Source: Amanita rubescens (lineage: Eukaryota; Basidiomycota; Agaricomycetes; Agaricales; Amanitaceae). Taken from it: a DNA stretch of 63,759 bases. This document shows, piece by piece, positions 1 to 63,759 of the stretch. The position numbers and the translations under genes were made by a program. Positions within the stretch are counted from its first letter, which is position 1. Each line of letters starts with the position of its first letter. The stretch spans positions 1-63,759 of the forward strand of contig WION01000297.1 in assembly GCA_015039365.1 (NCBI GenBank), given 5' to 3'. The notes under the pieces are model-generated. The model was given only the letters and a program-made list of their open reading frames with translations, made no database searches and was not told the origin of the DNA.

Positions 1-135
1 TAATGGGGATGTGACGAAAGGGTAGGCATATACGAAAAAGTAAGCATGTCCGACGTGTCATGTAATCATAATGTAGGAGTCCGTACCGTGTTTGTAACAG
101 TCTCTTCTGAACATGTCATGACCCATTATCAACAG

Positions 136-744
136 GCAGTGAGTCACATTCTCATGGAATTTCAACATTCTTGCATGAACTTTCCATCAGAACGTAAGTC
201 AGCATACAGCCCTCCCTTTTCCATTCATCTGAAATAACTATCAGTTGGTATTGTACCAAAGTTCTTCAATAGCTGCTACATGATTAAAAATTTCCCAACT
301 TGTCCAAGACTGTATGTGCACTTATCAAGTGTGATTCAAAGTCTTATTGCTGCTTGTTCTTAGCTAGAGCTTTCAGTGTTTCAAAATGAAGGAACTGAAG
401 GAATGCCAACCAGATTTTCAGTGACTGTAAGCATTATGGTTGTTCATTGATGTTCAATTAATGCAAATGGCATAACCAGCCTCCAGCTTGCCAAGTATTA
501 GTTGGTAATGATTCATATTCCATTTATTTAAATATGTGGCTAACATATCAAAGCAACTATTATCATTTGCAAGCTATCATTTCCCATAACAAAGCATTTT
601 GGAGAAGCAATCACAGATGCTTTTGACCAGTTCAAGGAGCAAGGCTATATGGAGAAACTGAAGAATCAAATTACCTCTGACTCCTTACCTTCCAATCGTC
701 AGATGTTGACTGCATTCCTGTATGATCAAATCATTCAGATGTAA
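136..744 (+). CDS. 3' part of a micro-exon gene, paralogue of the 52-55 kb array gene
   Basis: Seen: exons GCA (136-138), AAC (191-193), TTG (245-247) and ACT (309-311), each flanked by AG and GT; then a 63-nt exon (364-426), a single codon TTG (502-504) and a 150-nt last exon (595-744) ending in TAA. All are phase 0. The last exon encodes 49 residues including KLKNQITS and FLYDQII, both shared with the minus-strand gene ending at 51909 (about 27 of 49 identical). Exon lengths of 63, 3 and 150 nt match exactly. The TAG at 361-363, which looks like a stop if read through, is the splice acceptor. The 5' part lies outside the window or is lost; the first 100 bases contain CpG unlike the rest and may be a junction. 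Function unknown. The exon structure is inferred from paired comparison, not from transcripts. Confidence 0.6.
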
Positions 745-2225
745 TTAACCATGGTGTGTAGTCCATTTATAATTTACACTAATGAATGACTAACCACACT
801 TTAACAGACTTGAAATAACAATTCTACTTACATCAGCATATGTCAACTCCTTTCCTAGTTGTACTATTCCTCCAATGCCCCTTCTGACTGAATAAGTTCC
901 ATTACTTATTCTAACTGTTTGTTTTCTCGTGAAATATTTCCTCGCATACACATACCTGGCACTACTTGTCGCTGCTATGAATGTATCTTTGAGTGCAGAT
1001 ATCCCATTGTCAAAATGAGATGGGGAAATGTCAAGGGCAGGTTGGACAAGGTTAAGAAGAATGCTATAATGTAGGTTTTACGTTCAGTCGTCTTTTGTTC
1101 GTGTAGCGTGGCAACGCCTAGGTCATTGGCACTACTCGCCAGGAGCACATCAAATCTTGATAAATAACAGGAGGGGTCTCGCGCTCATTACTTAAGTTGG
1201 TTTATGTGCGCGGCTTGGCTAATCTAAACCCGCTGATAGCTTTTCCTTGTGAGAAGGTAATAAGACAAGCTTCGGATTGTCTATCGCAAACCACGCTGCA
1301 CGGCCAAGAGGCGAGCGTAGCGGATATTCATAAGCAGTCGGAGCTATCAAGGCAGTTGAGATCATATGTTTGAAGCGGTTGATTTATAATGCATTCGTCG
1401 GCCGTCGAACACTGCCTCTCGCGCCAGTGCCCAATAGAGTTTGTCTTGACTGCGCAGTTGGCTAGGCCTTGTGCAATCCGTGCGAACGCCCACCATATTT
1501 AGGCTGTTATCTTCATCCACAGAAGAACAAAACCTAGACCAAGCCAAAGTTATCGCAATGAATTGCAGCCAAAACATATTGTTTGTTCCTGAACCAGGAA
1601 GCAACCGGATGTGGCGCGCGGGCATGACCTCATGATAGGCGATAGACTACTTCCATATAGTCACGATGCTATGATATCGCTTGACTGTCCGATCCATACA
1701 CCCATTAATGCGACAGAAGGTCAAATTGACATGTCTGCTGTCATATGGCTTGCCCGATGCTCAGCGTTTAGAGCTTAGCGCTGCTCCGTCCCTGCGATAT
1801 AGTAGGCACTACCGTTATTGTTCAATTCCGAGGTACGAATCCAAATTTGGCAATTAAACAGCATCGCCCTATCAGCACAGCAGGCGATGGTGTCAGGTAC
1901 AAGTAATCAAATGAGCAAGCAACTGAAACCTCACCTCAAGCTCAAGGGCCATGCTTAACAAGAAGTTAATGCACCGTAGTCTGTCAATGTCATGCTTCTC
2001 GCATTTTCTGCGCGGCGCTTGGGCGTGACAAGCAAATAGGAACAAATAACCGTGTCACTGTGACTCTTGACTGTATTTGTGAGCAAACTACCGCTTTGTC
2101 TCTTGCGCTCTTCTATCCTCCGTCCCACGTCCTTGTCAACGGTGCGTATCGCCCATTTGTAGTAGAACGCTTCTAATTGTATTTAGGGCACTGTTATTAC
2201 CAGGGCACAGGCTCGGACTTCAAAT
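745..2225. other. Intergenic; CpG-poor then normal composition
   Basis: No gene recognised. Bases up to about 1080 are still A/T-rich and poor in CpG, as in the gene to the left; composition changes sharply afterwards. The last 100 bases before 2226 form the likely promoter of the RING gene. Confidence 0.5.
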
Positions 2226-5200
2226 ATGGACCATGATACAGGCCATCATCTCCCGTCTGAATATATTACCCCCACAACCGACTATAATACCCCCGCCACT
2301 TTGTCAGAAGACGTAGAGATGACACCAGATTCCGCTCATAGCGAAGAAACCGACTCTGTGCAGGATCTCATGGAATTCTCCGATGCCTCAGACTCGTCAG
2401 AATCCGGATCGGTGCAGTCGGCAGCAGACGCTCATGAGATCATGATGCAGGCTGATGGCAGCGAGCACGATTCCACACCACCGGGCCCCAGCCATGAGTC
2501 ATCTTCTGGACCTACCCTAAATTCCACCGTCTTACAATCTCGACCTGCTTCGCAGCGCAGCAACAACAGACGTGCTCGCGTAGAAGATGACGAGGATGAA
2601 GAGCGCGATAGAAGGCACCCGTCGCAACGTATCAGTAACCCCTCTCCAGATTCCTCTGTTAACTCACGAACATCGTCATCAGCACCATCGCCTCCACAGT
2701 CACAACCTCCCACGCGCCCCCAAACTGCGCGCATACGTACAACATTTACAATACCTTCTTTAACTCGTTTGGGAATCGACCAAACAGGTCCCTTTCGCTT
2801 CTTCCAGCACCTGATGCCTCAATCGCAACCACCTCAGAACAATACTCAAAATCCAATGAACGATACACCCACACCTAGTAATGCCAACGCCACCGCTCCA
2901 CAGGAGCCCCCGCAACCTCCCCAAGTTAATGGTGCTCCAAACTCTCAGCCCACACAAGCACAACCGCATGGTGGGTTTACACTAATATTTCTGCAATCTG
3001 GGCTTGGATTTCTACCGCCTTTACGCATCATTCCCCATCTTGGAAACGCTCACACCACTCTTTCAGGCAATGAACAATCCGACTTTCAGATGTTTACCGA
3101 GATGCTGCTGCGTTTAGGTATGCTTGGGGCCGCCTTCGGTGGTTTTTCTGGTGAACCCGAGGTTGAGGATCCGGAGCGGGCGAGGAAGCTTATCAATGGC
3201 TTAGAGGAAGTGCCACTTGGCCTCGTCCGAAGACTAGAGCGGATAGGCGGGACCGATGATGAGGATGGTGGACGGGACACGATGTGTGCTATCTGCTGGG
3301 ATCAATTACTGGATGACGCTGGATTCAAAGACAATGACTCAAAAGAGTCCACGTCAGATGGTACAAACATCTCAGATCCCGCAGAGCCATCGCTTCGAGA
3401 GTCCACACCATCTCCAGATTCCGCATCACAGGACGCGGCTGCAAAGCACCCAAAAATCGTCTCCCTTCCTTGTGCACATATTTTTCATGCTGACTGCTTG
3501 ATTCCGTGGTTTTCTCGCCCGAGGCAAACGACGTGCCCTACATGCCGCTTCAATATTGACCCCGAAAACCTTACTCGAAGTCGAAGAAGGCGGTCGTCGC
3601 CACGAATGCCTACAGGACCCTCACCTGACGTTCCCGCGCCTGACAATCAAACAGAGCAACAACCTACTACTACCGCGACAGATGACGCGAACAACACAGT
3701 TCCCACGGCAACCGGTCAAGACAACGAGTCCCCTAACAGGCCTTCTGGTCAATTCATATTTGATCAGCTTCGCATCCCTATTGTCGTTTCCGGTCAAACT
3801 CTGTTTCCATCTGGCTTGGGAGCCAGAAATGCTAGCGATGGCGGGCCTGGCCGTGACGTGCTAGATCAGCTTCGGGCATCCATGGAAGAGCGGTTAAGAG
3901 GACGGGCGGGACAAGGACCCCTAAATGGTAACTACCGATCGCAAATTCAGTCAGCTAGAATGTTAACATTGGTATTAGGTGGCAATGCGGGATCCAACAA
4001 TGCCAATGATTCTTCGTTAGCGGATGATCCAACAGCTTCCCAAACATCAGTTCCCCCAACGACGCATATAAACCCTCCAACGCAACCAGCGATGCCTACC
4101 TCGCTCCCACCCCCATCTCACCCTAATACACAGACTGGGTCCGAAGATGATCACGGTGTGACGCACAGCATAGTATTTGGGTTTGACGTGCTAGTCGGCG
4201 GTGCCATAATGGGGCCTCGCCCTGAAGGGAACACAATGGACGTTGATGATGGAGTGGGGAATGACGGGGATGATAGGGATTGGATGGGGATGACGTTGCG
4301 CGATATTTTTGGTGGCCGTGGGGAGCCTAGAACTGAGGTTCCTGATGACAATAATGCTCAGCAGAATGGCGGCACGAACTTCAGAAACCAAGAAAATGAC
4401 GATTCAGGCATGGAAGCAGGTCAAAATAGGACCACCACGGAGGGGTTGCCGCAATTCCTTAATATGAACCTGGGCAACGGAGAATCATTGCATATTGCAA
4501 GCGGAAGTGGGCGTACGATGGGCGAAGCGATGGCCCAGTTGTTCGGCGGCATGGGACCGACTCCTTTCGGAACAAACGGTGATGGTCGACAAACCCAGAA
4601 CGTGGCCCCGGGCGCTGGCGCTAATACAAATACTGCAACACCAGAAAACGATAATGCACCTCAGAACGAATCCAATGATCGGGATAATCAAGGACCCACA
4701 AACGGAGGAATGTTTGCAGGGATGGGCATGATGCCATTCCAGTTCATGGCTCAGATGCTAGGATTCGCAACCCCCGGTCGAGTTCGTCGAAGAAATGGTC
4801 AGAATCAGAACCAGGCGTCCGAGACAGCGGATACCCCTCCCTCTGCTCCCGCTTCTGAGGCTCCTGAAGCGCGCCAAGCTGAGAACACGACAGCTAATGC
4901 CAATAGTGCCCAAGGATCCGAGCAAGGTGCTGTGCCCCAGACTACAACTGGCGGTAACACCAATGACGATAGTCCATTCACTCGTTTCATGCGTAATTTG
5001 GCTGGAAACTTGCCTCCAGGAGCGTCAGGGCCTCAGGAAGAGAATGTGCATATGCATTTCCTCCCAGGTGGGTTTACAATCCCTGGATTCCCACTTCGCG
5101 GGGATGCTCCTGGCCCAATGCCAACGAATATGCGTCAGTCTGAGAAGAAGCAATGGGCGCCACCCCCTGCGCCTGGACCTACGCTACGCCAGCGGATAGA

Positions 5201-5513
5201 GAAGAGAGAAAGAGAAGCAGGGTTGAGATGTTACGACGTAAGCTGCGGGGTAGGCCCCTCAGATGAAGACCCGCTGATTTCTGGTACGGCGGACGAGATG
5301 AAGCAATTGACACTACGTCCTGCGAATATGGAAGGGTCAACGTGCAGGCACACGTTCCACCGGTCGTGCCTGGTGAGCACGGAGAGAGTTGCGCTGAGGG
5401 GTGCCGATGCGCCAGTTGTAGGTGATGACGTGGAAGTATCTTGTTCGGTGTGCAGGGCGGTTGGAAGAGTGTCAAAGAATGATTGGGAGGAGGGTGTGCA
5501 ACAGTTATCATGA
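2226..5513 (+). CDS. Large RING-H2 zinc-finger protein, probable E3 ubiquitin ligase
   Basis: One uninterrupted frame of 1095 residues, unusual for this intron-rich genome. A RING-H2 domain starts at CAIC (Cys354, Cys357), continues after an acidic insert of about 55 residues with C-A-H-I-F-H-A-D-C from Cys416, and ends with CPTCR. RING-H2 fingers bind two zinc ions and recruit E2 enzymes, so a ubiquitin-ligase role is inferred. A second, degenerate zinc-binding stretch lies at the C-terminus (C-R-H-T-F-H-R-S-C near 1040, CSVC at 1073-1076). The remainder is low complexity, rich in Gln, Asn, Pro, Ser and Thr, with Gly/Met-rich patches and probably disordered. The start at 2226 is the first ATG of the frame. 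Substrate unknown. Confidence 0.82.
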   Translation: MDHDTGHHLPSEYITPTTDYNTPATLSEDVEMTPDSAHSEETDSVQDLMEFSDASDSSESGSVQSAADAHEIMMQADGSEHDSTPPGPSHESSSGPTLNSTVLQSRPASQRSNNRRARVEDDEDEERDRRHPSQRISNPSPDSSVNSRTSSSAPSPPQSQPPTRPQTARIRTTFTIPSLTRLGIDQTGPFRFFQHLMPQSQPPQNNTQNPMNDTPTPSNANATAPQEPPQPPQVNGAPNSQPTQAQPHGGFTLIFLQSGLGFLPPLRIIPHLGNAHTTLSGNEQSDFQMFTEMLLRLGMLGAAFGGFSGEPEVEDPERARKLINGLEEVPLGLVRRLERIGGTDDEDGGRDTMCAICWDQLLDDAGFKDNDSKESTSDGTNISDPAEPSLRESTPSPDSASQDAAAKHPKIVSLPCAHIFHADCLIPWFSRPRQTTCPTCRFNIDPENLTRSRRRRSSPRMPTGPSPDVPAPDNQTEQQPTTTATDDANNTVPTATGQDNESPNRPSGQFIFDQLRIPIVVSGQTLFPSGLGARNASDGGPGRDVLDQLRASMEERLRGRAGQGPLNGNYRSQIQSARMLTLVLGGNAGSNNANDSSLADDPTASQTSVPPTTHINPPTQPAMPTSLPPPSHPNTQTGSEDDHGVTHSIVFGFDVLVGGAIMGPRPEGNTMDVDDGVGNDGDDRDWMGMTLRDIFGGRGEPRTEVPDDNNAQQNGGTNFRNQENDDSGMEAGQNRTTTEGLPQFLNMNLGNGESLHIASGSGRTMGEAMAQLFGGMGPTPFGTNGDGRQTQNVAPGAGANTNTATPENDNAPQNESNDRDNQGPTNGGMFAGMGMMPFQFMAQMLGFATPGRVRRRNGQNQNQASETADTPPSAPASEAPEARQAENTTANANSAQGSEQGAVPQTTTGGNTNDDSPFTRFMRNLAGNLPPGASGPQEENVHMHFLPGGFTIPGFPLRGDAPGPMPTNMRQSEKKQWAPPPAPGPTLRQRIEKREREAGLRCYDVSCGVGPSDEDPLISGTADEMKQLTLRPANMEGSTCRHTFHRSCLVSTERVALRGADAPVVGDDVEVSCSVCRAVGRVSKNDWEEGVQQLS

Positions 5514-7876
5514 TGCATTGATGCACGAGTGAGTCTCATACCACTTGATGTATCTGTTACATTTACTGATCATTTTTTCCAGAATTTTCGAAGTCGCGAC
5601 GAAAACACCACAAAACCATGAAAACAACTGAAAATCGATAATATAATACAATACTGTTTCAATATTCCTCCGTCTACTGTATGTTCAGAACGTACGCTTG
5701 TCTGTTCTAATGTTCTCAGTTGACATTCATCTCCACTTCATCACTGTATTCCAGTTCCATCGTAGCACTTGATCCTGGCCACGCACTTTCTTATAGCTTG
5801 ATAGTACCCGCTTCTGCAGAACTTAATATTTATTGATGATTCCCTATCATCATGCCACATGATGGTAATCTACTCTGGTTCTGCTAAGACTGCGACTCGG
5901 AGTCTGTCAGTCTTATCTGTTATGTTAACGGTGTTTGGCGCGCTTAGTCAGCTCGCGCATCAGTGCCGAACTTTTCGGCGGTGCTTGAACAATAGTCTAT
6001 GACTCGGTCGCTGCGTTATGCAGTGCTACAATTACACCTTTTTTTAGCGAGCTCTGCGTTTTCACCGCCCATCGTGCACAGCTATGTGCGTGCCCTGTTG
6101 CATAAAAACTAGACAAAGACCCACCCGTTAATTCTTCATGAACCCACGATTCTTCTTTACTCATTTCCGTCAAGAGCGCAAGTTGGTTGTGGCAATTGAA
6201 CCCGTAAACGCCGCCAACGCCGCACGGTTACCTCGCGTTATGCCATAATTCTGGCAGGCACTTCGAGCAAGAGATATACCATTGGGGGTATACCAGGGCG
6301 GCGCTTTCTTATATAATGGTTGAAGTACGCGAAGAGCAAGTACAATTGAAGCTGCCATTGTTTCTCCTCCCTCCTGCCCGCACATTCCCCCAGGTCCCGA
6401 GCAACTATCATTAACCCGCCGGCGGTGTCCACTCTATCTTGCTTTGCCTGCCGCTCTAATCATATGGTATCATCTCTTTCAAGCTTTGGCTCGTGGTTTT
6501 CTGGTTTTGGCTTGCCACTCGATAAGCACGTTGCGATTGTGATTATCCTCTATGAAGATAGCGTGCATCATACGCGTGCTGATAATACTCTGGGCGCTCT
6601 CTCCTGCGGGTCTAGGTGGTCCTTGGCCCCCGCGCGTGTTTGAGGGTCTGTCTCTTTCTCTCTCCGCTGGCGTCAAAAAATGGTATCTCCGAATCTGGAA
6701 GCTCTGAATATGATATTATTACTTGCAACCGGGCAACCAAGGAACTTCGGAATCAAAGCTTGAACGAGAAGTGCGGATAATTGATCATGACGTGCAAGGT
6801 GATAACGTCCTATTCATGGAAGCTTACTATTTCCTGTTGCCCTGTGACGTTTTCCTTGCTAAGCAGCGATGGCCTCGAGCTTCTGGGTGCAGATATTGGA
6901 ATGAAAACCGTCTTCTCTGGATCCACTGTCATTTTTACCCGAGGCACGGACCAAACCCCTGGACTCGACCTTCTTATCGCATTGTTGCTAAGAGGAGTTG
7001 ATTGCGTAAAGCAATCCTCGAGGCACTCCATGATTTCATAATCTGGCTCTCCGCGTTTCGTCATCCTCACTGGAGCAATCTCTGATAAGCTCAAGCGTAG
7101 GCCTTTACTCCGTTTTGCTCCTCGACTTGAAATATATCTCGCGGGGTTTCAAAGCTATAAACACTTGAACATGTGTTGTTGTTCACATCCTTCTGGATCA
7201 TGATCAAGCTTCGAAACATCACATTTCCATACTGTCGGTTCCTATACCCCTAAGCTGTCCTCGTCAGCTGCCTAAACTCCGTCCTGGTGCTGCGTATCGG
7301 CCACCCATGGGATCGCTTCTTCTTGTCCCCCGCTGACATATTTGCTGCCTCGTTCCCACCCTTCCGTAATGCTGGTCTCGAACTGCGTTATTTGGAAAAG
7401 TGCGATATCTGGGGTAATAGCATTCGCCAAATCTTATGCTGCCGCAGCTCCCCGCCCCGACTTCCAAATTCGGCCCATCCCTCAATACGTACGTTGTCCC
7501 TTTCGGTCGACTGTGTCATTTTCTAACTCAAGCTTAAACAGGCCTCATCTCGTAACTTTGGAGAACGTGACTACATTGTTCATTGATATGTTGCATAAAC
7601 GTTAAACGGCCCAAGCGCGACTTCAGTGAACGAACAAGTACAGTAAGTAACCAGACTTGTGCTGTTACAATTACATGGAATGCGGAGGAGATGAGGTACA
7701 TGGTAGGAGAAGAATAATATGCCAGCAGAATGCGAAGAAATGTGAAGACGATAACCAGATGCATAAATTGAGCTCGAATGCGAAAGAATCGAAGTGAAGA
7801 CGAAAGGATGGACGAATCAATGAACCCCACAAGTGTCAATGAAACCGGAACCGTGCAACAGTTTGGCGAGTGGCGC
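5514..7876. other. Gene-poor interval with a dispersed repeat
   Basis: No convincing gene. Several 60-90 codon open frames overlap on both strands, with no recognisable domains. A roughly 70-base stretch at 6962-7031 recurs at 27081-27140. Confidence 0.4.
6962..7031 (+). repeat. Dispersed repeat, copy 1
   Basis: Shares ACTCGACCT, an AAGAGGAGT block and TTGCGTAAAGCAA followed by CTCGA with 27081-27140 in the same order. The other copy lies just upstream of the Crinkler-like gene. Nature unknown; it could be a promoter fragment carried along by an old duplication. Confidence 0.5.
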
Positions 7877-9261
7877 TTAAGGGTCTGCATAGGATTTGAG
7901 ATACAGTCGATAATTGATTCCGTCCTGCTCGATCCCGGCGAAGACTCTGTGGCTCCGAAGAATATCCACGCGTAGCAGGCATTGTCTCCCGTTGTACTCG
8001 TACTGCCTACGTTTCTCGCGGTGGGGCTCAGCGTGTCTCCTGTCGTCGTCTGTTATCCTATCTTCGGCTTTAATGGACCTGTGCAAGGTCTCATAGATGG
8101 CAGCAAACACATCCTTGATCCGGATATAATCTTTACTTCGGACGCGGACGGGCCACATTGCAAAGTATGAGTCACTGTGATATATTGTCATATCTGTTAG
8201 GTGGGCGTGTGTGCAGGCGGACTGTTCCAGGAGATGCCGGTCAATTGGCAGCATCATGCCTCGGTCATACACACGGATGCTAGCTCCGTTGTTTTCTCGA
8301 GGATCAAATGCGATGTCGAAGTATAACGACCTGCTGACACGGCCTGTCCTGTCCATCCTGGGTGGTCTCAGATAGTCGTGCAGCGCGTACGCTGCAGGCT
8401 TCATCGGTACTATCAGATCGTGGTCATTAATTTCAATCGGAACAGTGACCAACAGTTACGACAACCTACCTCGTGTTATGTAGGCAGGTATGTAATTCGA
8501 TGTCCTGATCTGCGTCAACCGGACCTCGTCCTCGTCGCTAACTGATAGCTCATCAGCTACGGCACAGTTTGGAAAAGAAGAAAACTAACCAGGCGAATCA
8601 CTGGCTTGGTGTCGCGCAGTGCTATAGCCGTGCGTATTTGTGCTCCTTCGTCTTTCCATTGGCGTGGCTGCACAAGGATCAGCTAAAGTGTGCGAAATAT
8701 ATATGCGAGGGGAGACATGCCATAATGATTAGATTGGCGAACCGATTGTTGGCGAGAAACGCCGTTTTTCACCGACGCATAATGTCCTGTTATGGAAGGA
8801 TGAATCAGATGATCACCGCTACCGACCTTAACAGTGACGAACCTGTATGATGCCCCGAATAAATATCTTGCGGCACTGGTGGCCTCGATTGTGGATACCC
8901 GCCCGATGCCTGCACGGGAGGTACGCTCTGATCCTTTGGTCGTTTTAGTATGCCTGATAGATCGATAGATTTGATCAAGAGTTTTTAAAGGATATTAGAG
9001 CGGTCGGCACTTACTGCGGGGATGTCCTTGAGAAGTAGTCCTGCTACGTCTGGGCACCTGAGATGGCGCCTGATAAGGCTGCTGTTGCATCTGCGCCGGT
9101 ACTGGGATTGGTGCAAAGGTTGGCGGGACTGTAGGTAGCGGCCGCTGTGCGTAGTCTCGAGAATTGACTGGAAAGAGCCCCTTTTCATTAACAGCGTCAA
9201 TAGGTAATTCCTTTGGGCGCTGTCGGGGTGCTTTGATTATGTTCATCAACTTGACCATCAT
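7877..9261 (-). CDS. DUF6699-like basidiomycete protein
   Basis: Five exons can be joined in frame: 9261-9015, 8953-8843, 8667-8590, 8541-8470 and 8409-7877, giving 346 residues. The N-terminal half is rich in Pro, Gln and Ser (likely disordered). The C-terminal half (from VPMKPAAYALHDYLR) has the layout of the DUF6699 family: a FD-type beta segment, a THAHLTDMTI region, an I-R-I-K-D-V helix and a basic D-R-I-T-D-D-D-R-R-H helix. The family is common in Agaricomycetes and has no established function. Junctions fit GT-AG introns except that the third intron (8668-8842) is long and may hide a small exon. The start at 9261 has a second ATG immediately after it. Confidence 0.6.
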
Positions 9262-12200
9262 AACGTTTTAGCTGTGCAGAAGAGTGAGGAAGAGGCGTCG
9301 ATGTTGCGGGAAAGAGAAACGGTTTTGTATAGAATATAAAAGTCGTAAGCGTGATGTCGTGGCTGCGATGGCGCGATCAAGGGTCGATTGCAGCTGTATA
9401 GATTCAAGTCTTTGGTTTTATCCACCACAGAGGGCCTATCGATGGTCAAGGCCGCGGCCGGGGAGGGGTTTATGAAGCAAACGCAGTGTGGTAGGGGAGC
9501 CCCTTTGGGGGACCCTAAGCCTGCAGTCAATCAGCTTAAGAGCCGTAAGGAAGGCAGGCGAACACGAGGCATCTCAGTTGCCTTAAAGTGGGACAACTCC
9601 GATGACACTTGATCTATGTTCTCTCACGTGAACGTTTTAGCTTTTTTTCTCGCTTTCTACGGTTGCCCCCACACAGAGTATATCCTAGTAGCTTGAATAC
9701 ATTGGTCACCTACCCAACTTTTTTCCTGAAATTCACAAACCGGCGAGCACAGCCTGCTATTATTCTATTATTGTTAAACCCTTCCTGTTCCGTACCCGGT
9801 CAACGCGGGTCAGCATCCGCAGACTCATGTCCTTACGGTGAAACACGGTAATCATCATCATCGTGCAGATAGTGAATCCGGTGAGAACACCTGTTTTGAA
9901 GCGTGCTTCTCCTCCTATCAAAATCGATCGTTAGACTCTCTGCGAGTACTAAGACCGTTTTGCAACGTCATCACTTCCCCCCTGGTGGAGACGTCGTGCA
10001 GCACTTGACTAAATGGATTCTTTCATTCACACATGTAGACGCTCGCTGCTGACGCATATGGTGCCTACCGGCAGGCGCTGACTGTGCTTGAAATTCTGCC
10101 ATGCTATGCTATGTATGTACCTCACGTTCTACACGTGCAGTACAGCTGCTAGATCTTGGGTTGTAGACTTGTCCCGTTTTCTATCGACTAATGGAAATTG
10201 ATGTAGCGAACCACAGTTAAAAGTAATCACTACTACCCGTAGTTAGACGATGAACTCCGCTCGTCGCTATTTTATTATGAATGTGTTCAATTAGTACGGT
10301 CTTCGTTGTATCATAATCCATATGTCGGAGATGAAGATGGGTCACATGCATGCTTTTAGCTTATCGGACCTCGGGGCGTGCGTTGCTGCCACGATGCTCT
10401 GGACATCTCCAGAACACAGGGAACTACCCGGAGTGACATGCATCGACTGTGGGTCCAACAATAATGCTCACAAGTCTTGTACTCACGTATTCGTTCTGCG
10501 TTGTTTTACAACTTGCAACTCCGCACCTTGAAGCCCGAGTAAAAGCAACACAAGACGTTCGATGTTTCAGGACGTAGGCGATGCACAGTTGTATCACAGT
10601 ATCAATAATGTAATAATAAATACACGCCCACCTTCTTCGTCCGCTCTAGACACTCGCTGACTATGATTTCAATGATAGGCTGGCTTACTCCGCCATTCAG
10701 ATTCTTGCTATAGTTACTGTTTGAATCCCCTAACCCTCGGGACTAGAAGAATTACAAAGTGACATAGGCGATGTTCCGATTAGTCCGTATCGGCATTCAC
10801 AGAATTGAAGAGTCGAGTACAGCTCGACAAGCGTGAGCTGCTATCCAAAGCTCGCGTCATGGAAGGGAGAAGATCGTTGCGTCAGATTGATGACGTGGTC
10901 TACAAACTCATGTTTTTTAAAAGTAACCTCAGCACAGCAGGAATATGATCCGTCAAGTAAAGGAGACTTACATCGTTAACGTATGCACCACAGCACTTCT
11001 GTTGAACACGCATCGATGTTATTTTTACCCGAGATACCGGATCGACTTACGTATCGCGCGATCCGCAGAAGATACGGGAACCCATCCGTATTTAGGCTGA
11101 CAGGTGCCATTCGTGGTAAACCGACTCGCAACGCGAGGAAAATGCTAGCAGGAGATATGCGTCGTTGTAAACCCCAGTGGTTTCTGATATGGATAGGGCT
11201 CTGTCTGCGGGAAATGGATAAGAACGAGGAAGGTGGCGATGGCCGAGCGTTTCCTTTTGTAGAGTTGCCGGCAATAGTTCCGAGACCAGGGTGAGCGACA
11301 AATCCCAGTTCTGGCATAAATGAGGCAATTTAATGTCCGTCATAATGGATAGAGTCGAGAATGTACGGCCTATATGAACAAGCGGGGTCACCCGGTTTTG
11401 TTCTTGGTAGGGTCGATTCATCCCGAGGGTAATACCAGCAAGACATACGGGGGAATGGTTTCGTAAATCGTCGGCGTCATCAGAACAACAAGGCATCAGA
11501 AGGGGAAGCGAGGCAACAACTGTGGTGGCCATCGTTTGTTTCATAGACATGGAATTTCCATAAACTCGTGAAGAAGGGATGTCAGGTTCCCGAGTAAATA
11601 TTTTTCTTCCTGATAGAGATTTATCCTTCGATTTTCGGAGTTGCCAATCTTGCACCGAGCGCACGGGCTGCGCCAACAGGGTTACGAGATTTCTGATCAA
11701 TGGAAGGCCGGAAAGACATAGCGCTTGCAATATCATGATAGTGGAAATAAGCAGGCATGACGCACCGCATGTCTGCTGAATATTTGAGCGCGTCTACTAA
11801 GGGAAAAATGACAGCCGTCTCCTTCTTGTTTGGGAGCTCGAATGAGCGAGGCGTGCTTGCATCTCACAGCTGCAAATTGAGGCTCAGGGCAGCGGAAGGC
11901 TATGATATTTTCCATGTGTCCCGATTCAACATCGTCGGGATTTGTATATCAGGGAGGGACAAAACCTCCGATGCATCATGGTTCTGACGATTTGGTATGG
12001 CAATAGACATTATACAAGTACATGCCACCCTATTTCCTCCGAACATATCAGAAAAGTAAGTCAATTAAACTGATACGTACTGGCACGAATGGAGCTCACA
12101 GCTGCAATTTGGGCTCAGCATGCTATGCATCGCAAGGCTCGGGGAAATCGTCAAATAATAATCTGATGTCGAGAAGCGAACTATCGTAAATAAAGCAACG

Positions 12201-12374
12201 ACCATTAAAATCGGAATTGATACTTATGGGTGTTATTGGCTGAGTGCGAATTACTGTGGGCGTGACATATCAGCGCCGCGTGACAGTCGGAGTTACGGAC
12301 CCAATTTGGCAACTCCCGTATTCAGGGCAGAAAAAACCAAAAGTCAAGGTTAAGACGTTGAGGGAGCCAGTAAC
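9262..12374. other. 3.1 kb without a recognised gene
   Basis: A 214-codon open frame on the minus strand (11092-11736) shows no domain, no convincing composition and no intron partners, and I do not call it. The final few hundred bases precede the Nop56 gene and should hold its promoter. Confidence 0.4.
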
Positions 12375-14243
12375 ATGGCTACTCACGCACTTTTCGAGTC
12401 GGCATCCGGATATGCCATATTCGAGGTCAAATTTCTCGAAGATATCGGCGCAAAGTCGTTCGCTGTACAAGAGTCGATAAATGACCTGGCGAAGTTTGGA
12501 AAAATGGTCAACCTGTTGAGCTTTTTGCCGTTCAAAAGCGCGGCTCAGGCGTTGGAGAATGCTAATGACGTTTCCGAAGGTGATTGTCGCTAAAGGGTCG
12601 TGTATAGGTCTTGTGCTGATGAAGGTCTTCTTTCGGGTGCTAGGAATCGTCAATGACCATTTGAAAACATTACTTGAACTGAATCTTGCCAAAGCATCGA
12701 AAAAGTCATCCGTTACTCTCGCCGTTTCAGATACTTTGCTCGCAAGCGGTATCAAAAGTGCACTCAACATCAATTGTGATGTATCAGAACGGGGTCAAGA
12801 GTTAATACGGGGTATCCGGCTACATGCCTCCAAATTGCTCAAGGGATTGCAGGCAGATGACCTCAAGAAGGCACAACTGGGTCTAGGACACTCCTACTCA
12901 CGCGCCAAGCTCAAATTCAACGTCAACAGAGTCGACAACATGATCATTCAAGCTATCGCTCTCCTCGATCAGCTTGATAAAGACGTTAATCTTTTCTCGA
13001 TGCGGATGCGCGAATGGTATGGCTACCACTTCCCCGAGCTCGTCAAACTCGTGCCCGACAACCAAATCTACGCCCGAGTGGTGCAATTCATTGGTGATAA
13101 GGAGACATTGAACGAGGACAAGCTACCCGACCTGGCCGCCCTCGTCGAAGACAATTCCATACTTGCGCAAAATATACTGGACGCGGCTCGTGGCTCAATG
13201 GGCTCGTCATTATCTGAAATCGATATGCTCAACATCTCGTCCTTTGCGACTCGTGTCGCATCGTTGAGCGAGTACCGAAAGTCGCTCGTATCCTACCTGA
13301 CTGAGAAGATGAATCAGGTCGCCCCCAGCTTGACGGCGCTGCTGGGAGAGCGTATCAGTGCACGATTGATCAGTCATGCGGGAAGCTTAACGAATCTGAG
13401 CAAGTATCCTGCTAGCACGGTACAGATACTCGGTGCAGAAAAAGCATTATTCAGAGCGTTGAAGACGAAGGGTAACACACCCAAGGTATGGTCGATCATC
13501 GTTACTCTATCACCCATAATTTATCAAATCCACGCAGTACGGTTTGCTATACCACTCGACGTTCATTGGTCGCGCTGGACCGAAGCATAAAGGGCGGATA
13601 TCCCGTTTTTTGGCCAATAAATGTTCGATCGCGGCACGTATAGACTGTTACTCCGGTGAGCTCGCTCATTACCACACGCCATCAGACGGCCCCTAACACA
13701 CATTTCTATAGACAACCCAACTCCCAAGTTCGGCGAAGCACTCCGCTCACAGGTAGAACAACGACTGCTGTTCTTTGAAAAGGGCGAGCCACCAACTAAG
13801 AATGCGGAAGTAATGCAGAAAGTGCTAGAAGAACTTGCTCTGGAGCGAGGAGAGGATGGAGATGTAGATATGGATGAAGAACCGGCAGAACCAGCGCTGA
13901 CAACGTTAGAGCCAAGTCCACCCCCAAAGAAGGAAAAGAAAAAAAAGCGGAAGGTCGATGATATGGATGTGGATGAGGAGGAGGATGAGGAGCCTAAGTC
14001 GAAGAAGGCCAAGCTGTCCAAGGAGGAGAAGAAGGCACTGAAGAAGGCCAAAAAAGAGAAGGAGAAGGCTGAGGCTGCGGAGGTGAGTAAACGTGATCCT
14101 GGTGTCTACTTAAGCTAAGAACGGTATCGTAGGCCGAGTCACCCAAGAAGGAAAAGAAAGACAAAAAAGACAAGGACAAAGACAAGAAAGAGAAAAAAGA
14201 GAAAAAAGAGAAGAAGGAAAAGAAGGGAAAAAAGGCAGATTGA
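12375..14243 (+). CDS. NOP56: Nop56, box C/D snoRNP core protein
   Basis: Nop56 binds box C/D snoRNAs together with Nop58, Snu13 and fibrillarin for 2'-O-methylation and pre-rRNA processing in the nucleolus. Five exons join in frame: 12375-12579, 12644-13485, 13538-13655, 13712-14082 and 14133-14243. The N-terminus ([20 protein letters not shown]) is the NOP5 N-terminal domain. A coiled coil follows, then the Nop (snoRNA-binding) domain with [15 protein letters not shown], followed by [11 protein letters not shown] after the third junction. The tail is a Lys/Glu repeat ([10 protein letters not shown] type), as in other Nop56 proteins. The gene converges with the Nop12-like gene, 145 bp apart. 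Confidence 0.95.
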
Positions 14244-14388
14244 TCCACCCCTTTTACTGCTAGTATCTTCCTCTCATGATTGTCGCTGGATCCTGTAAAC
14301 CTTATTCACGCACTCGACTTGGAAATTCCGTTCTGCTCGCAAGAACTCTCCAAGTCACCTCGAATCCATCCATTATCGTTGTAGTAAT

Positions 14389-16375
14389 CTACTTTTTGGC
14401 ATTGAGCTTCGCGACGCTCGCCTCGCTCCTCATACGGCCTTTCTTTTTCTTCGGCTCGCTCTTTGCACTCTTCCTAACCCTAACCCGCTTCTTGCCATCA
14501 CCACTTGCCTGATCATTGTCCTTCGTCGTCCCCATCGCCATCCTTGCCTTCTTTTTCGCCAATCTCCGCGCGACGCGGTCTGCGTCTGCGGCTTTGGCCC
14601 GTTTACGCTCATCTTTAGACAAATGGGCCAACTTATCTCCGAGTTTAGGATTGCCCTTTGGCACGATGATGGGTTTGGGCGGTTGAACTGGTTGACTTTG
14701 CTTGTTGGCCTTTGTAGTTTGCTGGGTTGGTTGTGATTTAGATTTCGACTGTGACTGCGCTTTTGCCTTGTTAGTCTTGTGGGTCTCCGCAGTGAGCTGC
14801 TTTGTGGGTAAAGACGATCCGGGTATCGTTTTGCATCTCTGAACCCGTAGCTTGCGCTTGGCAAATTTGAGTTTGCCCGCTTCCAGAGCGAGAATTTCAT
14901 CCACGCATTCTCGATCCTGTAAAAGTGCGTTCAGCTCGAGGGTCATTGAAAACGTCGAAATGGACGAACCGCAAACTGGACGTATGCAAACCCTTTTCCG
15001 AGTTGCGTCTCTCGGTCTCTGACGATCCTCACACGAGTGACCCACGCCCGCTCCTTTTTCACTGAACGATTCTTTTCTCCTTCCTCATCTCCTTCGTCTT
15101 CTCCGTCCTCCGACCTTGGCGGAGCTTCTCCTCTCTCTTTCGACACCACACCCTCAAAGAATACTCTTAGATCTTCCTCTTTAGACGCAAAATCCAGGTT
15201 TCCGACAAATATGGTCAATTTGGGGTTTGCATCTGGATCTCTCGTGGATGATTTACTAACAACATCGACGCGAAGAAGACGGTCCATAAAAGTCGTGCCG
15301 TCGCACTGGCGCGCAGCAGTTTGGGCCGCTTCATAGGGGTCTAATACCTCTTTGCGCAGTTTAGGTTCTGGTGTGGTAGAAGAGGATGGCAGGGAAGGGA
15401 GGACCGAAGCAGGATGGGCAAAAACGACGTAAGCATGTACTGTGTCGGCTACAGAATGGAATTCTTGGTGGATGAATGCGATTTTCTTCTTTTGGTTTGG
15501 AGTGAGGAATCTCTTCTCGTCCTTGTTTTCGTTGGTGTCTTTGTCGGCTTGGGAATGGCGCCATGTAGCTGCGCGGGCTTTGTCATGTTCTCGTCCATCT
15601 TTTCCGTGATGTTTGTTGGAAGACGACGTTTCGTCGCCCGTTGTTGTAAGATCAACTGCAGGATCCTTGAATGGGACCGAACGGAACCGAATAGATTCAA
15701 TTTTTGCGGTGGGCACTGCACAAAGGAGGTGCCTTCGTAGTTGCTTTTGAAGGGGCTATGAGGACGAGTTAGTGAGGGTTAGCATTGGCAATAATGAATA
15801 CGCACTCGCTTCTTGACAACTTCAACGCTCAAGTTCCCGACAAAGATGGTCCGAAGGTCCCTTTGTTCCGACGTCTCGTCCGGAGGAACGTATTTCTTCT
15901 TGGAAGAGGCTTTGCGTGATTTCTCTTTAGGTTTCAAGAGAGATTCGTGAACAATTTTACTGGGGTCGAATGAATCGTCTTCATCGTCACTGGAAGCGCG
16001 TCCATCTTCTTCGTTTTCTGATGAACTTCCCTGCTCTGAAACAGATCCGTCGCTGTCTGAATCGTCTGCTGAACGCGTATCCTCTTCGTCATTTATTTTC
16101 GTCAGAACACTTTGAGCCTCCTTCTTTGCCTTCTTGCCAGCTACGCCTGTTGAACTCTCCTTTGCCTCTGATTCGAGCTTCCGCTTTTTACTAGTCACAT
16201 TCTGAGTTTTGACATCTGCCCTGAGAGGCGCAGCGTGCACCTAACGGTATTTCATAAGTTTTAAATTGAAAGATTACATATTTTCGCTCGCCTTTGATTT
16301 GAAAAGATTGTCCAACTCGGAGTCCACGGCCTGCACATCTTGTGCCTTTGGTAATAAGAATGAAGAGAGACTCAT
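14389..16375 (-). CDS. NOP12: Nop12-like nucleolar RNA-binding protein (two RRMs)
   Basis: Four exons: 16375-16292, 16240-15806, 15755-14970 and 14916-14389. The start MSLSSFLLPKAQ is followed by an acidic Ser/Asp/Glu-rich region, then a first RRM split by an insert (TIFVGNLSVEVVKKR with RNP2; later HAYVVFAHP) and a second RRM (LTIFVGNLDFASKEEDLR with RNP2; GKGFAYVQF with RNP1). The Lys/Arg-rich tail is typical of ribosome-biogenesis factors. Yeast Nop12 acts in 5.8S and 25S rRNA maturation. Intron 1 (16241-16291, 51 nt) keeps frame only if it begins with GC rather than GT. Tail-to-tail with Nop56, a functionally matched neighbour. Confidence 0.85.
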
Positions 16376-16470
16376 GGGTGGGCGGAACGCCGTAAATTGC
16401 AACTTGGCGTTTTGCAGTGTGTGCCCGGGTGTTGCGAGATTCGAACGTCGACCCTGCAATGTACAAACGT

Positions 16471-16572
16471 GGGCGTTTAGCGCAGTGGTAGCGCGTATGC
16501 TTTGCAGGCCCTGCAGTAGAAGCGCAGATCCTTACTTGTATAAGGTCCAGGGTTCAATCCCCTGAACGTCCA
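16471..16572 (+). tRNA. tRNA-Ala (UGC) with a 30-nt intron
   Basis: The acceptor stem GGGCGTT pairs with AACGTCC, with discriminator A. D arm GCGC-AGTGGTA-GCGC. Anticodon stem TATGC pairs with GTATA. The loop TTTGCA reads anticodon TGC. T arm CAGGG-TTCAATC-CCCTG. The intron occupies 16507-16536, right after position 37, the canonical eukaryotic site. It lies upstream of and divergent from the Nop12-like gene. Box A and box B are within the D and T arms. Confidence 0.93.
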
Positions 16573-17099
16573 ACTTTTTTTTTCCTCACGCACGACTGTA
16601 CTATTTCACGTATATGTATAAGGTTGAATCACACAGTCGGCAAGTATGAATGGAATTGATACCGAGGTAGAATTGTTCGGAGCAGGAGGCCAAGCTTCTC
16701 AACTTCTCTTAATCATGTCCCGGTGTTATTAGAAGAGTGATAATTAAATCGATTTTCGATATTTAGAACTTCATTCCGTAGTGTACGGATGTAGCGGCTT
16801 TGCCAGCTATTACTTAAACTTACGCCTGCTACACATTTTGCAATGTACGTGATCTTCTCAATTGTTTTGTCTTGAATCGCTCATCGATACGCTTCAGATG
16901 GCAGAAATTGATAAGCGACATGGAATGGAAAGTACACGTGGCCGAGTTGGACCTGAAACGGACGACAGCCATGCTGCCTCGTTTATGACACATCCTTTGT
17001 CACTTTTGAATGCCTGGATGCCTCTCCATCCTTTTCCCAGTGCTTCGACAGAACCGTAACGAACGCAGGGAAAAAACCACCTCTCTTACCCAGGATCTT

Positions 17100-18415
17100 A
17101 TGCAGCATCAAGAACTTCGCCCGGATAATGCCAGTGGTAATTTTTACTTTTCTCCGCAGCTTCATTTACACTTATCTTCCCTTCCAGAGCAAGGTGCACC
17201 TTATCCTATTCTTATCAGAGGTCATTCCCTCCGGAAATCGCGCGTACCCCCGAGTGCTACAAGTCAGTTGGATGAAAACTTTGATGCTATCTCGCAAGAC
17301 GGCACGACAACCGCGCGCACTCCCCCCCGGCGTCGCGATTGGGAAACCGAACGGACTTCCTCCCCTTTGGATGAAGATTTTGATCTAATGACATCCAGTG
17401 CTGGAGCTACGACTGCGCGCGGGTCAATATACAGCGATCCCCGACCACTCCCACCAGAGGGAAGTTATAGATACATGCCCGAACGTTCGCGCGCCTATAG
17501 TCCAGACGGAAACAAGATCGGTAACTCCGGACCCGGAACTCAAGGACCAAGTCGTCATAGTACCATAACGCGGTCGACGAGTAAGCACGGGCGCCATGGC
17601 TCAGGCTCGGGTCCACAGTTTGAAGTGGTGAAGAGCCAAGTCGTCGAAGACGGTCCTGAGCGCACAGTCACTGTTTCTCTATGGAAGGAACAGGTTGCAA
17701 AATCTATTGGCCCAAACGGCGAGACAATGAGTGTGCATTACTACAGCGCAGAGGAGGTTCTTCCGAATACGATGTACACGAATGAAACTCGAGGAAGAAG
17801 AGATGAGTACACGACACCGTCTGAGGTTAGTCACTCATAACCAACAGAATTACTGTTCTTTGCTAACATCAAGTTATGCAGGCTGGCGATACTCGACCAG
17901 TTCGTGATATCCCGTCGTCTCCTCGAGATATAACGCCCAGTGAACGAAATTACCGTCACCGCAGTCCTCAGTCTCCTGGACCAAGTTTGACGGGGAACCG
18001 AAGTGACATATATTATGGACAGTCGCCTCCTCGAATTTCAACTCCTATGAGGCCCATGGGGGGCGCTCAATCTTCTACACCATCCTATTCTCCTCAACCT
18101 GCTTCTCCATCATCAAAAGACAATTCTCCTGGACGGATAGGAGCCCAACATCATGGTGGGCCAGACAACAGTATAAGCACCATCAAATCGCTTCCAACCA
18201 TTGAAATGGAGAAAATTCTCGACTCGTGTGAACCTTCTCTGGTACACGTCGCGCCTATTCTTGCTTGTCTTGGTATAACCAGAGAGGAACATTTACGCGC
18301 GATTATCAGGTTGTCGGAAGAAACGAGGGACAAGGAAGTCAAGGAGGAGGCATTAAGACTCGGCATGACAGTGATGGAGTGGGCGATTCTGTTGGATAAA
18401 CTTCACTCTTTATGA
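17100..18415 (+). CDS. Conserved agaricomycete protein of unknown function
   Basis: Exons 17100-17136, 17188-17825 and 17882-18415 give 402 residues in frame. The first two thirds are Ser/Pro/Arg-rich and probably disordered, with repeated LDENFD / LDEDFD motifs. A more ordered patch reads FEVVKSQVVEDGPERTVTVS. The C-terminal 80 residues (IEMEKILDSCEPSLVHVAPILACLG through VMEWAILLDKLHSL) form a predicted helical domain shared with hypothetical mushroom proteins. No function known. The start was chosen because it joins exon 2 in frame through a normal intron. Confidence 0.65.
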
Positions 18416-18603
18416 AGTAGGTTTATCGTAGTACGCTCGTGCGGCTTGAATGTACTATACTCATGTTTCTGTCGCGCAATAATACGGACTGAGTTGTGGC
18501 TCGCAAATTCACGTGACAGCGCGTCTTTGTCGCGTAGGTCCAAGTTTGTTCCTTTCAGCATCCTCAAGGTAACAGCAAAGAAGAATTGGAGAAGCTCTCA
18601 GAA

Positions 18604-20861
18604 ATGTCTAGCGATCCGGCGTCACCTGAGCGGCAGGCTCAAGTCAAAACTGCCAGCGGCTCGGATCATAGTACACCAGGTTACGAACGCCGAACGGGTA
18701 TATTCCTCCAGGACGCGTGCTTCCTACATCGATTCATCAGGTCAAGGATAACATCTAGCATAGTCGAGCGTCCAGAACGCTTAAGAGCCGTAATGGTTGG
18801 CTTGTCCGCTACGATAGCGCGTTTGGAGGATGCGCTGCATAGCGGGGATGGTAGTGGCGCGAACAAAGTTAACGTAACCGATGGATCATCCGCCGTCAAC
18901 CCCTTCGCTTCTCAATCTGATGTCATTAAACCAAAATCTGACGTCGGGACGGAAGAACTCGAGGCCGCTATGGGTCGCATCACTATAAATCAACCGACGG
19001 CTCAACAACTTTCAATAAGCCCAGCTGTTCCTATTACGATCATCCAGAGTCAAGCATCTCTTGATCTCTTGAAACATCCAGCTGTCAAATATGTCCATGG
19101 GGACATCGACAAGGACGTTTATCTCGAGAATCTCGTTCGATGGATGCGAGAAAGCTCTGATAAGATAGCCAACGGAGAGTCTGAAATTCCCAAGGAACTG
19201 TCTCAGGGTGATTTATATCGTCAGTTTTATCTCAAGTTGCTTTCTATGAATGATATTAACATGTAATTCTATTAGTCTGTCCACAATCTTTGGATGCGGT
19301 TCAAGGTGCGCTCGGGACAGTGTGCGAGGCTGTTGATCGAGTCATGACATCCGTTGGGCACACCCGCAAAAGCCAAGCAGAAAGTTCGCCAACTCTGAAC
19401 ATTCAGCGTGCTTTTGTTGCGATCCGCCCGCCGGGCCACCATTGCGGCGAGGATACACCCTCGGGATTTTGCTTTGTTAATAATGTTGCAGTCGCGGCTG
19501 CTCATGGTTAGTGCAATCTCCTTCATGCGAAATGTGGAGTAATTTACTCGTTCCCTTTAGCGCACCAAAAATACGGCGTCCAACGGATCGTGATTTTTGA
19601 CATTGATCTTCACCATGGTATGTTGCTAGATCTCCCCGAATAGTCGCTTGTCTGACGACATACATGTCCAGGAAATGGCACACAGTCCATCATTTGGCAA
19701 ATAAATGAAGAGACATACCGCCAAACGCTCGAGAAAGAGGCGGGTGGCATTGTTTCGAAAACAGGACCGCAGATATATTATGGTTCGATTCATGATATAT
19801 TGTCTTTTCCATGCGAAGTCAGCCTCTTAAGTTCATTAGCGTGGAAATGCTCATTCACTACACAGGACGGAAAAGTCGAACTCGTCCAAGCAGCCTCTGC
19901 TTCAATTCACAAAGCTCACGGGCAGTACATCGAGAATATACATCTGGAGCCTTATTCTTCAGAAGATCAGTTTTGGGAAGTACTGTACAATCATAAATAC
20001 CGCGGGCTGCTCAAGAAGGCCGAAGAATTCCTCGCTGATACCGGCGGACCCGGGAATGATGTGTTGGTTTTCATCAGGTCCGTTTCTTCTCCTGCTCCGT
20101 TCTCGGAGGCTAAGTCGGCAGAGTAGTTGTGGAATGGATGCTTGCGAACACGAATATGAATCCATGTCTCGCCATGGGCGCAAAGTTCCGGTTTCCTTCT
20201 ACCACCAATTCACACGCGATGCGTGCGCATTTAGCGACCGGTTCGCCGATGGGAGGATCATCAGCGTACTCGAGGGAGGTTACAGCGATCGAGCATTGAT
20301 CAGCGGGACGATGGCGCATATATCTGGGCTCGTGACCGCACATAATCACAACATGGATGATAAGGTGAACAGAACTTGGTGGGACGTCGATAATCTGGCA
20401 AAGGTCAGTCCAATCTGTCATCATATTGATCACGTCACAAATTGCATTACATCACTCGATAGTTGGAAAAGGCGACTAAACAGCGTAAAGGCCCTGGGGG
20501 TAGAAAATCTCTGCAGAGCCAGGAAGCAACGGAAAAGTGGCTGCAGCGCACGGTAGAGATCTTGTCTTTTGTGGATACTGGGGCAGCTATTCGACCGGCA
20601 GAGTCTAGAAGGTCTAGTGAACCGCCCTCGATGACATTGCGCGATCGAGGTAAGAAGGGGAAAGACACGACGGCTTCGTCTCCCCCTCGCGCGAGCCAGT
20701 CTACCTGGGGAAGAAATGGAGGGAAGCAAAGGTCTGCGAAGATGCCTGAATCTGTGTCCCTTCCTGCTGGAAATCCGAGGGGAAATGAAGGCGAATTAAA
20801 TGAGCAAGGACAGGCGAAGAAGCTGCCACGCGTAATTTTGCGTCTAAAACCTGAGACGTAA
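18604..20861 (+). CDS. HOS3: Histone deacetylase, Hos3-like class II
   Basis: Zinc hydrolase that removes acetyl groups from histone lysines. Seven exons: 18604-19219, 19276-19506, 19561-19617, 19672-19817, 19866-20077, 20127-20403 and 20463-20861. Catalytic motifs are in order: RPPGHHCGEDTPSGFCFVNN (paired His and metal site), FDIDLHHGNGTQ (metal-binding Asp/His), a GMDACEHE metal Asp motif, and LEGGY carrying the catalytic Tyr. The N-terminus has the RPERLRAV motif and a long insert before PPGHH, as in Hos3 proteins. The C-terminal tail is basic and disordered. The gene converges with the reductase, 114 bp apart. Confidence 0.93.
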
Positions 20862-20975
20862 TCTCGAGGGCGTCATTCGGTTGATACCCTCATCGTGATA
20901 CCCACTGAATTATTTGTATATTGGAAAACTTATCAAGCATGATAATACATGGAGGAGGACATTGATGTTATGCCC

Positions 20976-22608
20976 TTACTCATCTGCGACTACGATTACA
21001 ACTTTCGCCTTGTTCTGTCCTTTCTGGAGAGCCAAAAAAGCGTCTGCTACTTTGTCAAGTCCCCTATGAACCTCTTCGCCATATTTCAGCTCTCCCTTGA
21101 CAAGGTGAGGGATCACGAAGTCTTGATGATCATTCCTCCACTTGGGTCCAAGGTTTGATGCATTGAACCCCGACAAAGTGATTGACTTTGGGATTATTTG
21201 GACCAGGTTCTGCAACGAAATAAGCAAAATGCACAACATGTGAACGACGAGCGACGAATTACCCGAACGGAAAAGTTGCCATTGGCATATCCTAAGGGAG
21301 TTGTCTAGTTTACATGTTTTCTTTCTAACGATTTAACATACCTGATACCATGCCGCATTCCTTTGCCGCAAGTGAAGATTAGAACTTCATTGATGAGATA
21401 ACGATCAATGGACAAACGTACAAGGAGTCGAGCACCAACATTGGCGTTATCAATTGCCGCTTCCAGAGTTTCGCCGCCTACATTATCCCAGAAGCTGTGT
21501 TATCGATATATCAAAGAGTCTTCGTGAAACATCAAGCTATCACGCACATATCGATAGGTCCTTCCTTTTTCAGGACTTCTTTTGTGTCCGTTGTCTTGTA
21601 ATTAAATACAACATCAGCCCCGATCTCTTTCATGAATTGAACCTTTTCCTCGGAGCCGGCCGAGGCGATGACCTTCAACCCATCAAGCTTGGCAATTTGA
21701 ATGACCAATCTGTGGATATACAGTCAAAGTTGAACAGAAAGGCGACTCGAGAGATGACACAAACGATCCAACAGCACCTTGTAGTCGAAGGGTTAGTCAT
21801 TTTCGATCGATAGATTGGGCGAGTGGTAAGACTCACTTGCTCCTGATGACACGAAGACCGTTTCACCCTAATGTCCGGTTTGGTCATTACTTGTTAGGAC
21901 AAACGGGCAAAAATAAACCTCACCTTTTTGGCGCGAGAGTGTTCACGCCATCCTGCAAAAGCGGTTAAACCTGAAATGAAACAGTCATCAAAATGCGCAA
22001 AAGATCGTAACATGCGTAGATCCCTTACCTGGCATACCGGCCACTCCGATATAGACACTCCATGGGAGGTTATGAAGATTTTCGATTTTTGATAAACCGT
22101 CGATGTTAGGAATGATACTGTATTCTTCATGTGCTTCAGGTCCATCAGCATGATTCCAGAACTAGGGTTCCATCGCGTACCCAAGGATCGCCCATATAAG
22201 TGGTCTCCAGGCTGTACCCCTGGGAACTCGGAGCGAAGGACGACACCGACGCTATAGCCTCGAATGCTGTATTGCCATAGTCAAAAGGACATTCTTATTA
22301 ATCCGAGGAAAGTAATTACGGTTCACCAAGCTTGAAGGGCTGGGTTTAATCATCAGGTGAGTTTCTCGATTCAGACGCGGCCATACACCACCTACATTGT
22401 AAAAGTGTGGCCCCTCTCGCATCATTCCACCCATGTAAATATCGAGCGAAAGGACAAGTGTCTTGAGTAATAATCCACCGTTAAGTTGTGTATGTTCGAG
22501 ATCGATGACAGAGGAGGTGTCGTAAACCAGAGTCTTGCCTGGTTCTACAAGACCGCTAGCAGGAAGCCAAGAGTTGAGTATGACACGGCTGTTAGAGACG
22601 GGAGCCAT
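20976..22608 (-). CDS. NAD(P)-dependent MDR reductase (alkenal/prostaglandin reductase type)
   Basis: Zinc-independent medium-chain dehydrogenase that would reduce the C=C bond of enones or alkenals with NADPH. Several short exons: MAPVSNSRVILNSWLPASG, then LVLSLDIYM (the family's D-P-Y-M position), PFKLGEP, YSVGVVLRSEFPGVQPGDHLYG, EEYSII, NLPWSVYIGVAGMPG, GLTAFAGW, GETVFVSSGA, then VIQIAKLDGLKVIASAGS (nucleotide-binding fold), GADVVFNYKTTD, FWDNVGGETLEAA and a C-terminal exon ending KVVIVVADE. Each piece matches the family in order. The junction after PGDHLYG (near 22150-22190) is not resolved and needs either a very short intron or a frameshift. Confidence 0.85.
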
Positions 22609-24601
22609 CGTGAATGTTGTTGTATTCCGAATAGAAATTAGACGGTCATATATATACCTGAGCCCCAGCCAGCAGAGAGTTGTTCATCTTGTCGGATGTC
22701 TTCCGTGATGCAGGCTTTGAGTGAAATCTGTTCTCGTAATAACTCGCGATCGGTTATTTGTCACAGAACCCAGTTACAAATTCCCGGAGGCACGGATCAC
22801 TTGCGCGTGCAGTTGTAACTTGTAAGGACTGATTTTGGCCTCGCTGAAAGTTGCTGTCCGCTTCAGCCGCGGGGTTCTGTCTGATTTTTTTACCACCACG
22901 CAATCTGGGCAAGTGTCCTCAGCTTACTAATAGTCCAAATGAAACGTATTACGTCGATTTCATGAGTCATCGACCTGTCATTGCAACCGTGTCGAATTCG
23001 ACACAGCCACCATACCATGCTAGCTACATTAAGCCTAATCTATGACATCAAATACATTCAACAAGGGGTGGGCGATGGGAGCGAGTTGAATCATTACCAG
23101 CTCTTAAAACATCCCGCAGCAGGTTCGCAGGTATTCTAGAGCGTAAGGGTCAAAATCGCGTCTATAGGACATACCAGACCAGTATTTCGATATCAACGAC
23201 GATGGGGGTAGGCGCCGCAGAAGTGAGGCAATTACTAAAATGATGAGGATATTGATCTCATGAAGCGCACGCGTAGCTGATATCACTGGCAAGGGGAATA
23301 TTAGACAAGAACGACGTGTCAAACGGTGTTTGTATTTTGCATTGCTCGAGACCTATACATATGCCTCCCAACTTCCAATGAAACCACGAAAACAACAAGC
23401 CAATCACATTAGTTACGTTGATGTCGCCAGAGCAGAACTTCCTGCTCGAAAGCATTACGTGCGCAGCCTCAGAGCACTTCAAAATTATCACTGTTGTTTG
23501 GCATTAGGCTAAACGTTTTTCTGTGATTGAACGAAGGGGTGCACTTTCAGGTACTAAGTCGAACACGGAGACGCTCAGTCTCCGGGGTGTTCATAACATT
23601 GAGCGTTTGAGCGCGGAGGGACACATGATGATCGGGATTCGGACGCGTCTTTCGGTTCGGGAAGTTCCGTCAATTGTTCGGAGCCCTCCGAACTTATTCC
23701 GCGATAATGCTGCGCGTTATACGACATTCTTATGCCGATAAATAATATATTCTTCAGCCACTAACGAAGCTTCCCCTGTCGAGGACCGCCGTCCGTCGTG
23801 GTTATTTAACCCCAGGTAGGTTCTTGTTTAGGTCGTCGAAACTCAGTCACCAAAACATCTGACGCGTTATCAGGCCGACATCCGATATCCCTCCAAGTAA
23901 GTTAAATTACGTTATTGTTACAAGTCGATTCGGTGACACGACGAGACCAGTCGGCTTTTTCGACCCAGTTCGTGTCGAGGAACGCCGTAAGATGCGGGAA
24001 ATGATGAAGGCAGCTTACCCCAATGGCCCTCCGTAAGCGCAGGCAGGGTGCATGTAGGTTCTTATTTAGGTCGTCGGGAGATCAGGCTGATAACCCGCTC
24101 TAAGGATAAGTTCTGAGGGCGCTGATTGATTTCGGCAATTCCTCGATCCCGAAAGGCGGCAAGGTCATCTTCCTTCTCCCAATGCTAATCATGTTTGGAA
24201 AGGACATCCCATAGCTACTCCTCTTTCCTAGACTACTGTCACTGCCTCAGACCTACACAGAAGTGGGGGATGACGAATCCTGATATTTATACATGGCATC
24301 ATCATAATCACCCTGCTGGCTAAGGAGTGCGACAACGTAGGCTCCTGAAACTTCCAATGAAAATCGACGTCTGCGGGAAAATATAGGCACACACAGATAC
24401 ATCGCATACAATGCAGGACATCGAGGATAGACTAACTGTTGTAAACGAACGACCTGCATGCAAACGCATGGTTATTCTGCAATGCGTCAGACGCGTTGCT
24501 ATCTAGAATTGACTGGACTATCACCCTAGATGTTTTTATTTTGTAAGGTCCAGTATGCCGCTTCTATACCTTTCGTACATCATATCATGTTAAAAAGAAC
24601 A
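22609..24601. other. 2 kb without a recognised gene; short direct repeat
   Basis: No domain-bearing frame. A 23-base direct repeat (one mismatch) sits at about 23816 and 24054, starting GTAGGTTCTT and ending TTTAGGTCGTCG. Confidence 0.4.
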
Positions 24602-26828
24602 TTACGTTAACAGAAACGATATCATATCAATGTCATGCTGTTCGGTGATTGGCCCGCCACCCTTCACACCATCTGGACGCCTCACAGTTATCTTGTTGAC
24701 ATCAGCCGGGTACTTGGCCTCTCCAATAGGCCCGGCCCAATCGAAGTCGATTAGGTGAATCATCACGTCATCAGATGTAAGCGACTCAACGTCGATAAGA
24801 ATATTGGATTCTCGAATGTCTCCATGAACGAACCCTTCTTGATGTAGTGTTCGCACCATGCTCGTCACTTTGTGACGCACCTTCTCCTTGTCTGCGTCAG
24901 AGAGGTTTAGACCATAGAGCACTCGGTACTTCGATTTGTCCATGATGACTGCGATCCAATCCGCGGATATTCGAACGTGTCCCCTAAGTCTCGGTGCTAA
25001 ATCGTGGGATCCCAGACAGTTATGCGCGTCCTCGGAATACCGCGACGTGAACTTGACGAGGAATTCGTCAGAGTCAGGCTGGTTGACGATGGCGGCGCAG
25101 AAGACAAGCTTTTCGTCATGGAGCCGCTCATTGTACATGAAATTTATTTCCTGCCCGTTGTCTCCGTAGGATGTCAAGAACGGATATCCGCGAGCTTTCT
25201 GAAGGTCAGGATCGTACACCTGTGGTAGGGTTGGATTCACCCTGGCCTCGGCTTCAATTGAATTATAATGTGCTTCAATACTGTCAACAGCAGCCAGGAG
25301 CGCATCAAAGGCGGCTGCCATCGCGCATCTGGCTTTGGCTTCCCTCCAATGGGTCGAAAGATCGAAGAGAGGCGTGAGAGGTTCGACCCTTACGCGCTTC
25401 CCATCCCATACAGCGCCGTAAAATCCCAAATACGAACCTGTATATACCATGAACAAGTGAAAGGACGATAAACGAGCAGACGTGCCCATATCTATCATGA
25501 GAATGCTGGGAAAACATGTGTTGAAGTTGTAGAAGCGGCGGGGATGGTTAAGTGCTTTGCTCAGAAAGTTTGCATAGTGTAGAATGGCTTGGTTGAGAGC
25601 ATCTCCGTGCTCGTTCTTGCATTCTCGGAGAGCTGCCGGAATGACGGTGAAGGCAAGGTTTCCACCGGTCACGAATTCGGTTACCCGGAACCTTCTGCTC
25701 GCAGAACCGGAGACCCATGTGCTGCTCGAGTATGGACTGAATTTCTGTCCTCCGGGTGAGCTCGTGATCGTGCCATTTGCATGCGACAGGGACGAGTTCA
25801 CTGAGACAAACGAGTGCTCGCGCCGAAGGGGCCTTTTCACACCTATCTTTGAAGATCGCAAAAGCTTCGTGAAGTAGGCACGAGAGGGATCGTAAAGGGT
25901 TCAAACGGACGATTGAAGGCAATTACATGATCTGGTCCCGCGATTTTTTTGAATTGGGAAGCTATTAGCCAGGACAGACGGCGCGTCCGCAATTTTCCAT
26001 CCTCAGACGCTTGACTTCTGATGGCGGATCGTCATTTTCGTCATGTTTGCGCTTGTCCTTCCGGATATCTACGACGGTAAATCACTTGCATATAGCAGTA
26101 TTGAAAGAGAGTACATACGGGGCAACTGTAGCAGTAGTATCTCATCCGGTGGCACCTCGAGTTCTAACACATTACTCGCTTCAAGGAGCCTCGCGGCGTG
26201 CTGATTGTTAGAAAGGTCAAAGGTGCGGACACGTGCCTTGAATGCTTGGCCATCTTCTTCCTTTCCTTGTAACTTCAGACCAAGGCATCTCCACACCGAG
26301 AGTTCGGTGACGCCTAATTTCGATACCGGCGATCGCTAAGACCATCTCCATCACGTTCAAGACATTGGTCCCAGGATGTACCGCGACAGAGATGATGTTG
26401 CTAACAGGCTTCTGATGAAGATCGACGATGAGGCACCAGAGGGGACCTGACGGCGGTGAATCACTTGAATATAGCAGGGGTAAAGGAGAGTAAATACTGG
26501 GCAACCGTACCAGTAGCGTCTCATTCTCTTGCATACCGAGGCTTGACACATTTAGACGATTATGAAGTATCCGGGCAGTCTGGTTGTTGGAAAAGTCGAT
26601 CCTGCGGAGACGTTCTTGGCGTTCTTTAAAGTCTTCATTGACGACATTCAGGGCAGTGCATCTCCACACCTCGAGCATCTGGATGTGGACGTCACCAAAG
26701 ATCATTGGGTCCATCTCCTTGAGCAGCTGCTTCAGTTCGAGGATACTCGTTTGAGGGGATACGGGTACAGCCGTCTCGCCAAGAAAATGTTTCATAGAAT
26801 CGGTAACGAGGCACCAGACGGATGACAT
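24602..26828 (-). pseudogene. Crinkler-type protein: two ubiquitin-like headers plus kinase-like domain; apparent frameshifts
   Basis: The first part (from MSSVWCLVTDSM at 26828) is the Crinkler N-terminal ubiquitin-like header: VWCLV, LKQLLKE, LEVWRC, LLVRLP. A second header follows (GPLWCLIVDL, then VWRCLGL, DEILLLQLP). Both end at homologous introns of about 50 nt. A charged linker (RKDKRKHDEND) leads to a C-terminal domain with LLHEAFAIFKD, HGDIRESNIL (catalytic loop) and IDFDWAGPIGEAKYP, as in fungal Crinkler proteins with a kinase-like end. The second header changes frame near 26325-26335 and the kinase part near 25690, with no plausible intron at either place. I therefore call it disrupted, though an assembly error is possible. 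Family members are intracellular effectors thought to act in conflicts between organisms or against transposons. Confidence 0.65.
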
Positions 26829-27080
26829 GATGGTGTTGAATGGTACTTGCTAGTTGACGGTAACGCAAAGCGGTTTGCGTCGTGTGACGTCGACGCTCAC
26901 AATGTCTTTGTTTGAAGGAGTAAGTTGAAGCAGATCTACTAGTAGGCCACCAGTTTATTTGCTTTGCTTGTTTACGATGCTGGGGCTGGGATGAATGGCT
27001 CTTGTATGTTCTCAAGTGACAACCGCGCCTTGACTCTAAATTTTCACCTGCCACACGACGCGAGCGGGACAAAACCCTCG

Positions 27081-27140
27081 GACTCGACCTGTATTGTTGA
27101 AGAGGAGTCGGTTGCGTAAAGCAAGGCTCGAAGCATTGAC
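27081..27140 (+). repeat. Dispersed repeat, copy 2
   Basis: Similar to 6962-7031 over about 60 bases, including TTGCGTAAAGCAA. It lies between the Crinkler-like gene and the DUF2235 gene. Confidence 0.5.
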
Positions 27141-27365
27141 AAGGAATAGGCGTTTTGAAGTTAAAGTCAAGATATACGGTAAAAGTTTAGTCACAGCGTG
27201 CGAAACATATAAGCCAACTAATGCTACGACGACGATCATATCCATTACGACACGTCAAAATACGAAAGCAAGCCCACATAACTGGCGAAATTGAATAATG
27301 TTACAAACCAGGGCCATACGAACACCAAAAAAAAAAGGCATAGCGGCAGACGCATCGTTAAGCCA

Positions 27366-29626
27366 TCAATCGATCCAATGAGGCTCAACGTCGAGATTTG
27401 CCTGGGGTTCATACTTGTCTTCTTTTCTTTTATACTTAGCCTCCATTCTGAGTTTGACCGATCGGTGGACTTTGACACCGCGACTGCGCTGCCTCGGAAT
27501 GTCTCTACCTTGTCCCAAGTTGAATCTGTCAAAAAGCTTCGGATTAAGATCAACCTATACTGTTGCTTCACGTACCCAACTTCCGACACCCATTGATTAT
27601 TCTCCTTCTGATGTCTGATCGAAATCGGCAATATTTCCAAGATCCACCAAATCCAGCTGATATCGAGCTGATCATACTTGGGCGATAACGCGTCCCTTAG
27701 TTCCTCGTCTTCCTCATTAATAAATGGCTGCTGCGAGATCTTCTGTGCATCCGCCTGTACAGAATTTCCCGTTGCCTGAGAGCTTCGGAACAAGAAGCTG
27801 CCTATCCAAGACAAAAGCGATGTGGACGGCGGTTGTTCAACGAATTGGGTTTTGGCACGGTCAAATAGAGCCGGAGGGCGTGGAAGTACAGAAGGATAGA
27901 TCGTGCTGGGATCTATCCCGATCTCGCGTAACGAATCGGTCCTGAAAATGATCCCCGAGTTTGTTTTAAAGCATTCCCTAACCATCCATCGGAGAGGAAT
28001 CCGTGCGAGGCAGTATCGGGTCCCGTTTTCGACGGAACCACCACCGATGTCTGTTAGTAATGTGTCAGTGAAAGACGTAAAGGCGACACATAATATCGCG
28101 TACCGCAATGGCATCCTGCAAACCAAACCTCTTCCACATCCGTCTCCTCTTTCTCTGGGTCGGCATACATCACTTCAAAGCGATCCAATGTCTCATCGGC
28201 ACCGGAATTTTTTATAGTCAAAAAATTCCCGAAGTGCTTGGGGCGATGGGAACTACCACCATTACCGTGACTTCCCTCCTTCGATACTGACGTGCCGGAA
28301 CCTTGCTCAAGGTGTGCCCCTTCATCACGCAGTTGAGGGTCTTGAGGCTGGCTTGGGCTAACGTCCAGCCCAAGATTTTTCTCTTTTTCTGTTGGTCGAT
28401 TCCAGAGGTTCTCCTTAAACCTGACGCGCCGCTCATCAAGGGATACGGCATGTCTGAAGGTGCGAATAATGGTGTTTGAAGTGGTAAAAGGAAGACGTTT
28501 GGGAATGACCCCAACAGAATCGACGGTATCCCTAGTGGTCAAGGTGAGCTCGCTGCACTAGACCTTGCAATAACGAGTAATGTGCATACCATACACCAAC
28601 AAAATGGATCGGAACGTCTACCGAAAACGCCTTTTTAAATCCGTTCGATTGATCCCACCCTACGGAATCTGTCCTGGTGTACATCTTATAGGCAAAAGGA
28701 ACTTGCTGTCGATTGTCCGCCGGTAGCAGTCCAACTTTATGAACCATTCCTGCGAGACTGGACGAAGCATAAGTAGGTCAGGTTGAGATTTGAACCAGTA
28801 GGGGCTACCTCCGTGCCGTATAAGATCCTCGAGAGAACCCTGAATGTCGATATGGATGTAAATATATGCTGCCGTAATTCGATAGGAGGACGAACCGAAT
28901 ATACATATCCTGTCCCCCGCAATATCTGCCGTTAAAGCATCGATAAGACCTTATCCCGCATCGGACCTACGAAAGTACGTACAGTTCTGCATCAAGAACT
29001 CGTAACCACCTGTAAACTTGATCAGAGCAGGTTCACCGCTGAATGATGAGAATAAACACCCATAACGTGTGCATCAAGATTCCATGCCAGCATTTCGTCC
29101 AAGATCTTGGGTTCACGGGTATAAGTAAGCTACGGTGGGAATGGATATGCGAGGGGCTCACTTTGGAAACGTTGGACATGAAAGGTGTAGCTATCTCAGG
29201 TGTGGTGTACGTCCCAATGCCAGCCTACAAGAGCGTTACATCGATATAAAGAAAAGAACGAGTGTGACGCCTAACCTGATAATAAACCATCTGCTTCGTC
29301 TTATCGTCCTTCTTCAACATCGACACGAGCTGTACAATGTTCGAATTATCGGAATCGAATTGATCTCCCGTTCCATCGAAGCATAGAACTAGCGTTTTCC
29401 CCGTAAACGGCGCGGCATCAGGAATATAAGCTGGGAGGGAGAAATTTGGGCCATTGTGTTCGCCAGGAGGCGTTGTCTGCTGGCCTGCCTCAAGCTCTTT
29501 GTCTTTGTCCGGGAAACGAGTGGTGGCGGCCTGCCCAGATTCCCTATTCGGGTGATCAAAGTTATTGGTATTGACCACGGTCGAAGCCGTAGGTAATGTG
29601 GAAGGCTGTTGTACGCGTGCCATCAT
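27366..29626 (-). CDS. DUF2235 (Tle1-type) alpha/beta hydrolase
   Basis: DUF2235 proteins share the fold of bacterial Tle1 phospholipases. Exon 1 (29626-29276) holds a disordered leader and then KTLVLCFDGTGDQFD and IVQLVSMLKKDD. Later exons supply AGIGTYTTPEIATP, MIHKVGLLPADNRQQVPFAY, KRLPFTTSNTIIRTFRHAVS with DERR (position of a catalytic Asp/His region), EVWFAGCHCDIGGGSVEN and a long C-terminal exon. The last intron starts at GG|GTACGTG and the final exon begins FNLGQGRDIP and ends HWID. About ten exons. The GxSxG elbow should lie in the short exons near 28750-29000. Function in fungi is not established. Start could be 29626 or the next Met. Confidence 0.8.
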
Positions 29627-30058
29627 TGCGTACTACGGGTTCGTCTTAGGATTAGCTGGTGGCTGGACCTAGGACGTTGGTAGAGGCGGGGTAGACGACC
29701 CCATGAGGCAGCGGAGATATTTATTGGTTACACGACTGAACATTTCGGGTGTCAGACGGAGCTGATTACAATCATGATGCATGCATGAATGCATGATACC
29801 TCGAATCCCACACGTGTCTTCATAGGCTTGCGGTGGGACTGGATCCGGATCAGGAAGTATGTTGGATTCGGATAATGAGCTACTAGTTGCCAATTTTAGC
29901 AGGGCCAGGGCCAGGACATTGGCGCTAGCCCCGGGGGATTAGATACCCGAGCCGGATGCCATATGCGGCGCTGTCAAACCCCCTATTTACCCAGCTTACG
30001 CACGATTGAATTCTAGAACACATATACAGCTAAGTTCACCGGCTACAAGAATTGTCAG
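29627..30058. other. Intergenic
   Basis: Nothing clear. A 74-codon minus-strand frame (29669-29893) has no recognisable domain. Confidence 0.4.
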
Positions 30059-31872
30059 CTACGACTCTACCAATGGAACCCCTGGAATTAAGACCGGAAG
30101 AATGTAAGCCCACTCCGACTTCACGAAGCCGTCCAACAACCCAAAAACAATTGCATCGTACAAGACATTGTCAATTTCAGGATCACCATACTCCTGCACG
30201 TCCTCAGAAACTAACTCCTTTAGTGGAGCCATCACTTTCATTGACTGTTCTGCTGGTAACGTCTCCACCAACGTTCCGAATGGGTTGATCTGTATGATTT
30301 CCTTGCGAGGCCGAATCATCTCAATTATATCGGATGCTCCCGCTACGAGCAAAGGCAAGACCTTTTCTACCATGCCAAGCACATACAGGCCCGCTTTTTC
30401 GTCCTTTGATGCGATCTGATAAACCTGTCGTGCGCGATCGTAGTTTGACTTGCAGGATACCTTGCCTGCACTGATGTCATCTAGAAGTGCATTTATTCGC
30501 TTATTCTTCTTGAAATCTGTGCGGAGGAAAACATTGGGAGGAGGACTGTTGCGCAAAGAATCTGATGCACCATTTGATTGTGCAGACTGACCAGATGGTG
30601 TTGAAACGGCCCCCACGACTCCGTTGATCAACTGGTCCATTAGCGATACAAAAAGGCTTCTGTTTTCCGCAACTAAAGGGCCGCTAAGACCCACGTATTT
30701 CTCGACTGTCTTGTGCATAGCATCCTTCGACAAGAACGTGATAGATCCACTTGTATTTGCATTAAGCAAGGTGGTAGCGTTCACGTTTTGTGTTTGACGT
30801 TCGGTCAACTTTGTGATCTCGAAGTGAACCTCATCGCGCTGACTAGCGGCTGATGCTTGATGACGAAGCAGCTCATCTACGCTCATATCCACGCGTCCGT
30901 TTGAAAAATGGATTTCTACCCGCTTGATCGGGATATCAATGAGCGCACTGTGGACAATGATGGAGCTGGAACGAGGAGCATCTTCGGCGATCAAGTTGGA
31001 CAGAAGGATGAGTGCCACGCGAGGGCTGACGATGAAGAGACGATGTGCGTCTGGAAATCCGTCCATCTTGCCCTCCCACAGACCGAAACTATTGTTGCTC
31101 ATAACAAACTCCGTGCCGTCTGCCGCCTCTACGACACCGAGATGGAAATCACTGGCTAAATGATTGTAACTGTTAGCAATGAAGTCTTATGCGGTCACAT
31201 TGCTGGGCCAGCAAAAACCGAAGATGCTCCGAAACATCATGTTGAGGTCGACCTTGTGCTCAAAGCGGTGCGCTCGATCCACAAGATCTTGGTGAGGTGT
31301 CCTGAGAAAATAAGCCAGGAAGTGCAGCCAGACTTCGATCCCGTTATTGAGACCTTCGCCCTCTCGCGGATTGTTCAAAAACTCTGCGCTCATGGAATTA
31401 TCAGGATGAGTATCGTCGAAATATAATGTCTGTTTTCGACAGCGCATGATCTGTATGAATTTTCGCAGAGCGTGAAGGTCTCTGCGTTCGATTTGGAACC
31501 GACCGCGGGGCAGAGAGTCGTGCATTTTCCCGATGATACCTGCTGCCTGGTTTTCCAAGACGGACAACTTATCCTCTAAGTAACGAGCGTTGCCGGGGTT
31601 CTTCACATCCTTGTACAAGTTAACGATCCCGTACGTCCCGGCAATGGGACGTATCTCCAATTTTCCAGTGCCAAGATCAAAGCAATGAACCACGCCTTGC
31701 TTATCGAGATGTGCCTTTTGATCGCCTTTTTTCTTCCGTTTGGGTCTAAAGGACTATCAGCGAAATGCAGAAGGAACGTCTTCCGAACGCACATAGGAAC
31801 GTTTTGTAGTTTGAAATTACTAAGGATAAACCTCGGGATATAATGGTGGTATTGGTCCTGGGCAGGCGGCAT
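30059..31872 (-). CDS. DUF4238 protein
   Basis: Starts MPPAQDQYHHYIPRFILSNF, the signature of DUF4238 (a possible nuclease-like family of unknown role). Exon 2 follows a 49-nt intron and carries DKQGVVHCFDLGTGKLEI, AGTYGIVNLYKDV, ALRKFIQIMRCRKQ and EVWLHFLAYFLRT. Exon 3 carries FHLGVVEAADGTEFVMSNNS, FGLWEG, HRLFIVSPRVALIL and LTERQTQNVNATTLLNANTS. The C-terminus (after about residue 400) is an extension with a helical QVYQIASKDEKAGLYVLGM segment. The 31.1-31.2 kb intron probably starts at ATCTTCG|GTTTTTGC. Confidence 0.8.
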
Positions 31873-32885
31873 AGTATGTGCGTACGATGGTCACGAGCGC
31901 TGGGGACGAAAGTCGTTCTCCTCACTTATAAGTGTTTTCCGTGGCCCGCTTCGTCCTGCATTTGAGCCTATCAGTGGAAGGGTAACTTAATTTGACAGAC
32001 GGTACATTACCGACTATGTTGACACTGTTGTCCTCTGGACACTTTACGTAGATTTCTGACCGGCCTTACACTACTTCTTCCGTCTTTGTCACTGAAGACG
32101 GAACCCGGTGGCCTGGTGTTCTGAAATGAACCAAGCGTGTATGCCGCAGCACATCACGTTGAGGCCTTCCGTGGATCCAACATTCGGAGGCTATTACTGA
32201 AAAAAAAATCAATTTATTTAAATAGAGTACGGCCGCAGCAGCAACTTGTTGCGCGGCGCGGCGCTGAAATGTGCGAGCTGTAGCCTGTAGGTATCAAGCG
32301 CTTAATTCAGAAAGAAATTCGGTGAGCGAGAAAGGGGAAGGCTCCAACTGAGATCTACTCACCTTACGGTATAGTCTGTCCGTCGCGAAAAGAGGAGCGG
32401 CGTACTCAATAGAACGTAAAGCTCGGATATGACCGGCGTGGAATGGTACAAAGTCCGTACGGATCACCGTAGGGATGATCGTTCCCGTATTGTCGACGTT
32501 TCTTCTAGGTTGCCCGTTGTTACCGGTACTATCTGGCAGAGGTAGCGCTCAACGTCAACGATGGGGTCCCGACTGAAAATGGGGTTCGACAACTCTGCAG
32601 GACCTCTTAACACCGTCAACGATAGATGGTCCGAGTTTCTGTTGCGTAGAAAGATATTCCGCAGTGAGGGATTCTCTGACCAAATGGGGAAATGACAATA
32701 ACTATTAGCGGTGGCAGTGCCAGGCCATGATAATCATACATTACTGATACATTCTCTTTGTGCTACGGGTGCGACGAAAGCGTACAGATATCTATGCAAG
32801 TATATACATATAGTGCGGTGGGACGGGATGTAATGTGTAGGGTATACCGTATGATGCGGCGCCACTTGGTGCCTGGAGGGCAAGT
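31873..32885. other. 1 kb intergenic
   Basis: No gene seen. The left end is upstream of the DUF4238 gene (divergent) and the right end is downstream of the coiled-coil gene. Confidence 0.45.
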
Positions 32886-34554
32886 CTACGAACGATTGTC
32901 TGGTAGCGCAATCGAGGCAGCTGGGGGACTTGACACGTTTATATTAGGGGCTGGCCCAATCAGCCGCAGCAACAACTCCATCCGTCGCTGCTGGTCAAGG
33001 ACTTGCTGTTTCAACTCGTCTTGTTCTTCCTTCATCCTGCGCTCTTTCTCGTCTTGTGCTTTCTTCATCCTGCGCTCTTTCTCGTCTTGTTCTTTCTTCA
33101 TCCTGCGCTCTTTCTCGTCTTGTTCTTCCTTCATCCTGCGTTCTTTCTCCTCTTGTTCTTTCTTCATCACGCGCTCTTTCTCTTCTTGTTCTTTCTTCAT
33201 CCTGCGCTCTTTCTCCTCTTGTTCTTTCCTTAGCTGACTCCTCAACCGCTGTTCATTCACCTCTTGCTCTTTCTTCAGCTCCTTCCTAAGCCGCCGTTCC
33301 CTCTCCTCCTGCTCCCTCCTGAGCCGTCGCTCTCTCTCCTCCTGATCCTTCTTCAACTGCTGCTCTTTCTCCTCCTGCTCCTTCCTCATTCGTCGCTCCC
33401 TCTCCTCCTGATCCTTCTTCATTTGACTCGTCAGCTGTCGTTCCCTATCGTCTTGCTCCTTGGAAAACCTTTTTCGAATTTCCTCTTTACTTCTCCACTC
33501 ATACTCCGCACGCTAGCGATCTCTGTCAACGCCGCGGAAAAGATGATACGAGAATTCGAACCTTTTCCTCCATCAAGCGCCTCCCCTTCATAAAATTGTC
33601 CCATATTCTCTGCACTTGATTTGGATCCCTCCGGTAAACTGGAAAGATTTTAAAGCTCCCCGTCGAAGCCTGGCGCCATTTCCTATCTCCTATTGTAGAA
33701 AGGGTGCCGTTATCATGCTCTTGAGCCCACATTTCCAGGGTCGCAAAAACGGTGTCTGCATGCCAGTAGCATTGACTGGCGAGTATCGAGTATATGTCAC
33801 TTTCATTATACAGGACGTCAACCAAGACCATGAGGTCGCAAAGGTTCGGACGCCGGGTAGGATCGCCACTGAGCGTAAGGGTTTTGAGAAGCAGAGCATT
33901 CTTCGGGTGGCTCTCTATTCTGGTTACGGCATCCGCTGCGAGGTGCTGTTGCAAACTAATGCCAGAAGAGCGAGGTAGGGAGCTCTGCGATAAGCGGTGT
34001 GTCTTGTGCTCGAGGGAAGCGGAACTTTTAGTCATGCGCGCCTTCAACGACGAAACGGATTTTGCTAATAGCGAACCACGGGGAGAACTGCGAGAGGAAC
34101 CGCCAGAAGAACCGATATGCGACTGGGCCACAGAAGATCGGGTAGCACTGGTACTCGCCGTCCCTGTCGACGACGGTACTGAGCTCATCGAATCGCTATC
34201 CTTGCGTTCGCCTGCTGATCGATCAAATCTCAGCTCTAGTTTGCCGTTCTCCTTGCTGGAGAACTCGCAGATAACGTATTCGTGCTCGTTCATGGTACCC
34301 TTCTCTTTGACATGATGCGCCTTGTCCAGTCGATAACCATTGAGTTCCTCCCATATCTCGACGCTTTCTGAATCCCAGGGTCGTATGCCCATATGGACGA
34401 GTCGGATCCACGACCTGACCGACATTTCTTCGCCAAGGGGAGGGAGGGATTTGGTACCGGCTGCGGTACCCAGAGAATTCATGATGGAAGCTGGGAGAAC
34501 GGACGACATGAGGGCACGGAGGCGCTTCCGCTTGTTCTTGAAGATAGGCGGCAT
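32886..34554 (-). CDS. Protein with long charged coiled coil, agaricomycete family
   Basis: Two exons (34554-33562 and 33512-32886) joined by a 49-nt intron, about 540 residues. The first half has a Ser-rich linker and then a conserved domain (RRPNLCDLMVLVDVLYNE, then CYWHADTVFATLEMWA) that I know from uncharacterised mushroom proteins. The second half is a nearly perfect coiled coil built of KEQEEKERRM-type units of 11-12 residues repeated about 15 times. The C-terminus LLLRLIGPAPNINVSS follows. The repeats also open long false frames on the opposite strand. Role unknown. Confidence 0.75.
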
Positions 34555-36144
34555 GCCGAGCTTGACTCTGATTTATATGGCGGAGGACAAGTCGTTGTAG
34601 TTGTTTAATGTCCTCAAGGCGTCCACGGTTGCCAATGCCATAACCCTTGTTTAACCTTGTTGGGCTACATGCTTCCTTCCAGAAATGGCAAGTCTCTCAT
34701 CCTTGTGCTATGTCAGACGACATAATTGTGTTAATTGTGTTTGCACCTCGAGGCTGACAACTTAAAAGTCGAGTCAAAAATCGAATCACGCCCTCTTTTG
34801 ACTGCAGGAAGTCGTACGCCTTTAATTTAGTAGGTCTCTCGGAGATTCAAGTTGCTTTCAAAGTCACCGTCCACCCCGCACTCCGAGTCTGCCACCCTTG
34901 AAACAATCTCCAATCATCGCAATTGAACAATGGTCACCTCATTATCCCAAGCTTAAGCCATTTAGGGATTCAAACACAGGATCCGGATGACTGTTCCTTG
35001 CTACCCACCTCTTATTGTTTCGATAAAACAGGCTAGCTCGGCCCTCGGTCGAGAGTCGGCAGTTCAAACGCGAAAATCCCGCAAAGCGACGAGAATGAAC
35101 AAATGTCTTCGAAGGGTTTGTCGCAATTCTCGTATTACGGTTCTCCGAGGAATTGCAAGCGCGCAACCCTGATTTGCGTCAGTCTCTTTCGCCCGTTATA
35201 TGGTAATCCGCGCGCAGGCGAGGTCCACAGGAACCCGTTTAGGGATGACTCGATATGGTATAACCACTCAAAATCCTCACACCACGCACGTGTCGAATTG
35301 TGGGTCCAACTGATACGTGCAAAAGTACAAACCGGAGTCGACAACCACAGCCTTTAACGTACACGCGTTCAACTCGAGTCGTGGGTCCATGTGAAAGTCC
35401 AAGACTCACTGACTGTTATCGAGACATAGCCCGCTGATGGCGCAGACAAAGACTCGAAAACCCGTCAACTTGAAGAACACCACAATGGCTATTGTATATA
35501 CCCCTCCTGTGCTTCACTCGGGTTCACTCCCTTTCCGAATCCAAGGTCTTACCGGACTATTTCAGTTATGCTGATACCACGCTGACACGCTCTACGGGGC
35601 TTAATCGATGGTCAGTACGGTCAGTAGTTGACTGGTCCATCGATACCTGCGAAAAACAGGAGATCAGTCAACCTGCACGGAAGCTACGTCGCCAATAGCA
35701 GATCGAGTCTGCGTCTGTGACGCTACATGAATTTGCAGGTGGTCGCCACCTCCTCCTCGCGGCATCGGAAATGGCTCTCTTTACTGTCCTTCGTATTGGT
35801 AGGTCCGGAAGATTATGCAGTACTTATTAGGATTGGGTTTAGCTCATCACAGACCCGAAACTTTGCCACACCATAACAGCAGCGATCATATAACGGTAAA
35901 AGATCCCAAGCCTGCCAGGGTTCGTGACCGCATCATTTTAGATAGCGCGGGCTAAGCGTCAATGACATCGGTGGCTAGTAATCCATTCGTTTTTTTTTTG
36001 TTTTATGCTGTACGATTTGAGGGTTAGGTCCCTATAAAAATATCATATTGCTCTACATTACAGTAAAAATTACAAACGTTACAAAGAGGCTCCAATTGGG
36101 CAGCTCTACCAAATTTAATCCACCGTCATCTACACGTCTCTACC
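34555..36144. other. 1.6 kb intergenic
   Basis: No gene recognised. Only short frames; a poly-T tract lies near 35990. Confidence 0.45.
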
Positions 36145-38394
36145 TTAAAGCTTACTCCTGACATTCTCCCGAGATATGCTTTTTTCATATCTTTCCTGTA
36201 ACTCCCTCCTCAAAACCTTTCCAGTTGGTGATTTAGGTATCTGCATCACAACGTCAATCCACCCACCAACCAAAGAACGAGCGAAACCACTTGCCTGTGT
36301 CACGACCTCGATGCCGCCTCTCAGCCACTTGTACTTGCTTAGATTCTCCCGCTGCCAACCGTCTAACGCGTTCACCACCTTGCCCGCGCCCAGATTCTTC
36401 CCCTCAGGACTAAGAACAATCCACGCTCTTGGAACCTTCTCGTCTGACGTGCGGCCTCCAGAAACACCCGCAACTGCGATATCTTGTATAAGCTTTTGCG
36501 GATGTGCAAGGAGCACGTTTTCGATTTCAACAGGGGAAACCTGAACTCCAGAAACTTTGAGGGTATCCTGATTTCGAAAGGTACTTTTAGACTTTGAAGA
36601 AGGAGAAAGGGAGACGGAGAGCGTACCTTTGCTCGATCTGCAAAACTGCGTAATATAAAAGTCCAATGGTCAGCCATTTTGCTCTAACCAAGGAAAAAAC
36701 GAACTCCTCACTAAAAATATCCGTCCTCGTCCACCCAAAATTTATCACCCGTCTTCAACCATCCATCGACGAACGTTTCTTTCGTCGCTTGCTCATTATT
36801 CCAGTACCCCAGGGCGACGTTGCCTCCTCTAAGCCACAAATTCCCAACTTGGTTTAGGACGGCGGGTGTCCCGTGGGGCGTTCCGCCGTCTTCCACGATT
36901 ATGCGTGCTTCCATCCCTGGTGTGAGGGTGCCTATCGTCCCACGTTTAGGTCTACCTTCTCCCGTGAGCACCTCGTTAACAGGTCGACGCAGCGCGCTTA
37001 AAGTCTGCGAAAGTAGACAAGGCGACTTAAGTAGGCGCGAAAATGTTGAAGGACGACGGACTTACGCATTCTGACATTCCGTAACCTAAGTACGTTGAGA
37101 GAGGAGTGTTGTCAATGATTAACGGCGAACGCACCTTCGTTAAACCTAGCTTGTACAGGAGTGAGAGCGGTCAGTTGGTCTTTAAGTTCTGGAGGGAGGT
37201 AGGCTGCGCCGCTGATTAGTTCAGCGACAGAGCTCAAATCTGTGCTTGAGGTCTTCGGGTCATGCACAAGTTGATGTACGATGGAAGGTACAAGTGTAAG
37301 ATGAGTTATTCTGTATCTGATTATATTTGTGTAAGTAACTCTGAGGTTGTGGCTATAGCGTGGAACGTACTTGGGAATAAGAGATAAAGCCATATCCAGG
37401 TCCCATGATGGCATAACGATCAGAGTCGCAGGTATCAGGAGCGATCTGAAGCAGTAGTAAAAGAGGCCATAGCAGTGGTGTATCGGGAGAAATGCTAGGC
37501 ATCGCGTCATGCCGTCCGGGGCCTTTTTCTAGGCCCAGTTAATTACAGGCCAGGCCTTGGTTGACCCAAAAATACTCACTGTGTAAATATTATTTGCCAA
37601 TGCAGCCTTCGCTACTATAATAAACTGATTAATAACAAAATTAATATTTCCATGTGATATCATCACGGCTTTCAACAAACGCGTCAGTAAATAGGGCCTA
37701 GGGTTTTATTTATAAGTACCTTTCGGCAAGCCGGTCGTGCCGCTGGAAAAGACAAGATACGCTAACGTATCTTTACGAGCGGGCCGCACCGGGATGATAT
37801 CAGCATTTCTCGTCCGCGTTTCGTCGATCAGCTGGGAAAAGCTCCGTCTGTTCGATAGTATGGGACTGGACAAGATAAATATTTTTTGGGGGGAGATCCC
37901 GAGTTCTTTCGCCACAGGAAGCAGGCTGGAGAGAAGTTTTTCATCGACGAAGAGGCAAGTTGCGTTTGATAACCTGAGTGCATTTTTGAGTTCAAAAGGT
38001 TTCGGGAGTGCTGAGATCAGAGCGAAAGGGGTGGTGATGTACAGGCAAGCGTGGATCAGGGTGATGTAGTCCTGTTCGTGCGCGACTAAGCTACGAGTTC
38101 CATGGAAAAATAACACTGATTGCTCACCAAGCAATTGTGACTTATAATTCCGACAATATCCCCATTTTCTGGGGAAAGTCCCAGCCCTCCTTGAGAGACT
38201 GGTGCTCCCAGAGCTGTAGCGGCGTATTGAACGCGTTCCGCAAATTCGTGGAATGTGCGTGTCTTTCCGGTCGGGGCGTCAATGTGAAGTGTGAAGTCGG
38301 GCCATTCCGCTTGGTCTGGTCGATGCAGGAGGGCGTAGTGGGCATTGGTTTCCGACAGAGGTGGAATTTCCGGATACACGGATTGGATATGCAT
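36145..38394 (-). CDS. AMP-dependent acyl-CoA ligase-like enzyme, copy 1
   Basis: Adenylate-forming enzyme (ANL superfamily; acyl-CoA or 4-coumarate:CoA ligase type). Pieces in order: MHIQSVYPEIPPL start, DYITLIHACLYI, YLVFSSGTTGLPKG (phosphate-binding A3 motif), VMISHGN, LAFLPIHHCYGLFYY, ELISGAAYLP, YGMSE (A5), GNLWLRGGNVALGYWN, WLKTGDKFW (A7 Asp), FADRAK, KVSGVQVSP (A8) and PKSPTGKVLRREL with the catalytic Lys (A10). About nine exons. The end ENVRSKL has no peroxisomal PTS1 (SKL appears as R-S-K-L, so PTS1 is actually possible). Substrate unknown. It stands head to head with a secreted-protein relic, the unit repeated to the right. Confidence 0.85.
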
Positions 38395-39622
38395 GGCGTG
38401 GTTAGTTGAAGCTGACGAGGGAGGGACGTAAGCTGCCAGAAAAATCCTTAGCGATAGGCTTTAAATATCAAAATTTCGAGTGCAAAGGTTTAACAAGCCA
38501 TTGTGGAACGCTCTGGCTCCTGGGAGCAAAAGAAGGATACCGGCTACTCTGAATGCCGGTGATTAGCGTTTTTCGACAGATTATGATCCTGATCCTTGTG
38601 GTGGGGTGAGGTAATAGACGCGCGAGTACCTGTAAGCGGTCCGAGTTTCTCCAAGGCTTTAAACGATTGTGAAGATACAATTATGTGGTGAATACAGTTA
38701 CGATTTCATCGACTTGTCCATGTGACAAAATGTTGCGACTAGTCACATGCCACTGGGCGTGACGCGTGAGAACTGGACCGTCCACATGCTAGGACTCCGT
38801 TCCTGTTCTCTCGTTCTTAGCTGCATTAATATGCGACCTATGCTGTACGTGCGAAAGTCGATGCGGACGCCCCCTCTTCCTCTCCAACATTCTGCGCTCC
38901 TCCCTAGCTGTGTTCATACCCCGGAATCCTAATGGTAGATAGCAAGTTGTCAACGCGCGTAGAGTGTATTGAATACACAAGGGAACAGAAGCAAAGCTTA
39001 CTTTCATGTCTCAGAATAAAAGAGATGACAATCCCGTTCAGGCAGTACAAGTAGCGTGCCAGGAGCCATACGGGCTCATGAATCATATTACCTGAGACCT
39101 GCCCAATCGCGAAGCTGATGGACAGTAACCGTAACTTGCCCTGCATATAAACGAAGCCATGGAGAGCACTTGGGAGAAGAGGGTTGTGATAGACTCTGTT
39201 TCGCGGACCGAGGAAGAATAAGCGATGAAAGAGTTGGGTCACGCGCATGGACCCACATCGACTCCTGATGAGGGATGGCGGTAAAGCTTGAAGCGTGAAG
39301 GAAGGGATGGCGATGAGGGATAAGATTATAAGCAATAAGCAAGCTAAGCGCGGCGCGTGGATCTGGAAGTGGTAAAGCGCGTCCGATCTCCATCATCCCA
39401 GGCACGGCGCGTTCCCGGAGTTTCCCGGTCCCGCAACATGATTCTCGGTACCAACGCTCCGCATCACACCACCGCTGCGCTGCCATCATGCTCAATAAAA
39501 AAGTATAAATCCGCGCTTTCCTCCCCCACACCCCAGAGCTGGTCTCTGTTCTGCCTATTGTCCACCTTGCGAGTAATTCAATGTGCATTCTGCCCCCAAC
39601 TAACGTGTCAAGGATATAAATC
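38395..39622. other. Intergenic between divergent ligase and secreted-protein relic
   Basis: No gene seen. The right end holds a CCCCAGAGCTGGTCTC box near 39530 that recurs upstream of the two intact secreted-protein genes. Confidence 0.5.
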
Positions 39623-40170
39623 ATGTTCCTGCACGTGTTACTTTTCCTCAGCGCTCCTGTGTTGGCGGCCTCCGTTGATTTTTCCAAGCGTGATTACCGG
39701 CCGCCAAAAACAACTTTCGCTTCCCGAGAGTGGTGACATCTCGGAGGCTAGTACTTCCGTTTCCAACTGTCAGTTGATGGCGTCGAAGCGTTTCTTTGAA
39801 TCCGTTTCCGGGCCGTATTTTGACGTAATCCATTTTTTACAATCCAAGTGGGCGCTGTAATCCCGTGAAGTTCGGCGGTACGCGTGAGTCCTTTGAAAGA
39901 TTAAAAATTGCAGTGGGTAACATCGCGTTAAAGCCAAAAACAAAAACTGAACTGGTAGAGGTGTCCAAGCTATCTGAGATTAATGGCTTCTGGTACAATC
40001 TAATCGGTCCCTTGTCTGGTTTGAACGGGGCTTCGTCGTCGTTGTTGCCTGTCCTGAGCACGCCACCTGACCTGAACAGTTTGAAGCCATATGCCTGGCA
40101 CCTGCCATTACTTAAGCGAGTGAAATTAGTTCAAAAGGACAATGCCGTTTTCCTGACTTGCCGAAAATAG
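39623..40170 (+). pseudogene. Decayed small secreted protein, copy 1
   Basis: A signal peptide (MFLHVLLFLSAPVLAASV) starts at 39623, and a homologous C-terminal piece (TELVEVSKLSEINGFWYN) matches the two genes at 43.3 and 44.7 kb (LQEVSRLSDIKGYWY). In between, the nucleotide match continues at TTTCCAACTGTCAGT, but the frame meets TGA where the intact genes have a splice donor and Asp. The second half of the protein is missing. I therefore regard it as a relic, although a shortened functional version cannot be excluded. Confidence 0.55.
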
Positions 40171-41013
40171 TAATTCGGCTATCCACCCCCTGTTCCGGAC
40201 GAGCCGAAAACAATCCCAAACACGTCAGCTTTCCGGTGTGAAAGGATTTGTTTTGTTGGTCACTGTCCAATTTCGGTGGTGACTAAATGTCGTACACCAC
40301 TATCATGCACCAGTGTTACAAATTTTTGTCCCTTAATAATGGGCTGGTAAGTCGTCCTCCGGAATATCCGAGATGTTTAGACGGCCAAAAAATACCCCCA
40401 GGCGAAAAGAGCCTACATTTATTCATGAACCCGTTCTCCCGCAACACTGGCCACAACAAAAGTCACCTAGAGTTGCAAAATTTGATCTGCCTTAGTTTCG
40501 ACAGGGTCAACGGGCAAACTTGCGCGAAATTGCATCACTAGGTCCATAATAGTACCGACATAAATTTTTGAGCCTATTCGGATGCGCCTAAGAAGCTGCT
40601 GATGCTGCGCTCCTGCCACCTTTTATATGCCGCCGCGGCCGGCGTCTATAGTTCCAACCATGCTTCACTTCGGGACACCCAAACGCCCCAGTCCCAAATC
40701 TTCAAGACGTCCCGGACCAACGAAGTATTGATATTAGGAGGCTAACTTACGTGCCAGGTGACGATGTCACTCGTCTTGGCAAGAGTTCTTTACAGGTTGC
40801 TTCATATCGTGGCTTCCTGGGCGCATCAGAATGGGTGTGTTTTTTTTTTTGCGAGAGCGCTCTGCGAATTCTCGCGAACCCGAATCCGCTAAGTCAATTT
40901 CGGCATTATCCCACGTCGATCCGGCATATCTCACCCGTGGATCACCATTTCTCTATAAAAGCTTGGATAAGATCTTGGCATTTGGTTGACTCTCCACCTC
41001 AGTCTGTATCACG
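40171..41013. other. Intergenic, promoter of the beta-trefoil gene
   Basis: No gene seen. CTATAAAAGC at about 40952 is a good TATA box, about 60 bases before the ATG at 41014. Confidence 0.5.
40952..40961 (+). promoter_or_regulatory. TATA box
   Basis: CTATAAAAGC, placed about 60 bases upstream of the start codon of the secreted beta-trefoil-like protein; this spacing fits a short 5' leader. Confidence 0.6.
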
Positions 41014-41595
41014 ATGCGCCTTACCCTCATTGTCACCGCCCTCGCTGGCATAGCCACGTTTGCCAATGCTCAACAGACACCTATTCCTGGAACGTACTTC
41101 ATCGTCAACAGCGTTCCCTCTCCGGCTGGAGATAGACTGGCCGCTACCTTTCAGGATGGACAAAAAGATGTAACAGTTACCCCTTTGACCGGTTCAGAAG
41201 CTCAACGTGTATGTTTTTGATTTTCAATATCTTTTAGGGTATATCTGAACCGTCGCATTTGCAGTGGATCATATCGGATGCCGACACGAATGGCGCACAG
41301 TTTATAATCCCCGTTACCGCTCAGAGCGAGGCTGCTGCTGCGGGTGACAACGCTGTCATTGTTCTCCCCAAGAACACCTTCGCCTGGACTATTCGCAACC
41401 TTACCAGTGAATATTTTACGTAAGTTTACTGGCGTAGTAGAACGCAACCTCAATTTGATAACGACTTTCAGCATTGAGAGTCCCAATTCACAGTTCTGGG
41501 GTCTTGATAATCCAGATGATAATGCAAATGTCGACCTTGGACCTAGTACTGGGAGCCAGACACAGAACTGGGTTCTCGACCTGGTAGAGTACTAG
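41014..41595 (+). CDS. Secreted beta-trefoil-like protein
   Basis: Exons 41014-41208, 41265-41419 and 41472-41595 give 157 residues. The N-terminal 19 residues (MRLTLIVTALAGIATFANA) are a signal peptide. The mature protein starts with a GTYFIVNSV strand, has QRWIISDADTNGAQFII and ends QTQNWVLDLV; these W-x-[ILV] endings of each third suggest a beta-trefoil fold as in fungal protease inhibitors (I66/I32 families) or lectins. That is inference from pattern and length. It lies inside the ligase/secreted-protein cluster. Confidence 0.7.
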
Positions 41596-41864
41596 ATAGA
41601 TAATATAAACTTGTGAGTAAGATAACCCGACATTGTTGCTGAGCTTCGCTGATGTATTCAACTTCCGATGATACTGAAAGATTGCCCCTGCGATTATCAC
41701 AACCAATGGGCAAGGTTTTCGTCAGGATAACGTGACAACTCCAAGATAGACAGTCCGAGATCACCATTCCATCAATGGGTGTATTCTAAATAAGTACGAT
41801 GAATAAGTCGACCTGTCCGTGCGACGACCCAATAAATCGCGACTTTAAAGATACAATCCACCGC

Positions 41865-42150
41865 CGCCCAAGACCTCCCCAGCTCAAAGCTTGCTTTTTC
41901 TTAACCTTCTTCCGCCCCAAGCTACTTCATACTTGTCTGGCCGAACTGGAATAACGTCGCGTTTTTAAATCTGCGTTTCGTCGACGAGCCGGAAAAGCTC
42001 CGCCGGCCTGATACGTGGCCTGACATGATGAGTACCTGCCAGTTTGGAGGAGATCCCGATGGGCAGCACGGCGGAGAGGAGTTTTTCATCGACGGAAAGC
42101 CAATTTGCTTTTGAAAGCTTTAGTGAATGTTTAAAGTTGAAACGCACCGA
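41865..42150 (-). pseudogene. AMP-dependent ligase fragment with internal deletion
   Basis: Bases 41865-41935 match the 3' end of the 46-48 kb ligase (CCCAAGACCTCCCC region). They join directly to 41940-42150, which matches an N-terminal part (HSLKLSKANW, LFRLVDE). About 1.6 kb between these parts is absent, including all catalytic motifs. A third ligase copy therefore once stood here, in the same orientation as the two intact ones. Confidence 0.75.
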
Positions 42151-43265
42151 GCGGGAAAAACTCGAAACTCGCGTCGCGCCTTCATGTCATCGATCTCGTG
42201 TCCTTTTCCCGAGCATAACACCTAGTTTACATCGGCCATGCTCTCCCCAGGGTGTTGCTCCCTGTCTAGAGTGCGAGGAAAGCAAGATGGAGTACTGACC
42301 AACTAATCACGCTGCTGTGCCCTAAGATTGCCGTCCCATCAAGGGGAGAACTCCACCTTGCGTTGGCCGGGCACTCCAGATTGGTAAAAGCTAGGGTAGC
42401 AAATGCCTAGCCCTTGTAGTAGAGTGAACAGAGCGCTCCTGCACTCATAACTGGTCTTGGTACCTTTCGCAGAGCTTCCAGTGATTGCAGTCGTATGTTG
42501 CCAGACCTGTAGAGCGTTGATACAGCATTGCGGCCCCTACCACTATACGTGACTTGTCTACTGACTTCATGCTGTGATACGGACGGTCTCCCGCATAAAG
42601 GAGGCGGCGGTGGCGCGGCTGCGCTATTCGACTGGGATGAAGTGGGTGACTGTGGACGTGGATCCGTCAGTTGGTTTATGTTGCTATATCGGGAAAGGGC
42701 GCTTAGCAAGCAAACCTGTCTCAGGTTCATCATCACATAATAGCACGCAGCAACACACAGCTCTAGCACGTAGACAGCCGTTCCGTCAAAGGGTTAATGG
42801 GCCAAATGTGCGACTATGGTGTGGATGCAAGCGCTAGGTGCGCTAGGTATGTAAATGGTTTGGATTATATTGTTTTTACGTGCCGAAGAAGGACGCGGTA
42901 ACTGAGCAATAGGCAAATCGTGCTCAACGTTTATCAGCGATCAAAAGTAGGCAGGTACGGGAGGGTACGGGCCTACGATCTCCTATGATGCATTGATATC
43001 GGCAATTACTCGTCTGATTCAGAATACCAAAATGGGATGGAAGCTGAAGCGCTGATGGAAGATTGTTTTATCGCGCGCCGGAAACGCCGACCAGGGACAG
43101 GATCCATCGTTAGGCTGCGGCACGTGCTGAACAGACAACATATATATCTGCGATCATTTCCCCCCACATCCTAGAGCCGGTCTCTCTTGTCTAAACGCCT
43201 GTGGTGAGTAATTTAGTATATATCCCACCTTCAATAGCCGACGCTATCTTTCAAGGCCATTAATT
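42151..43265. other. Intergenic, promoter of secreted-protein gene 2
   Basis: No gene seen. The segment near 42985-43030 (GATGCATTGATATCGGCAAT) recurs at about 44470 before gene 3. The CCCCACAT-CCTAGAGCCGGTCTC box is at about 43160. Confidence 0.5.
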
Positions 43266-44345
43266 ATGTTGTTCTTCCAATTACATGCTCTGCTTTTCCT
43301 CATATCCATCACCCCTGTGTTCGCGACCCCCATTCCTGCTCTGCACGAGGACCGTAATCAAGCGTTGGTTCCCTACTACCCGGGCATCAAATTTTCCATA
43401 GCTAGAGGTATAGATCCCATCACCTTGTACCGCGTAATCGATTCCCATACAGACGTAAGCAAATAACTTCCGAACCGAATTTGTGCGCGTCCAACTCATG
43501 TCACATATATAGCCAAAGTTAGCAAACAATGTTTTGCAACTTGATGACATTCATGGATCCCAACCCGTACTGGTTGCGGAATTGCCCCGAGACCGGCCTT
43601 ATTCTCTCAAGTGGAGCCGCCGGGCTGTCAAGTTCTCTGTCCCCGATCAAGTAAGACTCGTCGAAGGCTGGTGGCTTGCGTTTCCGACTGTCAGTGATCA
43701 ATTGGACAATCTTTCACAGGTCTAACATATATTGGCAACATCTGCAGTTTCTCCACGCTGATTTTGATTGTCAAATATTGGTGAACGTTCAATTCAAACA
43801 GAATCATTTTGTGGCGAACTTTATCGACTTTAAACCACATATAGACGGTAAACTACAAGAAGTGTCAAGACTATCCGATATCAAGGGCTATTGGTATCCC
43901 CCAACCACAGGCTTCTCTGGGGTAGAGTTCGTAAGTGATACTCTTACTGCCAAACACCGATGATAGCATCGTACTCAGGTCACGAAGGCGCCAGTAGCCC
44001 ATCCCGGTAGGGTTGTACAAGTTGTAGACGATGAAACGATACATGTATGGGGCACAACTTTAGAGCCTGGCGCTCTGCACTACGATCCGCATGTCGTGAC
44101 CATTAAAGAACCTGCTTATCTTGTCCAATTCAGCGGCTGTTGGATTCGGTATCCACTTGTCAGTGATCTACTGCAATTTGGAAATCCTAAAAGTATCTCA
44201 CAATTACTGGTAAATCTTTCAGAGGAACATCGGGATTGAGCAGCGTAGAGAAGTAGTTTGCGTCATACAAGACCACGATAAAGAGTGGAAGGCGTTCCGT
44301 GGGACTTGGGAAGTTGATACAAGCAAACCGCCAACTCCAAACTAG
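43266..44345 (+). CDS. Small secreted protein with internal duplication, copy 2
   Basis: Exons 43266-43454, 43513-43689, 43748-43930, 43979-44158 and 44223-44345 give 283 residues, every junction in phase 0. The signal peptide is MLFFQLHALLFLISITPVFA. The body holds two homologous halves: VEGWWLAFPT then LHADFDCQILVNVQF and GYWY in the first, FSGCWIRYPL then QRREVVCVI and KAFRGTWEV in the second. In both halves the intron sits at the same place, after FPT or YPL, at a GTCAGTGATC donor. No known domain. Tandem paralogue at 44710. Confidence 0.75.
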
Positions 44346-44709
44346 TACAATCCTATTGTCCGTGTAAGGTGAGAAAGAATAGAGAAAGTAGTATTGGTCC
44401 TTGTGGTAGAGCAAATCGGGCCAGTCTGGGGTTTTTCATCAGCGATCAAAAGTCATGGATGTGGGCCTATGATGCATTGATATCGGCAATTACTCGTTTG
44501 ATTCGGAACACCAAGCTCGAAACCATTCGAACTCGGCGTTAATTCCATCAATCAATTCGGCGGCGCGTGCCGAACAGAATAAACATATAAATCTGTGATC
44601 ATTTACCCCACACCCCAGAGCTGGTCTCCTTGCCTAAGCGCCCGTTGTGAGTAATTCGGTATACATCCCGCCCTCAATCGCTGACGTTGTCTCCCAAGGT
44701 TATTCATTT

Positions 44710-45796
44710 ATGTTGTTCTTCCAGTTACAAGCTCTGCTTTTCCTCATCTCTAGCATTCCTGTGTTCGCGACCCCCATTCCTGTTGCACCCCATGGTGACA
44801 GTCTTTCACACCAGCAGAACATCATCTTTTCCATAGCTGAGGGATTAAGTTCTATTACATTGCACCGCCTAATCGATTCCCATACAGACGTAAGCAAACA
44901 ACTTTCTGGAACCGAATTTGCGCGCATCTAACTCATGTCACATAGCCAAAGTTAGCTGACGACGTTTTGGAACTTGAGGAGAAGGGTGGAACTCAATCTG
45001 TATGGCTTGCGAAAGTGCCCTTTGACCAACCTCATTCTCTCGGGTGGAGTCGCCGGGCTGTTAACTTCAGAGTCCCCGCTCAAGTAAGACGCGTCGAAGG
45101 CTGGTGGCTTGCGTTCCCAACCGTCAGTGATTCAATGCAATTGGGCAATCTTTCAAAAGTCTAACGTATATCTGTCAAATTTACAGTTTCCCAATGCTGA
45201 GGCTCACAACAAAATCTTGGTTCACGTTCGATTCAATCAGGATCGAAATGTTTTTACGGCGAACTCTATCGACTTCAAACCACGCTTAGTAAAAGGTAGT
45301 AAATTGGCAGAAGTGGCAAGGCTATCCGATATTCAGGGTTACTGGTATGCCGCAACCACTGCGGACATTTCTGAGATGCCCGCGGTAAGTGGAACTCTTA
45401 TTGTCGAACGATGATAGCGCTGTCTTACTCACGTCACATTGAAGGATTCGGATCTAATAGCCGATCACGATTCGATTATACAAGTTGTAAATGACAAAAC
45501 GATAAAGGCATGGGGCATCACTGGGAATCCTGGGGTTCAGCACGGCCATACGGACGTCGTGTCGATTAACGAACCCGAATTTCACCGCGTTTTCAGAGGC
45601 TGTTGGATTCGGTATCCACTCGTCAGTGATCTACTGCAATTTGGAAATGCTAAAAGTATCTCACAATTACCTACTTATCTTGCAGAGGAATATCAACCTT
45701 AACCAGCGCAGAGAGGTAGTTTGTGTCAAGTGGGCTGATGCACGGTGGAAGGCATTCCGCGGGACTTGGGAAGTTGATACAAGCAAGAAAGCCTGA
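44710..45796 (+). CDS. Small secreted protein with internal duplication, copy 3
   Basis: Exons 44710-44889, 44946-45122, 45187-45384, 45445-45621 and 45686-45796 give 280 residues. Signal peptide MLFFQLQALLFLISSIPVFA. Closely related to the gene at 43266 in sequence, exon order and phase (VEGWWLAFPT, RLSDIQGYWYA, GCWIRYPL, QRREVVCVKW, FRGTWEVDTSK). The upstream region is duplicated too, so the two are a recent tandem pair. Function unknown; extracellular location inferred from the signal peptide. Confidence 0.75.
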
Positions 45797-46036
45797 TCCA
45801 ATCCCATTGTCGGTGTCAAGTGGGAAAGGCTAGGGAAAATATAGGAATGTTTGGTCTAGTGATAAGCACAAATTCATAACCGATCTTGCGTCGGGTCGGT
45901 CAGGGAATGTTACTGTAACGCGCATTCCCCGCTCTACAACTGCCTGGGCCGTAGGCGCAGGCATGATGTCAGCCGAATGTATAGGCGGCCCAATAAAAAG
46001 GTACAAGAGTCCACCATCGCCCAAGACCTCCCCGGT

Positions 46037-48280
46037 TCAAAGCTTACTCTTAACTTCCTTCTTCCACCCCAAACCTTTTTCATACTTGTCCTGCAACTCC
46101 CTCCTCAACACTTTCCCCATTGGCGATTTAGGTATCTGGATCAACGTCTTCCGTCGTCGAACAATAAAAGCGAGCTAAAGCAGCCACATACCTCTTTCAC
46201 AACCTCGAATCCACCTCTTAGCCACTTGTACTTGCTTAAATTCTGTTGCTGCCAATCATCCAATGCCTTCACCACCTTACTCGCGCCGAACTTCTTCCCC
46301 TCTGGACTAAGAACAACCCACGCTCTGGGAACCTTCTCGTCGGACGTGCGGCCTCCAGAAACGCCCGCGACTGTCACATCTAGGATGAGCTTTTGCGGAT
46401 GTGCGAGGAGCACTTCTTCGATTTCGAGGGGGGAAACTTGGGCTCCAGAAACTTTGAGAGTATCCTGTTTCAAACGGTGCATCCAATTAACAGTCGACAG
46501 AAGAAAGGGGAATAAAGCGTATGTACCTTTGCTCGATCTGCGAAACTGCAAGTTGCGTAATCGATGTTGCCAGTCAGCATTTCGCAAGAAGAAAAAAGGA
46601 CTGCTTACTAGAAATACCCATCTTCGTCCGCCCAGAACTTGTCCCCCGTCTTAAGCCACCCATCGATGAAGGTTTCTCTTGTCGCTTGCTCGTTATTCCA
46701 GTAACCTAGGGCGATGTTGTCTCCCTTGAGCCACAAATTTCCAACTTGATTTGGGCCGGCGAGCGTCCCGTCGGGTGTTCCGTCGTCTTCGAGAATGATG
46801 CGAGCTTCCATCCCTGGCGCTAGGGTACCTAAACTCCCGCGTTTACTTTTGCCATCTGGGGTGATTGCATCATTGAAAGGTTGGTAGATGGCGGTTAAAG
46901 TCTGGGTACAAAAAGTGGGTTTTGGGGGTTTTACGAAGAATGACGGTACTTACGGATTCTGACATTCCGTAACCTGAGGGGGGTACGTTGAAACAAGAGG
47001 GTTTTGTCATTGGTTGACAGGAAACGCACCTTCGGCAAACCTAACTTTGGCAGGAGATAGAGCGGTAAGTTTATCTTTTAGTTCTGGAGAAAGATAGGCT
47101 GCGCCGCTGTTCAACGCTACGACAGAGCTTAAATCTGTCTTGGCTGTCTTTGGATGATGTACAAGTTGGTGTACGGTTGAAGGTATGAGTGTTAAGGTTG
47201 TTATTTTATATCTAATTGTACGTGATCAAGTTGCTTTCTAACGCGTTGTACGATGGAACGTACTTGGGTATGAGATCTAGAGCATGGTCCAGGTTCCATG
47301 ATGGTACGATGACCAACGTCATGGGCGACAGGACGCATCTGAAGCAATAGGTGAAGAGACCATAGGAGTGGTTCATCGGGAGGCAAGCTAGGTGCCGGGA
47401 GAGGCCATCCGGCGTTGGTAACTTCGGTGGCTGTCCCTCGTTAATCACGAATCTTGTGCTTGACGAAAGGGTACTTACTGGCATCGACTGCATCGCGGCC
47501 TTTAGTAGGATTAAAAATTGGCGAATGGCGAAAATAAGATTTCCGTGTGATATCATGACAGCTTTTGGACCTTGTAAGCGAAGTCGATCGTTTATTTCAA
47601 GTACGGTACCTTTTGGCAAGCCGGTGGTTCCGCTGGAGAAAACGAGGTACGCTAATGTATCCCTGCGCACGGACCGAACTGGAATGACTTCAGGTTTTTT
47701 GATCTGCATTTCGTCGACGAGCCGGGAAAAGCACTGTCGGCCTGATACGAGGCCTGACATGATGAGTATCTTTTTGGAGGAAATTCCGAGTTCTCTTGCG
47801 ATAGGCAGCACTGTGGAGAGGAGGTTTTCATCGACGAAAAGCCAATTTGCTTTCGAAAGCTTTAGCGAATGTTTGAGTTCAAAAGGTTTCGATAACGCCG
47901 ATATAAGAGCGAAAGGGGTTGCGATGTAAAGGCATGAATGGACAAAGGTTACATAGTCCTGGTGTTACGCAGCTAAGAGAGGTACGATAAGGGAAACGAC
48001 GATAATTGCTCACCATGCAGTTGTAGCTCATAATCCCTATAATGTCCCCATTCTCTGCAGAGAGTCCTAACCCACCTTGAGAGACGGGTGCTCCTAAAAC
48101 TGTGGCGGCATACTGAACGCGTTCCGAATATTCACGGAATGTACGCGTTTTACCGGTATTGGCATCGATGTGGATGGTAAAGTCGGGCCATTCAGCTTGG
48201 TCTGGGCGGCGTAGGAGGGTATAATAAGCATTGGTAACGGTTAGTGGGGGAACTTCGGTGTGTATGGACTTGATGTGCAT
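46037..48280 (-). CDS. AMP-dependent acyl-CoA ligase-like enzyme, copy 2
   Basis: Paralogue of 36145-38394 with the same exon layout. MHIKSIHTEVPPL start, YLVFSSGTTGLPKG (A3), VMISHGN, LACLPMNHSYGLFTY, ALNSGAAYLSPEL, GNLWLKGDNIALGYWN, WLKTGDKFWADEDGYF (A7), KVSGAQVSPLEIEEVL (A8) and PKSPMGKVLRRELQDKYEK with the catalytic Lys. It ends EVKSKL, a possible SKL peroxisomal signal. Substrate unknown. It stands divergent from the RhoGAP gene, about 480 bp apart. Confidence 0.85.
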
Positions 48281-48761
48281 GGCAGTTGAACCCGACGTGT
48301 GAGCGCCCAGAGAAAGTGCTTGTGATTTTTAGATATCGCGGTTCTGGTGCGGGGATTCGAGATCATTTCAAGGGGTGCGGGTGCAATAAAGAGCTCCGGC
48401 AAAGTTGAATGCCGGTTCTGAGGTTCTCACCTTTGGCCCATGATTTTGAGTCGAGTAGAGTGGTCAGCAGCTGTATCGCCATAGTCGGTCTGAGGTTCCC
48501 TGAGCTCGAGGTGAGCGGCGGTGGTGAATGGGTCAATCGTAGTTTACCCAGAGTGCCAGTATCGTGACGTGAGATCCTGCTGGCCAAGGGAATTGTCAGC
48601 GTCACTTAATATTATGTTATCGCGCCGCTCCAATAAGATCCTCATTAAACCTGGCCTCGCAGCGCCCATGACTGCACAGCGCAGTCGTGCTGAAGGCTGA
48701 TGCCAGGCTAAACACAAGGCCATGCTGTGTCGAGCAGGTATTCCCACGCAAACACTCCTTC

Positions 48762-51009
48762 ATGCCCCCAAAGCTCAACGTCAACCTCAAACAGCGTCTC
48801 GCCGCTCTCTCTCAGGCAACCACCTCTCCCACCGCTCCAAGATCACACTCATTCGACTCTCACATTTCTGCTGAAACCCTAAAGCGAAAGTTCAACACAT
48901 GGGTGAAGAGGGATCAAGCGCTGGACAGTGATGTATACCAAGACGACGACGCAGTGCAGAGCGTTCTTTCAAAGATGATATTCCAGGCGGGAGTGGATTA
49001 CGAGTGAGTTTTAGTGACTCTAGATTCAATGCTTTTTTACTCACTTTCGACACCGCAGAACAAAGCCAATGTGCGTGTTGAGATTCGCGGCTTCGCTTCT
49101 AAATCCTAACCTTCCCCTGTACAATAAAGGGTTGTAATTAACGCCTCGGCTCTTCCAGACCCTCAAAAGTTCTCCTATGACGTGTTGTTGTCGTAAGACT
49201 CCACTCTATCCAGTCTAAAATGCTTAAACCTTATCGTGCCTTCTCCAGCCGAATACTTGATTATCTCAGTTTGTATGGTACGTTGCTATAGTAATCTTTT
49301 ATTTATGACTTGACAACACGCATATATAGTTGAATCGGATTACACTGTTGTATTTTTTGCTGCTGGCGGTAGACATACTCCTGGTTGGAACTGGGTATGG
49401 AAGGCATACCGTAGTCTGAGCAGGAAGTATCGCAAGAATCTTAAACAATTGGTGCGCTTTGCCTCATGCGTTCTATCAACTAGCTGACAGTTGTCATAGT
49501 TTATTGTACACCCGTCGTTCTTTACGAAAAGTGGGCATATGCGGCGTTACCGTCATTACACTCGCTCTAACTCGATGTAGTGCTTTTCTCCCTGGCTGGG
49601 GCAACGATTAGGTTCGTTCATGCGCTCATGAGAATTCATTTCTCCTTCTGATGGACGTTCAGCCCTAAATTTTTCCGCAAGATTGCTTACATCGAAACAC
49701 TCTCGGACTTGGCGCGCCATGTCCCTATCACGCAGATCGACATCCCCCCTGCCGTATACCGGTTCGTACTGGCGATCCTTGTGATTGTCTCGCTCCTAAC
49801 CGCACTATGCATAGGGAAAACCTCAAACACGAAGCTAAAATAACTCTTCCAGTACCTAGCCAGTCAAATATCTTTGGTGTACCACTAGAAGAATCAATGG
49901 GGCGCCGCGGCGAGAAAGGAGTACCGAAAGTTGTTAGGGATTGTATACAGTTCTTGCGGGAGACAGGTGGGCTTCATATCCTCTTCTCTGATTTTCGCTG
50001 ATATCATTTGCATAGGGTTGCGTGACGAAGGTCTCTTCCGACGTTCTCCCCAGTCTTCTATGCTCCGCGCAGCCCAGGAGGCGTATGACCGAGGTTTGTT
50101 GTCCTGCGTCAAACTTCTGACATATCTGATTTAACAACCTCCTATCCCAGGCAACGTTGTTTCATTACGGACATTCGGCGACCCGCATATAGCAGCCGTG
50201 CTGCTGAAGAAGTTCCTGCGCGATTTGCCGGATCCCATCTTTCCCGAACGTTTATACCCCATGATTCAGCGGTGTCCAATACCTGGCCCGGACCCCTCAC
50301 CAGCCATACATTACATTCGGGAAACGCTATTGCCGGAGCTGGCTCTGTGCGCGTTTATCCTTCTAAGTCATATACTCTGTGAGTAACCTCTATTTCTTTG
50401 CATTGATGCGACGCATCTCATGTGCATTCTTTAGATCTGATGCACGATGTTTCGCTGCGGGTGTCTGTCAATCGGATGGATGCTCACAACCTAGCCGCGG
50501 TGTTAGCCCCCAACTTGATCAAAGGCAAGAACCCTACTCGGGATGTCATCCTTTGTTCCGTTATCCCAGGAGCTTCTCCGTTCGAGGCACAAGCCTCGAC
50601 TCAGTCCTCGCCGTCAGCCAAGGACCGCGGGACTCTAGGAATGATCGTCAAGCTATTTGTCGAGCGGTACCACGATATCTTTGACGGTCCCGTCGAGGTG
50701 ACGAGCACTACGGCTGCTATCACTACCACAACAACTGTAGACTCGGATTTGGATTTGACAACGACAAGTATGAGCACGGCAACGTCCATGGCTAGTTTGG
50801 GTGGAAGTACGGCGGTGGAAAGTCCGTATTTGGGTGGGAAGGGAGGAGAAGAGGATGAAGAGATTGACGATGCGATGTTGGTTATGCCTATTGGACTGAG
50901 TAATGGTCGAAATGGGTCTGCGTCGGGGAGTGTGGGTAACGTGGGCATAGGTATGAATGGGGCGAGGCCGAGATACAAGGTTCGGCGGTTTGGCAGCAAG
51001 CCGACTTGA
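48762..51009 (+). CDS. CRAL-TRIO plus RhoGAP domain protein (Ecm25 / p50RhoGAP-like)
   Basis: GTPase-activating protein for Rho/Cdc42-type GTPases. Start MPPKLNVNLKQRLAALSQ. A Sec14/CRAL-TRIO-like domain is spread over small exons (VVINASALPDPQKFSYDVLL, SDYTVVFFAAGGRHTPGWNW, LKQLFIVHPSFF). The RhoGAP domain begins FGVPLEESM and contains GLRDEGLFRRSPQ (the Arg of FRRS is the arginine finger), FGDPHIAAVLLKKFLRDLPDP and MDAHNLAAVLAPNLIKG. The Ser/Thr/Gly-rich tail ends RYKVRRFGSKPT. About eleven exons; early junctions are less certain. Confidence 0.88.
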
Positions 51010-51908
51010 AAGTGCCGAATGGATCTTGAGGGTTGTTGATCTGGAATGTGCTTTTAGGAATCTGGTTAAGGCAGGCACCTTGTGTGTGTAGTTGCAGATA
51101 TGTTAGATTAAGTTATAGATTACTGTGGAACATGTTCAGGTTAATGATTGAGTGTTGGCATGTGCTGAGTGTTAGCTATTGTTGCATCTGCAGTCTATTC
51201 ACAGTGTGTTTCTTGTGTCTGCAGTGGGACCTGAGCTAGATAGAAATAATCATTTTGGATAAGTTGCAAACATTTCTGGGTTAGTATGCCTTTGTTCCCT
51301 GTTTTCTATCCTTGGAGTCAAGTTCAAGTACCAAGTTGTTCAAATCAGCTGAATTACATTTATAAGCTGATAAAGTCTGTACCCAGTGCAGAAGGAACTT
51401 TCATATATGACAACAGCTGTAGCAAAAGTGTGTGTATGTACAGGAAAGCAAGGGGATTCATTCATTCAATCAGAAGGGGCTTTGGAGGTACTGTAATGGT
51501 ACACTGAACACACCAGATCACATGTGGAGGGTAAATATGCATTCATTCCTGTCTTCTATCCTTGGAGTCTCAAATTCAAGTAACATGTTGTTCAAATCAG
51601 TTAAGAATCACATTCATTTAGAAGCCAACAAAGTCTATACACATCACAACAGCCTCTGTAGCAAAAGAATGCACACTATGTATACAGGAAGGTAAGGAGA
51701 AATCATTTGGTCAGTTGGATGGGGCTTTGGAGGTAATGGTACAGCTTAGAAACAAGTAGGAGAAAGAGTAATTTGGCATAGAGCATTGCAATAAGAATTG
51801 GAAAGCATCTCATGAGAGCAGTTGCCAGCCTTGGTGTGATGCTTGTTGAGTCTATTATGCAAGTGTTAGTCAATTTGAATTACATGTATAAATGAACTAC
51901 ATACCAGA
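51010..51908. repeat. CpG-poor spacer with a tandem direct repeat of about 260 bases
   Basis: Two similar copies at about 51286-51512 and 51547-51750, each with TATCCTTGGAGTC, GTTGTTCAAATCAG, TGTAGCAAAAG and GGGGCTTTGGAGGTA in the same order. This is downstream of the minus-strand micro-exon gene. CpG is nearly absent from about 51020 onward. Confidence 0.6.
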
Positions 51909-54900
51909 TCAAATATGAATAATTTGATCATATAGGAAAGAAATCAATTTCCGATGATTGGAGGGCATAGAGCCAGATGTAATTTGGTTCTTCAGTTTCT
52001 TCACATAGTCTTGCTGCTCAAACTGGTACAAAGCATCTGAGACAGTTTTGTCAAATCGCTTTGCTATGGAAAATGATAGCTTGCAAATTATAATAATTGC
52101 TTTGATACATTAGCCAGGTAAATGAATGAAATATGAACTGTTACCAGCTAATATTTGGCAAGCTGAAGGCTAGCATAGCATTAGCTTTAATTGAGCATCA
52201 TTGAAACAAACATAATTATTACTGTTACTGAGAATTTGGTAGATTTGCTTTCAATTCCATTTTGGAACAAAGAAAACAGCTCTTCCTGATAACAAGCAGC
52301 AATAAGACTCTGAAGTACATTTCACAAGTCACCTACAGTCTTGCACATAATTTATAAATTAGCATGTCTATTGCTATCTTGTTCAGTCACATTACTCACC
52401 TGAGAAAATTGTAAAATCCATAAGGTAGTAGTGTTGGAGAAGTGAAAGCAGCATCATACCAACTGGTAGTTAAATCAGAAAATTTTACAAAGGAGTGTTG
52501 CACACTGGCTCACTCTCTGAACAGAGTCATTGATAATGTTGGATGTCTGAGAAATATATTATCACTCACTTCCTGTAGGCCATGAGACAAGATGTGATGA
52601 AGACGGTGGCATCACTCACCAGCTAAGGATCATGGGCAAGATGTGATCCAGTTGCCTTCGGAAAGGAGAGCAAGGGTAATGTCACTCACACGCTGTTGGC
52701 CATGGGATTAGAAGCAAGGAAATAGAAAGTTGATGAGGTATCACTGACTCCCTGTTGGTCATGGAATAAGACATATTGAGACTGTCTGGAAAGTGCATTG
52801 TCACTCACATACTGTTGGTCATGGAGTGAGGCAAGTTGTGATTGTTTAAGAGACAATAGTGAAGTGTCTCACATGCTGTTGGTCATGGTAATGAGATGTG
52901 CTGGCAAGAAAAAGACAGTACATTGCTACTCACATCCTATTGGGCATGAGATGAGATTTGTTTAGTACTTGATGTCATGTCATTCACTTTCTGTTTTTTG
53001 TGATATCAGATGTTGTGAAATAACCTGGTCAAGGATGGTACAAACTCACATCCTATGGGTGATGCCTGAGACTGCTGCTCAAAATAGTGCAATGTCACTT
53101 ACCATCTTTTGGACATGGTAAGGTGTGGAAAGGTTATCAACAGTGTCACTCACATACTGTTGGTTGTGGATGAGAGTGTAGTGAGAGTGTCTGGCAAAAG
53201 AAAGTACAGTGTCCCTCACATACTAGTGATCAGGGGGTGAGACATGATGAGACTATTGGAAAAAAGAGGATGTCACTGACATTCTGTTGGTCATGGAATG
53301 AGACATGTAGACATTGCCTGTAAAGAGACAGTGGTGTATTGCTTACTTCCTGTTGGTCATGCATGGTATGAGACATGTAGATCTTGCCTCTCAAACAACA
53401 GTTGGGATATCACTCACAAGCTATTGATCATGGTAGGAGATATTGTGAGGCTGCATGGAAGAGACAATGTCACTCACCCCCATTTTGTCCTTGGGGAAGA
53501 TTTGTAGGGGCTGCTTGCCAAAATACTGCAGTATCACTCACTCGAATCTGTTTATTGTGTGAGATGTGTTAAAGAGCTGGAAGACAGTGAAATGTCACTC
53601 ACTTTCTATTTATTGTAAGATGACATGTGTTATTAGAAACTGGGCAGTGTCACTTACAATCTATTGGCCATGGTATGAGATACACTGAGGCCTGCATGGA
53701 AAAAGACAGTGCAGTATTACTCACCCCCTGGTCATGGCATAAGGCTTCCTGAAGGAGAGGATGCATTGTCACTCACCCCCTGTTTGCCATGGAATTTGAA
53801 GATGCATTGAGACTACCAGAAAAGATAGCAGTGTTGCTCACAACCTGTTTATCATAATATTTGAAACTGCTGACAATAGACAGTGCAATGCCACCTACTG
53901 TCTAGCATTTGGCATAAGATGAAGTGTGTCATAACTACCCAGAGACAGTACAGTGTCACTCACAACCTGTTAGCCATGGTATGAGATGTACTGAGGCATT
54001 CATGGAAAATGACAGTGTAGCATCACTCACTCCCTATCAGTCATAGTAGATGAGACATGATAAGAATGAGATGTTAGCATCGTTTACATGCTATTATTAA
54101 TGGCATGTTGAAAAGATTGTGAGAAAACAGGCAATGCAGCATCACTCACTCTCTGTGTGGAGATGTTATTGGGCTGCCTAAAAAATACATTGGATTGTCA
54201 CTCACTTGCTGTTAGTCATTTGATGAGATGTGCTGAGACTGCCTGAAGAAAGACTACAGGGCTACTTACCTGAATCTAGTATAAGATGTATTGAGACAGA
54301 TTGGTAAAGGACAGTACAGTATCACTCACATTCTGTTAGTTCAAACCAGGCATAAGGAGATTGTCTAGTAAAGTACAGTGCATAGCCACATACTGCCTTT
54401 TGGTCATAGTCAAAATGTTCAATCTTGCTAGGCAACAGACAGTATGGTGTTGCTCACTTTCTGATGCTCATTGGATCATGGGATGAAATGACATGCCAAG
54501 GTTACTAGTGGAAAGAGGTGGTGGTGTGTCACTCACTTCCTGTTGATTGTGGCACAGGGATGAGATGAGATAGTTTCCAAGACAAGATTATCCTACTCAC
54601 AACCTGTAGATTGTGATATTATAGGACTGGTGGTCAGAAGCCAATGCCTTGTTGCTCACAGCCTATCATTGGTCAAGGGATAGGATTGCAATGAGACTGC
54701 TGGAAAAAGTTATCACATCTTCACTCACAAACTAATAGTCATAGGACAAAATCTGTGACAAAACATGAGAGTGCCACTCACATCCTATTATTTATAGAAT
54801 AAAGAATAATTAGAATGTTCTGGCAGAAGAAGTGTAGTAGTATGATTTACCCTCTATTGGTCATGGGAGAAGCAGTGATATGACTGCTATACATAGACAA

Positions 54901-55175
54901 GTGTAACATTACCCACATTCTGTTGGATGTGTAGTGCAATGTCATGGACTGTCTGAGAAGAAAATGCATAAAATGTCACTCACATCCTGCTGGTCATTGG
55001 ATCACAGCTCATTAAAATCAAAACAATACTACTTGCCCACATCTGAGTCTATCCATAACTTTAGATTCAGTAGCAGAAATATTTTTATCCTTACAAGTGT
55101 GTTGATCTTTTGAAACAGAGATGATCATCAAAACTCATCCACAAGAGGTACTCGGGTTATGCCACATACATCATC
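51909..55175 (-). CDS. Micro-exon gene: about 46 exons, 41 of them a single codon
   Basis: From high to low coordinates: exons GATGAT (55175-55170), 12 nt (55106-55095) and 10 nt (55042-55033). Then single-codon exons from 54986-54984 (GAT), 54919-54917 (AAT), 54853-54851 (AGG) and so on to 52516-52514 (AGA), 52462-52460 (TTG) and 52339-52337 (ACT). Within this run are 6-nt exons at 54275-54270 and 53547-53542 and a 12-nt exon at 53489-53478. Then come 63 nt (52285-52223), CTG (52147-52145) and a 150-nt last exon (52058-51909). Introns are 47-76 nt, with GTGAGTGA-type donors and CATGACCAACAG-type acceptors. The joined frame stays open, for example DNRDFAVEKYNI early in the array; the terminal exon has KLKNQITSGS. 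No known domain. The exon model is inferred from splice-site pattern and from the paralogue at 136-744. Confidence 0.6.
52460..55042 (-). repeat. Array of related introns spaced by 3 nt
   Basis: About 43 tandem, degenerate units of 50-79 bases. The conserved parts of each unit are its ends: an acceptor-like tail (C/T AACAG or AATAG, preceded by CATGACC or similar) and a donor-like head (GTGAGTGACA, or variants GTAAGT, GTAGGT, GTGGGT). The three bases between tail and head differ from unit to unit. The unit interiors share AGTCTCA and CATCTCAT patches, so the introns look related by descent. Most CpG sites have been lost. Confidence 0.8.
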
Positions 55176-55417
55176 CTATTTAAGCAATTCAATTGGGTAA
55201 ACATTTGGTGATCAAATTCTTTGCATGAAAACCTACTATTGTACACTATTCACAAGTTAGCTTTTGACATCAGCACTAAACCATTGTTACTATACCCAGT
55301 AATGTGGAAACCTGCTGGCAACAATAAAAGCAACATCTAAGAATGTAAGTTTAATCTTTGAATTCAAGGTACATCTGGAGTCTGTCAAAGCTGGAAGTGG
55401 GAACATCCAAGTAAATC

Positions 55418-56654
55418 TCACTGAAGTGCAGCTTTGACACAAAGATCAAGGTTGTTCCTTTGTGTTGAAATGAACACCTCTTGTAAACTAGCATCATCAA
55501 TTGAATTTGCAGTTTGCTCTGTCAATTCAGGGCAGTTTTTCTCTGCAATGTGCATGTCTGTTGAAACAAATGTATCATATAAAAAAACAGACAGCATATA
55601 TGTCATGATGTCCTACCTTCCAGTTTCACATATGCTTTTGGAGGATAGTTAGCTTTCAAGACTTTAGAGAGATAAATTTCCTTGAATGTATTTTCAGCAT
55701 TTTCTCTGGCCTTGTTCCATCTGTGACTTTGGTCTTCTATATCATTCATTTTGACATATTCCTGGATTATTTGGGCATCAAATTTGGTGAATATAGTTAT
55801 CAAAGGGACTGTGGAGGAAGTATTGGGTGGGGTGCACAAAAAGCCAAACTTAATTTTGCAAGTGCCTTACCATTCCCTGTTCCATTGGTAAAGAACTCAA
55901 GCTCTGCAGATAGAAGAGGACGTGAGCCCTCCATGGGAATGCAATACCTGCAAAATCCTGCATCAGATGTCCATCTATACATATGATTAATACAAGGATA
56001 CCAAATTGCATGCAATTGGTCCTTCAACTTAGGTGCAGCAGATCTCTTCTGAATGAAATTCTGAACAATTTCCATTTCCCCACTTGCACCAGCTTCAAAG
56101 CCCTGAGAATCATGAAAGATGAAGTTGCTTCCAGAGTATGTAATCTGGTGTTCAATGTCATGTATCCCTCTCTGAAATGTGTAGCACATCAAAGACTGAA
56201 GCTCCCATTTTGTACTAAGCACCATTTACTTACTTCAATTGATGGTGATAAAGGCATATATGCAGATGCCACATTTGCAGATGCTGCTGGTGGTGCTTTC
56301 TTCCCCAAAATGTGCATAACTTTGGCAAAAAGTGTCCTCTTAGGCTCAAACTTGTGCTCAAAATCAAATAGAATGCCATCCTCATCATAGATGATGGGTT
56401 TGGTTCCCTGAGCTACACCACAGACCTTCTCAAGAATGGTGGTCTTGCCAGCATTGGCCCTTCCTACAATAAGAATACGGAAGTGGGGGCAATGGTATCG
56501 CTCCTTGAGGATTTTAACATGTTCTGCATCTGCTTGAAAGTCAAATTAAGAGTTGGGACATAAATTTTGCCTTACCTGGTGTATCCATGCCAAAATTTGA
56601 TCCGGTGTCCATCATATCAACACTTGATGTGTCCAAATTGGTGATGTCTGCCAT
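55418..56654 (-). CDS. P-loop GTPase-like protein of the agaricomycete G-domain family
   Basis: Five exons: 56654-56576, 56532-56234, 56171-55871, 55808-55617 and 55557-55418, giving 336 residues in perfect frame. The Walker A motif is GRANAGKTTILEKVCG (IVGRANAGKTT). A DSQGFEAG motif stands at the G3 position (D-x-x-G). TIFTKFD provides a TKxD-type G4 motif. The family is large and lineage-specific in mushrooms, with unknown roles. The whole gene lies in the CpG-poor block. Its stop (TGA, 55418-55420) overlaps a good donor (CTTCA|GTGAGA, intron from 55421). Splicing there leaves phase 2, which the 10-nt exon at 55042-55033 converts to phase 0, so this may be the N-terminus of the micro-exon gene. 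Confidence 0.82.
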
Positions 56655-59600
56655 TGTGGTGGTTGCACAGTTGTCCTGAACAGCTGCCAAGGCTTTAGCA
56701 AGTTAGCACCAAGGAAGCTACATATGAAGTGACAAGTGTTATTGGGAGGGAGAATGACAGCTTGGAAGATGAAGAGCGTACATCAAGTAGTGGGTTTAGC
56801 TGACTCAGCAGTAATGATTCAAGGAATGACTGCAGTGTAACTGTCTAATTGTCAATTGATGGTCAGTGAGGACAGGAATAGTCGGCACTCAACCTGTCGA
56901 TGGGGTGACTCAAGTGAGTGTGCGAAGCAACTTAGGTTCTGATCGACGAGCTGATGAGCGCGGGAGGCAAGCCGTTGTGCTGATTGACCCTGGGAGGTTT
57001 GAGCTCCGACTGCTCGCGTCGACGCGTTGTCTTGCAACTCTGAATTCTGAGCTCAACCTTCCGTGGCTACGCCTCTTCAACGCGAATCTGAGGTACCTAA
57101 CTGCCTCCACAAACACTGTCGCTACAGTCATCTGTTTTTCTCAGCTTCTCGTCTCCGGCGCCCTGCTCACCGACCTAGTATCTAGCTCGAGCATTGCACC
57201 ATCACCGTCATCTTCCCCTTCCCAGCACCACCACTGTGCTAGCTCGTCCGCTGGTGCCGAATGACCGCTTCCTCGTCATCCCATTTCCCGGTGCCATCAA
57301 CCTCGGCGCCCATGATACCATCAGCAACTCTCAGGTCTGGTTAATCCGCGACGTCATTCCTCTTCGTTCTGTGGTGGCTATATAAATGGGAACATCGGCG
57401 ATGCTAACGCCAACATCAGTTCGTAGCAAATCGTGAGCCCTCTCGAACCAGCGCAGCGACAACCACGTCGCGGATGGCTTTTTTCAGTCAGGTTGCTTCC
57501 TTTGGGTGTATCTGTACCATGGTCTATCACAGGTGGCCTCATTCATTACGGATGTTCAACGACCCGCATATAGCACGGCATCCAGATCTCAACTGACGGC
57601 CGCTCTGCATTCACACGTAACAGCGTACACCAAATCGAACCATCACCACAGACCCTGTTTCGTCTGATATGGCTGAAATCCTCACTGACCAGCACTGGTC
57701 AAAGCATTTTTCTGCGCACCTACATCCGCCTGAGAACAGAAAGGAAAGAGTAAATGGGAACAACCGCCAATCGTTTTACTCTCAGTCCAGGGAAGGGGCG
57801 GCGCCAGGATAAATACGACTACGTTGTGGACGTTCTACTAGCTCTGGCCGCCGAGAAGAAAGTGATGCACCTACTTCCCTCTTTCTTGCGACGGTATGCC
57901 ATCGGATCTTCTAACCGCACTCCGCGTTGAGAGATTTGGAGTACTGTCATAATCACGATGATCGTCATCACGGACGAACCGATATACGGTAGGAGGAATA
58001 TCAAAAGAGTGCGTCGATCAAATTGGGAAATATATTCTCATGGGCATAATCTCCGCCTGCTCCGACTCCACCCGAAGTCCTGCCACGCCCACCATTGAAG
58101 TCACCTCTGTTCTCCTCGACGTGTGGACCGCTATGAGCCTATTTGGCTTCAATCTCACCTTTTCTCTTGCGCAGCCAAGGCGCCCTGCTCCCTGTTGTAC
58201 TATGCAAACGAACGAGACAGGTTGTCGTAGGGCTAACAAGTTCAAGACTTGCTGGTGCACCAAGCCCTACTGGACGAAGCCCGCCTTTGCATTTGCACTT
58301 TTGCCATTTCCCCCGGCGAAAACTGTCGTGCTGTCGTTAGAGGCACGCTCAGATACAAGAATCCTCCTCTCTCGACCTTGGTCTCAAACTCATAGCACTT
58401 AGGACCCCCATTTATCCGTCAATCCCCCATATCAATCCGAGATACCTTTGGCTCGAACTTTGCTCCGCTAATAAAGTCTCCCCTAGAGCTGGCATTCTAC
58501 TCTCCGCGCCCAACTCCGGACACTGATAAAGTACAACGAAGGAGCGCGCGCTCTTGTGATGGCAGGCAGGTTAGTACTTAAGTTATTGTTGCGTTCATAC
58601 AATAAAGGATCAATCTAGCAAACGACCGCATCAGACGCGTACGGCACTCGGGGCGGCTACTCAGCTCCGGAGGTCGGCTTGTCCTGCTGTCCGACTCGAT
58701 TTTTGAATGGTACCCTTAACCACAAGAGTAATCGAGCATCTTATTCCGTCTCATCTGGGAAGGGGTGCACTCGTTTGAAAGAACATACATGTATATTCAG
58801 ATGAGCTCAAATGACAATGACTATACATGTAGATGAATACCGAATGTATGCAGTCTGGTGTTGCTAGAGGAGACAAAAATGATATAATGAAACGAAATTA
58901 TTCCTTTCCGTGCATGACGTTCTGGGTGGGTGAGACCCTTGCCGCGTCGTCGAGTCCCATTGGTCACGCTTGGTTTCGACCCACTCTTCTGATACCACCA
59001 TCCTCCCCGGACCAATGCCGGAGAGCCCCTGCCGTGGTTCGAGAACTCTGTCAAACCGAGGGAGTTCAAATGCGCGGGCCCGGTACATTGGGTTTTGTCG
59101 GCAGCATATCACCGAACCGTAACGTACGGTTGTTACTCTGGTTTATAGAACCTGGAACGAGACGGCGTTCAAGTCAAAACTCACTCTAGATGTGCACAAG
59201 CATACCTTTCGATGAATGGATATGCCATTTTAGATCAACAACGTAGCTCGTTGGCAGCGTGGGGTCCAGCATAAAGGAGCGGGAACACAAGAAAGGATAT
59301 TTGCGAGCGCTGACGGCCTGGGGCAGTGAAAGATAGCTGCGGGCGCATTAATCAAATTTGACTAGCAGGACCCGGAACATTTTGAGCTTCATGGCTCACG
59401 GTGACAACGATGGCGAGAAGAGGAACGCTGGGTGCTTGGGCAAGATCGAGTAGAATGCATCAGTGTATCTTCAAACGACCACTGTAGCAGGTTGTGTGCC
59501 TAGATGAGCGAGCGTAAGCCATAGAGTCTAAAAGAGTGACCAGGGGTCAGATATTTTCATAAGTTGTTAACCTACCTCAATGCTCTGACGGAACACCCTT

Positions 59601-61018
59601 TCCATCGATAAGACTGCGTGTTCGAGATCCAGTAAACCTGCAGGTGGCTGCATGCGCTGCTTCACGGTCACAAGATCCGCTCTTGATCCCTTCTTCAGGG
59701 TTACAACGAGTTACGACAGCTAGCACAGTGGCATTTATCGTCTATCCCATCCGCCGTCTCGCTGGGGTACGAGAACGTATGGCGACAGAGGAGCAGGGGC
59801 GGAAAAGAAAACTGAACGTGAGTCAGTGCGTAGAATCGACCTCGTTGTCATTCAAGCTTTTTACAAGCTTGCGAATATCCGAGGATTTTGAAAGGTCGAT
59901 AAGGTTCTTTTGCAGGGCCATCTGCGACGACGACACAGTCCTCTAACAAGAAGAAAGAACATGGCATCCCATTTTTTGAAAATTTCGAGGGATCTGGGTA
60001 GTGGGAAGTCGTCGTATAGTAGAGAGTATGAACATTGTGACAAGTAGGAGCGAACCACACCTCTCTTGGCATTTTCCTTTTCCTTCGGACCATCGGACGA
60101 TGCGGCGAGAACGCGAAGGTGGAGCTCATCCAATCCCACCAGACTAGAAATGCAGTAAGATGCGGGTCGGAGGACGCGGCGAGCAAAGGACGAGATCCAG
60201 AAAAAGCGCTGCCGAGGAGGACGAGGAGTTTGCTGGCGAACCTGGGGAGCTGTGGCCGATGCTCTTGCGGAGAAAGGAGGGCAAAAACGGGGCGGCATAG
60301 ACGGCACGCAGGAGATGGGCGAGCGCGGGCAGGTGCATTATTACGTGCCAAATCCCGTTCAGGACAGAAGGTGCTAAAAGTAGATGTGCCTTGGAAACTA
60401 GGATAATTGACGTGAGTATTTGCTACTATTAGGCCAAGGTTTTCAATATGTGACCATCAGGGGATTCCCCATAGTCTTGTCAATCAACGATCGCGTCTAA
60501 CGATTTTTGCTTGAGGGTGAACAACTTGGAGCCTCAGGATTATGGATTTACCTCAACATAGCAATACACAGACGATCCACGGACGATTCGCTGATGAAAA
60601 TCAGAGTTGAATCATTATCTAATCGCTTTCTGAATCCGAATCGCCGTTGACGACTTACCAGGCCGCTAGTATCAGTGGAGCTCCGACGTTCATGAAGCTC
60701 TAACGCTTTCCAACGTATGTCCAAATTTCGCTTCCTTCACACTTCTTATCGCCTTGTTATCACCAAATTGAGGACGACGATGTGGGCCGTAAGATCTGTA
60801 CCCTTCCATATTCATTATGAGAAAGGGGATGTTGCTGAATTCGAATCCGTATTGAATCTTGATACAGAATGGATTCTTTGGTCTTGGGACTCTTGGCGGG
60901 GGTCAGGTACACTTTCTGGCTGACAGCTTGAACGTGACGAGAATAGTTTGGAGCATGCCATGGACATTTAAAAGTGGCCATGTTTTCGGCATCCCTTCAG
61001 CTTTTCCAGAGCACTAGT
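56655..61018. other. 4.4 kb gene-poor region with duplicated fragments
   Basis: CpG returns at about 56870. At 57538-57576 about 38 bases resemble the RhoGAP exon at 50161-50199 (TTCATTACGGA, CGACCCGCATATAGCA). Bases 59170-59830 recur at 62370-62830. Several frames of 80-160 codons occur (for example 59848-60351 on minus) without recognisable domains. Confidence 0.4.
59170..59830. repeat. Segmental duplication, copy 1
   Basis: Matches 62370-62830 in order: GTGCACAAGCATACC/ GTGCGCGAGCATACC, GATCAACAACG/GATCAATAACA, then the block ending GGCAAGAAGAGGAAC. Direct orientation; flanks the beta-trefoil gene with copy 2. Copy 2 lacks some internal pieces. Confidence 0.65.
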
Positions 61019-61654
61019 ATGACTACTACTGAACTTTCTCCAGGCATCTATCGTATCGCCGTGGCTGGCAGATATGGCAACGTCGAGCCTGCACTTCTAA
61101 CTCGCCATGGGGAGGGTGGTCACGTCACCATTCTCCCTCCTAGTGCCCAACCTGACCCCAAGCAGGAGGTAATACGTCGCCTTCTGATGAGCTCATTGTC
61201 TGTTGCTCACCAGCTCCTTTAGTGGGGAGTCATGCATGGTAAAGAACCGGGCAACATCATCATCGGGCTCCCTACCCGGCTCTGGCCATCCTCTTACCTT
61301 ACTTACAATGGCGCTCCCGAAAAACCCAAGCAAGGCAACCGGGTCGAGTACCGGGTTTTTGAATTCCACGAGACCGAATGGCACCTCGACGCAATTGTGC
61401 CTGGATATCGTTACTTGTCAGTCTCAGTCCCATCTTCTCGCGCGATGTCAAGTTGACCCTCCTCTCATGCAGCCTTCATGTCGCCGGTTCGCATCTCGGT
61501 ATTAGGCTTTCCCCGGCGACTATTCATCCACCCATCGTATGTCTCGTTTTAAATGCCACGAGAGCATAAGGGATTAACCATCTTGTAGCTTCAACTCGGG
61601 ATCGAGCATCAGTTGGAATGGAGGTTTGAGCGCGTGCGTGATGCAGAAGTCTAG
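61019..61654 (+). CDS. Cytoplasmic beta-trefoil-like protein
   Basis: Exons 61019-61168, 61223-61416, 61473-61536 and 61589-61654 give 157 residues in frame, the same length as the secreted protein at 41014. Starts MTTTELSPGIYRIAVAG (first trefoil strand), then KQEWGVMHGKEPGNIIIGL, ... YRVFEFHETEWHLDAIVPG and a C-terminal LEWRFERVRDAEV. The GIYRI start and [EQ]W endings fit fungal beta-trefoil protease inhibitors (I66-like) or lectins. No signal peptide is seen with this start; an upstream in-frame ATG (60980) would add 13 residues. Fold is inferred. Confidence 0.65.
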
Positions 61655-63759
61655 TGGTGGATGATGAATTGTGATTCGACTAGTAGTAGTACTGACAAAT
61701 AGCCTCAGATGATCAGATTGTACAAATATATTTGCGTTGAACTTTGTGATTTCAAGTTGGCGCGTCTGTTCTCATTAGTCGTACCACTGTTATTCAAAGC
61801 TTCATCTCTAACTCTGGAGACGCATCAAGCTGAATTGATAGCCTACTAGTATCGGTGCCAAGACTCTTATCATCGTCCCAGTGACGATCAGCACGAACAT
61901 TCTTCTTGGGATGATTGCAACAAATCTGTCATGAAGCCCGCACACCTTCCTCTTTGCCACTCTCCGATCAGTGATGCACGCAACCAATCCTATCAGGAGG
62001 CCTCACGTTGAACAGATTAGTGTTCAAGAGCTCTCAGTGGTAAGACCGACAGGGCCCGTGGCTAATGATCTTGGATTTCGTACCTCCGCGCCAGTAGATC
62101 GTTTTTCTCAAAATTAGTCTTAATGACACCGGTGCATAGGTGTGGGAAGGAAGCAAGACAAGTGAGTTCTTCCAGGTACGAATGGGTTGGGAGGTTTGCG
62201 GTAAATCATTACTATTATTAGCTTTACGTCTATTCCCTCTTTCCTCCACGCTTTCCTCCACGCAATTGACACCTGCGCCTAAAAAGGGACGGCTTCTGCG
62301 ATCGCGCCCGGTCAGATTAGGAATGAAATTCTCATGTGCATGAACTCTGTCAAACCCCTAGCGGTAAAGGTTAAAACTACACTCCGGATGTGCGCGAGCA
62401 TACCTCGATGAACGGAAACACCGTTTTAGATCAATAACAAAGCTCCTTGGCAGTGTGGCGTCCAGCGTAAAAAAGCGAGAACGCGAGAAAAGATGTTTGC
62501 GATCAATGAGGGCCTGGAACAGTGAAAGACAGCAGTGAGCACATCAATCAATTTTGATTAGCAGAACCCGGAACATTTGGGTTTCGTAACTCACGGTGAC
62601 AGCGATGGCAAGAAGAGGAACAACGCCGGGTACTTGAACGAGATCGAGTAGAAGCGCTGCTTCATGGTCACAAGACCCGCTCTTAATCTCTTCTTCAGTG
62701 TTTCGCAGGCTACAACAGCAGCTAGCACAATGTCATATATCGAATTTCCCGTCTGCCGTCTCCCTGCGGTACAAGAGTGTTCGGCGACACAGGAGCAAGA
62801 GCGGAAGAAAACCGAACGTCGGAATACGAGGGATCTGGGCAGTGGGAAGTCGTCCATTTTGGAAGTAGACAGCATGAACATTGTAACAAATGAGAGGAAG
62901 AGTTTTCGAGTTAAGATCACATATGCGGTTGAGTTTGGAATCTTGGGTTAAGGATGGAGGAGGTCTAGACTGTATTCTGCCTGAGTCTAGCACCGCTAGA
63001 CGATGAGATCGAGTTAGGCCCTCTGCTAGTGCGCATGGTCTGCCAGTGTCTCGTTCAAGATTGTCCATCTCCGGTTGCGTCCCAGAGACGCTGGTAGATC
63101 TCCAACTGGCGTGCTGAGTTAAATTCGTCTCCAAGAATCGTCGTCATTTTTTGCTAGATAAATGGTTCGATCAACCCCATTGAACGAACGTAGCACACAC
63201 ACTGACCTCGCCGTGATTGTCTTACAAATACCACAAAACCGTGCTCCCCTTCGTCCTATTCGTCAAAGCGTCACCGAGTAACTTGGGTAGACTTTCTCAA
63301 CGGAGAATAAGCTGTGAGCCAGAGACGATTCGATTCATTGTAGAACTTGCGAATCCGAATGACTGTCCTATATCCTGTTTGAGCGTACAAGTATGTATCG
63401 AATTGGCAAGGATGCTTACGCCTCGCGCTCGATCAGTTCTTCTTCACTGCATAAACAAAGTTAAGTTGGAGGTAGACGCTGAGCGCACCCGGAGCGGCCC
63501 TGGCGACTGGCCTCTGCTCACGTAACATGCCAGAGTTGAGTAGAGCGGGATATACTCTGACAAAGAATCAAGAAAGTCCGCAGCCAAGCACCATGATGAT
63601 CACAGGAATAGACTGGTGACCTACGCTAGGGAAGGACATAGTCGATCTTGAGTCAAACGCGTTGAGCGTATGCGGACTAGAGGAGGCACGGGAATTTATT
63701 TCCTATTCAGATAGGCTCAGCCATCCAAAGCCATGCCGGAGCTGAGCTGCGTCGTTCCA
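61655..63759. other. Gene-poor right end
   Basis: Contains duplicated segment copy 2 (62370-62830). A 102-codon frame at 63217-63525 (+) has no recognised domain. Nothing else supported. Confidence 0.4.
62370..62830. repeat. Segmental duplication, copy 2
   Basis: Shorter counterpart of 59170-59830, same orientation. Its right end continues into GGGATCTGGGCAGTGGGAAG, also present near 59984, so the duplicated unit was originally longer. Confidence 0.65.

Follow-up and report, generated by a model that had tools for sequence, protein, structure and literature searches.

The window, the whole stretch of 63,759 nucleotides of Amanita rubescens DNA that was analysed, carries on its minus strand a gene in which GTPase exons and conserved C-terminal exons flank a long array of predicted exons, nearly all of them a single codon in length. 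The gene comprises the following features:

55422..56654, minus strand: GTPase exons upstream of exon 6, with the start codon at 56654 and the motifs GRANAGKT and TKFD (reading frames, spliced alignment to the cDNA-like protein P0036)
55296..55374, minus strand: exon 6 (79 nt), ending ..RFPHYW in phase 0 with donor GTATAG; it sets the frame of the array
52514..54986, minus strand: micro-exon array of 41 exons (frame-blind chain, shuffle control)
54270..54275, minus strand: 6-nt exon ATTCAG within the array (chain)
53542..53547, minus strand: 6-nt exon ATTCGA within the array (chain); GTTCAA in the paralog L011
53478..53489, minus strand: 12-nt exon GACAAAATGGGG within the array (chain); weak acceptor, score -11.1
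52460..52462, minus strand: 3-nt exon TTG after the chain (by eye); its acceptor is the last one of the chain
52399..52400, minus strand: abutting AG/GT, equivalent to an exon of zero length (by eye)
52337..52339, minus strand: 3-nt exon ACT (by eye); weak acceptor CAAG
52223..52285, minus strand: 63-nt exon EELFSLFQNGIESKSTKFSVT, matching ..PELFSVFGEHSTFFSAT of the cDNA-like protein P0025
52145..52169, minus strand: 25-nt exon PSACQILA, entered in phase 0 and left in phase 1, matching ATACQVLA (P0025) and PTACQVLI (P0121)
51909..52101, minus strand: tail exon (193 nt) AIIIICKLSFSIAKRFDKTVSDALYQFEQ...IIHI-stop (spliced alignment, frame)

The last GTPase exon, exon 5 (55558-55422), ends in ..GCA CTT CA/GTGAG, and an apparent TGA at this place thus falls inside the donor site. 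Homologues of exon 6 ending in ..SKFPHYW or ..SKFPHFW reside in loci L016, L018 and L024 and are present in cDNA-like proteins, too. The abutting AG/GT is possibly a ratchet site or a unit minus its codon. Downstream of the 63-nt exon, a single exon of 150 nt had been proposed when the DNA was read on its own (referred to as the sequence-only reading in the following); this stretch is better read as the 25-nt exon (52169-52145) and the 193-nt tail exon (52101-51909). The protein-level conservation claimed for both sides of the array holds, as intron-free proteins span it and the 63-nt exon is matched by cDNA-like proteins.

Other parts of the window include the family's tail region once more, at the opposite contig end (301-740, plus strand; 77% DNA identity to the 3' part of the gene) and an open frame on the minus strand (32886-33512) with 33-nt tandem repeats encoding an E/K/R-rich, coiled-coil-like repeat. 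Two similar genes, apparently duplicates, are located on the minus strand at 36145-38278 and 46141-47964 and presumably encode AMP-binding, acyl-CoA synthetase-like proteins, judged from the motif SSGTTGLPKG.

For the delineation of the array, introns were chained from the best donor/acceptor pairs with no constraint on frame or exon length. The donor and acceptor weight matrices had been trained on 387 distinct units, those of the window included, and therefore favour AG-NNN-GT sites; they hold no information on the exons. On the minus strand from 55175 to 51909, AG-NNN-GT has 56 raw matches, and the chain consists of 42 introns of 47-76 nt spanning 55040-52463, which bears out the recurrence with intron-sized spacers described earlier. 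The 41 exons between them (from 54986 to 52514) comprise 38 of 3 nt as well as two of 6 and one of 12 nt, the same exceptional lengths as had been listed; all are multiples of three and the concatenated codons are free of stops, again in agreement with the earlier claim. Together with TTG and ACT, added by eye and the latter with a weak acceptor, we arrive at 40 exons of 3 nt, one fewer than the 41 previously counted. At a stricter threshold, 38 introns remain in the chain; of the 37 exons between them, 34 measure 3 nt and 36 are multiples of three. Thirty dinucleotide shuffles of the stretch yielded 1.9 introns on average (maximum five; at most one at the stricter threshold) and not a single 3-nt exon, while the plus strand yielded one intron. 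Most introns have a donor resembling GTGAGTGA and a short branch-to-AG tail. The first exons of the array would lie ahead of the chain, between 55295 and 55040. At the expected stop rate about one in ten such arrays would be stop-free by chance; the codons of the window by themselves are thus no proof of coding, and the weight of the case rests on the family.

The A. rubescens assembly (75.7 Mb) contains duplicate copies; the window corresponds to contig C220, and the same stretch recurs with 100% identity on C31. A strict unit pattern, CAACAGNNNGTGAGTGA, occurs 1087 + 1090 = 2,177 times with duplicate contigs included, compared to 1 + 1 occurrences of the reversed control. The family follows one common plan of GTPase exons, array and conserved C-terminal exons. 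In 19 loci fetched by similarity to the array (L010-L028, two near-duplicates among them), the GTPase is found upstream in all 19 and the tail exon downstream in 17, being unseen for L025 and L026, for which the fetched stretch may stop short of it. The assembly holds at least 150 homologous tail exons, duplicates included. From the list of these tails, six were hand-picked regardless of any array and their upstream DNA was fetched: arrays are present in all six, with 269 exons, 259 of 3 nt and 267 multiples of three, and none of the 259 codons is a stop, whereas block-shuffled controls gave one or two introns. The strict pattern fits 112 of these 259 micro-exons, and by extrapolation the redundant assembly contains about 5,000 exons of 3 nt, duplicates included. 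The array of L014 reaches 75 exons of 3 nt, as predicted from splice sites. Of 797 chained exons, 27 have a length that is not divisible by three. Five of these (three of 2 nt, two of 4 nt) belong to L015, which, on reading their order, is out of frame at the end; the remaining 22 measure 8-59 nt, several of them at corresponding leader positions in sister arrays, the chain having missed or joined small exons there. Four A. rubescens gene models were compared: P0001 stops at the GTPase end and both P0013 and P0028 shortly beyond exon 6; the array is left out of P0090, which is an annotation model and no transcript. This suggests that public models of the family omit its most variable part.

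Eighteen non-redundant arrays (L012 and L020 left out as near-duplicates) contain 671 codons without a single stop, where 41.2 were expected from base composition at the three positions. As the units within an array are related, the 671 codons are not independent trials; counted as array-by-codon types they amount to 249, all sense. The two shifted frames of the array codons contain 4 and 73 stops among 653. Together with the 267 of 269 frame-neutral exons at the loci chosen regardless of array, these figures extend to the family what had been proposed for the window, namely one codon per exon in a single phase. Codon choice is narrow, with GAA accounting for 86 of 89, GGA for 69 of 75, TTT for 52 of 53 and CAA for 48 of 49 codons of the respective amino acid; more synonyms occur for leucine (CTT 42 and CTA 13 of 64) and arginine (CGA 71 and AGA 15 of 95). 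The third base is A or T in 93% of array codons compared to 63% in the window gene's ordinary exons (253 codons). NTA triplets, which would create TAG at the junction, number 15 versus 89.9 expected, and NGT triplets, which would create a false GT there, 14 versus 72.8. We rejected the avoidance of cryptic sites as the sole cause of this codon alphabet, as NTA and NGT fit but NCA does not (28 versus 21.9 expected). A search for helical periodicity in the codon strings gave p<0.05 in only 2 of 14, L031 (0.027) and L015 (0.015), both uncorrected, and was dropped.

Of 32 proteins inspected, those encoded without introns in sequences of 1.1-1.9 kb with source 'jgi' provide further evidence. These sequences are probably cDNAs, probably of other Amanita, with processed retrocopies as a caveat; we regard them as such because the genomic copies carry several introns in the GTPase part alone. 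In P0020, P0025, P0029, P0085, P0121 and P0122 the GTPase (of which P0121 and P0122 contain only the part from its middle onward) leads to ..KFPHYW, 53-79 residues that differ between proteins, and the conserved tail. Over their first 260 residues P0025 and P0029 agree at 257 positions, and over their last 95 at 88, but they share little in the array part. Two further proteins, P0095 (FPHFW-VGRDE-MANKQLSEAQ-WFEHGKKD..) and P0046 (FPHLW-VDRA-VTNEQLSETK-WFEKGKKE..), display a string that is encoded in A. rubescens L016 by exon 6, a 12-nt exon, the 3-nt exon GTG, a 30-nt exon and then seven one-codon exons in the order TGG, TTT, GAA, CAA, GGA, AAA, AAA. W-F-E-x-G-K-K, kept in both proteins, is thus laid out as one codon per exon in A. 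rubescens. None of 300 shuffled codon strings of the best array matched P0095 or P0046 as well (z = 6.8 for P0095 and 5.0 for P0046, the best of 18 arrays having been chosen for each). The other five segments, with 0 (P0029, z 3.5), 2 (P0025), 4 (P0020), 4 (P0121) and 16 (P0054) of 300 shuffles, are not convincing after the best-of-18 choice, and a hypervariable stretch need not match. Spliced alignment of residues to exons gave identities of 11/15 for P0095/L016, 8/11 for P0095/L023, 12/17 for P0046/L015, 17/25 for P0020/L022 and 2/6 for P0025/L024; since the alignment procedure can leave out exons or divide codons, and these counts come without a control, we use only the unskipped leader as evidence. 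P0036 and P0046 end in what is apparently retained intron sequence, either within the array or beyond it, as a hint of incomplete splicing, the end of P0046 being no evidence for an isoform.

Codon strings are thus stop-free across the tested arrays, and intron-free sequences hold conserved stretches of such codons in joined form, so that the arrays are likely spliced into a loop of the GTPase. It is also conceivable that they are spliced mostly as one large intron with the micro-exons mostly skipped, in which case the arrays would be tolerated tandem intron duplications and the GTPase plus tail the working protein. Exon 6 could be joined directly to the 63-nt exon in frame, model P0090 is annotated in just this way, and many arrays contain near-identical introns as after recent tandem duplication. 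Nevertheless, we consider this unlikely, because the lack of stops and the near-complete frame-neutrality of the exons point at translation of the codons, six intron-free proteins carry variable residues at the very place of the array, and the leader is conserved in two more. Overall, we regard it as probable that the arrays are coding and that over 40 tiny introns would be excised by the spliceosome, thereby joining one-codon exons into a hypervariable and probably exposed loop of a GTPase with a predicted role in non-self recognition.

Codons and introns of the arrays differ strikingly in their variability. In L014, with about 70 units, the 62-nt introns hardly differ while the codons include GAT, CGA, TTT, GAA, TAT, CAA, TCC and ATG, and many arrays likewise combine near-identical 62-nt introns with hypervariable codons. 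Per-column diversity is 6-85 fold higher for exon than for intron bases in the nine arrays with enough 65-nt units (three further arrays had too few), and the minimum number of changes per site, a measure not inflated by duplication, is raised 3-83 fold in the exons over the introns that belong to the same units, as determined for eight arrays. Between the window and its paralog L011, 175 of 186 donor, 158 of 179 acceptor, 1507 of 1858 intron-middle and 76 of 99 exon positions are identical; compared with intron middles, p is 1.5e-6 for donors, 0.019 for acceptors and 0.29 for exons. Seventeen exons differ, 16 with a changed amino acid and one silently (AGG/AGA), and whole triplets are replaced, e.g. 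TTT by CAA. A count for the near-duplicates L017 and L020 (147 intron and 47 exon differences) was not used, as the alignment placed an indel in mid-array. The excess of changes in exons and the replacement of whole triplets might call for a mutator targeted to the exon triplet, by hypermutation or templated copying, instead of ordinary mutation, recombination and selection. We deem this very unlikely: without selection, a mutator should give rise to synonymous codons and stops, whereas in the arrays a single codon predominates for most amino acids and no stop occurs among the 671 codons, and shuffling of units accounts for whole-triplet changes. That the arrays are non-coding minisatellites or introner-like repeats whose splice-like ends form AG-NNN-GT by accident can practically be dismissed, for although there are tandem 65-nt units that barely differ in their introns and arrays match one another at many genome places, base changes are concentrated in the three exon bases without a stop among 671 codons, the same two coding parts enclose the tested loci (19 of 19 upstream and 17 of 19 downstream, and all six picked blind to the array), and donors are conserved between paralogs.

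The coding reading directs attention to the protein. The window gene encodes motifs of a P-loop, TRAFAC-like GTPase, GRANAGKTT and FTKFDAQ, which we take to represent GxxxxGKT and TKxD; G53, K54, T55, K184 and D186 (P0020 numbering) are at least 90% conserved over 48 proteins. With 21.4 bits, the match of the window GTPase to Pfam MMR_HSR1 falls just below the cut-off of 21.9. Pfam scans of the window GTPase, two tails and six cDNA-like proteins returned sub-threshold matches alone, mostly to generic GTPase or P-loop families (none at all for P0121 and P0122), and among them neither NACHT, NB-ARC or ankyrin nor an IRG profile. A profile search against solved structures retrieved generic GTPases only, with E values of 0.003 or worse. 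The predicted fold, a GTPase domain plus a helical domain, shows some resemblance to that of immunity-related GTPases (Irga6, Irgb10, Irgb6 and GM4951, which we take to be a relative of this group) and bacterial dynamin-like proteins, with the array part modelled as a disordered loop. Model residues 26-418 align with Irga6 at an identity of about 10% and an rmsd of about 7; a family missing from the matches listed in these fold searches was not taken as absent. Neither a loop nor an exon array of this kind is known to us from vertebrate IRGs.

In the gene layout as read from the sequence, exon 6 ends in phase 0, one-codon exons are embedded between fungal-type introns, and the conserved C-terminal exons are entered in phase 0. 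With introns only 3 nt apart, there would hardly be room for two adjacent spliceosomes, and neighbouring introns would thus be spliced out sequentially. For fungal introns of this length, recognition by intron definition is generally assumed, and the challenge to exon definition that had been seen in the array is therefore weaker than claimed. Because nearly all micro-exons are whole phase-0 codons, the frame would survive the inclusion, skipping, duplication or loss of any one of them. Array units would duplicate and recombine, as suggested by near-identical introns within arrays, and codons that change the residue would be retained, providing each gene copy with its own peptide; hypothetically, exon skipping could add isoforms. 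Full-length splicing of this kind would take place in A. rubescens itself, the loop may bind something, and the GTPase may work in the manner of immunity-related or dynamin-like GTPases and have a role in telling self from non-self.

The sequence-only reading had considered arrays with one codon per exon as undescribed. Four papers (PMC4986451, PMC3689799, PMC10197012, PMC9815663), however, in the parts available to us, cite Iotti et al. (2012) for NACHT-ANK (nank) genes of Tuber melanosporum with multiple to dozens of alternatively spliced 3-bp or codon-sized exons. As far as these descriptions go, the likeness comprises dozens of 3-bp exons, an expanded family, a varied recognition part of a putative non-self receptor and an ectomycorrhizal fungus; alternative splicing is reported for Tuber. 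Tens of 3-bp exons per gene are present here as well (38 in the window chain, 75 in L014), with cDNA-like support for a short leader. Tuber is an ascomycete and its proteins combine NACHT and ankyrin, whereas we deal with a basidiomycete GTPase without a match to either. The Amanita arrays set hypervariable codons against near-identical introns; for Tuber nank the comparison is confined to the citing papers' descriptions. With this precedent, the Amanita arrays are not categorically new; what is new is the occurrence of codon-sized exon arrays in another phylum and another protein family, missed by the gene models compared. The matches listed for the open-licence PMC literature included no paper that connects micro-exons with Amanita or with this GTPase family, and a 2026 review on non-canonical splicing (PMC13149111) mentions neither fungi nor 'tuber'. 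According to the part of PMC10526429 available to us, MEG genes of Schistosoma encode secreted proteins and contain 10-20 short exons of 6-81 bp (3-81 is also given), mostly 15, with introns ranging from 100 to nearly 5000 bp. What they have in common with the arrays is a large number of tiny exons, frame-neutral for the most part, which that paper discusses as a source of protein variants; as described there, MEG genes do not have one codon per exon, while the Amanita exons are mostly of 3 nt with introns of 47-76 nt. Fungal NLR (STAND) receptors, as far as described in PMC9815663, share a large family, a variable recognition part and homogenised repeats with variable positions; here, in contrast, the variation lies in separate exons and the scanned proteins gave no NACHT or NB-ARC match.

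It is possible, albeit doubtful, that the family forms an adaptive-like repertoire built codon by codon, in which thousands of one-codon exons in dozens of immune-type GTPase genes would give rise to very many loop peptides per nucleus by combinatorial splicing, with unit shuffling and strong selection for new amino acids acting on a codon alphabet that is restricted and largely splice-safe (usually a single codon for each amino acid, with triplets giving a false donor or a TAG acceptor avoided). If our reading is true, both of the large fungal phyla possess codon-sized exon arrays; these belong to different protein families and are tied, in either case, to likely non-self recognition in ectomycorrhizal fungi. 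The arrays would also offer a genome-scale test bed for the handling by the spliceosome of exons below the footprint of its own parts, for the order in which neighbouring introns are removed, and for a receptor diversified residue by residue with the frame intact.

Some individual arrays have peculiarities of their own. In L030 (G000:C3:127400-136900), 101 three-nt exons with K/Q/E-rich codon strings are chained in 9.5 kb, apparently in two genes. Units resembling GC donors (AGA/GCAAGT, AAA/GCAAGT) are found within the array of L048 (G000:C650:814250-816700), and in L015 (G000:C13:579000-587000) the codons are mostly CAA, CTA or CGA, i.e. variation resides mainly at the middle base. The array genes of L025 and L027 adjoin long open frames (402 and 456 aa), for which we assume a likeness to retroelement proteins.
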